64,000 bases of DNA, taken from the NCBI GenBank assembly GCA_035709005.1, contig DASTFB010000047.1, positions 1-64,000 of the forward strand. The letters are read 5' to 3'. Under the pieces are notes generated by a model that saw nothing but the letters and a program-made list of their open reading frames with translations, searched no databases and was not told the origin of the DNA. Positions 1 to 64,000 of this stretch are shown here, piece after piece. Made by a program: the position numbers and the translations under genes. The stretch comes from Candidatus Methylomirabilota bacterium (GTDB lineage Bacteria; Methylomirabilota; Methylomirabilia; Rokubacteriales; CSP1-6). The stretch's first letter is position 1, and each line of letters begins with the position of its first letter.

Positions 1-2
1 GC

Positions 3-152
3 TGGGCGCAGATCAACGGGTGGCGCGGCAACACCTCGCTGGAGAAGCGCCTGGAGTACGACCTCTACTACATCGAGCGCTGGTCCCTGGCCTTCGACCT
101 CAGGATTCTCGTCCAGACACTCTGGCGGGCCTTCGGCAAGAACGCCTACTGA
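3..152 (+). CDS. Polyprenyl-phosphate sugar transferase, C-terminal end (partial)
   Basis: The window opens inside this gene; only the last 49 codons are visible. The reading frame gives WAQINGWRG, then LEKRLEYDLYYIERWSLAFD and a terminal GKNAY. This is the typical C-terminus of the WcaJ/WbaP-type bacterial sugar transferase family, which loads the first sugar phosphate onto undecaprenyl phosphate at the inner membrane to start exopolysaccharide or O-antigen synthesis. The family call rests on this short conserved tail. An O-antigen ligase follows 860 bp downstream, which agrees with a surface polysaccharide locus extending to the left. Confidence 0.8.
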   Translation, partial: WAQINGWRGNTSLEKRLEYDLYYIERWSLAFDLRILVQTLWRAFGKNAY

Positions 153-252
153 GCAAGCGGCCATCCTTGCGCCGGGGCCTGCCGTCGCCGAGGTCGGGCG
201 GTCCTCACGGGGCCTGCCGCGACGCTCATGGAGAGGCAGGGCCTGGAACACA

Positions 253-281
253 TTGACCCGAAATCCGAACGTGACTAGTAT
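253..281 (+). promoter_or_regulatory. Sigma70-type promoter of the toxin-antitoxin pair
   Basis: TTGACC at 253-258 and TAGTAT at 276-281 are separated by 17 bp, close to the housekeeping consensus. Predicted initiation near 288 lies just upstream of the antitoxin start at 309. The remainder of 153-252 holds no ORF or clear terminator. Confidence 0.6.
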
Positions 282-308
282 GGTCACATCGAGATGACGG
301 GAGAAGCC

Positions 309-596
309 ATGCAGAGGAGCGCGGCGGTGGCCAGGCTGAAGGCGGCGCTGAGCGAATACCTCGCCCGGGTGAAGGCGGGTGAGGAGGTGATCGTGACCGA
401 GCGGGGGCGTCCGATCGCCAAGATTGTCCCCCTGTCCCACGATGCCGCAGCCGGCCTCGCCGAGCTGGCCCGAGCCGGGCTCATCCGCATCGGCTCGGGG
501 CGGCTGCCCCGGGGCTTCTGGAGGCTGCCCAGACCTGCCACGACGCGCGGTGCGGGCGTCAAGGCGCTCCTCGACGAGCGCCGGGACGCTCGGTGA
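309..596 (+). CDS. Phd/YefM-family antitoxin
   Basis: Antitoxin of a type II toxin-antitoxin pair, expected to bind its own promoter and neutralise the downstream PIN toxin. The N-terminal half has the Phd/YefM pattern: a short helix, then LSEYLARVKAGEEVIVTERG and RPIAKIVP. The C-terminal half is basic and poorly conserved, as expected for the toxin-binding tail. ATG at 309 is preferred over ATG at 294 because GGGAG at 299-303 lies 5 nt upstream and the protein then begins where relatives do. Its stop overlaps the toxin GTG by 4 bp. Confidence 0.8.
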   Translation: MQRSAAVARLKAALSEYLARVKAGEEVIVTERGRPIAKIVPLSHDAAAGLAELARAGLIRIGSGRLPRGFWRLPRPATTRGAGVKALLDERRDAR

Positions 597-1015
597 AGTT
601 CTGGGACGCCTCGGCCATCGTCCCTCTGTGTCTCAGAGAGCCGACGAGCCCGCGCGTCCGACGTGTCGCCGAGCAAGATGGAGCGCTCGTGGTCTGGTGG
701 GGGACGCCCGTGGAGTGTTACTCGGCTTTCGCTCGCCTTCGGCGTGACGGTGTCCTCTCGCGGGCAGGCGAGGATCAGGCGCGGCATGTCCTGAGCCAGC
801 TCGCCGAGGAGTGGACCGAAGTGGAGCCTAGCCGAGAAGTAAGAGAGAATGCCGGCCGGGTTCTCCTGCTGCATCTGCTCCGTCCCCCGGATTCCCTCCA
901 GCTGGCCGCGGCCCTGCTCTGGACGCACGGCCGGTCAGCCGGCCATGACATGGTCTGCCTGGACGAGAGATTGCGGGAAGCCGCGACGCGCGAGGGCTTC
1001 ACCGTCCTGCCTTGA
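593..1015 (+). CDS. PIN-domain (VapC-like) toxin ribonuclease
   Basis: A 140-residue PIN-domain protein; such toxins are Mg-dependent RNases that cut tRNA, rRNA or mRNA. Acidic residues in PIN positions are visible: D5 in FWDASAIV, E in TPVECYSAF, D in PPDSLQLAAAL and D in VCLDERL. The GTG start overlaps the antitoxin stop (GTGA), implying translational coupling. It belongs to the PIN subgroup often paired with Phd-type antitoxins. The stop overlaps a TTG start of the O-antigen ligase, so toxin and polysaccharide gene may be co-transcribed. Confidence 0.8.
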   Translation: MKFWDASAIVPLCLREPTSPRVRRVAEQDGALVVWWGTPVECYSAFARLRRDGVLSRAGEDQARHVLSQLAEEWTEVEPSREVRENAGRVLLLHLLRPPDSLQLAAALLWTHGRSAGHDMVCLDERLREAATREGFTVLP

Positions 1016-2340
1016 GGGATCCTCGGCCGCTCCTGCTAGGCGCCTTCGGGCTCGGGCTGGGGCTGTCGATCACGCTGGCCCAGGCGGCGCTGGCCCTCCT
1101 CGCGATACGGCTGATTTGGCGCGTAGCCACCGGCCGGGTCGGCATGCAATGGCCGTTGGCCTGGGCCTTCGGGGCGTGGATCCTGACCTCGCTGCTGGCC
1201 GCCGCGTTGTCCCCGCGTCCGCTGGAAAGCCTGACCGACGTCCGGAGCCTGCTGCTGATCGCCGGCTTCTACGTCGTGCTGGACGCCCTGCGCGACGCCT
1301 CCGACGCGGAGCGCTGGTGGTCACGCCTGCTCGCCGCGATGGGAATCCTCGGCATCCTCGGCGTGCTCCAGGTCGGCCTCTGCCCCTGGCTGGCGCCGCT
1401 CGAGCCGGTCCTGGGTCGCGTCGCCCGCAAGTGCCATCGCGCCCACGCCTTCTACAGCATCTACATGACCTTCGCCGGCGTGCTCAGCCTCGTGTTGCTG
1501 ACCCTGCTGCCGTCGCTGATCGCCGGTGGCCCGCGATGGCGCCTGGCCGCCTGGCTGGGCGGCGTGGCGGGCCTGGTCGCGACGTTCGTGCGCGGGGCCT
1601 GGGTGGGATTCGTGGCCGGGGTAGGAACGCTGCTCATGGTGACGCCACGTCGCCGGCTCCTCGTCTCCGGAGCCCTGCTCGTCCTCGTCGCGGCGATCTT
1701 GCTGGTGCCGGCGGCCCGCCGGCGGGCCGAGAGCATCGTCGACCCGAGGGACCCGACGGCCCGTGAGCGCTGGGCGATGTGGGGCAGCGCCATCGCCATG
1801 GCCGGCGATCACCCGCTCACCGGCGTCGGACCGGCCCAGCTCAAGCGCGTGTACCCCTCGTATGCGGCCGCCGAGTTCCGTGACAGGTCTCGGGGCCACG
1901 TGCACAACACGCCGCTTCAGATCCTCGCCGAGCGCGGCCTCGTGGGGCTCGCGGCCTGGCTGGTCCTGTTCGGCGCGTTCTTTATCCGGGCCGAGCGCAT
2001 CCGGCGCGCCCTGCCGGCAACGGCGTCGCGAGAGCGAGCACTGGTGGCCGGTAGCCTGGTGGCGATCACGGGCTTCCTGGTCGGCGGGCTCACCGAGTAC
2101 AACTTCGGCGACTCCGAGGTGGCGCTCATGGCCTACCTGGTGATGGCTCTGCCCTTCGTCGTGGAGCGCTCGTCCAGGCGCGACCCGGCTGAGCCGGGGC
2201 GCGCCGAGCGGTGGGGGGGCCATTTCGGGCCCCCCCCATGTCCGCCGACGAAAAATCGAGGAGCAGCACGGCTACGCCGGGATGCTCCGAGCGCGGGGGG
2301 ATATGGGGGGCCATTTCGGGGCCCCCCATGTATTCAATAG
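1012..2340 (+). CDS. O-antigen ligase family (Wzy/WaaL-like) membrane protein
   Basis: A polytopic membrane protein of 442 residues with about ten hydrophobic segments and a large periplasmic loop around residues 230-310 containing GVGPAQLKRVYPSYAA and RGHVHNTPLQILAERG. That loop pattern is typical of the Wzy_C/WaaL superfamily, which polymerises or ligates undecaprenyl-linked glycans in the inner membrane. The start is probably TTG 1012, overlapping the toxin stop. The last about 50 residues after VVERSSRRD are low-complexity Gly/Pro-rich, are encoded by two GC hairpin repeats and look non-functional. The 3' end overlaps the convergent anti-sigma gene by 7 bp. Confidence 0.75.
   Translation: MRDPRPLLLGAFGLGLGLSITLAQAALALLAIRLIWRVATGRVGMQWPLAWAFGAWILTSLLAAALSPRPLESLTDVRSLLLIAGFYVVLDALRDASDAERWWSRLLAAMGILGILGVLQVGLCPWLAPLEPVLGRVARKCHRAHAFYSIYMTFAGVLSLVLLTLLPSLIAGGPRWRLAAWLGGVAGLVATFVRGAWVGFVAGVGTLLMVTPRRRLLVSGALLVLVAAILLVPAARRRAESIVDPRDPTARERWAMWGSAIAMAGDHPLTGVGPAQLKRVYPSYAAAEFRDRSRGHVHNTPLQILAERGLVGLAAWLVLFGAFFIRAERIRRALPATASRERALVAGSLVAITGFLVGGLTEYNFGDSEVALMAYLVMALPFVVERSSRRDPAEPGRAERWGGHFGPPPCPPTKNRGAARLRRDAPSAGGYGGPFRGPPCIQ
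2213..2241. repeat. GC-hairpin repeat, copy 1
   Basis: A G7 run, CC, ATTTC, then GGG and C8, followed by ATGT. It folds into a strong hairpin with a one-base bulge. A near-identical copy lies 92 bp downstream. It sits inside the C-terminal tail of the O-antigen ligase ORF, where both copies read as Gly/Pro-rich sequence. Confidence 0.7.
2305..2331. repeat. GC-hairpin repeat, copy 2
   Basis: G6, CC, ATTTC, GGGG, C6, then ATGT: the second copy of the 2213 hairpin. It lies between the stops of two convergent genes and could act as a bidirectional terminator, but there is no T-run on either side. Confidence 0.65.
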
Positions 2341-3035
2341 GCGCGAACGGGCTCGGTGGCCGTGCGCAGGCGGACGAAATAGTCCTTGAAGCGATCGTGG
2401 TCGGCCTGCGAAACCATGTCGGAGATGATGAAGCAGGCCAGGTCGCGCTGCTTCCACAGCCACACCGAGTAGCCGTGCTCGTGAAGCAGCGCCGGCCGCC
2501 AGCGATCCACCTTCTGGCGCTGACGCTCGGGGGTGACGAGGTTGGGCGCGGGCAGGACGATGTAGCTCACCCGGCGGCCATCCGCGTCCAGGTAGTGCAC
2601 CGCCAGCCCTCGCCGCTGCTCGAGGTAGACGGGCTCGGCCTCCAGCAGCGTGAGGCGATCGTCGCCCGAGAAGACGCTGGAGAGCCCGATGCCGGTCTCC
2701 TCGGCGAGCCACGGCAGCGCGGTGGGGATCACGTCGGCCCGCCGCGCCCCCCACATGACCGCCCGCTCGTGCTCCGAGACCACCGCCTGCGTCAAGCGCT
2801 GGACCGGATCGGCCGGCGCGCTCCTGGGCAGCAGCGGGACGAACAACAGACCCATGAGCAGCGCGGTGGCCGCCGCCGAGAGCACGGGGGCCACCCACCA
2901 GGAGCGGGCGGGGGCCGGCGTGGGCCCGGCCAGGATGGCGCTTCGCAGATGCGACGGCGCCGCGTGGCGCGGCAGTTCCGTGGCCAGCCGCCGTCCCAGC
3001 ACGTCGTCCGACAGATCGGGGAACTGCTCGCTCAT
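2334..3035 (-). CDS. Probable anti-sigma factor, single-pass membrane protein
   Basis: A 233-residue protein starting MSEQFPDLSDDVLGRRL, with one hydrophobic segment at about residues 47-70 and a roughly 160-residue extracytoplasmic domain. ATG 3035 overlaps the stop of the ECF sigma gene (ATGA). This gene order and topology are typical of membrane anti-sigma factors that sequester the sigma factor until a signal arrives. I see no zinc-binding HxxxCxxC motif in the N-terminus, so it is not a standard ZAS-domain protein. The periplasmic part resembles no family I can name. The role is inferred from position and topology. Confidence 0.6.
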   Translation of the reverse strand: MSEQFPDLSDDVLGRRLATELPRHAAPSHLRSAILAGPTPAPARSWWVAPVLSAAATALLMGLLFVPLLPRSAPADPVQRLTQAVVSEHERAVMWGARRADVIPTALPWLAEETGIGLSSVFSGDDRLTLLEAEPVYLEQRRGLAVHYLDADGRRVSYIVLPAPNLVTPERQRQKVDRWRPALLHEHGYSVWLWKQRDLACFIISDMVSQADHDRFKDYFVRLRTATEPVRAY

Positions 3036-3547
3036 GGTGACTGGTAATCCCGCAGCAGCGTGCGCAGCCGCTCCTTGGCCCGGAAGATCCGAGACTTCAC
3101 CGTGCCCACCGGGCACGCCATGACGAAGGCCACTTCCTCCAGCGGCAAGCCTTCCACCTCGGCGAGCAGGAGCACGGTCCGGAACTCTTCCGGGAGTCTC
3201 CGCAGGGCTCGTTCGAGGTCGGTGTGAGCCTCGAGCACTCCGGGGTCGTCGTCGGGGGCCTCGTGGAACATGGGCGTGTCCCACTCGGGAACGCCGTCCT
3301 CCGCCAGCGGCGCCTCCCGTTCGCGCAGCCGGTAAAACGTCAAGAATGTGTTCCTCAGGATCTGAAACAGCCAGGCCCGCAGATGAGTTCCCGGCTGGTA
3401 GCGGTGGGAGAAGCGCAGGGCCCTGAGGTAGGTCTCTTGCACCAGATCCTCGGCCTCGGTCGGCTTGCGCGTGAGGTAAACGGCAAAATTGAACAGGGCA
3501 TCGAGGTGCTGCAAGGTCTCGCGCCGGAAGTCGTCGCTGGCGGTCAC
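3032..3547 (-). CDS. ECF-subfamily RNA polymerase sigma factor (RpoE-like)
   Basis: A 171-residue group 4 sigma factor with only regions 2 and 4. Region 2 spans about residues 10-80 (EAEDLVQETYLRALRF, then LRAWLFQILRN). Region 4 spans about 110-165, with LPEEFRTVLLLAEVEGLPLE and a helix-turn-helix ending VGTVKSRIFRAKERLR. It directs RNA polymerase to a small regulon, probably under the anti-sigma encoded next with a 4-bp overlap. It lies 7 bp after folK on the same strand, so it may be read from the upstream operon as well as from its own promoter. No envelope-stress targets can be identified here. Confidence 0.9.
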   Translation of the reverse strand: MTASDDFRRETLQHLDALFNFAVYLTRKPTEAEDLVQETYLRALRFSHRYQPGTHLRAWLFQILRNTFLTFYRLREREAPLAEDGVPEWDTPMFHEAPDDDPGVLEAHTDLERALRRLPEEFRTVLLLAEVEGLPLEEVAFVMACPVGTVKSRIFRAKERLRTLLRDYQSP

Positions 3548-3554
3548 GTCGCGC

Positions 3555-4103
3555 TCAGTCCTCGAACCAGCGGGCCGGGTACTCGCCGCGCTGAACGTCG
3601 TGCTCGTCCTCGACCTCGGCCAGCAGCTCGCGCACCGTGCGGTACAGCGTGGGATGTTCGAGCTCCGGCGCCAGCTCGAGGAGGGGACGCAGGACGAACG
3701 CCCGCTCGTGCAACAGCAGATGCGGGATCTGCAGCTGGTCGGGCACGCTGACCACGCGATCGCCGTAGAAGAGGATGTCGATGTCCACCGGCCGCGGCAC
3801 GAAGCGGGCGGCCTCCGGTGTGCCGGGCCCGCGCTGGCGGCCCAAAGCGGCCTCGACCTGCTGCAGTCGTTCCAGCAGCTCCCCCGGCGCCAGCGGCGTT
3901 TCGATGGCGACGGCGCAATTGAGAAACCACCGGCGCCGGTTCAGCGGTTCCCCGGGCTCGCTCTCCCAGGGCTCGGTCTCGTAGAGGTGCGAGGCGGCCA
4001 GGAAGTCGACCTCCGCCATGTTCCGCAGCCGAGCCACGGCCGCCCGCAGCAAGGCCAGACGGTCTCCCAGGTTCGAGCCGAGCGAGAGATAGACGCGGGC
4101 CAT
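3555..4103 (-). CDS. folK: 2-amino-4-hydroxy-6-hydroxymethyldihydropteridine pyrophosphokinase
   Basis: Transfers pyrophosphate from ATP to 6-hydroxymethyl-dihydropterin in folate synthesis. The 182-residue protein begins VYLSLGSNLGDR, the family signature, and contains SHLYETEPWE, the pterin-binding RWFLNCAV stretch and PRPVDIDILFYGD, whose aspartates bind Mg-ATP. LQIPHLLLHERAFVLRPL closes the core. The start overlaps the folB stop by one base (TGATG), so the two folate enzymes are translationally coupled. Confidence 0.93.
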   Translation of the reverse strand: MARVYLSLGSNLGDRLALLRAAVARLRNMAEVDFLAASHLYETEPWESEPGEPLNRRRWFLNCAVAIETPLAPGELLERLQQVEAALGRQRGPGTPEAARFVPRPVDIDILFYGDRVVSVPDQLQIPHLLLHERAFVLRPLLELAPELEHPTLYRTVRELLAEVEDEHDVQRGEYPARWFED

Positions 4104-4465
4104 CAGCGCCGGCGGGTGAGCCGCACGCCCGGCGTCCCCACCAGGCCCTCCAGGGGGGCGGTGAGCTTGCGGACGCGGACGGTGACCTCCCGCGTCGGAA
4201 ACTCGCGCAGGAGCGCCTCGGCGATGAGCCCGGCCAGGCGCTCGAGGAGGTTGACCCGCTGCCGGGTCCCGATCTCGACGATCCGGTGTGCGACCTGCCC
4301 GTAGTCGATGGTGGCCCCGAGATCGTCCGAGAGAGCCGCCGGCGCCAGGTCCATGGCCAGCTCCGCGTCCACCGAGAACCAGGCGCCCACCGCCTGCTCG
4401 GCCTTGCTGATGCCGTGCTGACCGTAGAACCGGACGTCGTCCAGAAGCACCCGGTCGCCGGTCAT
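4103..4465 (-). CDS. folB: Dihydroneopterin aldolase
   Basis: Cleaves 7,8-dihydroneopterin to 6-hydroxymethyl-dihydropterin and glycolaldehyde, the step before FolK. The 120-residue length is normal for the family. LDDVRFYGQHGISKAE matches the conserved N-terminal strand with the substrate-contacting Tyr-Gly-x-His. LNLLERLAG-like sequence (VNLLERLAGLIAEALL) provides the helix with the pterin-anchoring Glu region, and VRVRKLTAPLEG contains the catalytic Lys. ATG overlaps the stop of the upstream FAH gene by 4 bp (ATGA). Confidence 0.92.
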   Translation of the reverse strand: MTGDRVLLDDVRFYGQHGISKAEQAVGAWFSVDAELAMDLAPAALSDDLGATIDYGQVAHRIVEIGTRQRVNLLERLAGLIAEALLREFPTREVTVRVRKLTAPLEGLVGTPGVRLTRRR

Positions 4466-5220
4466 ACCTTCACCACGGTGTTGGCGAGGGTGCCGATGCC
4501 CTCGATGCGGACCTCGACCCGGTCGGCCGGCGCCAGCGGGCCGACGCCGGCCGGCGTCCCCGAGGCGATGACGTCACCCGGCAGGAGGGTCATGATCTCC
4601 GACACGCGCGTCACCAGCTCTTCGACGGGGAAGATGAGCTCGGCAGTGCTCGCCGCGTGCCGGCGCTCGCCGTTGACCCACGTCTCGATCGTGACAGCGT
4701 TGGGATCGATGTCGGTGGCGATGCACGGGCCGATGGGACAAAACGTGTCGAAGGCCTTGGATCGGCCGGGAACGTGATCCTTCTCCTGGAGATCCCGGGC
4801 CGTGACGTCGTTGAGGCACGTATAGCCGAGCACGTGCTCCCGCGCACGGGCCCGCGCCACGTTGCGACAGCGTCGCCGCATCACGATGGCCAGCTCCGCC
4901 TCGGCCTCCAGCCGACCGCTCAACGACGGGTGCACGATCGGGTCGTCAGGCCCTATCAGCGCGCTCACCGGCTTGAGCGTGATGAGCGGGTCGCTGGGAA
5001 CGGGCATGCCGAGCTCGGCCGCATGCTCCCGGTAACTGGGCCCGACCAGCACGATCTTGGACGGGAGCACCGGGGCCAGAAGCACGACCTGCCGCACCGG
5101 GTGACGCTGCCGCCCGCGGCGGAACCCGCTGAAGGGCGTGCCCGAATACTCGACGACCTGCATACCGTCCAGGACCCCGTAGCGGGTCCTATCGCTGATG
5201 CGGAAACGGACGATGCGCAT
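4462..5220 (-). CDS. Fumarylacetoacetate hydrolase family protein
   Basis: A 252-residue member of the FAH superfamily (2-hydroxyhepta-2,4-diene-1,7-dioate isomerase/acylpyruvase type). It has the N-terminal FAH_N-like segment followed by KIVLVGPSYREHAAELG. The metal-binding acidic set is visible: EAEAELAIVM (E-x-E) and GYTCLNDVTARDLQ with D. GDVIASGTPAGVGPL is the C-terminal family motif. These enzymes hydrolyse or decarboxylate acylpyruvate-like products of aromatic catabolism. The exact substrate cannot be read from the sequence. It is 17 bp after dapB and overlaps folB, so it is part of the lysine/folate operon. Confidence 0.85.
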   Translation of the reverse strand: MRIVRFRISDRTRYGVLDGMQVVEYSGTPFSGFRRGRQRHPVRQVVLLAPVLPSKIVLVGPSYREHAAELGMPVPSDPLITLKPVSALIGPDDPIVHPSLSGRLEAEAELAIVMRRRCRNVARARAREHVLGYTCLNDVTARDLQEKDHVPGRSKAFDTFCPIGPCIATDIDPNAVTIETWVNGERRHAASTAELIFPVEELVTRVSEIMTLLPGDVIASGTPAGVGPLAPADRVEVRIEGIGTLANTVVKV

Positions 5221-5237
5221 GGCTACACCACTCCGGC

Positions 5238-6080
5238 TCAGAGCCCGAGCACGTCCTGCATGGAATACAGGCCCGGGGGACGTCCCGCCACGAAGCGCAC
5301 CGCCCGCAGGGCGCCGCGGGCGAAGGTGTCGCGGCTATGGGCGCGGTGGGTCAGCTCCAGGCGTTCGCCCAGCGTGCCGAACGAGACCGTGTGCTCCCCG
5401 ACCACGTCGCCCGAGCGCAGCGAGAAGACGCCGATCTCCTTGGGCGTACGCTCGCCGGGCATGCCCTGGCGCCCGTGCACGGCGGTGCTGGCGAGGTCCC
5501 GCCCCAGGGCCTCGGCGACGACCTCGCCCATCCGCTGTGCCGTCCCGCTGGGCGCGTCCTTCTTGTAGCGATGGTGGATCTCGGTGATCTCGACGTCGTA
5601 GTCGTCGCCCAGGGCCCGGGCCATGAGGGCCAGCGCCTTGAGGGCCACCGTCACCCCGACCGAGAAGTTGGGCGCCAGGACGATGGCCGTCCGCCGGGCC
5701 AGGCCGGTGATCTCGTCGCGCTGAGCCCCGCTCAGCCCGGTGGTGCCCACGACGGCCCGGGCGCCGGCGTTCGCGGCCAGGCGCAGGTGCGCCAGCGTGG
5801 CCTCGGGCGCGGTGAACTCCACGATCACCCGGTCCGGACCGAGCGCGGCGCCGGCATCGCTCGTGAGAGCGACCCCCAGCCGACTCACCCCGGCCACCTC
5901 GCCGGCATCCCGGTCCAGCGCGGCGTGTCCGGGGGCCTCCAGCGCCCCCACCAGCCGCAGACCATCGGTGTCGGCGAGACAGGCGACCAGGCGGGATCCC
6001 ATCCGGCCGGCGGCGCCGGCCACGACGACATCGATCGTCGGGACGCCGCGGCGTCCGGCGGGCGGTGCGGCATCGGCCAT
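5238..6080 (-). CDS. dapB: 4-hydroxy-tetrahydrodipicolinate reductase
   Basis: NAD(P)H-dependent reduction of hydroxytetrahydrodipicolinate in lysine/meso-DAP synthesis. The nucleotide-binding motif VAGAAGRMGSRLV lies near residue 20, IVEFTAPEATLAHL and VVGTTGL follow, and the catalytic motif EITEIHHRYKKDAPSGTA has the catalytic His pair and Lys. The C-terminal domain ends with RFVAGRPPGLYSMQDVLGL. Start ATG 6080 gives 280 residues with a short extra N-terminal tail; the open frame runs much further upstream, but that part overlaps dapA. It lies 8 bp after dapA. Confidence 0.94.
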   Translation of the reverse strand: MADAAPPAGRRGVPTIDVVVAGAAGRMGSRLVACLADTDGLRLVGALEAPGHAALDRDAGEVAGVSRLGVALTSDAGAALGPDRVIVEFTAPEATLAHLRLAANAGARAVVGTTGLSGAQRDEITGLARRTAIVLAPNFSVGVTVALKALALMARALGDDYDVEITEIHHRYKKDAPSGTAQRMGEVVAEALGRDLASTAVHGRQGMPGERTPKEIGVFSLRSGDVVGEHTVSFGTLGERLELTHRAHSRDTFARGALRAVRFVAGRPPGLYSMQDVLGL

Positions 6081-6088
6081 GACGCTGG

Positions 6089-6976
6089 CTACTTCACCAG
6101 GCCGTACGGCTTGAGGATGGCGCGCAGGCGCTCCCGGTTGGCGTCGCTCATCCGGCACATGGGCAGGCGAAACTCGGGCTCGATCATCCCGGCCATGGCC
6201 ATCGCCTCCTTGATCGGGATGGGGTTGGTCTCGATGAATGCCGCCCGCGCCAGCGGGAAGAGCTTGTAGTGCAGGTCGCGCGCCCGCTTCCAGTCGCCGT
6301 CCAGCGCGGCGTGGGTCATCTCCGACGTCTCCCGGGGCACGATGTTGGCGATGACCGAGATGACGCCGCGGCCGCCGACCGCCATGAGGGGCAGCGTCAG
6401 GTTGTCGTCGCCGGAGAGCACGATGAACTCGGGGCCGCAGGCGGCGACGACCTGACTCATCTGATCCAGCGAGCCGGACGCCTCCTTGACGCCGACGATG
6501 TTCCGGCACTCGCGGGCCAGACGGGCCAGCGTGTCGGTCTCCACATTCACCGCCGTCCGGCTCTGGATGTTGTAGACGAAGATCGGGATGGCGACGGCTT
6601 CGGCAACCGCGCGGAAGTGCCGGTAGAGACCCTCCTGGGTGGGCTTGTTGTAGTAGGGATTCACGACCAGGGCGGCGCTGGCGCCCGCCCGCTCGGCGTG
6701 CCGGGTCAGCTCGATGGTGTGAGCCGTGGAGTTGGTGCCGGTGCCGGCGATGATGGGCACGCGTCCCGCCGCCGCCTCGATGGCGATCTCGACCACGCGC
6801 CGGTGCTCGTCATGGCTCAACGCCGGCGACTCTCCGGTCGTCCCGCACGGCACGATGCCGTCGGTGCCGTGCTCGATGTGGAAGGCCACCAGCTCGCGCA
6901 GCTTCGCCTCGTCGACCTTGCCGTTGCGGAAGGGGGTCACCAGCGCGACGTTCGAACCCTGGAACGCCTGGCTCAT
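6089..6976 (-). CDS. dapA: 4-hydroxy-tetrahydrodipicolinate synthase
   Basis: Condenses pyruvate with aspartate semialdehyde, the committed step to DAP and lysine. The 295-residue TIM-barrel protein shows GTTGESPALSHDEH (Thr-Thr of the proton relay), VVNPYYNKPTQEG with the catalytic Tyr, and NIVGVKEASGSLDQM with the Schiff-base Lys. ATG 6976 overlaps the lysA stop by 4 bp. The open frame continues to 8695, but that extension lies over lysA and is a shadow. Confidence 0.95.
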   Translation of the reverse strand: MSQAFQGSNVALVTPFRNGKVDEAKLRELVAFHIEHGTDGIVPCGTTGESPALSHDEHRRVVEIAIEAAAGRVPIIAGTGTNSTAHTIELTRHAERAGASAALVVNPYYNKPTQEGLYRHFRAVAEAVAIPIFVYNIQSRTAVNVETDTLARLARECRNIVGVKEASGSLDQMSQVVAACGPEFIVLSGDDNLTLPLMAVGGRGVISVIANIVPRETSEMTHAALDGDWKRARDLHYKLFPLARAAFIETNPIPIKEAMAMAGMIEPEFRLPMCRMSDANRERLRAILKPYGLVK

Positions 6977-8223
6977 AGTACGGTCTCCCCCGCCACCAGA
7001 TCCTCGTAGCTCTCCCGGCGGCGTACGATGGTGTAGCGGCTGCCGTCGACGAGCACCTCGGCAGCCCGTGGTCGGGCGTTGTAGTTCGAGGCCATGACGA
7101 ATCCGTAGGCTCCGGCGCTCATCACGGCGAGCAGATCGCCTTCCGCGGCGCGGGGCAGGGCGCGGGCCTTGGCCAGGAAGTCGCCGGACTCGCAGATGGG
7201 GCCCACCACGTCCACCGTCTCGGCGGGACGCCCGGCAGCCGCCTCGTCCACGTGCCGGATCTCGTGGTACGCGTCGTAGAAGGCCGGCCGGATCAGGTCG
7301 TTCATGGCCGCATCCACGACGACGAAGCGCTTGGCCCCGGTGTCCTTGCCGTAGAGCACACGGGTGAGTAGCACGCCCGCGTTGCCCACGATCGAGCGGC
7401 CGGGCTCCAGGATCAACGTCACTCCCAGCTCGCGCAGGAGAGGCTCCAGCACCGCCGCGTACTCCTCCTGGCTGGGCGGCCGCTCGTCTCGATAACGGAT
7501 GCCCAGCCCGCCCCCCACGTCCATCAGGCGGATCTCGATCCCCCGCTCCCGCAGCGACTTGACCAGCGCGGCGAGCCGGGCGCCGGCGTCGGCGAACGGG
7601 CCGGTCTTCGTGAGCTGAGAGCCGATGTGCATCTGCACGCCGACCACGTCGAGCCCGCGCAAGCCGGCCGCCAGCTCGTAGGCGGCCAGCGCCTGGTCGA
7701 TGGGAATGCCGAACTTGGCCGTCTTGAGCCCGGTGGCGATGTAGGGATGGGTCTGCGGGTCGACGTCGGGATTCACCCGCAGCGAGACGGGAGCCCGCGT
7801 GCCCATCCCCCGCGCGACCTCGTCGAGCGCGCGCAGCTCGCTCTGCGACTCCACGGTGAACAGCATGATGTCCGCCTTGAGAGCCTCCCGCATCTCTTCC
7901 CGGGTCTTGCCGATCCCGGAAAACACGATACGCCTGGGCGGGACGCCGGCCCGCAGGGCCCGGAAGAGCTCTCCCCCGCTGACGATGTCGGCGCCGGCGC
8001 CGGCCTTGGCCAGCGTGGAGAGCACGCCGAGGTTGGCGTTGGCCTTGACGGAGTAACAGACCAGATGCGGGATGCTCCGGAAGGCCCGGCCATAGGCGAC
8101 CAGCGGCTCGAGCAGCCCGGCTTTGGAATACACGTAGGTGGGAGTGCCGACGGCGTCGGCCAGCGTACGCAGCGACACCGACTCGCAGGAGAGATCGCCG
8201 TGGCGATACGCAAAGTGATCCAT
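6973..8223 (-). CDS. lysA: Diaminopimelate decarboxylase
   Basis: PLP enzyme that decarboxylates meso-DAP to L-lysine. The 416-residue protein starts MDHFAYRHGDLSCESVSL and has PTYVYSKAGL, then VCYSVKANANLGVLSTLAK with the PLP lysine. QMHIGSQL supplies the conserved His, MDVGGGLGIRY the glycine-rich phosphate loop, and ICESGDFLAK the substrate-binding Cys-Glu. GAYGFVMASNYNARPR closes the family pattern. It leads a tightly coupled lysA-dapA-dapB block. Confidence 0.95.
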   Translation of the reverse strand: MDHFAYRHGDLSCESVSLRTLADAVGTPTYVYSKAGLLEPLVAYGRAFRSIPHLVCYSVKANANLGVLSTLAKAGAGADIVSGGELFRALRAGVPPRRIVFSGIGKTREEMREALKADIMLFTVESQSELRALDEVARGMGTRAPVSLRVNPDVDPQTHPYIATGLKTAKFGIPIDQALAAYELAAGLRGLDVVGVQMHIGSQLTKTGPFADAGARLAALVKSLRERGIEIRLMDVGGGLGIRYRDERPPSQEEYAAVLEPLLRELGVTLILEPGRSIVGNAGVLLTRVLYGKDTGAKRFVVVDAAMNDLIRPAFYDAYHEIRHVDEAAAGRPAETVDVVGPICESGDFLAKARALPRAAEGDLLAVMSAGAYGFVMASNYNARPRAAEVLVDGSRYTIVRRRESYEDLVAGETVL

Positions 8224-8315
8224 CTACGCGCGCGACCGACGTTTCGTGACCGTAGCACCCGGCCGTCGGTGTGTCAAGGTAAGCGCGCCCGGGAGCGAGC
8301 CGGGAGCGACTCGCC

Positions 8316-8344
8316 GCCCGCGCGGGCAGCTCGCCCGTGCGGGC
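8316..8344 (-). terminator. GC-rich hairpin between the small exported protein and lysA
   Basis: Two 12-bp arms, GCCCGCGCGGGC at 8316-8327 and GCCCGTGCGGGC at 8333-8344, are separated by 5 bases and pair with one mismatch. It lies 17 bp past the stop of the small exported gene and 92 bp before lysA. There is no T-run, so it may be a weak terminator, an mRNA processing stem or simply a GC palindrome. Confidence 0.4.
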
Positions 8345-8361
8345 GGGCCTCCTGCCGGTGG

Positions 8362-8625
8362 CTACTTCTTCTTCAGGGTGATTCCGGCGGCCTTGGCGGC
8401 CGCTTCGGCCTTGGCCTCCGACTCGGCGTGGTTGCCGTCCTTGTGCAGCTTTTCCGCTTCGGCAGCCAGGCCGAGCGCTGCGTACTTGGCGTTGTCGAAC
8501 CGGTTGCCGACACCATCGCGGACTTGCTTGATGAGGGCAGGGCACTGCGAGGCGAGCGTGGGACCCGCCATGAAGGCGACGATCGCCAGGCTGAGGACAC
8601 CGAGTCTGATCACGCGTCCGGTCAT
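8362..8625 (-). CDS. Small exported alanine/lysine-rich protein of unknown function
   Basis: An 87-residue protein with a clear signal peptide (MTGRVIRLGVLSLAIVAFMA, cleavage probably after TLAS). The mature part of about 60 residues begins QCPALIKQVRDGVGNRF. It continues as a probable amphipathic helix rich in Ala, Glu and Lys, ending GITLKKK. ATG 8625 is chosen over 8658 because GAGGAGG lies just upstream and the signal peptide then starts normally. Periplasmic location is inferred. I do not recognise a family. Confidence 0.65.
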   Translation of the reverse strand: MTGRVIRLGVLSLAIVAFMAGPTLASQCPALIKQVRDGVGNRFDNAKYAALGLAAEAEKLHKDGNHAESEAKAEAAAKAAGITLKKK

Positions 8626-8716
8626 GCCAGTTCCTCCTCGGGTGGGAGACAGTGACAAGCGCCCCTCTTCTAATGGCCGCCGCCTCCGTTGTCAAGCGAA
8701 TGCCGGCGCCGCGACG

Positions 8717-9783
8717 TCACCGACGCGGGGTCGAGACGGTGACCGTGACGACGTTGGAGCGGGCGCTCTCGTTGGGCCGCGCCCCCGAGTCCAGCGCCGT
8801 TACGGCATAGCGGTACGTTCCCGGCGGCACGCCGGCATCGACCAGGGCGGTTCGGGTGGCAGGCGTCGAGCCGACCTGGGTGAACGACTGGCCGGCCCGG
8901 GCCCGGTAGACGACGTAGCTGGCCACGTCGGCGTCGGGACTCGGCCTCCAGCTCAGACGCACGCTGTCACCGGCCGGGACGGCGACCAGATCGTCCGGAG
9001 GAGCCGGCGGCGTCATGTCGCGCGGTGTCGCTTCCGCCGGCGGCGTCGGCGCCCCGCGGGCGAGCGTGGCGGCATCCTGACGCAGGGCCCGCACCTCGTA
9101 ACGGTAGGTGCGGTCGTTCTCCACCGACCGGTCGACGAACGCCGTGGCCTCGGTCGGCTTCGGCGTCACGGCCTGGGCCGGAATCGTGGCGCCTTCGGCG
9201 CGGAGCACCTCGTAGGTGATGCGCCCGGTCACCGGACTTCCATCGGCCAGACGCGACGGCGGCTCCCAGGCTAATCGTACCTCCCGCTCGCCCGCCCGGG
9301 CGGTCAGCCCGCGCGGCGCCTCGGGGGCGGCGATCAGGACGACGCTGACGCGAGGCGACGGCGGGCTCACGCGTCCCTGGGCGTCCTCGGTGAGGACCAC
9401 ATAGCTGTAGCGCCGTCCGGGGACCAGCCCCTGGCGGTCGTCGAGGCTCAGGCGCTGATCGCGTCCGGCCTCCCGGTCGACCAGCGGAATCGTGCTGATC
9501 TCGTCCCAGCCGGCGATTCGTCCACGGCGAAGAACCGCGGCCCGGGGTTGACCCAGGCCGTCGTCTCCGCTCCGGTAGACCCGGGCCGACGTCAGGTCGC
9601 GGAGCGCGGTGTTGTCGGCCCGCCGGCCGGGGTTCGTCCACGTCAGCACCACGCCGCCGTCCTCGACGACGGCCGTGAGGTCCGACACCGGCTGAGGCAG
9701 CCGGGTCTCGGGCGCCACCGGCGGACCCGTCTTGCCGCACGCCGCGGCCCCCACGGCAAGGAGCAGCGCGAGAGCGGCGGACT

Positions 9784-9787
<4 letters not shown>
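8717..9787 (-). CDS. Lipoprotein with fibronectin type III repeats
   Basis: A 356-residue protein with a lipobox at AVGAAACGKTGPP, so the mature N-terminus would be a lipidated Cys about residue 17. Three FN3-like beta-sandwich units follow, at about 35-150, 155-255 and 258-352, with recurring cores such as VVLTWTNP, VRLAWEPPS, VRLSWRPSPDADVASYVVYR and YRYAVTALD. Such proteins are usually envelope-anchored adhesion or scaffold proteins; no enzyme motif is seen. GTG 9787 overlaps the argH stop by 4 bp. A short lipoprotein between argH and lysA is a recurring arrangement in several bacterial phyla; this one is unusually long. Confidence 0.75.
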
Positions 9788-11163
<1,376 letters not shown>

Positions 11164-11218
11164 GACACCGAGGCGAGAGCGGTCGTCGATGCTGCCATGC
11201 CGCGGAGTTATAGCACGA

Positions 11219-12214
11219 TCAGCGGGCGCGGGTCAGACGGTAGCGGGCGACGGCGATATTGTGCTCCTCGACGGTGGCGGAGAAGTGGTGGCGCTGATCG
11301 TCCTTCTTCACGAAGTACAGATAGTTCACCGGCGCTGGATTCAGCGTGGCCGCGATGGCGTCGAGCCCGGGGCTGGCGATCGGGCCGGGCGGGAGGCCCG
11401 CGCGCTGGTAGGTGTTGTAGGGATGGTCCGTCTGCAGATCGACGCGCGTCAGGCCCCGGCGCTCCTTTCCCACCGCGTACTGCACGGTGGGATCGGCCTG
11501 CAGCGGCATGCCGAGCCGCAGGCGGTTCCAGAAGACGGCGGAGATGAGCGGCCGTTCTTCGGGGATCACGGCCTCCCGCTCCACGATCGAGGCCAGCGTG
11601 AGCAGCTCGTGGATCGTCAGGTGCCGGGCCGTGGCCTGCTCCCGCATCTCGGCGGTGAGCTTGCTCTGCATGCGCTGCACCATGCGGCCCAGCAGCTGCT
11701 CGGGCGTCATACCGCGCACGAAGTAGTACGTATCGGGAAAGAGGTAGCCTTCGGCGCTGGGCCCCCCGATCCCGTGGGCTCGAAGGAACGCGGGATCCGT
11801 CGCCGTTCGCATGACGTCCGCGGCGGGGGCCAGGCGTGCCGTCTCCAGCGCGCGGGCGAGCTCGGCCAGGGTGGCGCCTTCGGGATGGAGCACGGGGTGC
11901 TGGCGCACCCGGCCACCTTCGAGCAAGGCCAGCACGTCCAGGGTGGACGCCCCGCGGGGCACCTCGTACTCACCGGCCTTGAGCGACCGCACGCTGCCCC
12001 GGACCAGGCTCAAGGCCACGAAGCCGGCCCGGCTCCGGATGGCGCCGGAGGCGTGAAGCCGATCGGCGATTCCGAAGGCGCTTTCGTTGGCCGGGATGTC
12101 GACGATGAGGGCACCGGCGCGGAGCGGGGCGGGGGGCCTCACGATGGCCCAGGTTCCCCAGGCGACGGCCGCCGCCGCGAGGACGAGGAAGACGGCTGGC
12201 CTGCGAACGCTCAC
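11219..12214 (-). CDS. mltG: Endolytic murein transglycosylase
   Basis: Inner-membrane lytic transglycosylase that cuts nascent peptidoglycan strands. One N-terminal transmembrane segment (FLVLAAAAVAWGTWAIV) precedes a LysM-like region (VDIPANESAFGIADRLHASG). The YceG catalytic domain then shows AEGYLFPDTYYF, LASIVEREAVIPEERPLIS with the catalytic Glu, and GMPLQADPTVQYAVG. HPYNTYQRAGLPPGPIASPG is the second family signature. GTG 12214 (331 residues) is preferred to 12334, which would run into the rpoA start and put an implausible tail before the membrane segment. Confidence 0.92.
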   Translation of the reverse strand: MSVRRPAVFLVLAAAAVAWGTWAIVRPPAPLRAGALIVDIPANESAFGIADRLHASGAIRSRAGFVALSLVRGSVRSLKAGEYEVPRGASTLDVLALLEGGRVRQHPVLHPEGATLAELARALETARLAPAADVMRTATDPAFLRAHGIGGPSAEGYLFPDTYYFVRGMTPEQLLGRMVQRMQSKLTAEMREQATARHLTIHELLTLASIVEREAVIPEERPLISAVFWNRLRLGMPLQADPTVQYAVGKERRGLTRVDLQTDHPYNTYQRAGLPPGPIASPGLDAIAATLNPAPVNYLYFVKKDDQRHHFSATVEEHNIAVARYRLTRAR

Positions 12215-12262
12215 GACGGCTTCAAGTCTACACCACCGATGGCTGAAGGCCCGAGAAGTTGC

Positions 12263-12268
12263 TATATT
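12263..12268 (+). promoter_or_regulatory. Putative -10 element (TATATT) of the rpoA-like gene
   Basis: TATATT in the divergent space between mltG and the rpoA-like gene. The -35 region 17 bp upstream is poor (TGGCTG at 12240-12245). Transcription starting near 12275 would give a leader of about 37 nt that opens with the adjacent hairpin. Confidence 0.4.
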
Positions 12269-12274
12269 AGGCGA

Positions 12275-12291
12275 CCGGGGCTGCGCCCCGG
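12275..12291 (+). promoter_or_regulatory. Perfect inverted repeat in the rpoA-like leader
   Basis: CCGGGGC, TGC, GCCCCGG: a perfect 7-bp dyad with a 3-base loop, directly after the putative -10. It may be an operator straddling the start site or a 5' hairpin in the mRNA. The ribosome site AAGGGGG begins about 9 bp further on. Confidence 0.45.
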
Positions 12292-12311
12292 AAATTCCCA
12301 AGGGGGTCTTC

Positions 12312-13304
12312 ATGCTGGAGCTCGAGCTCCCCACCCGCCACGAGTGGACCGTCTCCGACCAGACCTACGGCAAGCTGCTGATCGAGCCGTTCGAGCCGGG
12401 GTTCGCCCTCACGGTGGGCAATGCGTACCGCCGGGTGCTCCTGGCCTCGATTCACGGGGCGGCACCGACCTGGGTGAAGATCGAGAACGTGTTGCACGAG
12501 TTCTCACACATGCAGGGGGTCATGGAGGACACGCTGGACATCCTCATGAACCTCCGCAAGGTGGTCTTCCGGCTGCACGTCAACCGCCCCAAGATTCTCC
12601 GACTCAAAGCCCAGGGCGTTGGGGTGGTCAAGGCCGCGGACTTCGAGGCCGACGCCGACGTGGAGATCCTCACGCCGGACGTGCCCCTGGCCACGCTGGA
12701 CAAGGACGGCGTCCTGGAGATGGAGGTGTGCGTCGAGCGAGGCCGGGGCTGGGTTCCCGCCGAACGCCGGGAACCCGAGGCCTTGCCCATCAATGCCATC
12801 CTGCTCGATGCGGATTTCTCCGCGGTCAAGCGCGTCAACTTCCACGTGGAGCCGTCCAGCGGCGAGCGCGAGCGCCTCATCCTGGAGGTGTGGACCGACG
12901 GCAGCATCGCCCCGCAGGTGGCGGTCGGCGAGGCCTCCCGGCTCCTCGAGGACCACTTCGAGCTGCTGATGCACTTCCCGGCCGTGTCGCCGGAGGTCGA
13001 GGAAACCCAGCGGGATGAGACGGAGCCCCGGCCGGAGCTGAACGAGAACCTCTTCCGCAATGTGGACGAGCTGGAGCTCTCCGTCCGCGCGTCCAACTGT
13101 CTCAAGACCGCGAACATCCGGACGATCGCCGATCTGGTCCAGAAGAGCGAGAGCGAGCTGTTGAAGACGAAGAACTTCGGCAAGAAGTCGCTCAACGAGA
13201 TCAAGACGATTCTCGGCGAGATGGGCCTGCATCTCGGCATGCGGCTGGATCCCGAGGAGCTGGAGCGGCTGCGGGCTCAATTCGAGCGCACGTACGAGAC
13301 CTAG
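12312..13304 (+). CDS. RNA polymerase alpha subunit, isolated and divergent (RpoA-like)
   Basis: A full-length, 330-residue alpha subunit: assembly domain at about 1-230, linker, then the DNA-binding CTD at about 245-320. The NTD keeps GNAYRRVLLASIHGAAPTWV, VLHEFSHMQGV and ERGRGWVPAERR. The CTD has VDELELSVRASNCLKTANIR and ELLKTKNFGKKSLNEIKTIL, including the UP-element-binding Arg and the Lys-Ser turn. Several normally invariant NTD positions differ (NALRR to NAYRR, SSIPG to ASIHG). The gene is not next to ribosomal protein genes, where rpoA normally sits; mltG is divergent and ubiD follows 9 bp downstream. It is either the only alpha gene, relocated, or a paralogue; I favour a paralogue. Confidence 0.88.
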   Translation: MLELELPTRHEWTVSDQTYGKLLIEPFEPGFALTVGNAYRRVLLASIHGAAPTWVKIENVLHEFSHMQGVMEDTLDILMNLRKVVFRLHVNRPKILRLKAQGVGVVKAADFEADADVEILTPDVPLATLDKDGVLEMEVCVERGRGWVPAERREPEALPINAILLDADFSAVKRVNFHVEPSSGERERLILEVWTDGSIAPQVAVGEASRLLEDHFELLMHFPAVSPEVEETQRDETEPRPELNENLFRNVDELELSVRASNCLKTANIRTIADLVQKSESELLKTKNFGKKSLNEIKTILGEMGLHLGMRLDPEELERLRAQFERTYET

Positions 13305-13313
13305 CGCCGGGCC

Positions 13314-14663
13314 ATGAGCGCGGGGTTTCGAGACGTCCTCGCCCGGCTCGACGAGTCTGGTGAGCTGCTACGTCTCGAGAAGGCCGTCGATCCCCGTCAC
13401 CTTTCGGCGCTGATGGCCCAGGCTCCCCAGGCCACGTTCTTCGAGCAAGTGGCCGGCTATCCCGACTGGCGGGCGGTCGGCGCCGTGCTCTCGACGCGGC
13501 GGCGGCTGGCCCTGGCCATGGGCTGTGCCGAATCGGACATCGCCACTCGCTTCGAGGAGGGCATCCGGCGCCCGAGGGAGGCGGTACGGGTCGACCGGGC
13601 TCCCTGTCAGGAGGTCGTGCTCACCGGCGAGGACGCCGACCTCACGCGGCTGCCCATCCCCATGATGCACGTCAAGGACGGCGGCCCCTACATCTCGGGC
13701 ACGCTGGTGGTGTCCCGGGATCCTGAGTACGGTCGCAACGTGGGCTCCTACCGCATGATGTACCGCACCCCCCACGAGACCGGCATCGATCTCGTCTCGT
13801 CGTCCGACATGCGTGTGTACTATCAGCGGGCGCTCGACCAGGGCCGGCCGCTGGAGATCGCGGTGGCGGTGGGTGTGCACCCCTTCGAGCTGCTGGCCGC
13901 CTCCTACAAGGCCCCCATCGACGTCGACGAGTTCGCCATCGCCGGCGGGCTGCACGGCGCGCCGGTGGCGCTGGTACGGTGCAAGACGGTGGACCTCGAG
14001 GTTCCGGCCAGCGCCGAGCTGGTGCTGGAGGGGGAGCTCCTGCCCATCGGCTGGACAGCCGACGAGGGACCGTTCGGAGAGTTCAGTCACATCACGGGCG
14101 AGGTCAAGTGGAACCCGATCTTCCGGATCCGCGCCATCACCCACCGCCGGGATCCGATCTTCTACGTGCTCCAGATGCCGTGGGAGAACGACTGGCTGGC
14201 CGCCCCCGTGATCGAGGCGGCCGGACTCCAGGCGTTGCGGGTAGCTAGCGTGCAGCCCGTGGCCATCCGCGCCCCCGTCGGCGGATGCTGCTACTGGACG
14301 CTGATCGCCTCGATCAAGAAGCGCCCCGGAGAGGGCAAGAACGCGTTGCTGGCCCTGCTCTCGGTGGCCGAGGTGAAGCTGGCCATCGTGACCGACGACG
14401 ACATCGACATCTCGAACCCCGACGAGCTGGACTGGGCCATGACGTTCCGCGTGCAGGCCGACCAGGACGTGCTCATCGTGCCGGGCGCCCGCGGCAAGCA
14501 TATCGATCCCAGCGTGCGCGCCGGGCTGCTCGGCAAGGGTGGCCTTCCCACCACCGCCAAGCTCGGGATCGACGCCACCATCCCCGAAGGCGTGCCACCC
14601 TCCCACTACGAGCGGCTCCGCTACTTCGCCAGGGACGCGGTGCGTCTGGAGGACTATCGCTGA
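13314..14663 (+). CDS. UbiD family (prenylated-FMN) decarboxylase
   Basis: A 449-residue UbiD-fold protein, predicted to carry out reversible decarboxylation of aromatic or alpha,beta-unsaturated acids with prenyl-FMN made by UbiX. Family features: APCQEVVLTGEDADLTRLPI, GGPYISGTLVVSRDP, and EGELLPIGWTADEGPFGEF, where EGPFGEF carries active-site glutamates. VTDDDIDISNPDELDWAM and the C-terminal GIDATIP stretch are also typical. Substrate unknown. It follows rpoA by 9 bp and overlaps a small ORF. No ubiX lies in the window. Confidence 0.88.
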   Translation: MSAGFRDVLARLDESGELLRLEKAVDPRHLSALMAQAPQATFFEQVAGYPDWRAVGAVLSTRRRLALAMGCAESDIATRFEEGIRRPREAVRVDRAPCQEVVLTGEDADLTRLPIPMMHVKDGGPYISGTLVVSRDPEYGRNVGSYRMMYRTPHETGIDLVSSSDMRVYYQRALDQGRPLEIAVAVGVHPFELLAASYKAPIDVDEFAIAGGLHGAPVALVRCKTVDLEVPASAELVLEGELLPIGWTADEGPFGEFSHITGEVKWNPIFRIRAITHRRDPIFYVLQMPWENDWLAAPVIEAAGLQALRVASVQPVAIRAPVGGCCYWTLIASIKKRPGEGKNALLALLSVAEVKLAIVTDDDIDISNPDELDWAMTFRVQADQDVLIVPGARGKHIDPSVRAGLLGKGGLPTTAKLGIDATIPEGVPPSHYERLRYFARDAVRLEDYR

Positions 14664-14854
14664 GCCCGCTGGCCCGGTCACTCGTCGAGGAGCTCGGGCG
14701 ACGTCCCCGCCACTTCGGGGAGCTGGTGGAGGCGCATCTGGAGACGCCCTGGGCCGAGTTCCTACGCGCCTGGGGCGAGGTCCGCACCGCCGACGTGCTG
14801 GGGCGCGACGACACCGGCCGCTACGTGATCCGACAGGACGCCACCCGGGCCTGA
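14660..14854 (+). CDS. Small ORF coupled to the UbiD decarboxylase, unknown function
   Basis: The frame open after the UbiD stop encodes 64 residues from a CTG that overlaps the stop (CTGA). It begins SPLARSLVEELGRRPRHFGE and continues with helical sequence (LVEAHLETPWAEFLRAWGEV), then TADVLGRDDTGRYVIR. The composition is protein-like, and the end falls 15 bp before the kinase start. The shape suggests a small winged-helix-like protein. GTG at 14726 would give a shorter product. No family is recognised; the start codon is uncertain. Confidence 0.5.
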   Translation: MSPLARSLVEELGRRPRHFGELVEAHLETPWAEFLRAWGEVRTADVLGRDDTGRYVIRQDATRA

Positions 14855-14869
14855 GCCAGGGAGTTGTCG

Positions 14870-17836
14870 ATGGATGCCGACCGGCCGCTGGCGCTCGGCG
14901 CTCTCAGTAATGCCTCCCTGTTCGAGAGCCTGGCGTTGCCGGCCTGGATCTTCGATCCCGCCTCATTGCGCATCATCGTAGCCAACGGGGCGGCAGCCCA
15001 CCTCCTTGGATATTCGCGCGAGGAGCTCGCGTCGATCGCCATCACCGAGATCTGTGCGCTCGAGGATCGCTCGCGATTCCTGGAGACCGTGTCCAGGCAG
15101 GCGGGCGATACCACGGGCGTGTGGACCTGTACGACCCGGAACGGCACGGCCATGATTCTGGAGATGTTCGTGGGGGCGCTGGCGTTCGAGGGCTGCGAGG
15201 CGCGTCTGGTCCTGGCCCATGACGTCACCCGGGACCGGCGCGCCCAGGACGCGCTGCGGTCGCGGGAAGCGTTCCTCCAGTGCCTCATCGAGAGCAGCCC
15301 CGACTGCATCAACGTGCTCGATCTGGAGGGCCGCCTGCAGAGCATGAGCCACGGCGGCCAGCGCATCCTCGGCATCGACGATGTCCGCCCGTACATCGGG
15401 CGCTCGTGGCCGGACATGTTCCGCGAGGATGCGTCGGCGGCGCAGGCGGCGCTCGAGCGCGCCCGGCGCGGGGAGACTGCCAGGTTCGAGGGTCTCGCGC
15501 CCACGGTGGCCGGCGCGCCCCGGTGGTGGGAAACCATCATCGCGCCCATCCGTGACCCGGCTGGTGAAGAGCACCGGTTGCTGGCCGTGTCCCGGGACAT
15601 CACCGAGCGGCGGCTCATGGAACAGGAGCGTGCGCAGCTCTATGCCGAGTCCCGCGAGACGCAGCAGCGCTTGCTGCGGCTCCATCTGCTGGGGCACGCG
15701 ATCTCGGCCCCCTCCGAGCTGGGGGAGCTCCTGCCCCGGGTGGCGGCCCGGGTGATGGATGTGTTCGAGTGCGACGGCGCCGGTGTCCTCTTCGTCCGGC
15801 CTGGGGAGCACGAGCTCACGCTGCGGGACCCCCTCGACGATCGGGGGCGGGAGGTCCAGGTCCCGGCCGGCGCTGGCGTCGCCCGGATCACCGCCGAGCG
15901 CCGGCTGCTCCACATCCACGACCGCCACGATCTCGCCGCGCTCGAGCCCCTGATGACGCCGTCCGATATCGGCTCGCTCTGGGTCGCCCCCCTGTCCGTC
16001 GGCAGCGACGAGACCGGGATCATCTATCTCGGCTATCGCAAGCCTCGGGTGCTATCGCCGGAGGAACGGCTGATCTTGCGATTGTTCGCCGAGCGGGTGG
16101 GGGCGGCGATCGACAAGTCGCGTCTCTACACCGCGGCCCGGGCGTCGCAGGCCGAAGCCCAGGCCGCCGAGCGCCGGGCCCGCTTTCTGGCCGAGGCTGG
16201 CCGGGACCTGGCCGGGTCGCTCAATTACGCGGAGACCTTGCAGACCGTCGCCCGGCTGGCGGTGCCGTTCCTGGCCGACTACTGCTTCTTCGACGTCATC
16301 GAGCCCGGCTCGGGACTGCGCCGCGTCGCCTGGCAGCACGCCAACCCGGATCGGCAGGCGATGTTCGACGAGGTGGCTCTCTACATGCCGAGCCCTCCCT
16401 TCGCGCAGCACCCGGTCTCGCGCGTGGTGGCGTCGGGACAGTCCATCCTCGTTCCCGAGGTCACCGACGAGTGGCTGCAGGCGGCGGCGACCAGCCCTGA
16501 CCACCTCGAGTTCATGCGAGCCCTGCAGGCGCGCTCGGTCCTCAGCGTGCCGCTGCGCGGCCACACGGGTCTCGTCGGGGTCCTCACGTGCGCCACGGCG
16601 GACTCGGACCGCCGGTACTCCATGGCGGATGTGCGGCTGGCCGAGGAGGTCGGCGTCCGAGCGGCCGTCGCCATCGAGAACGCCCGGCTCTACGAGGCGG
16701 CGGTGGCCGCCGAACGGGAGGCGGCCGCCGCCGACCGGGCCAAGGATCATTTCCTGGCCGTCCTCGGCCACGAGCTGCGCAACCCCCTGGCGCCCATCGT
16801 GCACGCCATCCACCTGCTCGACGAGATCGGCGCGCAAACGCCAGCAGCGGCGCGGCTTCGGGCGATCATCTCCCGGCAGGCCAGGCGTCTGACCGACCTG
16901 GTGAACGAGCTGCTGGACGTCTCGCGAATCCGTCTGGGCAAGGTTGCGCTCTCCCGCGAGGCGCTGGACTTCCGGGAACCGGTGCAGCGGGTCTTCGAGG
17001 CCGTCCAGACCTCGGAGCCGGCCCGGGGGCATGACCTCACCCTGGAGCTGCCGGGTGAGCCACTGGTCGTGGAAGGAGACCGCGTTCGGGTCGAGCAGGT
17101 CGTCGCCAACCTCCTCGACAACGCCCTGAAGTATAGCCCGGCCGGAGGCTCTGTCCGTGTGTCGGTCTGGCGTGAGGGTAGCCACGCGATGCTTTCCGTC
17201 CGGGACCGCGGGATCGGCATCCCGCCCGAGCTGCTGTCGACCATCTTCGAGTCGCTCGTCCAGGGCGAGACCAACGTCGAACAGTCCCGGCGGGGCCTGG
17301 GGCTCGGCCTGGCGGTGGTGCGCAGCCTGGTCGAGCTGCACAAAGGGGCGGTGTGGGCCATGAGCGAGGGCGCCGGCCTCGGCAGCGAGTTCATCGTGCG
17401 GCTGCCGCTCCTCGCCACGCTGGCGGCCGTGCGATCCGAGGCGGAGAGGGCACCTTGGGCGCCGACGCGCCTGAGCATTCTGCTGGTCGACAACGATCAC
17501 GAGCGGCGCCGGGCGCTCCACGACGAGCTCACGGCCGCCGGTCACGCGGTGGCCGCCGTCGCCACCGCGCTCGAGGCCCTGAAGGCCCTGAAGTCGGTGG
17601 CGTTCGACGCGGCGCTGATCGACCTGGGCCTGCCCCTCATGGACGGCTGCGAGCTGGCCCGCCACCTCCGCCTGCTGGCCACCGGCTCGCGACTGCGGCT
17701 CGTCGCTCTAGCCGACCGCGATCAGCCCGACGAGCGGGATCGGGCGGAAGCGGCCGGCTTCAACGATTACCTGGCTCGGCCCATCGAGACCGTATCGCTC
17801 TTGCGGGTCCTGTCCCGGCGCGCTGGCCAGCCCTGA
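14870..17836 (+). CDS. Hybrid sensor histidine kinase (PAS-PAS-GAF-GAF-HisKA-HATPase-REC)
   Basis: A 988-residue kinase with no clear membrane segment, so probably cytoplasmic sensing. Order: PAS about 15-125, PAS about 135-250, GAF about 275-420, GAF about 445-605, HisKA about 625-690 with phospho-acceptor His634 in GHELRNPLAPI, and HATPase_c about 735-850 (N-box NLLDNALKYSP, DRGIGIPPE, GLGLGLAVV). A C-terminal receiver spans about 866-985 with Asp918 (LIDLGLPLMDG). The receiver is atypical: the first acidic pair reads VDND and the conserved Lys is Arg970 (LARPIE). ATG 14870 has AGGGAG 6 nt upstream. Co-directional with ubiD and rpoA. Confidence 0.9.
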   Translation: MDADRPLALGALSNASLFESLALPAWIFDPASLRIIVANGAAAHLLGYSREELASIAITEICALEDRSRFLETVSRQAGDTTGVWTCTTRNGTAMILEMFVGALAFEGCEARLVLAHDVTRDRRAQDALRSREAFLQCLIESSPDCINVLDLEGRLQSMSHGGQRILGIDDVRPYIGRSWPDMFREDASAAQAALERARRGETARFEGLAPTVAGAPRWWETIIAPIRDPAGEEHRLLAVSRDITERRLMEQERAQLYAESRETQQRLLRLHLLGHAISAPSELGELLPRVAARVMDVFECDGAGVLFVRPGEHELTLRDPLDDRGREVQVPAGAGVARITAERRLLHIHDRHDLAALEPLMTPSDIGSLWVAPLSVGSDETGIIYLGYRKPRVLSPEERLILRLFAERVGAAIDKSRLYTAARASQAEAQAAERRARFLAEAGRDLAGSLNYAETLQTVARLAVPFLADYCFFDVIEPGSGLRRVAWQHANPDRQAMFDEVALYMPSPPFAQHPVSRVVASGQSILVPEVTDEWLQAAATSPDHLEFMRALQARSVLSVPLRGHTGLVGVLTCATADSDRRYSMADVRLAEEVGVRAAVAIENARLYEAAVAAEREAAAADRAKDHFLAVLGHELRNPLAPIVHAIHLLDEIGAQTPAAARLRAIISRQARRLTDLVNELLDVSRIRLGKVALSREALDFREPVQRVFEAVQTSEPARGHDLTLELPGEPLVVEGDRVRVEQVVANLLDNALKYSPAGGSVRVSVWREGSHAMLSVRDRGIGIPPELLSTIFESLVQGETNVEQSRRGLGLGLAVVRSLVELHKGAVWAMSEGAGLGSEFIVRLPLLATLAAVRSEAERAPWAPTRLSILLVDNDHERRRALHDELTAAGHAVAAVATALEALKALKSVAFDAALIDLGLPLMDGCELARHLRLLATGSRLRLVALADRDQPDERDRAEAAGFNDYLARPIETVSLLRVLSRRAGQP

Positions 17837-17857
17837 CCGGCCGAGGCCCCCTGGTCG

Positions 17858-18877
17858 TTACCGCTTGGCCTTGGCGGTCTGCACCATGAGGTCGTACACC
17901 TCCTTGATCCGCGGCTGGGTCCTGACGACCTCGTCGCCCACGGTGGACAACCGCTTGATCATCTCGGCCTGATCGGCCGGCGGAAGCTTGATGAGCTCGC
18001 CGCCCTTGTCCCGCCAAGTGCGCCGGGCCTGTTCGTTGAACTCCACGGTCCAGTCGAGGCATTCCTTCTCGACGGCCCGGCCCTCCTCCAGAAGAATCTT
18101 CTGAAGATCGGGCGGCAGCTTGTCGTACCAGAGCTTCGAGACCAGCGCGATGGACGTCACCATGGCGTCGTGGGTCTCGGTCACGGTCTTGAGGATGTCG
18201 TAGTACTTGAAGGTGGTGAAGATGGTGATGCCGGTGCGGTTGCCGTCGATGGCTCCGCGCTGCAAGGCCGGGAAGACCTCGCTCAGCGGCATGGGCGCGG
18301 CCGTGGCGCCCAGCCGGGCGACGGCCAGGGTCTGCATCGGGGAGGCGAACACCCGGATCTTGAGCCCTTGGAAGTCGTCCAGTTTCCGGATCGGCCGCCG
18401 GGTGGCATACGAGGACGGACCATACACGATCATCGACACGCCCTTCATGCCCTTGGCCTCGCCCAGCCCCAGCACCGTCTCGCGGAATTTGGCGTCGCTC
18501 AGCACGCGATAGGTGTGCTCCATGTCGTGAAAGATCCCGGGGGCGCCCAGGGCCTGGAAGCGCACGTCGTGGCCGACCACGAACTCCGGCGGGCCGATCC
18601 AGGCCTCCAGCGTGCCGAGCTGGAGCCCTTCGATCATGCGGGGGATGGAACCGATCTGGCTGGCCGGGTAGATCTCCACCTTGATGCGTCCGCCCGAGCG
18701 CTTCTCGACGCGGGCGCCCCAGCGCTTCTGCCACTCGTGCTGGACGTCGTTGATGGTGGCGTTGCCGATCTTGAGGGTGTAGGTCTGGGCGGCCGCCGGC
18801 GGGACCGCCGGAGCCATCAGCACGGCGGCAGCCAGGAGAGCCAGCGTCCCACTTCTCCGAACGAGTCGTCTTTGCAT
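17858..18877 (-). CDS. dctP: TRAP transporter substrate-binding protein (DctP family)
   Basis: Periplasmic solute receptor of a tripartite ATP-independent transporter. Signal peptide: LALLAAAVLMAPAVPPAAAQ. The mature protein starts YTLKIGNATINDVQHEWQ and contains KRSGGRIKVEIYPASQIG. The TRAP signature region reads DFQGLKIRVFASPMQTLAVA, with the Arg that clamps the ligand carboxylate. Length 339 is normal. It is last in the order ubiD, CoA ligase, dctQ, dctM, dctP, suggesting uptake of a carboxylated compound used by the module. Confidence 0.92.
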   Translation of the reverse strand: MQRRLVRRSGTLALLAAAVLMAPAVPPAAAQTYTLKIGNATINDVQHEWQKRWGARVEKRSGGRIKVEIYPASQIGSIPRMIEGLQLGTLEAWIGPPEFVVGHDVRFQALGAPGIFHDMEHTYRVLSDAKFRETVLGLGEAKGMKGVSMIVYGPSSYATRRPIRKLDDFQGLKIRVFASPMQTLAVARLGATAAPMPLSEVFPALQRGAIDGNRTGITIFTTFKYYDILKTVTETHDAMVTSIALVSKLWYDKLPPDLQKILLEEGRAVEKECLDWTVEFNEQARRTWRDKGGELIKLPPADQAEMIKRLSTVGDEVVRTQPRIKEVYDLMVQTAKAKR

Positions 18878-18908
18878 GTCGGTCCTCCTCTGCTCTCGGG
18901 CCTCGCCG

Positions 18909-20183
18909 TCAGTGCACGAAGCGTGTCAGCGAGAGCGACAACCACGGCACATAGGTGATGATGGCCAGGGCCACCACCTGGATGACGATGAACGGCGCCA
19001 GGCCGCGGGCGATCTGCACCATGGGGGCCTTGAACAGGGCCTGGCTCACGAACAGGTTCAACCCGAAGGGCGGCGTGAACATCCCGATCGAGAGGTTCAC
19101 GGTGAGGATGATGCCGAAGTGGACGAGGTCCACCCCCATGGTCCGCACGATCGGGACGAGCAGGGGGGTGAGGATGAGCGTCGCCGACGTCGGGTCGATC
19201 AGGCAACCGACGATCATCAGGAAGACGTTGAGGGCCGCCAGCATCAGCCAGGCGGGCAGGTGGAGCGCCTCGATCACCGCCACGGTGGCCTGAGGCACGC
19301 CGCTGATGGTCAACAGCCAGGAGAAGACGCCGGAAGCGGCCACGATGATCATGATCTGCGCGGTCAGGAACATCGAGTTGCCCGCGAGGTCCCACAGGCG
19401 GGCCCAGGTGACGTCCCGGTAGATGTAGCGGGTGACCACGATCCCGTAGACGCTGGCGATCCCGGCCGCCTCGGTCGGCGTACAGATGCCGGTGTAGATG
19501 CTGCCCAGGATGACGACCGGGGCTCCCAACGCCCACAGCCCCTGGCGGGTGGCGCGGGCGAACGGCCTCCAGCGGAAGGGCTCCACGCGCTCGAACGGGC
19601 GCCCCCGCGCGTAGAAGACGATGTAGACCGCGGTGAGAAGGCCGATGAGAAGCCCGGGAAGGACGCCGCCGATGAACAGAGCCGCCACCGACTGCTCGGC
19701 CGCGGTCCCGTAAAGGATCATGAGGATGCTGGGCGGGATGATGCTGGCGATGGCGCCCGACGAGGTGACGAGCCCCAGCGCGAACTTCTCCTCGTAGCCG
19801 TTGGCCCGCAGGGCCGGGTACATGATCCGGCCCACCGCGGCCAGGGTGGCCGGGCTCGACCCCGAGATCGCCCCGAAGAACTCGCAGGTGCCGACGGTGG
19901 TGAGGGCCAGGCTGCCCCGCACGCCGCCGAAGATGGACTGGACCCAGCGGATGAGTCGCGCGGAGATCCCGCCCTGCCCCATGACCTCCCCGGCGAAGAT
20001 GAAGAAGGGCACGGCCAGCAGCGCGAAGCTGTCGATGCTGCCGAACATGGTCTGGGGAATCACCGTGAAGGGGACGTCCAGAAAGAAGACCAGCAGGACG
20101 ATCACCGTGACCAGCAGGATCAAGAAGACGGGCACGCCGAGGGCCAGCAGGGTGAAGGGGATCAGCGCCATGGCCCACCCCAT
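18909..20183 (-). CDS. dctM: TRAP transporter large permease subunit
   Basis: A 424-residue integral membrane protein with about 12 hydrophobic segments, the DctM Na-coupled transport subunit. Typical stretches are SFALLAVPFFIFAGEVM, GAISGSSPATLAAVGRIMYP, SSGAIASIIPPSILMILYG and LNLFVSQALFKAP. ATG 20183 overlaps the dctQ stop (ATGA); the longer open frame upstream lies over dctQ. The last hydrophobic segment ends near the C-terminus LSLTRFVH. Confidence 0.93.
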   Translation of the reverse strand: MGWAMALIPFTLLALGVPVFLILLVTVIVLLVFFLDVPFTVIPQTMFGSIDSFALLAVPFFIFAGEVMGQGGISARLIRWVQSIFGGVRGSLALTTVGTCEFFGAISGSSPATLAAVGRIMYPALRANGYEEKFALGLVTSSGAIASIIPPSILMILYGTAAEQSVAALFIGGVLPGLLIGLLTAVYIVFYARGRPFERVEPFRWRPFARATRQGLWALGAPVVILGSIYTGICTPTEAAGIASVYGIVVTRYIYRDVTWARLWDLAGNSMFLTAQIMIIVAASGVFSWLLTISGVPQATVAVIEALHLPAWLMLAALNVFLMIVGCLIDPTSATLILTPLLVPIVRTMGVDLVHFGIILTVNLSIGMFTPPFGLNLFVSQALFKAPMVQIARGLAPFIVIQVVALAIITYVPWLSLSLTRFVH

Positions 20184-20638
20184 CACTCGTCCCCCCGGGC
20201 GTACGTCTTCAACCGCCACACCAGCATGACGATCATCAGGGCGAAGCTGACCGGAATGGCCGCATAGGGAACGCTCATGGGAAGCTCGGCCACCACGCTG
20301 CGCTGGCCGGTCGACACCATCAGGGCCACGACGCGGAGCGACTGCCCGAGCACGAAGAGGGCGACCGCCAGGAAGGCCACCGTGGACAGCACATTCAGCC
20401 ACCGGCGCACGCGGGGCGGGCTGAGACTGGAGACCGCGTCCATCCTGAGATGCTGGTTGTCCCAGGTCACCAGGGTAGCCCCCAGCATCACGCACCAGAT
20501 CATGATGAAGACGAGGATCTCCTCGGCCCAGATGATCGGCTTGAGGAACACGTAGCGGCCCACGATGTTGGCGAAGTTCAGCGCCACCCCCGCCAGGATG
20601 AGGCCGGCGAGCACGGAGCGGATGGCGCGCAGGATCAT
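20183..20638 (-). CDS. dctQ: TRAP transporter small permease subunit
   Basis: A 151-residue protein with four predicted transmembrane helices, the DctQ partner of DctM. VALNFANIVGRYVFLKPIIW and EEILVFIMIWCVMLGAT match the conserved Asn/Arg and acidic membrane positions of the family. ATG 20638 starts the first helix at the usual place; the long open frame upstream lies over the CoA ligase. No good ribosome site is seen, so translation may depend on readthrough coupling from the ligase gene 76 bp upstream. Confidence 0.88.
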   Translation of the reverse strand: MILRAIRSVLAGLILAGVALNFANIVGRYVFLKPIIWAEEILVFIMIWCVMLGATLVTWDNQHLRMDAVSSLSPPRVRRWLNVLSTVAFLAVALFVLGQSLRVVALMVSTGQRSVVAELPMSVPYAAIPVSFALMIVMLVWRLKTYARGDE

Positions 20639-20714
20639 CGCCGCGAAGCGGGGCGCCGGCGGCGGCGGGCAGGGACGGCCATCCACGTCGGACGGATCGG
20701 CAACCGGGGCAGGC

Positions 20715-22274
20715 TCACGCCGGGCGACCGGCCCGTTGCTCCCACAACGCTGTGAGCGCGGTCCGATCGACCTTGCCGTTGGCGTTCTTGGGAATGGACT
20801 CGACGATGAGGACGGCGGCGGGAACCTTGAAGGCCACGAGCCGGGCCCGGCAGTGCTCGAGCAGGGGCGACAGTGCGGCTGGCCGGCCCGGTCGCAGGGC
20901 CGCGAAGCCCACCGGCACCTCGCCGTAGATCTGGTCCGGAACGCCAACGGTGGCGGCCTCGGCGACGTCGGGATGCTCCAGCAGGCAGTTGGTGATCTCC
21001 AGGGTGGCGATGTTCACGCCGCCCTTGATGATGATCTCCTTCCGGCGCCCGGTGATGTAGACGTAGCCGTCGTCGTCCCGGCGCGCCAGGTCGCCGTTGC
21101 GGAAGCCGTCCGGGGGAATCGGCAGCAACCGGCCCGGGCCCTGCCAGTAGGCCGACGCCATCTGCCGGCCGCTGACGACCATTTCCCCTTCCTCGCCCGC
21201 CTTCACCTCACGGCCGGCGTCGTCGAGGATGCGGACGCGCATGTTGAGCGTCGGCCGGCCGATGGAGCCGAGACGCCGCTGGCCGGGGTGGTTGCCGCAC
21301 ATGAACCCGGTCTCGGTGCCCCCGGCCAGCTGCACGACGGGAATCCCGTAGGTCCGCTCGAACTCCAGCTGCTTGTCGGTGGAGAGCGGGGCCGTGCTCG
21401 ACGTCATGAAGCGGAGCGTCGGCACGTCGGCCCGGGTCACGCCGGCCGGCCGGGCCAGCAGCATGTTGATCACGGTGGGAATCCCGACGGCGATGGTGAC
21501 GCCGTAGGCCCGCACCCACTCGAAGAACCGCGTCTGGGAGAACTTGCGCGCCAGGACCAGCGTGGCCCCTGTCTGCATCGCGGGCCCGATGGACAGGATC
21601 GCGGGGGAAGACCAGCTGAAGTGGCGATAGTCGAGGATCGTGTCGGCCGCGGTGATCTCCAGCCGGTCGACCGAGGACTCGCTCATGGCGTAGTACGCCT
21701 CGTGCGTCCAGATAGCGCCTTTGGGCGCGTCGGTGGTGCCCGAGGTGTAGTTGATGCAGGACCAATCACCGCGGCCCGGCCGCGACTTCACCGGCGCATC
21801 GGAGGCCGACCGCAGCGCCGTGAAGAGGTCGCCGGGCGGAGGGTCGGTCGCGGCCAGCATCCCGAACGAGATCCACCGCGCACCGGCTGCGGCCCCACCG
21901 CGGAGGGCGGCGGGGACGTCCTGGCTGCAGAAGACCAGCGTCGGTGCCACGTCGCCGAGGATCTGGTCCACGTGCTTTTCCCGGATCTCGACGTTGATGG
22001 GGTTGATGATCATGCCCGCCCGCAGCGTCCCCCAGAAGACCACCAGGGCCTCGATGGAGTTGTCGGCCAGAATCGAGACCCGGTCGCCGGGCCGGATCCC
22101 CGCGTCGGCGAGGAAATTCACGAAGCGCCGGGTGACCGCTTCGAACTGCCCGAAGGTGATGCGGCCGTCCTGGTCGGGGCTCTCGATGAAGACCTTGTCG
22201 GAACGGACGCGCGCGTGGGTCTCTAGCAGGGTGTTGACGTCGGTGTACGCCGTAGAGTGCGTGCCGTCGGACAT
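20715..22274 (-). CDS. AMP-forming acyl/aryl-CoA synthetase
   Basis: ANL-superfamily ligase of 519 residues: acid + ATP + CoA to acyl-CoA via an adenylate. The P-loop YTSGTTDAPKGAIWTHEAYY is clear. Further motifs: LAGGTETGFMCGN, the hinge region NGDLARRDDDGYVYITGR, and IIKGGVNIATLEI. The adenylation lysine lies in IPKNANGKVDRTAL. The overall pattern resembles crotonobetaine/benzoate-type ligases. Lying between ubiD and a TRAP carrier, it could activate the imported acid or the ring-cleavage product. ATG 22274 is chosen over GTG 22277. Confidence 0.88.
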   Translation of the reverse strand: MSDGTHSTAYTDVNTLLETHARVRSDKVFIESPDQDGRITFGQFEAVTRRFVNFLADAGIRPGDRVSILADNSIEALVVFWGTLRAGMIINPINVEIREKHVDQILGDVAPTLVFCSQDVPAALRGGAAAGARWISFGMLAATDPPPGDLFTALRSASDAPVKSRPGRGDWSCINYTSGTTDAPKGAIWTHEAYYAMSESSVDRLEITAADTILDYRHFSWSSPAILSIGPAMQTGATLVLARKFSQTRFFEWVRAYGVTIAVGIPTVINMLLARPAGVTRADVPTLRFMTSSTAPLSTDKQLEFERTYGIPVVQLAGGTETGFMCGNHPGQRRLGSIGRPTLNMRVRILDDAGREVKAGEEGEMVVSGRQMASAYWQGPGRLLPIPPDGFRNGDLARRDDDGYVYITGRRKEIIIKGGVNIATLEITNCLLEHPDVAEAATVGVPDQIYGEVPVGFAALRPGRPAALSPLLEHCRARLVAFKVPAAVLIVESIPKNANGKVDRTALTALWEQRAGRPA

Positions 22275-22283
22275 CACGCCGGG

Positions 22284-23813
22284 TCAGATGCCCCGCTCGG
22301 CCAGGAACTTCGCGTAGTCGCGCTGGCCTTCCTTGCCCTTGCGGATCTGTTCCGGCGTGTAGAACCTGGCCAGGTCCACCAGCTCGACGTTGTAGCGGGC
22401 CCGGGCGAAGGCGTCCTTGTGGGCGAATGGCCGCGTGGCGTCGATACCGAGAGCCCCGGAGAAGCGGATGTTGCTCTGCGTCCACTGGCGGTCGCCGGCC
22501 GAGCTGCGCTCGGCGGGCTGAAACGTCTGGCCGAACCCGCCTTCGCAGATGGTCAGGAGGTCTTCGTTGGGGTTCACCCGGGTGGTGATCGCCCACAGGA
22601 TGTCTTCCATGTTGTAGATGTCCACGTCCTCGTCGACGACGATGCCGAGGCGAGCGCCCAGTGAGATGGACAGCGCCGCGGTCAGGATGTTCCGCTGGAG
22701 CCCTTCGTCGCGGCCCCGGCGCTTCTTGACCTGGAAGATCACCCCGCCCCAGTCGGTCATGCCCATGGGGATGTGGGTGTCGATGCACAGCCCGGGCACG
22801 ATCCGCTCGGCCATCTCGAGGAAGCACGCTTCCCGGACGATGCCGTCGATGAAGTGCTCGTCCATGCCGTGCACGATGAGGCCGTAGTAGAGCGGGCGGT
22901 CGGCTCGGTGGGTGATCGCGGTGGCCTGGAACTTGTAGGTGCGGTACGCCTTGCCCATGTAGCCCGACCACTCGGGGTGGAAGGGATGGACACCCTGCTG
23001 GTCGTCCCTCTCGGCCAGCGGGCTCTCCCACACTTTCTGGGTCGTGTCCAGGTAGCCCTCGATCACGTATTCGGCGTTGGCGATGGCCCAGGCGTCCTGA
23101 GTCCGCGCCTTCACCAGCTCGACCGGACGGCCCTGGATCGCTCCGGCTACGCCCAGCTCGTCGCAGCCGCGGGGCAGGATCACGTAGGTGAAGCCGGACC
23201 CCGCCATCATGGTGCAGGCCGGCGGCGTGCCGATGTTGATGGTGACCGGGATCGGGCCCCGCCGGTACCAGGCGGTGGCGACCTGGTCCATGTGCGAGCC
23301 GGGCGAGATCTGAAAGCTCGAATAATCGGGCCCGCGGAAGTTCATGCGGTTGTAACCGATGTGGGAGCCGCCCCAGAAGTGCTGGCCCCGGACCACGGTC
23401 TGGCCGGCGCCCAGGGTGCGACCGGGGTCGCTATCGGAGTGGGAGATCATCGGGACGACGCTCCACACATCGAGGTCCTTGGTGACCACGACCTCCTGGC
23501 AGGGAGCCTGGCTGACCTCCACCGGGGGCAGCGGGTTGCGCACGGCCTCGACGACCTTGTGCTTGAGCTGGCGCGGGTCGTCGACGGCGAAGAGCGTCGC
23601 GATGCGATCGGCGTTGGCGAAGACGTTGTTGCAGATCCGGGCGTTGGGGTAGCCCTTGACCTTGTTGAAGAGCAGCGCCGCGCCCCCGTCGAAGTGTTTC
23701 TGGATGGCCGCCACCTCCAGGTGGGGGTCGACCTCGACATCGGTGGTGACCAGCGCACCGATGGCATCGAGATAGTCGAGCGTGGAGCGCAGGCTGGACA
23801 CATCCCTCTTCAT
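22284..23813 (-). CDS. UbiD family decarboxylase/carboxylase
   Basis: A 509-residue UbiD homologue, distinct from the one at 13314. Family traits: VSQAPCQEVVVTKDLDVW, IGYNRMNFRGPDYSSFQISP, and GIVVDEDVDIYNMEDILWA, with GALGIDATRPF near the end. The segment where most UbiDs have EGPFGE reads GVHPFHPEWSGYMG, so the active-site loop belongs to another subfamily. ATG 23813 has GGGAGG 6 nt upstream. It is first in a minus-strand set with a CoA ligase and TRAP transporter, and divergent from PqqC-like/LigBA genes. Predicted substrate: an aromatic carboxylate. Confidence 0.88.
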   Translation of the reverse strand: MKRDVSSLRSTLDYLDAIGALVTTDVEVDPHLEVAAIQKHFDGGAALLFNKVKGYPNARICNNVFANADRIATLFAVDDPRQLKHKVVEAVRNPLPPVEVSQAPCQEVVVTKDLDVWSVVPMISHSDSDPGRTLGAGQTVVRGQHFWGGSHIGYNRMNFRGPDYSSFQISPGSHMDQVATAWYRRGPIPVTINIGTPPACTMMAGSGFTYVILPRGCDELGVAGAIQGRPVELVKARTQDAWAIANAEYVIEGYLDTTQKVWESPLAERDDQQGVHPFHPEWSGYMGKAYRTYKFQATAITHRADRPLYYGLIVHGMDEHFIDGIVREACFLEMAERIVPGLCIDTHIPMGMTDWGGVIFQVKKRRGRDEGLQRNILTAALSISLGARLGIVVDEDVDIYNMEDILWAITTRVNPNEDLLTICEGGFGQTFQPAERSSAGDRQWTQSNIRFSGALGIDATRPFAHKDAFARARYNVELVDLARFYTPEQIRKGKEGQRDYAKFLAERGI

Positions 23814-23883
23814 CACGGGCCTCCCGTGCCGACGATACTGCGCTGGCCGCGACGGCGCCGTCAAGCGCCACGGCGGCGCCGAC

Positions 23884-23912
23884 TTGCCGCCTTCCCTGAG
23901 CCCGCGTATAGT
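23884..23912 (+). promoter_or_regulatory. Promoter of the PqqC-like/ligBA genes
   Basis: TTGCCG at 23884-23889 and TATAGT at 23907-23912 with a 17-bp spacer. It lies in the 128-bp divergent region between ubiD and the PqqC-like gene and predicts a leader of about 23 nt. Confidence 0.55.
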
Positions 23913-23941
23913 CTCGGGACGCGCTCGGCGCGAACGCTGCG

Positions 23942-24634
23942 ATGGAGTGGTTCGACTCGCTCACCACGGAGCTGCTGGGCCGGAGCCCCTTCCGGAGCTC
24001 GGAGTACTTCAAGCGCTTCGCGGCCGGCGCCCTCACGGGCGAGCAGGTCTGGGAGCACATCGCCCAGCACTATCTCCTGGTCGCCTGGTTCCCCCGCATC
24101 TTCAGCGGTATCCATGCCCGCTGCGACGACCTGGAGGTTCGCAAGGAATGCGCCCGCCACCTGCTGGTCGAGGACCTCGGCTACTTCGACGGGCGCGTCG
24201 GCGGTACCCCGGATCACGACGAGCTGTTCCGCCGGATCGGTGACGACCTGGGGCATTCCCGCGACGAGTTCGACGCCATCGTCCCCGTGCCCGAGATGGC
24301 GGCCATCCTCGAGTTCTTCCGGCGCCTGGGCCACCAGGTGCCGTGGAGCGCCGCGCTGTGCGCCACCGCCTTGCTGGAGGAGGAAGTCGTGGAGATCGCC
24401 CGGACCGTGGGGCAGGCCCTCGTCCAGCATTACGGCGTGCGCCCCGAGTGGGGCGGCCTGAACTACTCGGTGCACGAGGCGATCGAGAAGGAAGAGGCGG
24501 GGGCGACCCGGCTGGCGATCGCTCGCCACATCCGCACGCCGGACGAACGCCGAGCGGCCGAGGCCGCGATGCGAGAGATGCACGACCTCCTCGAGCGCTA
24601 CGCTGCCGGTCTGGCGCGCCGCCACCTTTCCTGA
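23942..24634 (+). CDS. PqqC/TenA/CADD-like heme-oxygenase-fold enzyme
   Basis: A 230-residue all-helical protein of the PqqC/TenA/heme-oxygenase-like fold, a superfamily containing PQQ synthase and iron-dependent oxidases. Candidate metal or acid residues occur in QVWEHIAQHYLLV, CARHLLVEDLGYFDG, ALLEEEVVEIA and NYSVHEAIEKEEAG. There are no other pqq genes nearby, so PQQ synthesis is unlikely. Its position just ahead of ligB/ligA and divergent from ubiD suggests a role in the aromatic module, perhaps oxygenation or oxidative decarboxylation. Function is not established by sequence. Confidence 0.75.
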   Translation: MEWFDSLTTELLGRSPFRSSEYFKRFAAGALTGEQVWEHIAQHYLLVAWFPRIFSGIHARCDDLEVRKECARHLLVEDLGYFDGRVGGTPDHDELFRRIGDDLGHSRDEFDAIVPVPEMAAILEFFRRLGHQVPWSAALCATALLEEEVVEIARTVGQALVQHYGVRPEWGGLNYSVHEAIEKEEAGATRLAIARHIRTPDERRAAEAAMREMHDLLERYAAGLARRHLS

Positions 24635-24643
24635 GCCTCCGGG

Positions 24644-25453
24644 ATGCCACTGGTCGCCGCGCTGGCCTGCCCCCACACGCCTCAGCTGCTGGTGCGCCCG
24701 GAGACCGAAGATCGGGACCTCGTACTGCGCGTCCACGCTGCCTACCGACGGGTGAAGCAGCTGCTGACCGAGGCGCGGCTGGATGCCCTGTGCGTGGTGG
24801 GGGGCGACCACATCGAAGGGTTCTTCCTCGATGCCGTGCCGGCCTTCGCCGTCTACGTGGGCGCCAGCGTGTCGGGGCGCTTCGGCCGGTACGAGTACTC
24901 CTTCCCGGTCCACGAGCCCCTGGCCCGGGCCATCCTTCAGCAGGGCATCGAGCGGGACTTCGACCTGGTCTACAGCCAGGACCTCCGGCTGGATTACGCG
25001 TTCTACGTGCCGCTGCACTTCGCGGCGCCCGACCCGCCGGTGCCCATCGTCCCGCTCTACGTCAACGTCTATCTGCCCCCCCAGCCCACGCCCCGGCGGT
25101 GCTACGCCTGGGGCCGAGCGCTCCGCGAGATCCTCGATGGGCGACCCGAGCGCGTCGCCGTGCTGGCCTCGGGTGGCATGTCCCATTACCCGGGGACCGA
25201 TCGCTATGCCTCACCGGACTTCGACTGGGACCGCCAGCTCCTGGCCGCGCTCGCCGCCGGCCGCGGCGCGGAGACGGCCCGATTGACCGGCGAGGAGCTC
25301 GACAAGGCGGGCAACGTCGAGCTGCGGACCTGGATCACCCTGCTGGGCGCGGTGGGTTCGGCTCGCGCCGACGTCGTCTGCTATGAGCCGTCCTGGCACC
25401 ACGGCAACGCGGTCGTCACGTGGGCGGTTCCGGTCGCAGGAGGGCAGCGGTGA
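24644..25453 (+). CDS. Class III extradiol ring-cleavage dioxygenase, catalytic (LigB-like) subunit
   Basis: A 269-residue LigB-superfamily enzyme that would open a catecholic ring with O2 and Fe(II). Metal-ligand candidates are His in LACPHTPQLL, His in VVGGDHIEGFF and the acid in the C-terminal LDKAGNVELRTWI stretch; SGGMSHYPG holds the catalytic His typical of the family. YVPLHFAAPDPPVPIVPLYV matches the core. It starts 9 bp after the PqqC-like gene and overlaps the LigA-like gene by 4 bp (GTGA). Confidence 0.88.
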   Translation: MPLVAALACPHTPQLLVRPETEDRDLVLRVHAAYRRVKQLLTEARLDALCVVGGDHIEGFFLDAVPAFAVYVGASVSGRFGRYEYSFPVHEPLARAILQQGIERDFDLVYSQDLRLDYAFYVPLHFAAPDPPVPIVPLYVNVYLPPQPTPRRCYAWGRALREILDGRPERVAVLASGGMSHYPGTDRYASPDFDWDRQLLAALAAGRGAETARLTGEELDKAGNVELRTWITLLGAVGSARADVVCYEPSWHHGNAVVTWAVPVAGGQR

Positions 25454-25718
25454 GCACGCATTACTTCTTTCCCCCGGCCAAGGCCTATCCCTTGAACCAC
25501 TGCCTGTTCCGCCTGAAGTCGGACCAGGCGTACCGGGCCCGGTTCCTGGCTGATGCCGAAGCGGCGATGGACGAGGTGGGGCTCGACGAGGCCGCGCGCG
25601 GGGCGCTGCGCGGGTTCGACCGGGACCGCCTCGTCGAGGTCGGGGCGCATCCTTACCTGGTGTTCATGGCCGACTTGCGCGTTCGAATGGAGCGGACGCC
25701 GGCCGCCTTCGAGTATTT

Positions 25719-25722
<4 letters not shown>
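25450..25722 (+). CDS. LigA-like small subunit of the extradiol dioxygenase
   Basis: A 90-residue LigA-family helical protein. [20 protein letters not shown] and [20 protein letters not shown] match the subunit that caps the LigB active site in protocatechuate/gallate dioxygenases, with ending [18 protein letters not shown] 25450 is used because it overlaps the LigB stop. The gene order B then A is the reverse of the classic ligAB. The stop codon shares the palindrome CTAG at 25719-25722 with the convergent dapL stop. Confidence 0.82.
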
Positions 25723-26954
<1,232 letters not shown>

Positions 26955-26966
26955 GGCATTAGATCA

Positions 26967-29243
26967 TCAGCAAACGGCCTCGGGGTCAAGGCAGTAGCGC
27001 TCCATGGCCGATGCGGCCCAGCGGGCGACGGTGAGCGACCGGCCGTCGGTCTCGAAGATCACGGCCCCGTCGCGGTCGGTCCGGTAGACACGAGCGCCGA
27101 TGGCCTCCAGGCGGGCCAGGGTCTCCGGGGCCGGATGGCCATAGCCGTTGCGCGAGCCCACCGAGATCACGGCGAAGGCCGGGCGGACGGCCGCCAGGAA
27201 CTCTGTAGTGCTGCCGTGGCGCGAGCCGTGGTGAGCGACCTTGAGCACCGTGGCTCCGAGCGGGCGCCCCGTGGCCAGCAGCTCCCGTTCCGCCGCCGCC
27301 GTCATATCGGAAGCGAACAGGAAGGACACGAGCCCGTGGTCGATCCTCACCACGAGCGCCTCGTCGTTGCCTCGCGGGGCCGGCGCCCCTACCGGCGGGC
27401 CGAGATGGAGCACCGGCACGCCCCCGATCCACCGGCGGCCCCCTGGGGGGACGGCCGTCCACTCCTCGGCGATAGTGAAGCGCCGCCGGACGGCTGGCAT
27501 CCCGCCGGCGTGATCCTGGTCGTCGTGGGTCGTCATCGCCACGGCCAGGCCCAGGAACCCGCGGTTCCACAGGAACGGCGCGACGACCCGCTCGCCCGTA
27601 TCGAGCCGCAGCGGTCCACCCGGCCCGGCGTCGATGAGCATCGCAGGCCCCTCCGGCGTTTCCACCACGATGGCGTCACCCTGGCCCACGTCGAGGACCG
27701 TGACGCGGAGTCGGCCGTCTGCCGGCCGCGCCAGCGGCCAGACGCTGATCACCAGCGCCAAGACGAGGAGCAGCCCGACACCGCCGGCGGCCCGGCGGGC
27801 TCGGGCCGGCGACGTCGGGCGGAGCTGCCAGGCGATGCGCCCACCGCCCAGGGCCAGCACGTAGGCGACGACGGCGGCGGCCGGAGGCGCGGGCAGATGC
27901 ACGAGCGCCCCGGGCATCGCGGCCGCCAGGGCGGCGCTCCAGCGCAGCAGGAGCAGCAACGGCCAGGTGGCGTGCAGGAAGAGGGAGCCCGCGGTGGCCT
28001 GGGCGAGCGTCAGGCTGCCGCCCGCGAGCCCGAGCACGGTCGTGAGCCCGGCCACGGGCACGACGGCGAGGTTGGCGACGGGGCCGATGAGCGAGAGCTG
28101 ATTGAAGTGCACGAGCGTGACCGGCAGGACGGCGATCTGCGCGGCCACGCTGACGCCCAGCGCGCCGGTCAGCCAGCCGCGCGGGAGCGGGGCCAGGATG
28201 ATCCCCAGCGTGGCGGCGAAGGACAGCTGAAAGCCTGGTTCCAGGAGATCCCCTGGACGCGCCGCGAGGATCAGCAGGGCTGCCATCGCCAGGCTGTTCA
28301 ATGCCGCGGCCTCGCGCTCGAGTAGCAGGGCGCTCAGGACGAGGATGGCCACGACGACCGCCCGGAGGACCGAGGGCTCCGGCCCGACGACCAGCGCGAA
28401 GGCGAGCACCCCGGCGATGGCCCCCACTGCGGCGCCCCGGCGGCCAGCGCGCCCCAGCCTCAGCAGCGCCCAGATCGAGCCGGCCACCAGCGCGACGTTG
28501 AAGCCGGAGACCGCGAGCACGTGGTAGACGCCGGCCCGCCGGAAGGCCTCGTCGAGCTCGGGCGGCAGATCGGCTCGATCGCCGAGCAGGAGACCGGCCA
28601 GCAGCGCGGCCGATGCCGGTGGCAACGAGTCGGCGATGGCTGCGCGAACCATCGATCGGACCCTGCCCGGCCACGACGGCTCCACCGGCGGGCCCGCGGT
28701 GAGCCGCTCGGCGCGGGCGCTGCCGACCACCAGGATGTCCTGACGGCGCAGGTGGGCCGCGTAGTCGAACCCGCCGGGGTTGCGGAAGCTTCGTGCCTCG
28801 TGCAAACGGGCCTCCACGCCGACGCGCTGGCCCGCAGTCAACGGTGGCAGCCCGGCTCCATAGGCGGTGAGGCGAATACGCCCGCAGTGGAGCGCGCCTG
28901 CCACCCGGTCGACCTCGACGAGCAGCTGCACCCGATCGGGCGCCAGGCGCACCGGCTCCGCGGCGAGGCGGCCCTCGACCGGGGCCGTGACCGGCAGGGC
29001 GAGATGGGCGACGTGACCGGGCGGCAGCGGCAATGGAGCGGCGCGCAGGGCTCCGGCGGCTCCGACGCCTACCAGCAACAACCCGACGGCGATGGTGGAT
29101 CGACCCAGGATCGGCAGGCTGATGCCCCAGGCGAGCGCGATGATCAGGACCGGCCAGGCCACCGACGGCGGGAACCAGGGCTGCACGGCGATCCCACCGG
29201 CGAAGGCGAGCGCCACCGGGACCAGCGGGACACGCGCGGCCAC
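26967..29243 (-). CDS. comEC: ComEC/Rec2 DNA-uptake channel protein
   Basis: A 758-residue inner-membrane protein forming the channel for transforming DNA. The N-terminal DUF4131 region has an OB-like domain (RLTAYGAGLPPLTAGQRVGV). A multi-pass competence domain follows, with YHVLAVSGFNVALVAGSIWA and AVVVAILVLSALLLEREAAA. The C-terminal metallo-beta-lactamase domain begins VTVLDVGQGDAIVVETPEGP and carries THDDQDHAGGMP and KVAHHGSRHGS. All three domains are intact. GTG 29243 is 6 bp after the comEA stop, forming a comEA-comEC unit. No pilus genes lie in the window. Confidence 0.92.
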   Translation of the reverse strand: MAARVPLVPVALAFAGGIAVQPWFPPSVAWPVLIIALAWGISLPILGRSTIAVGLLLVGVGAAGALRAAPLPLPPGHVAHLALPVTAPVEGRLAAEPVRLAPDRVQLLVEVDRVAGALHCGRIRLTAYGAGLPPLTAGQRVGVEARLHEARSFRNPGGFDYAAHLRRQDILVVGSARAERLTAGPPVEPSWPGRVRSMVRAAIADSLPPASAALLAGLLLGDRADLPPELDEAFRRAGVYHVLAVSGFNVALVAGSIWALLRLGRAGRRGAAVGAIAGVLAFALVVGPEPSVLRAVVVAILVLSALLLEREAAALNSLAMAALLILAARPGDLLEPGFQLSFAATLGIILAPLPRGWLTGALGVSVAAQIAVLPVTLVHFNQLSLIGPVANLAVVPVAGLTTVLGLAGGSLTLAQATAGSLFLHATWPLLLLLRWSAALAAAMPGALVHLPAPPAAAVVAYVLALGGGRIAWQLRPTSPARARRAAGGVGLLLVLALVISVWPLARPADGRLRVTVLDVGQGDAIVVETPEGPAMLIDAGPGGPLRLDTGERVVAPFLWNRGFLGLAVAMTTHDDQDHAGGMPAVRRRFTIAEEWTAVPPGGRRWIGGVPVLHLGPPVGAPAPRGNDEALVVRIDHGLVSFLFASDMTAAAERELLATGRPLGATVLKVAHHGSRHGSTTEFLAAVRPAFAVISVGSRNGYGHPAPETLARLEAIGARVYRTDRDGAVIFETDGRSLTVARWAASAMERYCLDPEAVC

Positions 29244-29249
29244 GGCTGG

Positions 29250-29627
29250 TCACTCGCCGACGGTGACGAACTTCCGCAGACGCTCCAGCTTGGCGGCGCC
29301 GATCCCTCTCACGGCGCGCAGGTCCTCGATCGACCCGAAGGCACCGCCCACTTGCCGGCGTTCCACGATTCGGGCGGCGAGCCAGGGCCCGACGCCAGGC
29401 AGGCGCGCCAGCTCGGCCGCCGTGGCGTGATTGAGGTCGACCGGCCGGTGGTCGGCGGCCGCGGCGGTCTGGACGGCGGGCCGCCTGTCGAGCTGCTCGA
29501 GGCGCTCGGCGAGGACGGGATGCGCGGCACGCCACTGTCGAACGGCCAGCCCGGCGCCGGCGGCTGCGAGGAAGACGAAGAGCAGCAGGAGCTGCCGCCC
29601 GGTGTAGAGCGCCATGCCGCTCACCAT
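29250..29627 (-). CDS. comEA: ComEA-like DNA-binding protein (helix-hairpin-helix)
   Basis: A 125-residue protein with one N-terminal membrane anchor (RQLLLLFVFLAAAGAGLAV) and a C-terminal double helix-hairpin-helix: VDLNHATAAELARLPGVGPW then IEDLRAVRGIGAAKLERLR. This is the layout of ComEA, the periplasmic dsDNA receptor for transformation. ATG 29615 is an alternative start. Immediately followed by comEC. Confidence 0.87.
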   Translation of the reverse strand: MVSGMALYTGRQLLLLFVFLAAAGAGLAVRQWRAAHPVLAERLEQLDRRPAVQTAAAADHRPVDLNHATAAELARLPGVGPWLAARIVERRQVGGAFGSIEDLRAVRGIGAAKLERLRKFVTVGE

Positions 29628-29704
29628 GCACCAGGCGGTGAGCGGCCGCTAGAGTGGAAGAAACCTGACTGCCGTCAGTGGCGGCGATTGCTAGCGATCA
29701 GCGG

Positions 29705-30817
29705 TCACGGGCAGAGGGCGGCCCGGGTGATGGTGATCGTGTCTTTGGCGTGCCACTCCGAAGCGGCGAATGCCTCGTTGATCTGCTCGAGCGGGTAGGT
29801 GTGGGAGATCAGCCTGTCGAATGGCCAGCGGCGGCGGTTGCGCACGAGAAAGTCCAGGGCCCGCGGGATCACCCAGGGGTCGTACATGATCACGCCGACG
29901 ATGCGCTTGGCGCCCCAGACGAGTTGAGCCGGCTCGAGCTCGACCCTGGCGCCGCGGCTGATCGTGCCGATCTCCAGATATGTCCCGCCCTGGCGCAGCA
30001 TCTCGAGCCCCTCGGGGATGACCTCCGGGAAGCCGACGAAGTCACAGACGACGTGGGCGCCCGCGCCCCCGGTGAGCGTGCGGACGAGGTTCACGCGCTC
30101 CTTGCGGTCGCTGACTTCGCGCAGATCGATGGTGTGATCGGCGCCAAAGGCCCGGGCCAGCTGCAGCCGACCGGGAAGGCGATCGATCACGATCACGACC
30201 GAGGCGCCCAGGTCCCGCGCGACGGCGGCGGCCTGCAGGCCGAGGCCGCCGGCGCCCTGCAGGACGACCGTGTCCCCCAGCCGCACGCCTGCCGTGTGCA
30301 GGCCGAAGATGACCTGGGAGAGGGCACAGTTCACGGGCGCCACCAGCGTGTCGGGAAGCTCGTCGGGCACCTTGAAGATGGCTCCCCCGGGACGCAGGTA
30401 GTAATACTCGGCGAAGGCGCCGTGGAAGTGGGGGAACTGCGACGGGCCGAGCGGCCGGCCGACCTTGGCCAGGCACGCCGCCGGCTGCTTGTCGAGACAG
30501 GCCGGACACCGGCCGCAGGGATAGAAGTACGCGTAGGCGACCCGATCGCCCTCGGCCAGCGGCCGGCCGAGCGAATCCGTCTTCACCCGCGCGCCCAGGC
30601 GGGCGACACGGCCTGTCATCTCGTGGCCGAAGATCCAGCCGTCGGCAGGCAGCTTGAGCGGCGCGTCGCCGCGCCAGAAGTGGAGGTCGGAACCGCACAC
30701 GTTGGCCAGGGAGACCCGAACCAGGACGGCGTCGGGCTCGACGTCGGGCAGGGGCAGCTCCCGGATCTCGAACGGCTTGCCGGGACCGAAGAAGACGGCG
30801 GCCCTACCGGTAGCCAC
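29705..30817 (-). CDS. Zinc-dependent alcohol dehydrogenase (MDR family)
   Basis: A 370-residue medium-chain dehydrogenase/reductase. Catalytic zinc region: ANVCGSDLHFW and IFGHEMTGRVARLG. Structural zinc Cys set: CGRCPACLDKQPAAC. Rossmann motif: VVLQGAGGLGLQAAAVARDLG, followed by VIDR, whose acidic residue suggests NAD. Substrate cannot be assigned. GTG 30817 has TGAGGAG 7 nt upstream and lies 11 bp after lysC. The open frame upstream overlaps lysC and is not coding. Confidence 0.88.
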   Translation of the reverse strand: MATGRAAVFFGPGKPFEIRELPLPDVEPDAVLVRVSLANVCGSDLHFWRGDAPLKLPADGWIFGHEMTGRVARLGARVKTDSLGRPLAEGDRVAYAYFYPCGRCPACLDKQPAACLAKVGRPLGPSQFPHFHGAFAEYYYLRPGGAIFKVPDELPDTLVAPVNCALSQVIFGLHTAGVRLGDTVVLQGAGGLGLQAAAVARDLGASVVIVIDRLPGRLQLARAFGADHTIDLREVSDRKERVNLVRTLTGGAGAHVVCDFVGFPEVIPEGLEMLRQGGTYLEIGTISRGARVELEPAQLVWGAKRIVGVIMYDPWVIPRALDFLVRNRRRWPFDRLISHTYPLEQINEAFAASEWHAKDTITITRAALCP

Positions 30818-30828
30818 GTCGGCGCTCC

Positions 30829-32058
<1,230 letters not shown>

Positions 32059-32112
32059 GACTCGAGCATCGTATCACCTGAGTTGCGGTCCAGTCGAATG
32101 CGCGCGCTCGCA

Positions 32113-33093
32113 TCAGACCCCGCCCTCTGGGGCCGGCGGCCGGCGGGCCTCAGTCAGGCTCAGGTGCTCGTGCAGCAGGTAGAGCCAGCCGATCGCGGTG
32201 ATCGGGATGACCTGGCTGGCGTGGAAGACGATCGCGTAGCCGAGGGCCGAGGGGCGGGCGACGTCGAAGATAGCCAGGGCCAGCACCGCCGCGTAGTGGA
32301 AGACCCCCACGTACCCGGGCGCCGACGGCACGCTGATGCCCAGGCCGACGAAGGCGAGCACGGTCCAGGCGGCGATCACCGGCAGGTCCAGCTCCATCGC
32401 TCGAAAGGCCACCCAGGCGGCGAGCGCCGGCATGATCCATACCAGGACGCTCCACACCGCCAGGGGGGCCCGATGCGCAGGACTGCGGATGCCGTCGAGG
32501 CCGTGGACGAAGCGCTCCAGGACGACGGCCAGACGGCCGGCGCCACGGGGCCAGCGCGTCAGGAGCTTTCGGGCTAGCCGCGGGCCGGCCTCGGGGGCCA
32601 CCGTCAGCCAGCCCAGCACGGCCACCGCCACCATGTCGATGGCGAGCAGCGTGGCCGCACCCCAGCGGAAGATCGGCGGCACCGGAATGAGCAGCACGAG
32701 CACCCCGAGGATCAGGACGATGGCCAGGCTGTCGAGGACGCGCTCGACGATGAGGGTGGCCAGGGTCGTCCAGAAGCCACGGTGCCAGCGGCGGGCCACC
32801 ACGTAGACCCGCACGACCTCGCCGGCGCGGAAGGGCAGCACGTTGTTGGCCATGTAGCCGATCATCATGGCCGGCACCAGCCCGGGCGGCTCGGGCCCGG
32901 GCGGAAAGAGATAGCGCCAGCGCCGCGCCCGCACCCAGAGCCCGCCGGTGCCCAGCGCGGCGCTGAGGATCACCCAGCCGAGGCGAGTCTGACGGAGCTG
33001 ATCGGCCAGCTCGGCCAGGTCCACGCTCCAGAGCAGGAAGACGAGCAGCCCGGCGCTGAGGGCGAGTCCGGCGGCGAGCTTCAGCCGATTCAA
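32113..33093 (-). CDS. Lysylphosphatidylglycerol synthase TM-region / UPF0104 membrane protein
   Basis: A 326-residue polytopic membrane protein with about eight helices, matching the flippase-like domain of the MprF/AglD family (UPF0104). MIGYMANNVLPFRAGEVVRV is the best conserved stretch, and FVGLGISVPSAPGYVGVFHY is the second. Proteins of this family without a soluble synthase domain are thought to handle lipids or glycolipids at the inner membrane; the substrate is unknown. It sits 15 bp after thrC and 54 bp before lysC. Confidence 0.8.
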   Translation of the reverse strand: MNRLKLAAGLALSAGLLVFLLWSVDLAELADQLRQTRLGWVILSAALGTGGLWVRARRWRYLFPPGPEPPGLVPAMMIGYMANNVLPFRAGEVVRVYVVARRWHRGFWTTLATLIVERVLDSLAIVLILGVLVLLIPVPPIFRWGAATLLAIDMVAVAVLGWLTVAPEAGPRLARKLLTRWPRGAGRLAVVLERFVHGLDGIRSPAHRAPLAVWSVLVWIMPALAAWVAFRAMELDLPVIAAWTVLAFVGLGISVPSAPGYVGVFHYAAVLALAIFDVARPSALGYAIVFHASQVIPITAIGWLYLLHEHLSLTEARRPPAPEGGV

Positions 33094-33108
33094 CGCCGCG
33101 GTCGCCGT

Positions 33109-34170
33109 TCAGAGCCCGAGTTGCGCGAGGACGGCCTTGAGATCGGCGGGGACGGTGCTGGGGCGCGAGGCCGACTCCAGGGCGGTGTCGGTGTCCTTCA
33201 AGCCGTGTCCGGTCAGTGTGAGCACCAGGGTGGAGGCGGCCTCGAAGCGGCCGGCCTTCACGCCCTTGATGAGCCCGGCCACGGTCGCGGCCGAGGCGGG
33301 CTCCATGAAGATGCCCTCGGCCCGGGCCAGCAGACGATACGCCTGGAGGATCTCCTCGTCGGTCACGGTGTCGATCCAGCCGCGCGAGTCCTTGAGCGCC
33401 TCCAGCGCCGGCCCCCAGCTGGCCGGATTTCCGATCTTGATGGCGGTCGCGACGGTACGCGGCTCGGGGATGATTCTGTTTTCATAGATCGGGGCGGCCC
33501 CGGCCGCCTGGAAGCCGACCATCCGGGGCAGCTCCTTCGCCCGGCCCGCCTTGTGATACTCGCGGTAACCCCGCCAGTAGGCGGTGATGTTCCCGGCGTT
33601 GCCTACCGGAACCAGGTGGTAGTCGGGAGCGCGGCCGAGCTGGTCGACGATTTCGAAGGACGCGGTCTTCTGGCCCTCCAGGCGAAACGGGTTGAGGGAG
33701 TTCACCAGCGTGACCGGATGCGTTTGGGAGATCTGCCGCACGATGGCCAGGGCCTGATCGAAGTTGCCGTCCACCATCACGACCTTTGCCCCGTGGATGG
33801 CGGCCTGGGAGAGCTTGCCCAGCGCGATGGCGCCTTTCGGCACCATGACGAAGGCCTGCACGCCGGCCCGGGCGGCGAACGCCGCCGCCGAGGCCGAGGT
33901 GTTGCCGGTGGACGCGCAGATCACGGCCCGCGAACCCGCCTCCAGCGCCTTGGAGATGGCCATCGTCATGCCGCGATCCTTGAAGGACCCCGTGGGGTTG
34001 AAGCCCTCGCACTTGAGATAGATGTGCAGGCTGGGATCGATCGCCTCGGTCAGGCGCAGGGCCGGGATGAGCGGCGTGTTGCCCTCGTGCAGGGTCACGA
34101 TCGGCGTCTTGTCGGACACCGGCAGAAACTCCCGGTAGCGGGCGATGACTCCCCGCCACGCCGCGCTCAT
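33109..34170 (-). CDS. thrC: Threonine synthase
   Basis: PLP enzyme converting O-phosphohomoserine to threonine. From MSAAWRGVIARYREFLPVSD the protein has 353 residues, with EGNTPLIPAL, FNPTGSFKDRGMTMAI (PLP Lys), CASTGNTSASAAAFAARAGV and VPVGNAGNITAYWRGYRE. ATG 34206 is an alternative that adds MAPAKPALKHDG, but that lies over a hairpin and family proteins begin near the shorter start. It follows hom by about 100 bp. thrB is absent from the window. Confidence 0.92.
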   Translation of the reverse strand: MSAAWRGVIARYREFLPVSDKTPIVTLHEGNTPLIPALRLTEAIDPSLHIYLKCEGFNPTGSFKDRGMTMAISKALEAGSRAVICASTGNTSASAAAFAARAGVQAFVMVPKGAIALGKLSQAAIHGAKVVMVDGNFDQALAIVRQISQTHPVTLVNSLNPFRLEGQKTASFEIVDQLGRAPDYHLVPVGNAGNITAYWRGYREYHKAGRAKELPRMVGFQAAGAAPIYENRIIPEPRTVATAIKIGNPASWGPALEALKDSRGWIDTVTDEEILQAYRLLARAEGIFMEPASAATVAGLIKGVKAGRFEAASTLVLTLTGHGLKDTDTALESASRPSTVPADLKAVLAQLGL

Positions 34171-34184
34171 TCCGTCATGCTTGA

Positions 34185-34203
34185 GCGCCGGCTTCGCCGG
34201 CGC
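34185..34203 (-). promoter_or_regulatory. Stable hairpin in the hom-thrC intergenic leader
   Basis: GCGCCGGC at 34185-34192 and GCCGGCGC at 34196-34203 form a perfect 8-bp stem with a 3-base loop, 14 bp before the thrC start used here. There is no T-run. It could affect mRNA processing or thrC translation, or be a chance GC palindrome. Confidence 0.35.
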
Positions 34204-34278
34204 CATCCGCTGCTGGGGATGGCTCGGAGGGGGCCGTCGCGCCCCACAGGGCGCGCCCGTGTATCGCCCCTCCGCTGC

Positions 34279-35583
<1,305 letters not shown>

Positions 35584-35584
35584 T

Positions 35585-36757
35585 TCAACGGCCGAGGTGC
35601 TTGAGGCCGCGCAGCGCCTGCCGGATCCGCTGCTCGTTCTCTACCAGGGCGAACCGGACGTAGCCCTCGCCGTACTCGCCGAAGCCGATGCCCGGGGAGA
35701 CGGCGACCTTGGCCTCCTGAATCAGGAGCTTGGCGAATTCCAGGGACCCGATGGCGCGGAACGCCTCGGGGATGGGCGCCCAGACGAACATGGTGCCCTG
35801 AGGCTTGGGCACGACCCAGCCCAGCTTGTTGAGGCCGTCGACCAGGACGTTGCGGCGGCGGCGGTGGACCTCGACGATGTCGGCCACCACCGATTGGTCG
35901 CCCTCCAGCGCGATGATCCCGGCGATCTGCACGGGCTGAAAGGCACCGTAGTCCAGGTACGATTTGATACGGGACAGCGCGTGGATCATGGTCCGGTTTC
36001 CGCACGCGAAGGCCAGGCGCCAGCCGGCCATGTTGTACGACTTCGAGGTGGAGAACAGCTCGACCCCCACGTCTTTGGCCCCCGGCACCTCGAGGAACGA
36101 GGGAGGCCGGTAGCCGTCGAAGGCGAAGTCGGCGTAGGCGAAGTCGTGAACCACCATCAAGCGGTGCTCGCGGGCGAATTCGACGACGCGTTCGAAGAAG
36201 GCCCGGTCCACGCACATGGTGGTGGGGTTGTGCGGGAACGACAGGATGAGCAGCTTGGCCTTGGGCCAGGCCAGCCGGGCCGTCTCTTGCAGGCGCGCGA
36301 AGAACTCGTCGGCGCTGCCGCTCAAGGGAACCGAGCGGAGATCGCCATCGGCGATGACGACCGAATAGGCGTGGATCGGGTACGTGGGGTTGGGCACGAG
36401 CACGCCGTCGCCCGGTTGCAGGACGGCCAGGGCCAGGTGGGCCAGACCCTCCTTGGCGCCGATGGTGGCGATGGCTTCGGTGTCGGGATCGAGCTCCACA
36501 CCGTAGCGCTCGCGGTACCAACGGGTGATGGCGACCCGGATCCGGGTGATGCCGCGGGACGCGGAGTAGCGGTGGTTCTTGGGATTCTGGGCGGCTTCGA
36601 TCAGCTTGGCGACGATGTGCTTGGGCGTCCCCAGGTCGGGGTTGCCCATGCCCAGGTCGATGATGTCCTCGCCTCGCGCGCGGGCCTTCGTCTTGAGGTC
36701 GTTGACGATCGCGAAAACGTAGGGGGGCAGGCGCTTGATTCGATAGAACTCATCCAT
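35585..36757 (-). CDS. alaC: Class I/II aminotransferase, AlaC-like
   Basis: A 390-residue PLP aminotransferase most like glutamate-pyruvate transaminase AlaC. It opens [20 protein letters not shown], typical of that group, then [60 protein letters not shown] and [16 protein letters not shown] (PLP Lys) follow. Family membership is firm; alanine as main substrate is inferred. First gene of the minus-strand run alaC-hom-thrC, behind a good promoter. Confidence 0.87.
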
Positions 36758-36785
36758 GCGGGCGTCCTTTCACCGACATCCGAAG

Positions 36786-36815
36786 ATGATACTTCGCGCC
36801 GTTCGGAAGTGTCAA
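36786..36815 (-). promoter_or_regulatory. Promoter of alaC-hom-thrC
   Basis: On the minus strand, TTGACA (36815-36810) and TATCAT (36791-36786) are separated by 18 bp, with the alaC ATG about 29 bp after the -10. It has a perfect -35 hexamer and is one of the clearest promoters in the window. It lies in the 221-bp divergent gap before the M23 peptidase start used here. Confidence 0.65.
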
Positions 36816-36978
36816 CAAATCGAGATCTCACGCATAGTTACGCCCCGTTCCTTCTGCTCGTCGCGCGCAAGGCCGGACACAAGTTGGCGCGCGCGTGTCG
36901 GAATGGCAGGTTTCTGCGCCCCAAGCGGTTGATTCTATTCGTATGAAAGTCGGCACGGCGCTTGCCGAGGTCCGGGGC

Positions 36979-38109
36979 ATGGCCTTCGTACCTCCTGCCC
37001 CTTCGCTCGGCCGAGCCAAGACCCCGAACAGGCGAGTCGACCACAAACAGCAGTTCAGTCTCTTGATCGTCCGCGGGGATGGCGTCCGCGTCCTGCGGCT
37101 CAATTTCCCCCGGCGCCTGCCCGCGGTGCTGACGGCGGCGATGCTCGTGGCCACGGCGAGTCTGGCCACGCTGGTCGGCGACTGGTGGCACGTTCGGCAG
37201 CGGCTGAGCGATGCGGCGTCGCTCTTCCAGCAGGTCGATCAGCAGCAGGCGATGATCGACGCCTTCACCCGTGGGGCGGCCTCGCTGCGCCAGGAAGTGC
37301 AGGGGTGGCGGGACTTGCATGCGCGGATCTGGGAGCCGTTCGGGCCCGAAGTGACGCCCCGGCCGGCTCAGAGCGGGGTGGGCGGCAGCCGGTCCACTCC
37401 CAGCCAGCCTGCGAACCCAACGCCGCTGAGCGAGCTGGAGCTTCTCTCCGAGCAGGTCAAGGAGCAGGGTCAAAGCCTGCGGGCCCTCGATCGTCTGATC
37501 GGCAGGGCCCACAAGGCGTTGCGGGGGCTGCCCTCGCGGTGGCCGGTGAGGGGGGGCGTCAACTCCGAGTTCGGCAAGCGCGCCTCGCCGTGGACCAAAG
37601 AGCCGGAGTTTCATTCCGGGATGGACATCGCCGCTCATCGCGGCACGCCGGTGAAAGCGCCGGCGGCGGGCGTCGTGCAGCACGCCGGGCCCGGCGGCGA
37701 GTACGGGCTCGCCGTGATCATCAATCATGACAACGGCGTGCGGACGCTGTACGGTCACCTCTCGAAGGTCCTGGTCCAGCGGGGCCAGCGCGTGGACCGA
37801 GGTGGCGTGGTCGGACTGAGCGGCAACACGGGGCGCTCCTCGGGCCCGCACTTGCACTACGAAGTCTACGTCAACGGCCGGCCCGTGAACCCGCGCGCCT
37901 ATCTGTGGGACGATGGAGGAGGTAGCGGGACGGCCGCGAGGCAATCGCCGGCGAAGAAGGCGGTGGCGCGGGCCACCCCGGCTCCGGAGCCCTCTCCCAG
38001 CGGCACCGTTGGAGACAGCGCATCAACAGCTCGCAAAGAAGTCCAGGCAGAGCCCGTTGAAGACGTCGGGTCGCTCCCAGAAGTACACGTGCCCAGCCCC
38101 GGGCACTAG
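36979..38109 (+). CDS. M23 family peptidoglycan endopeptidase, membrane-anchored
   Basis: A LytM-type zinc metallopeptidase expected to cut peptidoglycan cross-links in the periplasm. A cytoplasmic N-terminus precedes one membrane segment (LPAVLTAAMLVATASLATLV). A coiled coil (WHVRQRLSDAASLFQQVDQQ onward) and a Pro/Ser linker follow. The M23 domain has FHSGMDIAAHRGTPVKAPAA (first His and Asp ligands), LYGHLSKVLVQRGQ and SGPHLHYEVYVNGRPVNP (HxH). The C-terminal 50 residues are low-complexity. ATG 36979 has GAGG 8 nt upstream; 36943 and 36895 are alternatives. The 3' end overlaps the convergent hydrolase by 87 bp. Confidence 0.86.
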   Translation: MAFVPPAPSLGRAKTPNRRVDHKQQFSLLIVRGDGVRVLRLNFPRRLPAVLTAAMLVATASLATLVGDWWHVRQRLSDAASLFQQVDQQQAMIDAFTRGAASLRQEVQGWRDLHARIWEPFGPEVTPRPAQSGVGGSRSTPSQPANPTPLSELELLSEQVKEQGQSLRALDRLIGRAHKALRGLPSRWPVRGGVNSEFGKRASPWTKEPEFHSGMDIAAHRGTPVKAPAAGVVQHAGPGGEYGLAVIINHDNGVRTLYGHLSKVLVQRGQRVDRGGVVGLSGNTGRSSGPHLHYEVYVNGRPVNPRAYLWDDGGGSGTAARQSPAKKAVARATPAPEPSPSGTVGDSASTARKEVQAEPVEDVGSLPEVHVPSPGH

Positions 38110-38820
38110 GTCCAGCCGCGCGCCCGGCATCCGGGCGGCCAGCTCCCGAGAGAAGCGCGGCGGCAACAGGATGTCGTCCTCTCCCACGCTGACCAGCGTG
38201 GGACATCGGATGTCGGCCACCCGGTCCAGCGTGTCGTGCGTGACCACGGCCTCCAGCTGACGCAGAAAGCCGATCAGGTTTTGTGGGTAGGGGTTGGCCA
38301 GCGCGTTCTGGACGATCATCTCCACGAATTCCGGGCGCTCGTTGTAGGTCCTGGCCGCGAAGAGCCAGAACCCCATCAGCCGGAAGGCGCGCTCGTACCC
38401 CATCGCGCTGCGTACCTCGCGCCAGGTCGCGCTGAGCGCAGTGAGATAGTGATCCGGCCGAGCCAGGGTGCAGCCCAGGTGCAGGGCGCGGACACGGTCG
38501 GGGTGGCGCAGGGCAAGCTTCTGGGCGACCATCCCGCCCATCGACACGCCGACGACGCGGGCGCGCTCGATTCCCAGCGCGTCCAGGAGCCCGCGGGTGT
38601 CGTCGGCCATCATCGCCGTGGTGTACGGGATGTCGGGGGCATCGGTCTGCCCGGTCCCGCGGTTGTCGAACGCGATCACCCGGTACTGCGCGGCCAGCGC
38701 CGCCATCTGAAAGCCCCAGGCCAGGTGATCGCCGCTCAGCCCCATGATGAGGAGCAGGGGCTCGCCCGCGCCCGCCTCCACGTAGAACATCTCGATGTCC
38801 CCGACCCGGACCTTCGGCAC
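38023..38820 (-). CDS. Alpha/beta hydrolase
   Basis: A 265-residue alpha/beta hydrolase. Oxyanion-hole region: LLLIMGLSGDHLAWG. Strand 4: VIAFDNRGTGQTDAPD. Nucleophile elbow: VVGVSMGGMVAQKLALRHPD with Ser. The acid is probably the Asp in VSVGEDDILLPP, and the catalytic His lies in VPGAGHVYFWE. Similar proteins include 3-oxoadipate enol-lactonase and related esterases; the substrate is not determinable. The last 29 codons overlap the M23 peptidase tail on the other strand. A repeat array starts 12 bp upstream of its start codon. Confidence 0.87.
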   Translation of the reverse strand: MPKVRVGDIEMFYVEAGAGEPLLLIMGLSGDHLAWGFQMAALAAQYRVIAFDNRGTGQTDAPDIPYTTAMMADDTRGLLDALGIERARVVGVSMGGMVAQKLALRHPDRVRALHLGCTLARPDHYLTALSATWREVRSAMGYERAFRLMGFWLFAARTYNERPEFVEMIVQNALANPYPQNLIGFLRQLEAVVTHDTLDRVADIRCPTLVSVGEDDILLPPRFSRELAARMPGARLDLVPGAGHVYFWERPDVFNGLCLDFFASC

Positions 38821-38831
38821 GGCGACCGATG

Positions 38832-38990
38832 GTCCCGACTCAGATCGGGCGACAGATCAAGCGCCGCGGGGGATTGCGTCGGGGCATGGGCGTGGCGACA
38901 GCCCGGGTGCCCATGCCCTCTTCAAGCCGCCCGTGCCCTGTTCAATCAGCCCGGGTGCCCATGCCCTGTTCAAGCAGCCCATGCCCTGTC
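38832..38990 (+). repeat. Palindrome-ended 75-bp-period repeat, locus R1 (plus orientation)
   Basis: One body unit from 38832 ends in a hairpin with perfect 10-bp arms (GGGCATGGGC 38882-38891, GCCCATGCCC 38909-38918) and the tail TCTTCAA. Three further short tail copies of GCCC[AG]TGCCCTG follow to 38990. The final copy supplies the stop codon of oppF. Together with R2 it brackets oppF-oppD in inverted orientation. No ORF of its own is credible. Confidence 0.85.
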
Positions 38991-39975
38991 AACTCGTCGC
39001 GATGCCCGTGCGCACCTGGCAGGCGACCCAGTGCCCCCGCGACACCTCGCGCAGCACCTGCTCGTTGGACGCGCACGACGGCACGCGGATAGGGCAGCGG
39101 GTGTGGAAGCGGCAGCCGGAGGGCGGGTTGACCGGGCTGGGCACGTCGCCCTCCAGGATGATGCGCTTGCGCTTGACCGTGGGGTCGGGAATCGGGACGG
39201 CCGAGAGGAGGGCCTCCGTGTAGGGATGCTTGGGGTTGGTGTAGAGCTCCTTGGCCGGGGCGATTTCCACGATCTTCCCGAGGTACATCACCGCGACGCG
39301 GGTGGAGATGTGCTCCACCACCGAGAGGTCGTGGGCGATGAACAGATAGGTCAGGCCGAACTTCGCCTGAAGGTCTTCCAGCAGGTTGATGATCTGAGCC
39401 TGGATGGAGACGTCCAGGGCCGAGACCGGCTCGTCGGCCACGATGAGCTTGGGGTTCACGGCCAGGGCCCGCGCGATGCCGATGCGCTGCCGTTGCCCAC
39501 CCGAGAACTCGTGGGGATACCGACGCAGGTGATCGGCGGTCAAGCCGACCGTCTCCAGCAGCTGCACCACGCGCTCTTCGCGCTGGCGCCGGTTGGGCGC
39601 CAGCTTGTGAATCACCAGCGCCTCCCCGATGATCGCGCCCACCGTCATCCGGGGATTCAGTGAAGCGTAGGGGTCCTGGAAGATGATCTGCATCTCTTTA
39701 CGGAGCGCCCGGAGCGACCGCTTGTCGAGCGTGGTGACGTTCTTGTCCAGGAACCGGACGTTGCCGGAGGTCGGCTCGATGAGCCGCAGGATCGTCCGTC
39801 CGGTCGTGGACTTGCCGCAGCCGGACTCGCCCACCAGCCCGAGCGTCTCCCCGGGCATGATGTCGAAGGAGACGTCGTCCACGGCGTGCACCCGGGCCAC
39901 TTCCCGCGAGAGCAGGCCGCCACGGATCGGAAAGTACTTCTTGAGGTTCTGCACGCTGAGGAGCGGGCTAGCCAT
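38989..39975 (-). CDS. oppF: Oligopeptide/dipeptide ABC transporter ATPase (OppF/DppF-like)
   Basis: A 328-residue ATPase energising a peptide importer. Walker [17 protein letters not shown]-loop: [17 protein letters not shown]. Signature: [15 protein letters not shown]. Walker [14 protein letters not shown], with H-loop [12 protein letters not shown]. The C-terminal oligopeptide-type extension has [15 protein letters not shown], a possible Fe-S or metal-binding Cys set. The stop codon lies inside repeat R1. It follows oppD by 8 bp. No permease or binding protein genes are present, so the ATPase pair is an orphan here. Confidence 0.93.
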
Positions 39976-39983
39976 GGCGGGCC

Positions 39984-40961
39984 TCAGTACAGGAAGCAGG
40001 CCACTTTGTGACCGGGCCTGACCTCTTTGAGTGGGGGCGTGCTGTCGTAGTACTGCGGCTTGGCGAACTGACAGCGGGGGGCAAAGCGGCAGCCCGGCTT
40101 GAGGTCGCCACGCAGGGTGGGGACCACGCCCTGGATCGTCTCCAGCTTGCGCCGCTGGGTCGCCGCCAGGTCGATGCGGGGGATCGACCGCAGGAGCCCT
40201 TGCGTGTAGGGGTGGAGCGGCTCCTTGAACAGCTCGGTGACCGGCGCCTCCTCCACCACCTGGGCGGCATACATCACCACGACCCGCTGAGCCGTCTCGG
40301 CGATCACGCCCATGTCGTGGGTGATCAGCATGACGGCCATGTTGAACTTCGCCTTCAGCTCGTTGAGCAATTCGAGGATTTGGGCCTGGATGGTCACGTC
40401 CAGCGCGGTGGTCGGCTCATCGGCGATGAGCAGCTTGGGGTTGCAGGACAGCGCCATGGCGATCATCACCCGCTGTCGCATACCGCCGGAGAGCTGGTGC
40501 GGGTACTCCTTCACGCGTCGCTCGGGATTGGGGATGTGGACGACGCGCAGCATCTCCACGGTCTTGTCGGTGGCGTCGCGCCGGCCCAGTCCCTCGTGCA
40601 GGCGAATGGCCTCGGCGATCTGCTCGCCCACGGTGAAGACCGGATTCAACGACGTCATCGGCTCCTGGAAGATCATCGCGATCTCTTTGCCGCGGATCTT
40701 GCGCATCTCGGCCGGGCTGAGCTCGAGCAGGTTGCGACCGGCGTAATTGATCTGGCCGGCCACGATCCGTCCGGGGGGCTGGGGGATCAGGCGCATCACG
40801 CTCAGGGCGGTGACGGACTTGCCGCAGCCCGACTCACCGACGATCCCCAGCGTCTCGCCTCTGTCGATGTAGAGGTCGACGCCATCGACGGCTCGCACGA
40901 CCCCTTCGTCGGTGAAAAAGTGCGTCTTGAGACCCTTGATGTCCAGGAGACGTTCGGCCAT
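39984..40961 (-). CDS. oppD: Oligopeptide/dipeptide ABC transporter ATPase (OppD/DppD-like)
   Basis: Partner ATPase of OppF, 325 residues. Walker [18 protein letters not shown]-loop: [17 protein letters not shown]. Signature: [15 protein letters not shown]. Walker [15 protein letters not shown]. The C-terminal Cys motif is [20 protein letters not shown] 40961 has AAGGAGG 6 nt upstream. The frame stays open for another 79 codons through repeat R2, giving a 25-residue-period tail that I do not count as protein. Confidence 0.93.
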
Positions 40962-40972
40962 GCGGGTCCTCC

Positions 40973-41265
40973 TTAACAGGGCACGGGCACCCGGGCTATC
41001 GCCACGCCCGTGCCCCGCCGGGACCACCCGCGGTGGTCGTCCGGCCACCCGATCTGAGTCGCGACTACCGGTGTCGCCACGCCCATGCCCCTCCGCGATC
41101 GCCCGTAGCGGTTCATCGGCCGCCCGACCTGAGTCGCGACCACCGGCATCGCCACGCCCGTGCCCCGCCAGGACCACCCGCGGCGGTCGTCCGGCCACCC
41201 GATCTGAGTCGCGACCACCAGTATCGGTTTCGCCACGCCGTGCCCGGCCGGGACCGCCAGCGGCG
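40973..41265 (-). repeat. Tandem 75-bp repeat array with terminal palindrome, locus R2 (minus orientation)
   Basis: Read on the minus strand: a partial unit (about 41265-41216), two full 75-bp units (41215-41141, 41140-41066) and a terminal 93-bp unit (41065-40973). The last ends in a hairpin with 10-bp arms at 40979-40988 and 41006-41015. Unit starts are GTCGCGACTCAG. The 309-bp gap between oppD and the threonine aldolase is almost entirely this array. The ribosome site of oppD follows immediately. Confidence 0.9.
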
Positions 41266-41270
41266 AGAAG

Positions 41271-42308
41271 CTACCATCGTGGTGCGATCTCGGCGAAGGC
41301 GTCCAGCGCGCGCGTGATATCGTCGGCGTCCACGTCTTTGTGCGTCACGCAGCGGATGGCCGTGGGCCCGATCGCGTGGATTTTGACCTTGCGCGCCAGG
41401 CAGCCGCGCGTGAGATCCTCGGCATCGGCTGGCCGGCGGACCCGGAAGATCACGATGTTGGTCTGCACCGTCGACAGATCTATCGAGATGCCCGGGAGCC
41501 GGGCCAGTCCCTCGGCCAGGCGCCGGGCGTTGGCGTGGTCCTCGGCCAACCGATCCACCATCCGCTGAAGCGCCACCACACCGGCGGCGGCGAGCACGCC
41601 GGCCTGCCGCATCCCGCCGCCGAGCATCTTCCGGATACGCCGGGCGCGGGCGATGAAGTCGGCGCGGCCGCACACCACGGAGCCGACGGGCGCTCCCAGG
41701 CCCTTGCTCAGGCAGAAGGTGACGGAGTCGACGTAGCGAGTGAACTCGCGGGCGTGCCGCTTGAGCGCGATCGCCGCGTTGAACAGGCGGGCGCCGTCGA
41801 GGTGGACCGGCACCCCCGCCTCGTGCGCCACGGCGGCCACGGCGGCGATCTCCTCCGGAGCGCAGCAGGTGCCGCCGTGCCGGTTGTGGGTGTTTTCCAG
41901 GCACACCAGCCCGGTCGGGGGAATGTGGATGTTGGCCGGCCGCAACGCCTCGCGGACCTGATCCTGGCTGAGAAAGCCGCGCTCGGTTTTTACCGGGCGC
42001 ATCTGCACACCCCCGATCACCGCGGCCCCGCCGACCTCATAGTTGAAGATGTGCGAGTCGATGTCCAGGACGACTTCCTGCCCGGGCCGGGTCTGGGCCA
42101 GGACCGACACCAGGTTGCCTTGCGTGCCCGACGTGACGAACAGGCCGGCTTCCTTGTCCAGTTGCGCAGCGGCCAGGGCCTCCAGCTGCCTGACCGTGGG
42201 ATCTTCCTCCCACACGTCGTCGCCCAGCTCGGCCCGGACCATGGCTTCGCGCATCTCGGGAGTGGGCAGCGTCAGCGTGTCCGACCGGAGGTCCACGATG
42301 TCGTGCAC
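41271..42308 (-). CDS. ltaE: Low-specificity L-threonine aldolase
   Basis: PLP enzyme splitting threonine/allo-threonine to glycine and acetaldehyde. The 345-residue protein opens VDLRSDTLTLPTPEMREAM, the family signature, with DDVWEEDPTVRQLE and VCLENTHNRHGGTC. SVTFCLSKGLGAPVGSVVCG carries the PLP Lys. GMRQAGVLAAAGVVAL supports the family. It would supply glycine, which the gcv operon 8 kb away could consume. It is bounded upstream by bamD (12 bp) and downstream by repeat R2. Confidence 0.92.
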   Translation of the reverse strand: MHDIVDLRSDTLTLPTPEMREAMVRAELGDDVWEEDPTVRQLEALAAAQLDKEAGLFVTSGTQGNLVSVLAQTRPGQEVVLDIDSHIFNYEVGGAAVIGGVQMRPVKTERGFLSQDQVREALRPANIHIPPTGLVCLENTHNRHGGTCCAPEEIAAVAAVAHEAGVPVHLDGARLFNAAIALKRHAREFTRYVDSVTFCLSKGLGAPVGSVVCGRADFIARARRIRKMLGGGMRQAGVLAAAGVVALQRMVDRLAEDHANARRLAEGLARLPGISIDLSTVQTNIVIFRVRRPADAEDLTRGCLARKVKIHAIGPTAIRCVTHKDVDADDITRALDAFAEIAPRW

Positions 42309-42320
42309 GCAGCTATCCTC

Positions 42321-43082
42321 TCACCGTTGCGCCCGCAGCCGCTGGGCGGCGCGCCGGCCGAAGTCGGTGTGCGAGAATTCTTGCGTCAGCCGTGAGAGCA
42401 GCTCACGCGCCTGGAGCTTCTTGCCTTCCCTCAGATTGACCTCGGCCAGGAGCCAGAGAGCCTCGGGCACGACCAGCGTGCGGGGATACTCGCGGAGGAC
42501 GAGCTCGAGGCGCTGGCGTGCCGCGCCGGGGTTGCCCTGGGTGAAGTAGTAGTTCGCCACCCACACCTCCTTCTGGGCGAGACGACCCCGACAGATGTCG
42601 ACCTTGGCCAGGGCCTCGGTGGCGTAGCGGCTCTCCGGATACTCTTTGACCAGCTTCCGGAACTGCTCGAGCGCCTTGCTGGCGACCGTCTGGTCCTGCT
42701 CGATGGGCTTGACCTGATCGTAGTAGGCCATGGCCAGGCGATACTGGGCGAGATCGGCGATCTCGTGCCGGGGGTAGAACGACATGAAGGTCTCGAGCTC
42801 GCCGATGGCCTTGACGAATTCCGCTTCCCGGTAGTACGCCTCCCCGATGAGGAAGCGGGCCCGCGGGGCGAAGGCAGAGTTGGGGTGTCGCTCCACGAGC
42901 CGCCGGAAGTGCTGCCGCGCCTCCTCGTAGCTCCGCCGCTCCAGCTCCGTGTTCCCCAGCCCGTAGAGCTCGTCGGGCGGCGGAACCGGCGCGGGGGCAG
43001 CCCGAAGCAACGCGCAGCCCGCCAGCGTGAGGAGCAGGCCCGCGAGAGCGAGACATCGGAACCCGAACACCGCGTGGGGCAT
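42321..43082 (-). CDS. bamD: Outer membrane protein assembly factor BamD-like lipoprotein
   Basis: A 253-residue lipoprotein with signal peptide and lipobox (LLLTLAGCALLR). TPR-like helical repeats match BamD: ELYGLGNTELERRSYEEARQ, HFRRLVERHPNSAFAPRARF, ETFMSFYPRHEIADLAQYRL and KLVKEYPESRYATEALAKVD. BamD binds BamA and helps insert outer-membrane proteins, so this supports a diderm host. ATG 43082 is preferred to 43109 because the signal peptide starts there. GGTATATAC just upstream resembles an extended -10. Confidence 0.87.
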   Translation of the reverse strand: MPHAVFGFRCLALAGLLLTLAGCALLRAAPAPVPPPDELYGLGNTELERRSYEEARQHFRRLVERHPNSAFAPRARFLIGEAYYREAEFVKAIGELETFMSFYPRHEIADLAQYRLAMAYYDQVKPIEQDQTVASKALEQFRKLVKEYPESRYATEALAKVDICRGRLAQKEVWVANYYFTQGNPGAARQRLELVLREYPRTLVVPEALWLLAEVNLREGKKLQARELLSRLTQEFSHTDFGRRAAQRLRAQR

Positions 43083-43215
43083 GAGCCTAAAGTTGCATGT
43101 ATATACCACACTCGCCAGGGAAATATCCCTCGACTTGGGCGCGGGTCAGCGGCGGCCGGGGCCGGGGTCGGCGGCGCTTGTCTGGCCCGGAGCGGGTCCC
43201 GGAGCCCCCCGCGCT

Positions 43216-43719
43216 CTAGAGCAGCTTCTCCATCACGATGGTGTCCACCCAGGCGCCGTCGAGGCGGCCCTGCTCGCGGTAGATGCCCACGGTACGGAAG
43301 CCGAATTTCTCGTACAGGGCGATGCCACCCGTGTTGGTGGGGAAGGCCGACAGCACCAGCTTGTGGAACCCGTGCTCGCGGGCCAGCGCCACGAGCCGCT
43401 CCAGCAGGGCGCTGCCGACTCCCTTGCCGCGCCACGCCCGCTCGACGTAGACGGAGAAGTCAGCCACGAACCGGTACGCCTCGCGCGGGTTGAAGACGTT
43501 GAGGCTTCCCCAGCCGACGATCGTCGGGGCGGGGGCGGCCACCTCGGTCACGATGACGGGGTGGCGAGGCCCGCGACCAGCCAGCCACTGCCGCCGCTCC
43601 GCGACCGTGCGCAGCTCGGTTTCCAGCGTGGCCACCCGGTCCTCGATGCCCTCGTTGTAGATGCGGCAGATCGCCTCGGCGTCGGTCTCGGTGGCCGCGC
43701 GCACCCGGTACTGGCTCAC
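43216..43719 (-). CDS. GNAT family N-acetyltransferase (phosphinothricin/arsinothricin type)
   Basis: A 167-residue GNAT enzyme. IRAATE-like start (YRVRAATETDAEAICRIYN) and the acetyl-CoA loop YVERAWRGKGVGSALLERLV are clear. The C-terminal LYEKFGFRTVGIYREQGRLD and GAWVDTIVMEKLL match the phosphinothricin/arsinothricin acetyltransferase subgroup. The substrate may be an amino-acid-like compound or antibiotic. GTG 43719 overlaps the stop of the SDR gene by 4 bp. Confidence 0.87.
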   Translation of the reverse strand: MSQYRVRAATETDAEAICRIYNEGIEDRVATLETELRTVAERRQWLAGRGPRHPVIVTEVAAPAPTIVGWGSLNVFNPREAYRFVADFSVYVERAWRGKGVGSALLERLVALAREHGFHKLVLSAFPTNTGGIALYEKFGFRTVGIYREQGRLDGAWVDTIVMEKLL

Positions 43720-44690
43720 ATCAGCTCCCGAGCGTCGAGGCGCCCCTCCTTCTGTAACCGGGCGAACTCCTCCAGCGTCCGTCGAATGCCCCGCTCCAGC
43801 GACGTGGCGGGCGCCGGCCCCAGGTCGGCTTGATACCGGGAGTCGTCGAGAGCGTCGGGAAAGGGGATCGGATGCTCGACGTGAGAGATGAGGCCCTGGG
43901 CCGAGGGCCACGCCTCCCCGATATGCCGGACCACATCGGCCACGGCGGCCGACGCCCCGTGGAGGTTGTAGACCCGTGAGCCGCCCAGGCTCGAGCGGGC
44001 GGCGGCGATGAACGCGCGGGCGACGTCCTCGGTGAAGATCAGATCGGTTCGACCGCCCCACCGGATCTGGAACTTCCGCCCGAGGACGGCGGCCTTCATG
44101 GCGAGAGTCGGATCCGCGGTGAGACCGAAGTCCCGCCCCGGCCCGTACACCGTCAATGGCCGAACGCCCATCGACGGGATGCCGTGCTCTTCCCAGTAGA
44201 TGCGCGCGGTTTCCTCGTTGGCGACCTTGTACACCCCGTAGTGGGTGGCCGGCCGCGGCGGAGCATCGTCGGCGACCGGCCCCGGCGGGTACAGGCCGGG
44301 CGGACCGAAGACAGCGGCCGACGACGCGTAGACGACGCGCTCGACCCGACCCCCGCTGGCCCGGGCCGCTTCGAACACGTTGGCCGTGCCCACGACGTTC
44401 ACGAGCGCTCCCTTCGCGGGATCCTGCCGGCACAGTGGCACCTGCCAGGCCGCCAGGTGCACGATGCGCTGGATCCGGAGGTCCCGGACCAGCTGGACCA
44501 GGCGATCCCGATCGGCGATGTCGCCGCGCTCCACCGTCAGCTGACTGGCCGCGTCGAAGCCGACGATCATCCGCAACCGCCACGGATCGTCGCCGAGGTC
44601 GTAGAGGATGGGCCGTTCGCCCGAGGCGAGCAAGCCGCGCACGACCCAGGCGCCGATGCAGCCGAACGCGCCTGTCACCAGGACGCTCAC
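43716..44690 (-). CDS. NAD-dependent epimerase/dehydratase (extended SDR)
   Basis: A 324-residue extended SDR acting on a nucleotide sugar or similar. VSVLVTGAFGCIGAWVVRGL contains the TGxxGxxG NAD motif. IVHLAAWQVPLC, YASSAAVFG and the catalytic YGVYK (YxxxK) are visible, with RPLTVYGPGRD downstream. Substrate is unclear. GTG 44690 places the Rossmann strand at the N-terminus; GTG 44708 and 44717 are alternatives. The open frame upstream overlaps the divergent methyltransferase and is a shadow. Confidence 0.85.
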   Translation of the reverse strand: MSVLVTGAFGCIGAWVVRGLLASGERPILYDLGDDPWRLRMIVGFDAASQLTVERGDIADRDRLVQLVRDLRIQRIVHLAAWQVPLCRQDPAKGALVNVVGTANVFEAARASGGRVERVVYASSAAVFGPPGLYPPGPVADDAPPRPATHYGVYKVANEETARIYWEEHGIPSMGVRPLTVYGPGRDFGLTADPTLAMKAAVLGRKFQIRWGGRTDLIFTEDVARAFIAAARSSLGGSRVYNLHGASAAVADVVRHIGEAWPSAQGLISHVEHPIPFPDALDDSRYQADLGPAPATSLERGIRRTLEEFARLQKEGRLDARELM

Positions 44691-44720
44691 GGGCGCAGAC
44701 GATACCACATCGCTCACGGC

Positions 44721-44726
44721 TATAAT
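44721..44726 (+). promoter_or_regulatory. Consensus -10 (TATAAT) of the methyltransferase gene
   Basis: TATAAT ends only 9 bp before the ATG at 44736, which predicts a start site within 2-3 nt of the start codon and so a practically leaderless mRNA. No good -35 is present. No ribosome site separates it from the ATG. Confidence 0.5.
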
Positions 44727-44735
44727 GGCGGCCGC

Positions 44736-45485
44736 ATGTTCAAGAGTGAGCGGTTCTTCCGCGAAGCCTGGCCGACCATCTCCCAGGCCGTCGAGTCGGG
44801 CGCCGACGCCGGACGAGCCGCGCGGTGGATCCTGACGCGCGCCGGTCTCAACCCCGGCGCGCGCGTGCTCGACGCCCCCTGCGGCTTCGGCCGGCACGCC
44901 GTGGAGTTCGCGCGGCTGGGCTATGCGGTGACCGGCGTGGACTTCAACGAGACGGAGCTGGCTCGCGCGCGCGACGCGGCCGCCCGGGCGGGAGTGACGC
45001 TCCGCCTCATCTGCCAGGACATGCGCGACATGGACTTCGCCGGGGAATTCGAGCTCGCCGTGAACCTCTTCAGCAGCATCGGCTACTTCACCGACGACGA
45101 GGACCGCTTGCTGCTGGACCGCTTCTGGCGCGCCCTGGGACCGGGTGGCGTCTTCGTGATCGACACCCGGAACCGGGATCAGGTGGTCCGCTCGCTGCCG
45201 GCCGAGGAGCGCCAGCGCAACGACGACTGGACTCTGCGCATCGAGAATCGCTTCGACCCGACCACGAGCCGGTGGGCGGCGCGCTGGTGGCGGATCGGCC
45301 CCGAGGCCGCCGAGGACGGCCCGGGCGACTTCGTCGGCGAGAGCGAGATCCGGCTGTACGCCGCCCACGAGCTGCGCGCCATGCTGCGTCCCGACCGCTG
45401 GAGCCGGGTCGATCTCTACGGAGGCCTCGACGGCACGCCGTTCTCTCTGGACGCCCGGCGCCTGGTCTTCGTCGCCCACAAGTAA
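44736..45485 (+). CDS. Class I SAM-dependent methyltransferase
   Basis: A 249-residue methyltransferase. Motif I: VLDAPCGFGRHAVEFA. Motif post-I: VTGVDFNETELARAR. Then CQDMRDMDFAGEFELAVNLF and SSIGYFTDDEDRLLLDRFWR, ending the Rossmann core with ALGPGGVFVIDTRN. A C-terminal beta extension (YAAHELRAMLRPDRW onward) probably binds substrate, which cannot be named. The start is set by ATG 44736 next to a consensus -10; the open frame to 44184 lies over the SDR gene. Confidence 0.85.
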   Translation: MFKSERFFREAWPTISQAVESGADAGRAARWILTRAGLNPGARVLDAPCGFGRHAVEFARLGYAVTGVDFNETELARARDAAARAGVTLRLICQDMRDMDFAGEFELAVNLFSSIGYFTDDEDRLLLDRFWRALGPGGVFVIDTRNRDQVVRSLPAEERQRNDDWTLRIENRFDPTTSRWAARWWRIGPEAAEDGPGDFVGESEIRLYAAHELRAMLRPDRWSRVDLYGGLDGTPFSLDARRLVFVAHK

Positions 45486-45552
45486 GGAGGGCATCCTGGC
45501 GAGCCCCGAGGTCTGGGCCCGGCTCGGTGTTCGGGAGGAGTAGAATCGCGCT

Positions 45553-46341
45553 ATGCCGATCGACGCTCGTCACCCCCGCGAAATCCGGGCCGACATCAGG
45601 GCGGGCGCGCTGACCGGCGTGACCGCTGGTCTCGGTCCCGGTTACGTGCAGGCCAACCTCGCCGTGCTGCCCCGGGAGCACGCCTACGACTTTCTGCTGT
45701 TCTGTCAGCGCAACCCGCGGCCGTGCCCGCTCCTGGAAGTCACCGACGTGGGTTCCCCCGAGCCGGCGGGCGTCGCTCCGGGCGCCGACCTCCGCACCGA
45801 CCTCTCCCGCTACCGGATCTACAAGGACGGCGTGCTGGCCGACGAGGTGACCGATGTCCGCGCCTTCTGGCGCGACGACCTCGTGGCCTTCCTGCTCGGC
45901 TGCTCGTTCACGTTCGAGTGGGCCTTGATGGAGGCGGGCATCCCCCTGTGGCACGTCGAGCACGGGCGCAATGTCGCCATGTGGCGCACCTCGATCGCCT
46001 GCCGCAGCGCCGGCCGCTTCCACGGGCCCATGGTCGTCTCCATGCGGCCCGTCGCCGCCGAGCACCTGGCCAAGGCCGTCACCGCCAGCGCCCGGTTCCC
46101 CGGCGCGCACGGCGCCCCCGTGCACATTGGAAATCCCGACGCCATCGGCATTCGCGACATCACCCGCCCCGACTGGGGTGATGCGCAGGAGTTTCGCGCC
46201 GGCGACGTTCCCGTGTTCTGGGCGTGCGGCGTCACACCGCAGGCGGTAGCGCTGGCTTCCCGGCCCCCGTTGATGATCACCCACAGCCCCGGCCACATGT
46301 TCATCACCGACGTGTCCAACTCCGCGCTGGCCGTCCTCTGA
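45553..46341 (+). CDS. D-glutamate cyclase-like protein (DUF1445, putative hydro-lyase)
   Basis: A 262-residue member of the DUF1445/UPF0317 family; a mammalian homologue converts D-glutamate to 5-oxo-D-proline. Family stretches: GALTGVTAGLGPGYVQANLA, FLLGCSFTFEWALMEAGIPL, FHGPMVVSMRP, HIGNPDAIGIRDITRPDWGD and ITHSPGHMFITDVSN. The downstream genes are 5-oxoprolinase subunits, which fits a shared pathway. TAGAAT at 45541-45546 sits 6 bp before the ATG, another nearly leaderless arrangement. GGAGGAG lies 12 bp upstream. Confidence 0.85.
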   Translation: MPIDARHPREIRADIRAGALTGVTAGLGPGYVQANLAVLPREHAYDFLLFCQRNPRPCPLLEVTDVGSPEPAGVAPGADLRTDLSRYRIYKDGVLADEVTDVRAFWRDDLVAFLLGCSFTFEWALMEAGIPLWHVEHGRNVAMWRTSIACRSAGRFHGPMVVSMRPVAAEHLAKAVTASARFPGAHGAPVHIGNPDAIGIRDITRPDWGDAQEFRAGDVPVFWACGVTPQAVALASRPPLMITHSPGHMFITDVSNSALAVL

Positions 46342-46363
46342 TCACCGGGTGACGCCGCGGGTG

Positions 46364-46530
46364 ATCGCGACTCCGATCGGGTGCCCGACACACCGCCGCG
46401 GGCGATCGCGGCGGGCCCCGGGCGTGGCGAAGGCGGTGGTCGCGGCTCAGATCGGGCGGGAGAATGGCCGCCGCGGGCGATCGCGGCGGGGCACGGGCGT
46501 GGCGAAGCCCGGGTGCCCGTGCCCGGTTCA
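46364..46530 (+). repeat. Palindrome-ended 75-bp-period repeat, locus R3 (plus orientation)
   Basis: One full 75-bp unit (46364-46438) and one terminal unit (46439-46530). The terminal hairpin has perfect 10-bp arms, GGGCACGGGC at 46489-46498 and GCCCGTGCCC at 46515-46524. The repeat ends exactly one base before the pxpB ATG at 46531. It fills most of the 189-bp gap after the D-glutamate cyclase-like gene. The frame reads through in phase with pxpB. Confidence 0.9.
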
Positions 46531-48216
46531 ATGATCTTCAATCCCTGCGGCGACCTGGCCGTTTCCGTGGAGCTCGACGAGCAGATCAGCGTCGAGGTCA
46601 ACACGCGCGTGCGGGCGCTGGAGTTCCTCATCCAGCAAAAGGGGCTGCCGGGCGTGGTCGAGATGGTCCCGAGCTTCCGGGCCCTGCTCGTCTACTACGA
46701 CCCGCTGGCCGTCGACTACGACGCGCTCTGCGCGGCCATCGCCGAGCTGGAGCCTCAGGCCGAGGCTGCCGTACTGCCGCCGGCGCGCACGGTGGAGCTG
46801 CCGTGCTGCTATGATCCCGAGCTCGGCCTCGATCTGTCCGCAGCCGCCCAGCGCATCGGGACCTCCGTCGACGACCTGATAGCCCTGCATGCCGGGGCCT
46901 CGTACCTCGTGTACTTCATCGGCTTCACCCCCGGACTGCCGTACATGGGTGGACTGCCCGAGCGGCTGCGGATCCCCCGCCTGGAGACCCCGCGCACGAA
47001 GGTGCCGGCGGGAAGCGTGGGGATCGGCGGTGGCCAGTGTTGCATCTATTCGGTCGACAGCCCGGGCGGGTACTGGATCCTCGGTCGTACGCCGCGCACG
47101 CTCTACGACCCCGGGGCCGACGAGCCGACGCTGCTGCGGCCCGGCGACCGCGTGCGTTTCCGGCCGATCTCCCGCGCCGAGTTCGCCGAGCTCGAGCAGA
47201 GCCGGGACTCTGATCGGGTGAGAGATCGGAAGCCGAGCGCGATTCCGGCGGGGCACGGGGGTGGCGACAGCCCGGGTGCCCATGCCCTGATAAAAATTCT
47301 GGATCCGGGGCCGCAGACGACGGTGCAGGATCTGGGCCGCCGCGGATACCTGCGGTTCGGCATCCCGCCGGCGGGCCCGGTCGATCCCGCCGCCTTCATT
47401 CTCGCCAACCGTCTGGTGGGCAACGCCGACGGCGCGGCTGGGCTCGAATGTACCGTCGTCGGCCCTCGCTTCGTGGCCGAGAACGCCTGCGCCATCGCCG
47501 TCACCGGCGCGACGCTGCCGGTCACGGTCAACGGCCAGGACGCTCCCATGTGGACGACGCTCCCGCTCGTGCCGGGCGACGTGGTGAAGCTGGGGGCGGC
47601 CCGGACCGGGGTCCGCGGCTACATCGCCTTCTCCGGCGGGATCGACGTGCCGGAGGTGCTGGGCGCGCGGGCCACGTACTTGCGAGGGCGCCTGGGCGGG
47701 CTCGGGGGGCGCGTGCTGCGGCGGGACGACGAGCTCGCGCTCGCTCCGGCGCCCGCGCCGGTCGTGCGTCGGGTGTCGGCGTCCGCATGGCCGCGCCTGG
47801 ACACGGAGCCCGAGATCCGTGTCGTGCCCGGGCCCCAGCAGGACCGCTTCACCGCCGAGGGGCTCGCCGCGCTCCTGGGCGGGCCCTACGAGATGCTGCC
47901 GCAGTCCGATCGCATGGGCGCTCGGCTGCGCGGCCCTCGCATCGCGCACAGCCGCGGGCACGATATCATCTCGGACGGCATCGCGCTCGGCAGCATCCAG
48001 GTGCCCGGCGACGGCCAGCCCATCGTGCTCCTCGTCGACCGCCAGTCGACCGGCGGCTATACGAAGGTGGCCACGGTGTGCTCTTTCGACATCGGGCGCC
48101 TGGGACAGGTAAAACCTGGCCAGCGGCTGCGCTTCCGGGCCATCCCCCTGGCCGAGGCGCATCGGGCGCTCGTGACGTGGCTGGCTAGACTGGACGGTGC
48201 GCTCGACGCTGCCTGA
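46531..48216 (+). CDS. pxpBC: Fused 5-oxoprolinase subunits B and C (PxpB-PxpC / KipI-KipA)
   Basis: A 561-residue fusion. Residues 1-225 are PxpB/KipI: MIFNPCGDLAVSVELDEQIS, YLVYFIGFTPGLPYMGGLPE, VPAGSVGIGGGQCCIYS and SPGGYWILGRTP. Residues about 253-560 are PxpC/KipA: LDPGPQTTVQDLGRRGYLRF, GIPPAGPVDPAAFILANRLV, GYIAFSGGIDVPEVLGARAT, ARLRGPRIAHSRG-like sequence and VLLVDRQSTGGYTKVATV. With PxpA the complex hydrolyses 5-oxoproline to glutamate using ATP. The linker at 224-252 is encoded by repeat R4. If not translated as a fusion, pxpC would need CTG 47287. Confidence 0.85.
   Translation: MIFNPCGDLAVSVELDEQISVEVNTRVRALEFLIQQKGLPGVVEMVPSFRALLVYYDPLAVDYDALCAAIAELEPQAEAAVLPPARTVELPCCYDPELGLDLSAAAQRIGTSVDDLIALHAGASYLVYFIGFTPGLPYMGGLPERLRIPRLETPRTKVPAGSVGIGGGQCCIYSVDSPGGYWILGRTPRTLYDPGADEPTLLRPGDRVRFRPISRAEFAELEQSRDSDRVRDRKPSAIPAGHGGGDSPGAHALIKILDPGPQTTVQDLGRRGYLRFGIPPAGPVDPAAFILANRLVGNADGAAGLECTVVGPRFVAENACAIAVTGATLPVTVNGQDAPMWTTLPLVPGDVVKLGAARTGVRGYIAFSGGIDVPEVLGARATYLRGRLGGLGGRVLRRDDELALAPAPAPVVRRVSASAWPRLDTEPEIRVVPGPQQDRFTAEGLAALLGGPYEMLPQSDRMGARLRGPRIAHSRGHDIISDGIALGSIQVPGDGQPIVLLVDRQSTGGYTKVATVCSFDIGRLGQVKPGQRLRFRAIPLAEAHRALVTWLARLDGALDAA
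47201..47293 (+). repeat. Palindrome-ended repeat, locus R4, forming the pxpB-pxpC linker
   Basis: A single terminal-type unit (GCCGGGACTC start, arms GGGCACGGGG 47251-47260 and GCCCATGCCC 47278-47287). It lies wholly inside the open frame and encodes SRDSDRVRDRKPS, then AGHGGGDSPGAHALIK. The same frame of R1 reads DSDRATDQAPRG, then [15 protein letters not shown], showing common descent. It replaces the expected stop of pxpB and start of pxpC. Confidence 0.85.
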
Positions 48217-48227
48217 TCGGAGGATTG

Positions 48228-49553
48228 ATGAGCATCGATCGTGAGCTGAATGAGTACCTGGCCAAGACGAGCCGCTCCCGGAGCCTGCACGAAGAAGCGG
48301 TGGCGGTGATGCCAGGCGGGAATAGCCGGACCACGACCTTCTTCGACCCCTACTCCCTCTACTTCCAGCGGGGTCAGGGCGCTCACATCTGGGATGCCGA
48401 CGGGATCGATCGGCTCGACTTCAACGGCAACTACACGAGTCTGATCCTCGGTCACGCCCCTCCCGAGGTCGTCAAGGCCGCGCAAGAGGCGGCGGCCCTC
48501 GGCCTCTCGTTTCCGGGCCCCACCGAATACGAGCTGCGACTGGCCGAAGTGCTGAGCCGTCGCGTGCCCTCCATGCAGACCCTCCGCTTCACCAATTCCG
48601 GGACCGAGGCGACGATGAACGCGGTGCGGCTGGCCCGCGCCGCCACCGGGCGGCCCCGGATCGCCAAGTTCGAGGGTGCCTATCACGGCACCCACGACTC
48701 GGTCATGGTCAGCGTGTCGCCCGATCCCCGGACCGCCGGGGGCCGTCGGCGCCCGAAACCGGTGCCGTGGTCGGCAGGAGTCCTGCCCGCCACGGTAAAG
48801 CACACCGTCGTGCTGCCCTGGAACGATGCGGAGGCCTGCGGGGAGATCATCGACCGGGAGGCGGCGAACCTCGCCGCCGTCGTCGTCGATCCCCTGCTGG
48901 GCATCGGCGGCATCATTCCCCCGCTGGACGGGTTTCTGCAGCATCTACGGGCGGTGACCGAGCGTCATGGCGTCCTGCTCGTGTTCGACGAAGTGATCTC
49001 CTTTCGCGTGGCCTGGGGCGGGGCCCAGGAGCGCTTCGGCGTCCGTCCCGATCTGACGACCCTGGGTAAGATCATCGGGGGCGGCCTGCCCGTCGGGGCC
49101 TTCGGTGGCCGGCCCGATCTCATGGCCGCATACGATCCCCGCAAGGGGGGCGCGCGCATCAGTCACGGTGGAACCTTCAACGCCAACCCGGTGACGATGG
49201 CCGCCGGGCTGGCGACGATGAATTTAATCACGCCGGAGGCGCTGAGCCGGCTCGACGCGCTGGGCGAGCGGCTCCGGGGCGGGGTGACTCGGCTGCTCCA
49301 GGCCACGCGGCGGCGGGGACAGGTGAGCGGGATCGGCTCGCTCTTCTGCCTGCACTGGACGTCGGGCCCCCTCACCGATTACCGCTCGAGCCGGCCCAAG
49401 GATCCCCAGACGCCGATGCGCGTGTTCATGGGTCTCCTCAACGAGGGGATCGTCCTCAGCCAGCGTGGCCTGGGCGCGTGCTCGCTGGCGATGACGGAGG
49501 AGGACATCGACCGGTTCGTCAACGCCCTGGCCCGCGTCCTGGCCCGGGAGTAG
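48228..49553 (+). CDS. Class III aminotransferase, glutamate-1-semialdehyde aminomutase-like
   Basis: A 441-residue PLP enzyme of the HemL-like subgroup. MPGGNSRTTTFFDPYSLYF, VRFTNSGTEATM-type sequence (LRFTNSGTEATMNAVRLARA), KFEGAYHGTHDSVMVS, LLVFDEVISFRVAWGG and LTTLGKIIGGGLPVGAFGG (PLP Lys) are present. HemL activity is unlikely in this context; it lies between pxpBC and pxpA, so an amino group transfer or shift on a glutamate-like compound is plausible. ATG 48228 has GGAGG 4 nt upstream. Confidence 0.83.
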   Translation: MSIDRELNEYLAKTSRSRSLHEEAVAVMPGGNSRTTTFFDPYSLYFQRGQGAHIWDADGIDRLDFNGNYTSLILGHAPPEVVKAAQEAAALGLSFPGPTEYELRLAEVLSRRVPSMQTLRFTNSGTEATMNAVRLARAATGRPRIAKFEGAYHGTHDSVMVSVSPDPRTAGGRRRPKPVPWSAGVLPATVKHTVVLPWNDAEACGEIIDREAANLAAVVVDPLLGIGGIIPPLDGFLQHLRAVTERHGVLLVFDEVISFRVAWGGAQERFGVRPDLTTLGKIIGGGLPVGAFGGRPDLMAAYDPRKGGARISHGGTFNANPVTMAAGLATMNLITPEALSRLDALGERLRGGVTRLLQATRRRGQVSGIGSLFCLHWTSGPLTDYRSSRPKDPQTPMRVFMGLLNEGIVLSQRGLGACSLAMTEEDIDRFVNALARVLARE

Positions 49554-49562
49554 GAGCCCACC

Positions 49563-50357
49563 ATGCCGACGCAGAAATTCATCGACCTCAACTGTGACAT
49601 GGGCGAAAGCTACGGGCGCTGGACGCTCGGAGCGGACGCCGAGATCATGCCCTTCATCACCTCAGCCAACGTCGCCTGCGGTTTCCACGGGGGCGACCCC
49701 CACGTGATGCGCAAGACCGTGGAGCTGGCCCTCCGGCATGGGGTAGCCGTCGGCTCGCACCCGTCTCTGCCCGACCTCATGGGCTTCGGGCGGCGGGTGA
49801 TGGATGTCACGCCGCAGGAGCTGAAGGATTACCTCCACTACCAGTCGGGCGCGCTGCGCGAGTTCCTGCGCGCCGCCGGCTCCGAGCTGCAGCACGTCAA
49901 GCCGCACGGCATCCTGTACACGATGATGGAGCGGCAGGAGTTCGAGGCGCTGGGCCGGGCCTGCGGTGAGGCGGTGCAGGAGTCGCGCGATCCGAAGCTC
50001 ATTCTCATGACCCTGGCGGCAGGCAAGTGCGACCAGGCCTGCCGGAAGATGGGCGTGCGGGTGGCGTCGGAGGGTTTCGCCGACCGCGCCTACAACGTGG
50101 ATCTCACCCTGGTGTCCCGCAGGCTGTCGGGTTCGCTGATCACCGATCCCCAGAAGGCGGCGGCCCAGGCCGTACGGATGGCGATGGAGGGCAAGGTCCG
50201 GACCATCGACGGCGTGGACGTGGACATCTCCGTGCAGACGATCTGCTGTCACGGCGACACGCCGGGCGCCGACCGAATCGTGCGGGCGGTGAGGGAGGCG
50301 CTGGACCGGGCCGGCTGCCAGGTCAAGCCCCTGCGGGACTGGCTCCCGGCGGCTTGA
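49563..50357 (+). CDS. pxpA: 5-oxoprolinase subunit A (LamB/YcsF family)
   Basis: A 264-residue LamB/YcsF protein, the PxpA subunit that works with PxpBC to convert 5-oxoproline to L-glutamate in the cytoplasm. IDLNCDMGESYGRWTLGADA and IMPFITSANVACGFHGGDPH are the family signature, followed by VAVGSHPSLPDLMGFGRR, HVKPHGILYTMM, ASEGFADRAYNVD and ICCHGDTPGA. The start is 9 bp after the aminotransferase stop. It closes the 5-oxoproline cluster. Confidence 0.9.
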   Translation: MPTQKFIDLNCDMGESYGRWTLGADAEIMPFITSANVACGFHGGDPHVMRKTVELALRHGVAVGSHPSLPDLMGFGRRVMDVTPQELKDYLHYQSGALREFLRAAGSELQHVKPHGILYTMMERQEFEALGRACGEAVQESRDPKLILMTLAAGKCDQACRKMGVRVASEGFADRAYNVDLTLVSRRLSGSLITDPQKAAAQAVRMAMEGKVRTIDGVDVDISVQTICCHGDTPGADRIVRAVREALDRAGCQVKPLRDWLPAA

Positions 50358-50383
50358 CCCCCATCGTATGGAAATGTTTTACT
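50354..50383 (+). promoter_or_regulatory. Possible promoter of the glycine cleavage operon
   Basis: TTGACC at 50354-50359 and TTTACT at 50378-50383 with an 18-bp spacer, just before gcvT (ATG 50395). The AT content here is higher than in the surroundings. The -35 overlaps the pxpA stop. The leader would be very short. Confidence 0.4.
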
Positions 50384-50394
50384 GAGGCCCCCTG

Positions 50395-51510
50395 ATGGAC
50401 GCGCCCCTCAAGCGGACACCCCTGTTCAAGCTCCACGTGGAGGCGGGGGCCCGCATGGTGCCGTTTGCCGGCTGGGAGATGCCCGTGCAGTACACCTCGA
50501 TCATCGAGGAGCACCGCACGGTGCGCAGCGCGGTGGGCCTGTTCGATGTGAGCCACATGGGTGAGTTCGAGGTCGAGGGCCCCCAGGCGCTGGCCGCCGC
50601 CCAGCATCTCACCACGAACGACGTGGCGGCGCTGGAGATCGGCCAGGTGCAGTATTCGCTGCTCTGCTACCCGGACGGCGGCATCGTCGACGATCTCACG
50701 CTCTATCGCCTCGGCCCCGATCGCTACATGATGACCGTGAACGCCGGGAACATCGACAAGGACTGGACGTGGGTGACGCAGCAGAGCAAACGATTCACCG
50801 ACGCGCGCTGGCGCAACGTGTCCGCGGACACCGCGCTGGTCGCCGTGCAGGGGCCTCGGGCCGAGCAGCTGGTGGGCCGGCTCGCCGCCATTGACGCCAC
50901 CGCGATCGGTTACTACCGGTTCGCCGCGGGCGCGGTCGCCCGAGTGCCCGCGCGCATCTCACGCACCGGGTACACGGGCGAGGATGGGTTCGAGCTCTAC
51001 GTGCAGGCCGCCGACGTCGAGCCTCTGTGGCGGGCGCTGCTCGAGGAGGGAGCCCAGACCGGAGCGCGCGCGATCGGCCTGGGCGCCCGTGACACGCTCC
51101 GGCTCGAGATGCGCTACGCCCTCTACGGTAACGACATCGACCAGACCACCAACCCCCTGGAAGCCGGGCTCGGCTGGGTCGTGAAGCCGGGTAAAGGCGA
51201 CTTCCTGGGCCGCGAGGCGATCGAGCGCGCTCGGGCCGGCGGCCTGCGACGGCGGTTGATCGGCCTGGAGATGGCCGACCGCTCGATCGCCCGCCACGGC
51301 TACGTCGTGATGAAGGATGGCCGTCAGGTCGGAACCGTGACCTCCGGATCGTACGGCCCCTCGGTCGACAAGTCTATCGCCCTGGCCTACGTCGAGCCGG
51401 CGTTGGCCACCCCCGGCATTGAACTGGGCGTAGAGATTCGCGGGCAGATGCGGCCCGCTCGCGTCGTCAAGACGCCCTTCTACCCGCCCCGTGTCAAGAA
51501 AGCCGCGTAA
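50395..51510 (+). CDS. gcvT: Glycine cleavage system T protein (aminomethyltransferase)
   Basis: Transfers the methylene of glycine from aminomethyl-lipoyl GcvH to tetrahydrofolate, releasing ammonia. 371 residues: LKRTPLFKLHVEAGARMVPF, GWEMPVQYTSIIEEHRTVRS, VGLFDVSHMGEFEVEGPQAL and the catalytic-Asp region GGIVDDLTLYRL. SRTGYTGEDGFELYVQ and GLGARDTLRLEMRYALYGND match folate-binding GcvT. First gene of the gcvT-H-PA-PB set. Confidence 0.95.
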   Translation: MDAPLKRTPLFKLHVEAGARMVPFAGWEMPVQYTSIIEEHRTVRSAVGLFDVSHMGEFEVEGPQALAAAQHLTTNDVAALEIGQVQYSLLCYPDGGIVDDLTLYRLGPDRYMMTVNAGNIDKDWTWVTQQSKRFTDARWRNVSADTALVAVQGPRAEQLVGRLAAIDATAIGYYRFAAGAVARVPARISRTGYTGEDGFELYVQAADVEPLWRALLEEGAQTGARAIGLGARDTLRLEMRYALYGNDIDQTTNPLEAGLGWVVKPGKGDFLGREAIERARAGGLRRRLIGLEMADRSIARHGYVVMKDGRQVGTVTSGSYGPSVDKSIALAYVEPALATPGIELGVEIRGQMRPARVVKTPFYPPRVKKAA

Positions 51511-51537
51511 CCGTCCGATGCCAATGACGAGGCCACC

Positions 51538-51930
51538 ATGGCGAACAACCCGCCCGAGCTGAGATACACGCGCGAGCACGAGTGGGCCAAGCAGGAAGGC
51601 GACACCGTGCGCGTCGGCATCACCCACTACGCGCAGGAGCAACTGGGTGACGTGGTGTTCGTCGAGCTGCCCAAGCCGGGAACCCGGGTGACCGCCCACA
51701 AGTCCTTCGGCGTCGTGGAATCGGTGAAGGCCGTGTCCGACCTGTTCGCGCCGGTCTCCGGCGAGGTCGTCGAGACCAACGCCGAGCTGACGAAGAAGCC
51801 GGAGCTGGTGAACCAGGATCCCTACGGGCGAGGCTGGATGCTGCTCATCAAGGCGGCCGATCCCGGCGAGTGGGATCAGCTGCTCACGGTGGAGCAGTAC
51901 GAGGCCTACATCGCCGCCGCCGGTCACTGA
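51538..51930 (+). CDS. gcvH: Glycine cleavage system H protein
   Basis: Lipoyl carrier of the glycine cleavage complex, 130 residues. YTREHEWAKQEGDTVRVGIT begins the hammerhead fold, and the lipoylated Lys lies in FGVVESVKAVSDLFAPVSGE. NPYGEGWM-like sequence reads DPYGRGWMLLIKAADPGEW. Its stop overlaps the gcvPA start (TGATG). The octanoyltransferase 2.9 kb downstream probably modifies it. Confidence 0.95.
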   Translation: MANNPPELRYTREHEWAKQEGDTVRVGITHYAQEQLGDVVFVELPKPGTRVTAHKSFGVVESVKAVSDLFAPVSGEVVETNAELTKKPELVNQDPYGRGWMLLIKAADPGEWDQLLTVEQYEAYIAAAGH

Positions 51931-53273
51931 TGCGCTATCTGCCCAACACCCGCCAGAACCAGCGCGCCATGCTGGACGCCATCGGCGTCCACTCCATCGA
52001 CGATCTCCTCAAGAAGATTCCGCCCAAGGCGCGGCTCAGCCGGCCGCTGCACCTGCCGCCGGCGCTGGCGGAGATGGATCTCATCCGGCACATGCGGCAG
52101 CTGGCAGCGACGAACGCCGATGCCGACGAGACGGTGTGCTTCCTGGGCGGCGGCGCCTATGACCACTACGTGCCCAGCCCCGTCAACCACCTGATCTCCC
52201 GCGGGGAGTTTTTCACGGCCTACACGCCGTATCAGCCCGAGGCCAGCCAGGGGACGCTCCGGAGCATCTACGAGTACCAGACGATGATCGCGGAGCTGAC
52301 CGGCATGGACGTGGCCAACGCCTCGATCTACGATGGCGCCTCCTCCCTGGCCGAAGCCGCGCTCATGGCTCACGCCGTCACCGGCCGCGGAGAGATCGTG
52401 CTGGCGGCCGGAGTGAACCCCCTGTATCGACGGGTCGTCGCCACCTACTGTCAGGGCCTCGGCCTGCGCCTGCGGGACGTGCCGGCCCCCGAGGGTATCC
52501 TGGACCGTGACGCAGCCCGCCGGATGGTGGGCGGCCGGACGGCGGCGCTCGTCGTGCAATCACCGAACTTCTACGGTTGCCTGGAAGACGTCGCCGCCGC
52601 CGCCGAGCTGACCCATGCCGCCGGCGCGCTGATGATCGTCGCGAGCGATCCCGCTAATCTCGGTGTGCTGGAGGCGCCCGGCCGTCAGGGCGCGGACATC
52701 GTCGTCGGCGAGGGCCAGGGCCTGGGCGTGCCACTCTCCTACGGGGGACCCTACCTCGGCGTCTTCGCGGCCAAGCAGGAATTCGTCCGCCGCCTCCCCG
52801 GCCGGCTCGTCGGCGCCACCGTGGACATCGACGGCCGCCGGGGATTCACGCTGACGCTGCAGACTCGCGAGCAGCACATCCGCCGCGGCCGGGCCACCTC
52901 CAACATCTGCACGAACGTGGCGCTCTGCGCCCTCATGGCCACGGTGTACCTGGCCATCCTCGGCCGCCGGGGCCTGGCCCGGGCCGGCGAGCTGAGCATG
53001 GCCAAGGCCCACTATGCTGCCGAGCGGCTCACCCGGGTGCCAGGGGTGAGCCTTCGTTTCCCGGCCCCGTTCTTCAAGGAGTTCGCGCTCCGGTTGCCCA
53101 AGGCGCCGGAGCGGGTGGTGGCCAGGCTGGCCAGAGAGGGCATCCTGGCCGGGATCCCGCTCAAGCCTTTCGACCGGAAGCTCGGCGATGGCCTGCTGGT
53201 GGCGGTCACCGAGAAGCGCACTCGCGAGGAGATCGACCGGCTGGCCGGCGCGCTCACGAAGGCGGTCGCCTGA
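51930..53273 (+). CDS. gcvPA: Glycine dehydrogenase (decarboxylating) subunit 1
   Basis: The N-terminal half of the split P protein, 447 residues; with GcvPB it decarboxylates glycine and passes the aminomethyl group to Gcv[41 protein letters not shown] and [20 protein letters not shown] are the family signature, then [18 protein letters not shown] 51930 shares a base with the gcvH stop. The stop likewise shares a base with gcvPB. Confidence 0.95.
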
Positions 53274-54745
53274 TGCCGTTCGACAACGCCCCCACCTACG
53301 ACAAGCTGATCTTCGAGCTGTCCTCGCCGGGGCGCTCGGCGTATTCGCTGCCCGAGCCGGACGTAGACGTGGACGCCGCCCGGAGCCAGATCCCGGCACA
53401 GTATCTGCGACAGGAGCCCCCCGCGCTGCCCGAGGTCTCCGAGCTGGACGTGGTGCGCCACTACTCCCGGCTGAGCCAGCTCAACTACGGTCTCGACACA
53501 CACTTCTACCCGCTCGGCTCGTGCACGATGAAGTACAACCCGAAGCTCAACGAGGACATGGCCCGGTTGCCCGGCTTCGCCCGGCTCCATCCGCTGACGC
53601 CCGAGCTCCTGGCCCAGGGCGCGCTGCGGCTCATGCACGAGCTGGCGGGGCTGCTGGCCGAGATCGCCGGGATGGATGCGGTCTCCCTGCAGCCGGCGGC
53701 AGGGGCCCAGGGCGAGCTGGCCGGCGTGCTCATGATCCGGGCCTGGCACCAGGCCAACGGCGAGAAACGCACCAAGGTGCTGGTGCCCGACTCGGCGCAC
53801 GGCACCAACCCGGCCTCGACGGTTATCGCCGGGTTCGAGGTGATCGAGGTCAAGTCGGACGCCAACGGTGAAGTGGACCTGGGAGACCTCGAGCGCCATC
53901 TGGGCCCGGACGTGGCGGCCTTCATGATCACCATGCCCAACACGCTGGGCAACTTCGAGCCGCGCATCGTCGAGATCATCGAGATGTGCCACGCCCGCGG
54001 CGTGCAGGTGTACATGGATGGCGCCAATTTCAACGCCATCCTGGGCATCAGCCGGCCCGGCGACCTCGGATTCGACGTCTGCCACTTCAACCTGCACAAG
54101 ACCTTCACCACCCCTCACGGGGGCGGTGGCCCCGGGGCCGGTCCCGTCGGCGTCAAGAGCCACCTGGAGCCGTTTCTGCCCGTCCCGGTCGTCGCCAGGG
54201 ACGACGGGCGGTACCGCCTGGACTGGAAGCGGCCGAAGAGCATCGGTAAGCTCCACGGGCTCTGGGGCAATTTCGGCATGCTGGTCCGCGCCTACACGTA
54301 CATCCGGACCATGGGAGCGGACGGGCTGCGCAGCGTCTCGGAGAACGCCGTCCTCAACGCCAATTACGTCCTGAAACGTCTGGAGGGGCACTACGACGTG
54401 GCCGCCCCGGGGCCGTGCATGCACGAGTGCGTGGTGTCGGCCCGGCGGCAGAAGCGGCTCGGGGTGACCGCCATGGACGTGGCCAAACGGCTGCTCGACC
54501 TGGGCTTCTACGCGCCCTCGACGTACTTTCCTTTGATCGTCGAGGAGGCGTTGATGATCGAGCCGACGGAGACGGAGTCCAAGGAGACGCTCGACGCCTT
54601 CTGTGACGCGATGATCCGGATCGCCCAGGAAGCCGAGAGCAACCCCGCCATCATCCACGAGGCTCCGGTGAGCACGCCGGTGCGGCGCCTGGACCAGACC
54701 AAGGCGGCCCGCGAGCCCGATCTGAGGTGGCAGCCGAAGCCGTAG
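53273..54745 (+). CDS. gcvPB: Glycine dehydrogenase (decarboxylating) subunit 2
   Basis: The PLP-binding half of the split P protein, 490 residues. [60 protein letters not shown] and [19 protein letters not shown] (PLP Lys) are diagnostic. The C-terminus [20 protein letters not shown] is typical. It follows gcvPA with a TGATG overlap and precedes lipM by 53 bp. Confidence 0.95.
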
Positions 54746-54798
54746 ACGCGTGCCCCGCGACGTCGGCCCCCGCGGCCGTGATACTTTGAAGAGCGGTC

Positions 54799-55599
54799 AT
54801 GGAGCGCCTCTGGCGACTGCTGATCACCGAGCCGGTCGACGGCGCCACCAACATGGCCATCGACGAGGCCCTCTGGCGCAGCCGGCACGCCGGCGCTGGC
54901 CCGCCGACGCTCCGGTTCTTCGCGTGGGACCCCCCGACGGTTTCGCTTGGGTACGGGCAACCGCTCGACGAGGCCGTCGACGTCGCGGCCTGTCGGCGTC
55001 TCGGCGTCGGGCTGGTACGGCGGCCGACCGGAGGCAGCGCGATCTACCACGACGGGCCCGAGCGCGAGCTCACGTACAGCGTGGCCGCCGCCAACGCCGA
55101 TTTGGGGACCGCCGACGACCTGCTGGCGACCTACAACTGGATTGCCCTGGCCCTCTGCCGGGGCTTGCGGGCTCTCGGCGCCGCGGCCGACATCGTGCCC
55201 ATTCCGGAAGGGACCGGCCCCACCCCGGCCTTTTGTTTCGCCCGGACGGGCCGCTACGAAATCGAGGTGGCGGGCCGCAAGCTCGTGGGCAGCGCCCAGC
55301 GCCGCCAGGGCGCCTGCTTCCTGCAGCACGGCTCGGTCCTCCTGGGCGTGGACGAGAAGCGACTGGCCCTCGTCTTTCCCACGACCGCGGACCCGCTGAC
55401 GACGATGACGACGCTGGAAGCGGCCCTCGCCCACCGGCCTCACTTCGACGACGTCGCGGCCGCGCTGAGGGAGTCGTTCGAGAAGGAGCACGGCGTGGTC
55501 CTTCAGCCGGGCGGGCTCAGCAGCGAGGAGACGGCGCAGGCCGAGGCGCTGGTGCGCGACAAGTACGCGACCGACGCCTGGCTGGCCGGTCCGGCGTGA
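54799..55599 (+). CDS. lipM: Octanoyltransferase, LipM/lipoate-protein ligase A family
   Basis: A 266-residue BPL/LplA/LipB-fold enzyme. MAIDEALWRS, FFAWDPPTVSLGYGQPLDEA, GLVRRPTGGSAIYHDGPERE and YEIEVAGRKLVGSAQRRQGA with the catalytic-site Lys fit LipM, which moves octanoyl from ACP onto GcvH. The Cys in PAFCFARTGR may be the acyl-accepting Cys. A lipoate ligase role cannot be excluded. Its place behind gcvPB fits GcvH modification; lipA is not in the window. It overlaps the NUDIX gene by 4 bp. Confidence 0.83.
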   Translation: MERLWRLLITEPVDGATNMAIDEALWRSRHAGAGPPTLRFFAWDPPTVSLGYGQPLDEAVDVAACRRLGVGLVRRPTGGSAIYHDGPERELTYSVAAANADLGTADDLLATYNWIALALCRGLRALGAAADIVPIPEGTGPTPAFCFARTGRYEIEVAGRKLVGSAQRRQGACFLQHGSVLLGVDEKRLALVFPTTADPLTTMTTLEAALAHRPHFDDVAAALRESFEKEHGVVLQPGGLSSEETAQAEALVRDKYATDAWLAGPA

Positions 55600-56033
55600 G
55601 CCGCGAGTATCCGGCCCGCCCCCTGGTGGGCGTCGGCGCCGTCGTGCTGCACCAGGGACGCGTGCTGCTGGTCCGCCGCGGCGGCCAGCCCTCGTCGGGC
55701 AAGTGGAGCCTGCCCGGTGGTCTGGTCGAGCTCGGAGAGACGACGGCGGAGGCCATCCATCGGGAGATCCGCGAGGAGTGCGGCATCGGCATCACCGTGG
55801 TCGACGTGGCCGGCGTCCTCGACCGCGTCACCCGCGATGCCGAGGGTCGTGTCCGGTATCATTACGTGCTGATCGATTACCTGGCCTTCCCGAAATCCGA
55901 GGCCGTGGTGGCTGGCACCGACGCCGCCGAGTGCCGCTGGGTGGAGATCGAGCGAGTGAACGAGCTCGACGTCACCGACGGGCTGAGTGACATGATCCGC
56001 CGGGGACTGGCCCTGGCCAGAAGGGAGTCGTGA
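55596..56033 (+). CDS. NUDIX hydrolase
   Basis: A 145-residue NUDIX protein that hydrolyses a nucleoside diphosphate derivative. The NUDIX box is intact: G at the start of GLVELGETTAEAIHREIREE, then CGI, i.e. GX5EX7REXXEEXG. VGVGAVVLHQGRVLLVRRGG and YHYVLIDYLAFPKSEAV resemble ADP-ribose/GDP-mannose-type members. GTG 55596 overlaps the lipM stop; the stop overlaps the pepA GTG. Confidence 0.88.
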   Translation: MSREYPARPLVGVGAVVLHQGRVLLVRRGGQPSSGKWSLPGGLVELGETTAEAIHREIREECGIGITVVDVAGVLDRVTRDAEGRVRYHYVLIDYLAFPKSEAVVAGTDAAECRWVEIERVNELDVTDGLSDMIRRGLALARRES

Positions 56034-57526
56034 TCGCCCGGGACATGAACGTTCAGGTCCTCGCCAGGCCGCTGACCGAGGTCAAAGCGGACGCCCTCGT
56101 GGTCGGACTGCCCGCCGAGGTCAAGGCCCTGCCGCTGCGTCTGGCAGCCCTGGATCGACGGGCCGGCGGCCTGCTCAAGAACGTGCTGGAGGCCGAGAAG
56201 TTCCAGGGCCGAACGGCCTCGGTCACCCATGTCCACACGGCCGGGCGGCTGCCCGCCGCGTGCGTGGTGGTGGTCGGTCTGGGCAACGGCAAGCCGGCCA
56301 CCGGCGAGGTGCTGCGGCGGGCGGCCTCGGCGGCCCTCCGGCGCGCTCGCGATCTCGGCGCCCGCTCGGTGGCGGTGGAGCTTCTCGGGGATCGCCTGCC
56401 CACACGGCAGCGCGCCCACGCGCTGGTCGAAGGCGGAATCCTGGGCACGTACACCTTCGACCGCTACAAGCGAGAGAAGAGCGACAAGCTCGTGGACCGC
56501 CTCACGGTGGTCGTCCCCGATGCGCGGATGGCGCGGGAGGCCGGTGAGGGCGCGCGGCGCGGCGAGGTCTTCGCCCGGGCCACCTGGTTCGCCCGTGACC
56601 TCGTCAACGCGCCGGCCAACGACATCCATCCTACGCAGCTGGCTCGCGTGGCGACGCAGGTCGCCCGGGAAGGCAAGCTGAAGCTCCGCATCTATGACCG
56701 GGACGCCTGTCGCAAGCTCGGGATGGGAGCGTTCCTCGGGGTGGCCGCGGGAAGCGAGCAGCCCCCGAAGTTCATCCACCTGACCTACGCGCCGCGGGGC
56801 CGGGCTCGCAAGCGGGTCGCGGTGGTCGGCAAGGGCATCACGTTCGACGCCGGAGGCCTGGACCTCAAGTCGGCCGAGGGCATGCTCCGCATGAAGGACG
56901 ACATGTCCGGCGCCGCCGCCGTCCTCGGCATCATGCACGCGCTGCCGCGGCTGCGGCCGACGGTCGAGGTCCACGGGCTGATCGCGGCTGCCGAGAACAT
57001 GCCGTCGGGCTCGGCCATCCGCCCCGGCGACGTCCTGCGAGCCATGAACGGCACCACCATCGAGGTCGGCAACACGGATGCCGAAGGACGCCTGACCCTG
57101 GCCGATGCCCTGTGCTACGCCAACCAGCAGGTGAAGCCGGACGAGATCATCGATCTGGCGACGCTGACCGGCGCGTGCGTCGTCGCGCTGGGCCCGCTCT
57201 GCGCCGGCCTGTTCGCCAACGAGAAGTCCCTGGGCGATCGCCTGCTGGCCGCCGCCGAGGAGGCCGGCGAACGTCTGTGGCCCTTGCCGCTCATCGAGGA
57301 CTATCGCGAGTTCCTCAAGAGCGACATCGCCGACCTCAACAACGTCGGCCCTCGGGGCGGCGGGGCCATCACGGCCGGCCTGTTCCTCAAGGAGTTCGCC
57401 GGCTCGACGCCGTGGGCGCATCTCGATATCGCGGGGCCGGCCTTCAGCGAGAAGGACTTGCCGCTGGCGCCCAAGGGCGGGACCGGCGTGGCCGTGCGCA
57501 CGCTCCTCAGCTACCTGACCGCATGA
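56030..57526 (+). CDS. pepA: Leucyl aminopeptidase (M17)
   Basis: Two-metal cytosolic aminopeptidase, 498 residues. The M17 signature NTDAEGRLTLADAL is intact. Metal and catalytic residues occur in GKGITFDAGGLDLK and MKDDMSGAAAVLG, and the catalytic Arg is in NTDAEGR. LVNAPANDIHPTQLA precedes the catalytic domain. GTG 56030 overlaps the NUDIX stop and the stop overlaps the PHP start (ATGA). It may also act as a DNA-binding PepA, but no evidence for that is seen. Confidence 0.94.
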   Translation: MIARDMNVQVLARPLTEVKADALVVGLPAEVKALPLRLAALDRRAGGLLKNVLEAEKFQGRTASVTHVHTAGRLPAACVVVVGLGNGKPATGEVLRRAASAALRRARDLGARSVAVELLGDRLPTRQRAHALVEGGILGTYTFDRYKREKSDKLVDRLTVVVPDARMAREAGEGARRGEVFARATWFARDLVNAPANDIHPTQLARVATQVAREGKLKLRIYDRDACRKLGMGAFLGVAAGSEQPPKFIHLTYAPRGRARKRVAVVGKGITFDAGGLDLKSAEGMLRMKDDMSGAAAVLGIMHALPRLRPTVEVHGLIAAAENMPSGSAIRPGDVLRAMNGTTIEVGNTDAEGRLTLADALCYANQQVKPDEIIDLATLTGACVVALGPLCAGLFANEKSLGDRLLAAAEEAGERLWPLPLIEDYREFLKSDIADLNNVGPRGGGAITAGLFLKEFAGSTPWAHLDIAGPAFSEKDLPLAPKGGTGVAVRTLLSYLTA

Positions 57527-58374
57527 CCGGTCGCGTCGACCTGCACACGCATACCACCGCGTCCGACGGCACGCTGTCGCCCCGTGAGCTCGTCCTGGCC
57601 GCGGTCCGGCAGAGTGTGACCGTCCTCGCCGTCACCGACCACGATTCGACCGAGGGCCTGAGCGAGGCGATGACGGAGGCGGCCAAGCACGCCCCATTGA
57701 CCATCGTGCCCGGTCTGGAGATCAACTGCGACGTCGAGGGCGCCGAGATCCACGTGCTCGGTTACCTCGTGAACTACGCGGCGCCCTGGTTCCAGGAGTT
57801 CCTGCGCGAGCAGCGCGCAGAGCGGGTGACCCGCGTCCACCGCATCGCCGAGCGCCTGGGCGAGCTGGGCATGCCGATCGATCCCGCCGAGGTCTTCACG
57901 CTCGCCGGGGAGGGAGCGGCGGGACGTCCGCACGTTGCCCAGGTGATGGTCAAGCGGGGCTACGTGAAGTCCGTCCGGGAGGCGTTCGACAAGTACCTCA
58001 GATCCGGTGGTCCGGCGAACGTGCCACGCCGCCGCCTCACCCCTCAGGAGGCCGTGCGCGTGATCCGGCGGGCGGGGGGGGTGCCGGTCCTGGCCCATCC
58101 CGGGCTGGCCGGCCGCGATGAGCTCATCCCCGAGCTGGTCGCGGTGGGACTCCTGGGGATCGAGACCTACTACGCCGAGCACTCGGCGGCTCAGGTCACC
58201 GAGTATCTGAGCCTGTGTCGACGGTACGATCTGGTCGCCACCGGCGGCTCCGACTATCACGGCCCCCAGAGCGGACGCACCAATCCCGTCGGGACACCCG
58301 CCGTGCCCTGGGCAGCCTGGGAAGAGCTCCAGCGGCGAGCGGACGGGGCGAGACGCGAGCCGGCTGGCGGTTGA
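57523..58374 (+). CDS. PHP-domain phosphoesterase
   Basis: A 283-residue PHP-family hydrolase, similar to 3',5'-nucleoside bisphosphate phosphatase/YciV. Metal ligands: VDLHTHTTASDG, AVTDHDST, VPGLEINCDVEG and, near the end, GGSDYHGPQSG; VLAHPGLAG gives another His. This set is complete. ATG 57523 overlaps the pepA stop. It ends 7 bp before the ArsC-like gene. Confidence 0.87.
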   Translation: MTGRVDLHTHTTASDGTLSPRELVLAAVRQSVTVLAVTDHDSTEGLSEAMTEAAKHAPLTIVPGLEINCDVEGAEIHVLGYLVNYAAPWFQEFLREQRAERVTRVHRIAERLGELGMPIDPAEVFTLAGEGAAGRPHVAQVMVKRGYVKSVREAFDKYLRSGGPANVPRRRLTPQEAVRVIRRAGGVPVLAHPGLAGRDELIPELVAVGLLGIETYYAEHSAAQVTEYLSLCRRYDLVATGGSDYHGPQSGRTNPVGTPAVPWAAWEELQRRADGARREPAGG

Positions 58375-58381
58375 GCCGGCC

Positions 58382-58780
58382 ATGCGCGAGCCAGCCAAGG
58401 CGCAGCCGCCGCGACCGCTGACCGTCCAGGTGCTCGGCTTCAAAGACTGTCAGGACACGCGCAAGGCGCTCCGCTTCTTCGCGGAGCGCAGGGTCGCCGT
58501 TCACTTCGTGGATCTCGCCGAGCGTCCAGCGTCCCGCGGCGAGCTGCGCCGCTTTCAGGAGCGCTTCGGGGCCCCGGCCCTCATCGATCGCGAGCAGCCG
58601 CGCTTCCGGGCCCTGGGCCTGCACGTCAGCGGCGACTCCCCGGAGCGGCTGCTCGCCCGCGCTCTCACCGAGCCGCGCCTGCTGCGCACGCCGTTGGTAC
58701 GAAGCGCCAACCGGGTGAGCGTGGGCCACGCCCCCCAGGAGTGGACGGTGTGGCTCCAGGCCGACCGCTCGCCCCGCTAG
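58382..58780 (+). CDS. ArsC/Spx-like thioredoxin-fold protein
   Basis: A 132-residue ArsC-family protein. VQVLGFKDCQDTRKALRFFA has the N-terminal Cys of the ArsC motif, with Thr in place of a second Cys, and VAVHFVDLAERPASRGELRR follows the family fold. LLRTPLVRSANRVSVGHAPQ has the Arg before a cis-Pro-like turn. Arsenate reduction is not certain, as many such proteins are of unknown function. The stop shares CTAG (58777-58780) with the convergent ACT gene. Confidence 0.75.
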   Translation: MREPAKAQPPRPLTVQVLGFKDCQDTRKALRFFAERRVAVHFVDLAERPASRGELRRFQERFGAPALIDREQPRFRALGLHVSGDSPERLLARALTEPRLLRTPLVRSANRVSVGHAPQEWTVWLQADRSPR

Positions 58781-59160
58781 CGGAGAACCTTGCGGGCCCG
58801 GGCGGGGCTGCCCACGGTCATCACGACGATGGAAGAGCGGCCGGCCGCCGTCGCGTAGGCCGATCTGATGTTGATCCGGGCCTTCGCGACCTTCTCGGCG
58901 GTCCGCGCCAGCGTCCCCGGCTTGTTGGCCAGCCGCACGACGAATGCCGGTTCCTCGGTGGGACGATAGCCGGCCGCCCGCAGCGCCCGCCGCGCCTGGG
59001 CGACATTCCTGGTCAGGATGCGGATCTTGCCTCGGCCGGCAGCGTCACTCGCGCACAGCGCGGTGATGTTGACGCCGGCATCGGCCAGGGCTCTGGCCAC
59101 GCCGGCCAGAACACCGGGTTGCGAGCGCAGCGTGAGCACGAGTTGGGTGAGCTTCGGCAT
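58777..59160 (-). CDS. Tandem ACT-domain protein
   Basis: A 127-residue protein made of two ACT domains and nothing else: about 1-70 (LVLTLRSQPGVLAGVARALA, DAGVNITALCA) and about 72-127 (VVRLANKPGTLARTAEKVAK, ARINIRSAYATAAGRS). Stand-alone ACT proteins usually bind amino acids and regulate an enzyme or transcription. ATG 59160 has AAGGGGGA upstream. The open frame upstream lies over the hotdog gene. Target unknown. Confidence 0.82.
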   Translation of the reverse strand: MPKLTQLVLTLRSQPGVLAGVARALADAGVNITALCASDAAGRGKIRILTRNVAQARRALRAAGYRPTEEPAFVVRLANKPGTLARTAEKVAKARINIRSAYATAAGRSSIVVMTVGSPARARKVLR

Positions 59161-59210
59161 GACGGGTCCCCCTTTCCTCGGGAAACGGTTCCGGGATGGC
59201 AGTCGAGCGG

Positions 59211-60053
59211 TCAGGCATACGCGGGAAAGACGCGCCGCACGATCTGGGGTGGATTGACCTGGAGCAGCCAGGCGGCCAGTCGGCGGGCCGCCCCGCGCAC
59301 GGCGACGAACGTGATCGAGGCGTCGGCCACTACCTGGCCATGCTGATCCCACGCCGTGACGGTGGTGTCCAAGTAACGCGGGTCCTCGGGGCGCGGCCGA
59401 ACGCTGTCCCGCCGTCCGCCCACCGTGATCGCCGTGCCGAAGGGCACGGACATGCGCAGCCTGATGGCCAGGTCGGTGGTCATGCCGGACTCGCCGCTGG
59501 CCAGAGCCCCCAGCCAGAACGCGGCCTCGTCGAGCAACGTGGTGAGGGCTACCGGCGCCAGCGTGCGATCGGCGGTGCAGAAGCGCTCCCGCGCCGGCCA
59601 GAGCCCCCACACGCTGTCGTCATCGCAGTTCAGGCGGACACCGAGCCCAAGCGGATTGTCGATGCCGCAGGCGAAACACGTCGCCGACACCGGCAACGGG
59701 TCACCCTCGGCGCCGTGGCGCGGGGAGCCGTTCTTCGGAGAAGAGGAAGCGCCGCGCCGGACCGCCCCCTCCACCAGCGGCGTGTCGGCGGCATCCAGCA
59801 GCGAGCAGGCGAGCGTGGCGTCGTCGGCGCGGTCGGCGACGAGGCGCAGCGGCACCCCGAGCGGCACGCGCTTGCGATAGACTCCGCGTAGCTCGGCCGC
59901 CGGCCACGCCTCGGCGAGCAGGCGGAAGGCCGCGAGGACGGAGCCGCCGTGCGCGGTGTCGGGCAGCCCCTGGAACGCGGGGTCCAGCGTGAGGATACGT
60001 TCGGCGCCGTGGACTTCCAGGCCGCGGCGAAGGACGGCGTCCGTCGTCGGCAT
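59211..60053 (-). CDS. Hotdog-fold (PaaI-like) thioesterase-type protein
   Basis: A 280-residue protein with two hotdog-like halves. The N-terminal part has FQGLPDTAHGGSVLAAFRLL, with the His-Gly-Gly of the hotdog helix. The second half opens ATCFACGIDNPLGLGVRL, a motif of PaaI-like thioesterases, followed by LDEAAFWLGALASGESGMTT. Substrate unknown. ATG 60053 is chosen because the longer frame runs over the divergent MFS start. The divergent spacing is only 13 bp. Confidence 0.72.
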   Translation of the reverse strand: MPTTDAVLRRGLEVHGAERILTLDPAFQGLPDTAHGGSVLAAFRLLAEAWPAAELRGVYRKRVPLGVPLRLVADRADDATLACSLLDAADTPLVEGAVRRGASSSPKNGSPRHGAEGDPLPVSATCFACGIDNPLGLGVRLNCDDDSVWGLWPARERFCTADRTLAPVALTTLLDEAAFWLGALASGESGMTTDLAIRLRMSVPFGTAITVGGRRDSVRPRPEDPRYLDTTVTAWDQHGQVVADASITFVAVRGAARRLAAWLLQVNPPQIVRRVFPAYA

Positions 60054-60066
60054 GCGATAATCGCTC

Positions 60067-61248
60067 GTGTCGATTCTAGCGCACCGTCCCTTCATCCGGG
60101 CGACGGTCGTGAACTTCTTCTTCTTCGCCAGCCTCAACGGATTCGTGCTCCTGCCGCTGCACATCCAGCAACTCGGCGGGACGCCGGTGGAGATCGGCGT
60201 GGTCATGGGGGTCTACAGCGCGGTGGGGATCGTGAGCCAGCCGCTGCTGGGCCCCTGGATCGATGCCGTGGGCCGCCGGCCCTTCATGCTGTTCGGTGTC
60301 GTCGTCGTGCTGAGCTCGACCGTGCTGGCCACCGTGACCAGCACGATCGGCTGGCTGGCCGTCGTGCGCATCCTGCAGGGGCTCGGCTTCTCCGCGTTCT
60401 TCGTCGCGAACTTCGCCTACATCATCGACCTGGTGCCCCCGGCGGAGCGCGGCTGGGCGCTGGGCATCTACGGCGTGTCCGGGCTGGTCTCGGCCGCCCT
60501 GGCCCCACTCGTCGGCGAGTGGGTCGTCCGCCGCCTGGGATTCCGGCCGCTGTTCGCCCTGTGCGGGGTGCTGGCGGCGGTGGCGGCCGCCCTCGTCCTC
60601 GGCCTCCGCGAACGGCATCGTGACGTGGGAACGCCGGTGCGCGGCGCCGAGTGGGCGCGCCTGAGCCTCGAGGAAGTCTTCCGCCTGCACATGACGGTGA
60701 CGTTGTTCTTCGGCCTGGGCACGGGCACGATCGCGACCTTCGTGCCGACCTTCGCCGAGAGCCTCGGGGTCACCACGCTGGCCCTCTTCTACACGGCGTA
60801 CGCCGGAGCGGCCATGGCGGTGCGGATCCTGGGCGGGCATCTCATCGACACTCTGGGCCGCCGGGCGGTGATCGTGCCATCGATGTTCGGCCAGGCCCTG
60901 GCCGCCGCCCTGTTGGCTTTCCTGGGGCTGAGCCAGGCCGCCTCCGCCTCCCCACTGGTCCTGCTGGTGGGCGCAGGCTTCGTCGGCGGCGGCGCGCACG
61001 GCTTCCTCTACCCGGGGCTCGCCGCGCTCGTGACCGACCAGGCCTCGCCCGTTCGCCGCGGCGCGGTGGTGGGCGTCTTCAGCGCCGTGTTCCTGGTCGG
61101 CCACACGGCCGGGGCCTTCTTCTTCGGCTACGTCGTGCACGCCCTCGGCTACGGCCCGATGTGGGGTGTGCTGACCGCGCTGCTCCTGGGCGGCGCCGGC
61201 CTGAGCCTGCGGCTGCCCGGCGGTATGCCGGACGCGGCCGCCGCCTGA
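60067..61248 (+). CDS. MFS transporter
   Basis: A 393-residue major facilitator with about 12 membrane helices. The loop 2-3 motif is DAVGRRPFML, with a second at DTLGRRAVIV, and LQGLGFSAFFVANFAYIIDL and FLVGHTAGAFFFGYVVHALG follow. It probably exports a drug or metabolite; the substrate cannot be told. GTG 60067 is used; the promoter must overlap the divergent hotdog gene. Confidence 0.88.
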   Translation: MSILAHRPFIRATVVNFFFFASLNGFVLLPLHIQQLGGTPVEIGVVMGVYSAVGIVSQPLLGPWIDAVGRRPFMLFGVVVVLSSTVLATVTSTIGWLAVVRILQGLGFSAFFVANFAYIIDLVPPAERGWALGIYGVSGLVSAALAPLVGEWVVRRLGFRPLFALCGVLAAVAAALVLGLRERHRDVGTPVRGAEWARLSLEEVFRLHMTVTLFFGLGTGTIATFVPTFAESLGVTTLALFYTAYAGAAMAVRILGGHLIDTLGRRAVIVPSMFGQALAAALLAFLGLSQAASASPLVLLVGAGFVGGGAHGFLYPGLAALVTDQASPVRRGAVVGVFSAVFLVGHTAGAFFFGYVVHALGYGPMWGVLTALLLGGAGLSLRLPGGMPDAAAA

Positions 61249-61334
61249 CCGGGGGGCGCCGCTGCGTGAACGTCGCCGGTGCGTTTATACTGGGTCGCGC
61301 GACGCGATCGTCGGGCGCCGCCGGGGGTGGGACG

Positions 61335-61859
61335 ATGTCGAACAACCGCACGATCGGAATGGCGCTGGTGGCCATCGCGCTCGCCCTCGCCGCCGGTCCG
61401 CGTTCCGATGCGGCCGCACCCGCCGTCAAGCCGGCCAGCATCCACGAAGTCGACGTCGTCGCCGTCTACCTCGATTCGGCGGTCCAGGCACCCAAGGTCG
61501 TTCTCGAGCGCAAGCACGACCGGCGGCGCTTCGAGATGGTCATCGGACTGGCCGAGATGAACGGCATCGCCATTCCGCTGAACGGCGTGACCCCGCCCCG
61601 GCCGTTGACCCACGACCTCTTCCTGACGCTGTTCGGTCGGCTCAAGGTCACGCTGACCCGCGTGGTGATCACCGACCTGCGCGACGACATCTATTACGCG
61701 CTGCTGCACTTCACGAGCGCGGCCGGTCAGCTGACGCTCGACTCACGGCCGTCCGACGCCATCGCCCTGGCCGTCCGGGCCAAGGTGCCGGTCTTCGTGG
61801 ACGACCGGGTCTTCGAGAAGGCCGGGTCGGCGACGCGACAGCGGCGCCAATCCATCTGA
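61335..61859 (+). CDS. DUF151 bifunctional nuclease-family protein, exported
   Basis: A 174-residue protein with a signal peptide (GMALVAIALALAAGPRSDA) ahead of a DUF151/bifunctional nuclease domain. HEVDVVAVYLDSAVQAPKVV, LFLTLFGRLKVTLTRVVITD, YYALLHF and LDSRPSDAIALAVRAKVPVF are characteristic. Export is unusual for a family usually thought cytoplasmic. TATACT at about 61286-61291 could be its -10. It lies 4 bp before the AAA ATPase, suggesting co-expression. Confidence 0.82.
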   Translation: MSNNRTIGMALVAIALALAAGPRSDAAAPAVKPASIHEVDVVAVYLDSAVQAPKVVLERKHDRRRFEMVIGLAEMNGIAIPLNGVTPPRPLTHDLFLTLFGRLKVTLTRVVITDLRDDIYYALLHFTSAAGQLTLDSRPSDAIALAVRAKVPVFVDDRVFEKAGSATRQRRQSI

Positions 61860-61863
61860 GACG

Positions 61864-62805
61864 ATGACGCCCCTGGACAGCAACGATCTGCACTGGGCGC
61901 TGCAGCGGCGCCTGGAAGACGTGTTCGCCAAGCTCGGCGAGAAGTATGGTGATCTCACCGGCCGCCTGGAAACGAGGATCCGGCCCGATGTCTCCTTCGA
62001 CGAGGTGGGCGGGCTGCGTCAGGCCAAGGCCGCGCTGGGCGGCTTCAAGAACGCGCTCACCGCGCCCGAGCTCTACGGGCAGTGGGGCATCCAGCCACCG
62101 AAAGGCGTGCTGCTCTACGGGCCGCCGGGGACGGGCAAAGCCATGCTGGCCCGGGCCCTGGCCAGCGCCGCCGAGGCGATCTTCTTCCGTCTGCGGCTGC
62201 TGAACATCACCTCCAAGTTCGGCGCCAACACCGCCGAGCTGCTCCAGGAGATCCTGCGCATCGCCATCGGCGAAGGCCGCGTGGTGTTTCTGATGGAGGA
62301 GGTCGACGCGCTGTCCCTCGACCACCTGCTGCCGCCGCCCCAGGCCCGCGAGGCCAGCGCCCGGCTCGTCGCGGCGCTCTGCGAGAAGCTCGACGCCATG
62401 GAGGCGTCGGCGCGGGTCCTCATCGTGGGCTCCACGAGCCGGACCGACGCGCTGGACCCCGCCCTGGTCGCCCCGGGTCGTCTGGATCACCTCATCGAGA
62501 TCACGCTGCCCGACGCCGCCGACCAGCAGGAGATCCTCGAGCTGCTGCGGGCCAAGATGGAAAAGCAGGCCGGCCGGCCGCTCTTCGAGCCGGTCGACTT
62601 TCGCACGCTGTCGCCGCTGATGGGGGGAATGAGCGGCGCCGACATCTCGGAAATCCTCACCCGGGCCCTGGAGGGCAAGGTCCAGCTCGCCGCCGATCGC
62701 GGTCAGGCGGGCCTGGTGACGACCGCGGACCTCCTGGACGCCGTCGACGGCTACAAGCGGGTGCGAGGCGTCGTGGAGAAAATCCGGTACGGGCAGTACC
62801 TCTGA
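61864..62805 (+). CDS. AAA-family ATPase with altered motifs
   Basis: A 313-residue classic-AAA protein: a short helical N-terminus, VSFDEVGGLRQAKAALGGFK, Walker A GPPGTGKAM (Ala for the usual Thr), then Walker B region VVFLMEEVDALS, where the first Asp is Glu. SRH-like region: LVAPGRLDHLIEI, with the first Arg replaced by Ala. C-terminal small domain: MSGADISEILTRALEGKVQL. Similar to the AAA modules of FtsH/proteasomal ATPases but without protease or pore domains. ATPase activity may be reduced. The partner is unknown. Confidence 0.8.
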   Translation: MTPLDSNDLHWALQRRLEDVFAKLGEKYGDLTGRLETRIRPDVSFDEVGGLRQAKAALGGFKNALTAPELYGQWGIQPPKGVLLYGPPGTGKAMLARALASAAEAIFFRLRLLNITSKFGANTAELLQEILRIAIGEGRVVFLMEEVDALSLDHLLPPPQAREASARLVAALCEKLDAMEASARVLIVGSTSRTDALDPALVAPGRLDHLIEITLPDAADQQEILELLRAKMEKQAGRPLFEPVDFRTLSPLMGGMSGADISEILTRALEGKVQLAADRGQAGLVTTADLLDAVDGYKRVRGVVEKIRYGQYL

Positions 62806-62815
62806 CGGCCCCGCC

Positions 62816-63232
62816 ATGATCGCGTCCACACAGATCCGGGTCCGCTACAAGGACACCGACTGCATGAAGGTGGTCTACTACGGCAACTACCTCACCTACT
62901 TCGAAGTGGGCCGGGTCGAATACCTGCGCCAGGCGGGCATGGCCATGTCCGAGGTCGACCGAAAGATCCACATGCCGGTGGTGGAGACGCTGGTGCGCTA
63001 CCTCCGGCCGGCCCGGCTCGACGACCTGCTCGAGGTGCGATGCTGGGTGAGCGAACGCAAGCGGGCCTCGTTCCGGTTCGCCTACGATCTACGCAACGCC
63101 GCCGGCGAGCCGGTGGCCACCGGCTACACGCTGCACGCCTGCTGGGATCCCGCCACCAGCCGGATGATCGCGGTGCCCCCGTGGCTGCAGGCGCTCATGC
63201 CTGTGATTGACACGCCGGAGGCCCGTGTATAA
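62816..63232 (+). CDS. Acyl-CoA thioesterase, YbgC/4HBT family
   Basis: A 138-residue hotdog thioesterase. IRVRYKDTDCMKVVYYGNYL has the catalytic Asp of the 4-hydroxybenzoyl-CoA thioesterase motif, followed by TYFEVGRVEYLRQAG. Such enzymes cleave short acyl-CoA or aryl-CoA. ATG is 10 bp after the AAA stop. Its TAA stop is embedded in the -10 of the next gene. Confidence 0.87.
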   Translation: MIASTQIRVRYKDTDCMKVVYYGNYLTYFEVGRVEYLRQAGMAMSEVDRKIHMPVVETLVRYLRPARLDDLLEVRCWVSERKRASFRFAYDLRNAAGEPVATGYTLHACWDPATSRMIAVPPWLQALMPVIDTPEARV

Positions 63233-63233
63233 T
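63207..63233 (+). promoter_or_regulatory. Promoter of the ABC transporter, both hexamers consensus
   Basis: TTGACA (63207-63212) and TATAAT (63228-63233) match consensus fully but are only 15 bp apart, shorter than optimal. The -10 contains the TAA stop of the upstream thioesterase. The ABC gene ATG follows at 63257. Confidence 0.6.
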
Positions 63234-63256
63234 AGGCCGCGTTTGACCGGCCAGGC

Positions 63257-64000
63257 ATGATCGAAGTCCAGGGTCTCACAAAACACTACGGCCCAGTCGC
63301 CGCGATCCGCGAGGTCTCCTTCTCGGTCGCGCCGGGCGAGATCGTAGGGTTCCTCGGCCCCAACGGGGCGGGGAAATCGACGACGATGCGCATCCTCTCC
63401 TGCTTCATGCCGGCGTCCAGCGGGACGGCTCGGGTAGCTGGCTACGACGTCTTCCACCAATCGATGGAGGTCCGCAAGCGGATCGGGTATCTGCCCGAAA
63501 GCGTCCCCCTTTACACGGACATGCGGGTGGCCGCGTACCTCGACTTCGTGGCCGAGGTCAAGGGCATCGGCCGGGCCGAGCGACGCCGGCGGGTGGGCGA
63601 GGCCATGGAGCGGTGTCTCATCAGCGACATGCAGCACCGCATGATCGGCAAGCTCTCCAAGGGCTATCGCCAGCGGGTGGGGCTGGCCCAGGCCATCATC
63701 AGCGACCCGGACGTGCTGATTCTCGACGAGCCCACCATCGGGCTCGATCCCAAGCAGATCACCGAGATCCGGGCCTTGATCAAGTCGTTCGCGGGCGATC
63801 ACACGGTGATCCTGTCCACCCACATCCTGCCCGAGGTGTCCATGGTCTGCGGCGGGGTCATCATCATCAACAAGGGCATGATCGTGGCTCAGGGCCCCAT
63901 CGACACGCTGGTGGAGCAGTTCTTCCCCACGTCGCGTGTGGAGGTCGAGATCGCCGGACCGCCGGCAGGGGTCCAGGAGGGGATGCGCCGCATCCCCGGG
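63257..64000 (+). CDS. ABC transporter ATP-binding protein, GldA/ABC-2 type (partial)
   Basis: The window ends inside this gene; 248 residues are seen. Walker A: GFLGPNGAGKSTTMRIL. Q-loop: IGYLPESVPLYTDMRV. Signature: LSKGYRQRVGLAQAII (SKGYRQR). Walker B: VLILDEPTIGLDPKQ. H-loop: ILSTHILPEVSMV. This resembles ATPases of ABC-2 exporters and the gliding-motility GldA group; a permease gene should lie downstream. Confidence 0.9.
   Translation, partial: MIEVQGLTKHYGPVAAIREVSFSVAPGEIVGFLGPNGAGKSTTMRILSCFMPASSGTARVAGYDVFHQSMEVRKRIGYLPESVPLYTDMRVAAYLDFVAEVKGIGRAERRRRVGEAMERCLISDMQHRMIGKLSKGYRQRVGLAQAIISDPDVLILDEPTIGLDPKQITEIRALIKSFAGDHTVILSTHILPEVSMVCGGVIIINKGMIVAQGPIDTLVEQFFPTSRVEVEIAGPPAGVQEGMRRIPG

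Follow-up and report, generated by a model that had tools for sequence, protein, structure and literature searches.

A heme-oxygenase-like protein of Rokubacteria with an invariant glutamate at the sixth ligand position, encoded beside LigBA in some genomes

The closest described relatives of the protein reported here belong to the HDO superfamily, which has the seven-helix heme-oxygenase-like fold and for which passages of PMC11363339 give E-H-E-H-(D/E)-H as the usual ligand motif. A survey reported in the same passages covered 150 groups: about 85% carried the usual motif, about 4% had Asn, about 9% gave no strong prediction, and FlcD had a motif of its own. FlcD has a single iron at the Fe1 place, with the first Glu, the first His and the first His of the third helix as its ligands; the second metal's residues are the final two of the motif (PMC11363339, same passages). 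According to excerpts of PMC13108848, the HDO sites on record are 3H/3C, with about a quarter 3H/4C and one mononuclear exception; in CADD, Mn probably sits at site 2, the one with a single histidine, and the use of Mn is apparently not encoded in the primary ligands. CADD and NePabS are self-sacrificing p-aminobenzoate synthases, and their sacrificed residues are Tyr27/25 and Lys152/159 (excerpts of PMC11965152).

In this study, we analyzed a stretch of 64,000 nucleotides (hereafter the window) on contig C47 of the genome of a Candidatus Methylomirabilota bacterium, which encodes a heme-oxygenase-like protein named HDO-A (Table 1). Its best Pfam hit is TENA_THI-4/PQQC (PF03070; 47.9 bits, cut-off 22), and Haem_oxygenas_2 (PF14518) is also matched with 44.3 bits (cut-off 28.9). 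Of the 56 further genomes of the window's family that were searched, 25 have an ortholog, with 58-84% identity. Given these matches and orthologs, HDO-A is a real gene and not a chance reading frame. The nearest PDB chains are those of CADD (1rcw and 8va9, E about 5e-14), and 4-aminobenzoate synthase 9pj4 is also found. An AlphaFold2 model of HDO-A (mean pLDDT 78.4, pTM 0.81) was compared with known structures by Foldseek, which placed CADD (8va9, E 2.5e-7) first and then PqqC and BesC, and by VIA-align, in which CADD again came first (Z 17.5), BesC and FlcD (3bjd) followed less than one Z unit behind, and plain heme oxygenases reached about Z 15. BesC, UndA and HrmI were all among the fold matches of the two programs. 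The two Pfam families, both structure searches and the pTM agree that HDO-A belongs to the heme-oxygenase-like fold family. Because the Z scores of CADD, BesC, FlcD and heme oxygenases lie so close together, its function is not readable from the fold alone.

Table 1. Coordinates of HDO-A, its aligned ligand codons, adjoining genes of the window, and the pqq operon of the same genome
Feature	Position	Strand	Remarks
HDO-A, heme-oxygenase-like (PqqC/TenA/CADD-fold) protein, 230 aa	23942..24634	+	ATG start; PF03070 and PF14518 above cut-off
E77 codon, ligand position 1 (aligns with CADD 81)	24170..24172	+	invariant 23/23
H92 codon, ligand position 2 (CADD 88)	24215..24217	+	invariant 23/23
E146 codon, ligand position 3 (CADD 142)	24377..24379	+	invariant 23/23
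Third-helix motif H178-x3-E182-x2-E185, replacing H-x3-(D/E)-x2-H	24473..24496	+	invariant
LigB-type catalytic subunit, class III extradiol dioxygenase	24644..25453	+	PF02900 E 1.3e-35
LigA-type small subunit	25450..25722	+	PF07746 E 3.6e-9; GTG start overlapping LigB stop
UbiD-family decarboxylase, divergent from HDO-A	22284..23864 (start 23864 or 23816)	-	PF01977 E 8.2e-38
pqqB-C-D-E operon, same genome as the window	L069:4798-7743 (G000 contig C83)		all four above own cut-offs

HDO-A was detected in 26 of the 57 genomes of the window's family, with 27 genes in total as one genome (G005) has two. A profile search over 95 genomes of the phylum also found it in 26, all of this family; HDO-A was not found in the 38 genomes of the phylum outside the family, in which the sole match (G093, 1.7e-13) has the usual motif. 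A contig scan with two conserved peptides gave 24 loci, all titled Rokubacteria or Rokuibacteriota, and plasmids contained no match at 1e-10. In these searches, the HDO-A group was found only in Rokubacteria; more remote proteins of other phyla that share its motif may have gone unnoticed. In a search of titles and abstracts, there was neither an HDO with the pattern described below nor an HDO with LigB, and no paper combined LigB, PqqC and dioxygenase; four papers mention Rokubacteria together with protocatechuate and dioxygenase.

At the six positions aligned with the usual motif, HDO-A has E77, H92, E146, H178, E182 and E185, that is, E-H-E-H-E-E (the position of E77 was counted on the pairwise alignment of HDO-A and CADD). 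This pattern is found in all 23 rows of one alignment (A3) and all 16 rows of another (A2), together 25 distinct genes, and in every HDO-A gene that is readable at all six positions (25/25). The two genes left out of this count, one split over two contigs (G016) and one whose match ends at residue 168 (G020), agree with the pattern at their readable positions, as does a fragment from G040. In the third helix, residues 178, 182 and 185 (i, i+4, i+7) are constant and residues 180, 181, 183 and 186 vary. As a control set, we used the 97 PF14518 matches other than HDO-A in 94 genomes of the phylum. His occupies the sixth position in 92 of them and Glu in none of the 92 readable ones, five being unreadable. 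Among the 92, 71 proteins have x-H-x-H-(D/E)-H and three have E-H-E-Q-D-H (one alignment); 11 lie beyond the alignment profile and were assigned H-x3-D-x2-H by pattern, which is a less sure reading than alignment, and the rest (four paralogs and three more) were read separately. In the G020 gene (L065:8227-10122), the reading frame continues for hundreds of codons after the point where the HDO-A match stops; this break is a frameshift, an assembly error or a fusion.

HDO-A therefore fits the full motif at five positions and has Glu at the sixth. Since FlcD is an HDO member that also lacks the full motif, we class HDO-A as HDO-like on account of its fold and as a variant on account of its motif. 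In sequence, the sixth-position Glu is a firm feature, and the group is an unusual ligand set in an ordinary, known family. An earlier sequence-only reading of this DNA had suggested that several His, Glu and Asp residues could form a metal site; the positions are now located, and the Glu at the sixth of them had been absent from that suggestion. Its further expectation of a metal site of the CADD, SznF and UndA kind is also supported: such a site is likely because all six positions are occupied by invariant potential ligands.

Site 2 of the dimetal HDOs on record has one histidine. By alignment, this sole histidine of site 2 is the residue lost in HDO-A, from which an all-carboxylate, Mn-leaning site 2 is predicted. 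Site 1 would be kept (H92, H178 and E77), and site 2 would be built from carboxylates only (E146, E182, E185 and perhaps E77). HDO-A would then bind a dimetal centre in which the all-carboxylate site favours Mn, giving a cofactor of the Mn/Fe type, react with O2 to form a peroxo intermediate, and oxidise a small metabolite. We put about an even chance on HDO-A being such an O2-activating non-heme HDO with changed ligands, a Mn-favouring dimetal centre and a small metabolite as substrate; metal binding, metal identity, reaction and substrate are what we infer here from sequence. SznF, UndA, BesC and AetD share with HDO-A the fold and, by motif, the ligands of site 1, whereas they are 3H/3C or 3H/4C (excerpts of PMC13108848) and HDO-A would be 2H/4C. 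A 2H/4C set does not appear among the HDO ligand sets described in the excerpts of PMC13108848 and PMC11363339, and the survey groups without a strong motif prediction (about 9%) may contain the HDO-A group. A 4C/2H set does exist in ferritin-like diiron enzymes (FDO; excerpts of PMC13108848), as predicted for HDO-A, but their fold is different, and both histidines of HDO-A would lie on one site according to the alignment.

The main rival to an all-carboxylate site 2 is a FlcD-like mononuclear iron centre, in which the metal would be bound at site 1 only (E77, H92 and H178) and E182 and E185 would bind substrate, water or a charge partner. HDO-A resembles FlcD in having the Glu/His/His site 1 intact and the last two motif residues changed, a change that can abolish the second metal, judging from FlcD (passages of PMC11363339); moreover, the best fold matches include chains of FlcD, 3bjd lying within one Z unit of CADD. 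However, FlcD has V and R at these two positions (the subgroup motif E-H-E-H-V-R), where HDO-A has E and E, and two more invariant carboxylates by E77 and E146 would create a crowded negative pocket if no second cation were bound. We consider the mononuclear centre fairly unlikely. The HDO-A model places the ligand positions on helices, with pLDDT below 50 for residues 75-88 and of 61-66 for the blocks at about 171-190 that include H178-E185. As the third helix of HDOs is labile without metal (excerpts of PMC13108848), these low values neither support nor refute the predicted dimetal site.

CADD is the nearest solved relative of HDO-A, which raises the question of whether HDO-A is itself a self-sacrificing p-aminobenzoate synthase of the CADD/NePabS type. 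CADD (CT610; 1rcw, 8va9) and 9pj4 have the same fold as HDO-A and five of six ligand letters alike, counting D as E at the fifth position, but their sixth ligand is His and both Tyr and Lys are present, whereas HDO-A has Glu, Phe and Val at these places. CADD Y27 is replaced by F23 and K152 by V156, each invariant in 23 of 23 rows, and the NCBIfam CADD model (TIGR04305) gives HDO-A 75.5 bits, far from its cut-off of 200. Because F23 and V156 stand where Tyr27 and Lys152 would, with both self-sacrificing residues replaced, we ruled this function out and leave it next to no probability. CADD positions 43, 141 and 170 align with H39, L/I/F145 and N174 of HDO-A; for positions 141 and 170, excerpts of PMC13108848 give the role of a relay residue or of the counterpart to an essential tyrosine. 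Position 43 would be the counterpart of NePabS Tyr41.

We also checked the relationship of HDO-A to PQQ synthesis, for which the sequence-only reading had thought it not to be made, having seen no pqqA, pqqD or pqqE nearby. No pqq gene is found among the neighbours of HDO-A seen in the window. The genome as a whole (G000; 4.59 Mb, 134 contigs, completeness 95) does carry pqqB-C-D-E, so that the organism is not one without PQQ genes, if the earlier claim is read in that sense. The operon is located on contig C83, apart from HDO-A on C47, and its PqqC, between PqqB and PqqD-PqqE, scores 314.7 bits with the PqqC model (TIGR02111, cut-off 240), whose matches in this genome at E 0.01 do not include HDO-A. 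Pqq genes elsewhere without a pqqC, which would have spoken for HDO-A as the missing enzyme, were thus not what we found, and HDO-A was ruled out as PQQ synthase since the genome's own PqqC stands in the operon on another contig. A broader form of this idea takes HDO-A for a cofactor enzyme that works without metal, like PqqC or TenA, or for an HDO whose metal has been lost; PF03070 as the best Pfam hit and the PqqC chains among the fold matches (Foldseek, VIA-align) would fit it. PqqC is described as having no metal cofactor (passages of PMC11363339). HDO-A, however, has potential ligands, all invariant, at the six positions, and the PqqC model finds the true PqqC while leaving HDO-A unlisted. 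We therefore regard a metal-free enzyme as improbable.

LigB starts 9 bp downstream of HDO-A, as the sequence-only reading had stated, and is followed by LigA. In the alignment, H11, H56, H181 and E226 of the window LigB are each paired with the corresponding His or Glu of gallate dioxygenase. We take these four to be the catalytic residues, so the ring-cleaving enzyme looks intact; the two genes together have the composition of a class III extradiol LigAB, with the His/His/Glu of LigB and a LigA subunit. Gene neighbourhoods were examined for the window gene and for the other 26 HDO-A genes, the latter on 27 fetched loci because the G016 gene is in two pieces. LigBA orthologs adjoin HDO-A in five of the 27 genes and in two gene orders: the window, G030 and G056 have HDO-LigB-LigA, and G010 and G011 have LigB-LigA-HDO. 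A tree was built from 25 LigB proteins, a part of the orthologs found. In it, the HDO-adjacent LigBs fall into two clades (support 0.90 and 0.95) separated by a node with support 1.00, which suggests that HDO-A and LigBA were brought or held together on more than one occasion. A search with the window LigB at E 1e-5 found no LigB ortholog beside 21 of the 27 genes, and one further locus (G006) is cut by the contig end. This search misses a distant LigB-family gene that Pfam shows 28 bp downstream of the second G005 copy (C82, 59-60% identical). LigB orthologs (at least 69% identity; two partial) are present in 24 of the 26 genomes with HDO-A versus 13 of the 31 without it (Fisher 7e-5, by genus 0.02; kinship not corrected). 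Thus, the proposed tie between HDO-A and LigBA stands for five adjacent pairs and fails for 21 genes, the remaining one being unreadable downstream, and LigBA was rejected as a universal partner. A role of HDO-A in aromatic oxidation is plausible, and where LigBA adjoins, its simplest role would be to make or prepare the LigBA substrate.

Other genes stand beside many of the copies. Nine of the 27 HDO-A genes (L042, L045, L049, L051, L057, L058, L059, L065 and L066) are preceded on their own strand by an amidase gene at a distance of 25-120 bp, and a gene of the amidohydrolase family lies 34-37 bp downstream in three (both family names were checked on one member each). Peptide or sugar transporter genes occur near some other copies, and weak CoA-ligase matches (23-27%) were found 3-4 kb away in G010 and G030; no redox partner gene was seen adjoining HDO-A. 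Given the amidase and amidohydrolase neighbours, together with the 21 genes that have no adjoining LigB ortholog, the aromatic role may be wrong. HDO-A could be the dimetal oxidase proposed above and yet act on a substrate unrelated to LigBA, the neighbourhood being incidental and the true partner being, for example, the amidase, or none. The amidase and amidohydrolase-family genes, as well as the transporters or other genes beside the remaining copies, argue for this possibility, whereas the adjacency in two LigB clades of opposite gene order, whether newly formed there or retained, and the other LigB-family gene after the C82 copy of G005, argue against it. We hold an unrelated substrate to be possible, with somewhat more doubt than belief.

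Further candidates came from the surroundings of HDO-A. The divergent UbiD gene was dropped as a fixed partner because no UbiD match lies near the other 26 genes; the TRAP genes of the window are likewise absent near other HDO-A copies. A mandelate-like pathway, based on amidase, aldehyde dehydrogenase and TPP-enzyme neighbours, was also dropped, as the TPP enzyme scores as acetolactate synthase. The window contains a second UbiD-family decarboxylase gene at 13314-14663 (+), and between it and the one in Table 1 there are a TRAP transporter (17858-20495, -) and an AMP-binding CoA ligase (20715-22277, -). These UbiD, TRAP and CoA-ligase genes are a possible cluster for aromatic-acid uptake and decarboxylation.

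Besides HDO-A, a different HDO with the usual motif was identified in the same genomes, which is 26-29% identical to HDO-A over most of its length. A Rieske ferredoxin homolog directly follows it in 26 of the 31 distinct loci with enough flank (the Pfam assignment was checked on L187, L187:10864-11849). In L187, a LigB-type dioxygenase is encoded about 7 kb from this second HDO, and 15 genomes have the HDO and a LigB-type gene on the same contig no more than 12 kb apart. The second HDO and the Rieske homolog are a candidate for a dedicated HDO-ferredoxin pair; among characterised HDOs, MboAB may be the first to have a dedicated redox partner, according to excerpts of PMC13185094. An HDO with a Rieske ferredoxin and a LigB-type gene nearby makes catabolic HDOs in Rokubacteria more believable. 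A 17.5-kb locus of G005 (L064) carries HDO-type genes at 5671-6357, 7546-8400 and 16526-17206, LigB-type genes at 3-713 and 6703-7521, and branched-chain-type transporter genes. Beside LigBA in L117, from a genome with HDO-A elsewhere, a UGSC-family gene (PF24696; L117:6882-7400) is interrupted at its UGSC motif (DUGSC) by an in-frame TGA, which makes it a likely selenoprotein gene. The same two-piece UGSC pattern (92-102 aa plus 72 aa) is found in 12 of 20 LigB loci and was translated for L117 only. A 350-aa protein encoded next to this UGSC gene and LigBA (L117:5833-6882) has no Pfam match at 1e-4 and no NCBIfam match at 1e-10.

Taken as a whole, HDO-A may be a 2H/4C dimetal HDO with a carboxylate-only second site, probably using Mn/Fe or Mn, that acts in aromatic catabolism and not in natural-product or folate synthesis; we offer this combined reading tentatively, at less than even confidence. 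If it is true, the invariant change from His to Glu at site 2 would provide a direct handle on metal choice in the HDO fold, with a single residue parting the two states. A catabolic member would likewise broaden the superfamily, whose dozen or so characterised members are mainly biosynthetic.

Follow-up and report, generated by a model that had tools for sequence, protein, structure and literature searches.

The window analysed here, a stretch of 64,000 nucleotides, comes from a 4.6-Mb Rokubacterial MAG of a soil bacterium (G000; 134 contigs, 3.6% estimated contamination) and carries pxpB and pxpC as a single open reading frame (Table 1). This frame is free of stop codons from the ATG at 46531 to the stop at 48214-48216 and encodes 561 aa, in which the matches cover positions 3-202 of 202 in PF02682 for the CT_C_D domain and positions 1-260 of 261 in PF02626 for the CT_A_B domain; with both carboxyltransferase domains present at full length within one ORF, the locus qualifies as a PxpB-PxpC fusion. 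The gene for the third subunit, pxpA, lies in the same cluster, which identifies the system as a PxpABC 5-oxoprolinase, and an aminotransferase gene accompanies it besides the D-glutamate cyclase gene. The ORF is probably read as one polypeptide in the cell, as judged from its uninterrupted frame.

Table 1. Genes and repeat copies at and around the fused pxpB-pxpC locus (positions are those of the window).
Feature	Position	Strand	Evidence or remark
R1, family-A copy, intergenic	38837..38922	+	partial second copy to 38989
Three tandem family-A copies	40973..41226	-	75-nt spacing
D-glutamate cyclase family gene, upstream neighbour	45553..46341	+	PF07286 1.6e-65
R2-R3, two family-A copies, first partial	46369..46530	+	upstream of pxpB
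PxpB half (KipI-like, CT_C_D)	46531..47200	+	PF02682 3e-70; TIGR00370
R4, family-A dispersed repeat, in frame	47201..47289	+	encodes linker SRDSDRVRDRKPSAIPAGHGGGDSPGAHAL
Terminal hairpin of R4	47251..47287	+	arms 47251-47260 and 47278-47287; 8/10 pairs kept
PxpC half (KipA-like, CT_A_B)	47287..48216	+	PF02626 5e-94; TIGR00724/PxpC
pxpA (LamB/YcsF family), third 5-oxoprolinase subunit, downstream	49563..50357	+	PF03746 2.3e-94

The two halves are joined by R4, a copy of a dispersed repeat whose match spans about 47199/47206 to 47289 and which is 83% identical over 83 nt to R1 (38837-38919). A chance likeness between R4 and R1 is ruled out by 47 further matches to R4 in the genome, with E values down to 3.6e-22. 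In the linker frame, R4 reads DSDRVRDRKPSAIPAGHGGGDSPGAHALI, and an example of the linker peptide that it codes is KPSAIPAGHGGGDSPGAHALIK. The preliminary description of this DNA had placed such a repeat inside the open frame, as the coding sequence of the linker between the KipI and KipA domains; the open frame and the identity of the repeat are both established, its coordinates (47201-47293) are off by no more than a few bases, and R1 translated in the same frame does give a similar peptide. It had further stated that the normal stop and start were gone, which holds on comparison with related pxpB/pxpC junctions: the native C-terminal tail of PxpB (~16 aa) and the stop codon have given way to R4, which has also taken over the first base of the start codon of pxpC, so that a CTG (47287-47289) now takes the place of the ancestral GTG, relatives showing a start of the GTGATC or GTGATA type. 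The statement that a repeat insertion had fused the two genes therefore stands as far as the repeat linker at the junction is concerned, but the PxpB tail was replaced and the event was not a clean insertion. An exact 7-nt deletion (TGTTCAA) at the 3' end of R4 was considered and then given up, as joining within the shared TG accounts for the sequence equally well.

In an AlphaFold2 model of the fusion (pLDDT 90.8), both halves are well folded, linker residues 234-247 are disordered and are the sole part below 50, and repeat-coded residues seem to prolong the C-terminal PxpB helix (215-232). The best match in the PDB is TTHA0988 (3oep, 3opf and 3ore; E 4e-64 by sequence and 7e-51 by fold), a natural fusion that bears out the earlier remark that PxpB-PxpC fusions are already known. 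TTHA0988 is like the window protein in domain order and fold, whereas its linker is different and shorter, with no repeat origin on record, and the two proteins share ~33% identity. In a Bacillota MAG (L063), PxpB and PxpC are likewise fused, through an Ala/Gly-rich linker.

The repeat family to which R4 belongs, family A, is ~86 nt long and consists of GACTCTGATCGGG, a variable stretch and then GATTCCGGCGGGGCACGGGCGTGGCGA(C)AGCCCGGGTGCCCGTGCCCTGTTCA. The 4.6-Mb genome has about 49 matches to it; this and the other match counts given below are rough, as the search scored a limited number of candidates. Family A was found in about half of 60 relatives, all of the same family. Its 3' half forms a hairpin in which the outer stem has 10 of 10 pairs in 40 of 50 copies, and three columns of the stem show paired changes (CAC/GTG, CAT/ATG, TGC/GCA and CGC/GCG); family A is thus a dispersed repeat with a conserved hairpin, as is characteristic of Rickettsia palindromic elements (RPE), which are known as in-frame coding repeats (PMC2229807, PMC3733652). 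The partial loss of pairing in R4 is weak as proof of coding constraint, since nine other copies also have imperfect stems. The linker frame (DSDR...) is open in 34 of 39 family-A copies, compared with ~23 expected from shuffles (p = 4e-4), and the other two sense frames are open in 17 and 16 of the 39. When R4 itself is shuffled, the linker frame is open 55% of the time, and an open linker therefore requires no selection. The dispersal of family A suggests that it is, or has been, mobile, and the tandem trio in the window suggests local tandem amplification. No PF01797 (Y1/RAYT-type transposase) gene was found in G000, in a search whose positive controls worked, and a RAYT/IS200-driven REP was rejected on this ground; nor does family A carry the tag of a GTAG REP or REPtron, as its upstream consensus is ~CGGTGGTCGC and GTAG occurs in some copies only.

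A second family-A copy within a protein-coding gene lies inside DnaE2 (L159:1442-1566; G000:C70:30461-30585, - strand), in the same frame as R4. The host is an intein-bearing error-prone DNA polymerase whose loop at this site is short in most relatives, and within the loop of the G000 copy another repeat is nested; DnaE2 of G005 (L206) carries a family-A copy and a nested element at the same loop. Family A therefore occurs in frame in more than one conserved protein (PxpBC and DnaE2 in G000, DnaE2 in G005), with a consistent frame, which is again RPE-like behaviour. Two further genomes, G012 (L205) and G031 (L238), share an insert of ~170 nt in the DnaE2 loop that is 98% identical; its identification as a dispersed repeat is not supported, as the G012 insert gave self matches and weak short ones only.

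The species of the window is represented by a single MAG, and comparisons were made with relatives outside its genus, among Candidatus Rokubacteria and Methylomirabilota. We compared 49 distinct pxpB/pxpC junctions, for which identity to each of the two halves is at least 55%. At 41 of these the gap is no longer than 70 nt; none of them is fused, and in 35 the stop and start codons overlap close to the boundary (NTGA type). The overlap at unfused junctions is mostly GTGA or ATGA, and PxpB in relatives typically ends in ...ARTYRPVIA*, with ...AARVEARTYRPVIA* retained. At the other eight junctions the insert exceeds 70 nt, and fusion is seen in three (3/8 versus 0/41, Fisher p = 0.003). The alignment of related loci, which the preliminary description had proposed as a check, thus establishes from sequence that the unfused stop/start overlap is the ancestral state and places fusion only at insert-bearing junctions. 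In all three family-level fusions the native start codon of pxpC has been lost (CTG in G000, CTG in G012 and ACA in G026), and the fused junctions join the repeat straight to the N-terminus of PxpC, with no remnant of an older linker. At two junctions (L032 in G006, and L086), inserts of 0.8-1.4 kb part pxpB from pxpC; they seem to contain other ORFs and to open with a hairpin of the CCCTCTCCC...GGGAGAGGG type, which follows a lengthened PxpB tail.

Each of the other fusions uses a dispersed repeat different from family A. The linker in G012 derives from family B, TCGGAGGGGGCCTCGACGGCCCCCTCCGA...GCGCGGGCGAAGCCCGCGC (at least 72 matches in G012 and 69 in G031), and that in G026 from family C (9 matches in G026, 13 in G005 and 14 in G000). 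A fourth fusion was found in the distant G053, from another family of the class, and its linker represents a fourth repeat family, GAGCCGAGAGCC, with 44 matches. Three unfused junctions with a repeat in place appear intermediate-like: in G030, family B lies between two GTGATC motifs and lengthens PxpB; in G029, the junction holds a tandem of family D (48 matches); and in G054, the repeat of G053 sits at the junction in another frame, with a TTG start still present. Because the same repeat gives a fusion in G053 and a frame offset in G054, some 'fusions' may be frame accidents.

In a tree of 44 rows, the fused G012 and the unfused G031 are sisters on short branches (support 100/100), and G031 keeps both the ancestral PxpB tail and the GTGA overlap. 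G026 is the sister of this pair (94/89), and the placement of G000 is not resolved in the tree. A tree constrained to unite the three fusions is worse by 80 log-likelihood units (p-AU 9.3e-10), and a single ancestral fusion for the three family members is accordingly rejected (AU p = 9e-10). A clade of G000 and G026 is weakly and marginally rejected (p = 0.042), and the different repeats speak for separate origins of these two fusions as well. Both the parallel occurrence and the absence of a single origin are thus established, and the relatives, on the sequence evidence, reached the same PxpB-PxpC fusion independently with different repeats. Four MAGs titled Betaproteobacteria or Burkholderiales (L068, L078, L080 and L087) have pxpB/pxpC nested in the Rokubacterial tree, which reflects either horizontal transfer or mislabelled or contaminated bins.

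We propose that a family-A hairpin repeat came to sit at the pxpB/pxpC junction of a Rokubacterium, where it would have taken the place of the pxpB end with its stop codon and of the initial base of the pxpC start. Having few stops in the relevant frame, the repeat would have happened to put both genes in register, and the two subunits would then have been made as a single polypeptide with a flexible, repeat-coded linker of ~30 residues. Since the overlapping ancestral genes are in different frames, they could not be fused by point mutation without an indel, and repeats settling at the ends of genes could provide one at overlapping junctions. The fusion may be tolerated because PxpB and PxpC act as a complex anyway. 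For each short insert, fusion has a chance of ~1/3 (frame) x ~0.55 (stop-free), so that about one fusion would be expected from six short inserts; three were observed, and selection for fusion is therefore not required. The effect of the fusion is probably roughly neutral. We consider it highly probable that the repeat replaced the gene boundary in this manner and now codes the linker of a fused PxpB-PxpC, and the arrival of the repeat is likely to have caused the fusion in the window lineage. The order of events, with the repeat arriving before or together with fusion, is supported in outline by these comparisons, best for G012 versus G031.

An unlikely alternative is that the open ORF yields two proteins, pxpC starting internally at CTG 47287 or at an in-frame GTG that R4 carries, and PxpB being altered at its C-terminus or only rarely read through. 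This would agree with the frequent chance openness of GC-rich repeats, seen above for shuffled R4, and with G054, where the repeat sends pxpB into another frame, so that pxpC must start by itself and a TTG is available. However, a start codon replaced in all of G000, G012 and G026 is to be expected only where it has become dispensable because pxpC is no longer initiated separately, and without a stop between the halves the ribosomes on pxpB must enter pxpC. Slightly less probable still is that an ordinary indel had already fused the genes in an ancestor and that repeats landed later in a tolerant linker. The linker region is evidently permissive, the pair G012/G031 has G026 as its sister, with G000 nearby but not firmly placed, and the clade of G000 and G026 is rejected only weakly; against this order, no related junction is fused without a repeat (none of the 41 short ones), each fused junction passes from repeat to pxpC N-terminus with no older linker, and the ancestral tail and overlap in G031 mean that the G012 fusion was not inherited from a shared fused ancestor. 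An assembly artefact, in which a multi-copy repeat was collapsed or joined two places in a MAG of 134 contigs with some estimated contamination, is very improbable, as the repeat, at ~90 bp, is short enough to fit within a typical short read, the two flanking sequences belong to a single operon that keeps its ancestral order and has pxpA further downstream, the reading frame passes exactly across the join and independent MAGs reach the same outcome with other repeats.

Family A resembles RPE in that both are small dispersed hairpins, mostly intergenic, with some copies in frame within conserved proteins; unlike RPE, it joins two whole genes as an interdomain linker and its host belongs to a GC-rich soil phylum, and the likeness drawn here is one of behaviour. 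REPs within DnaE2 have been reported in other bacteria (PMC3733652). Intragenic GTAG/CGTC REPs are likewise intergenic hairpins near ORF ends, mostly between co-directional genes and sometimes coding, with DnaE2 as a reported target (PMC3733652), which family A shares, whereas family A is ~86 nt long, lacks a clear tag of either the GTAG or the CGTC kind, abuts the downstream gene start and resides in a genome without PF01797. Fusions of bacterial MITEs with ORFs have been described for ERIC, YPAL and RU-3, in which, as here, repeat reading frames are joined to host ORFs (PMC2229807); those fusions are mostly terminal extensions or involve hypothetical proteins, whereas the present repeat forms a linker between two intact enzyme subunits. 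No description of a repeat-made linker welding two intact genes was found in the open-licence literature. PxpB-PxpC fusions and in-frame palindromic repeats are thus known, and a repeat-made gene fusion, arising several times in parallel, appears to be new.

This locus shows a simple route from non-coding repeat DNA to a new protein architecture. Fusions of adjacent genes in bacteria are usually met once the traces have gone; here the mutation is still legible, with the ancestral state in dozens of relatives, intermediate-like states in G030, G029 and G054, and four fusions that each have their own repeat. We tentatively suggest, as a possibility somewhat short of even, that several mutually unrelated families of short hairpin repeats, sitting at the ends of operon genes in Rokubacteria and Methylomirabilota related to them, recurrently create fusions and interdomain linkers, by breaking overlapping stop/start junctions and welding the genes when in register, and that pxpB/pxpC is one of many hot spots. 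Whether small repeats are a main source of linkers and frame changes for fusion in GC-rich bacteria is a testable question.

Between co-directional genes, 39 of the sampled family-A copies lie in sense and 9 in reverse orientation (p = 1.5e-5), the remainder being 3 between convergent genes and 2 within genes; the gene calls behind these counts are codon-usage scores and not curated annotation. Many copies stop right at the downstream start codon (...CCCTGTTCAATG), including R3, which ends in ...CCCGGTTCA immediately 5' of the ATG of pxpB. Repeats at the starts or ends of genes possibly act on translation coupling or on the mRNA. The sense arrangement in which the repeat abuts a start codon (...CCCTGTTCA-ATG) is very frequent, occurring at window:46444-46531, L118, L123, L129, L138, L151, L153 and other loci. 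A few family-C copies likewise end at a start codon, and family B is often found just 3' of stop codons.
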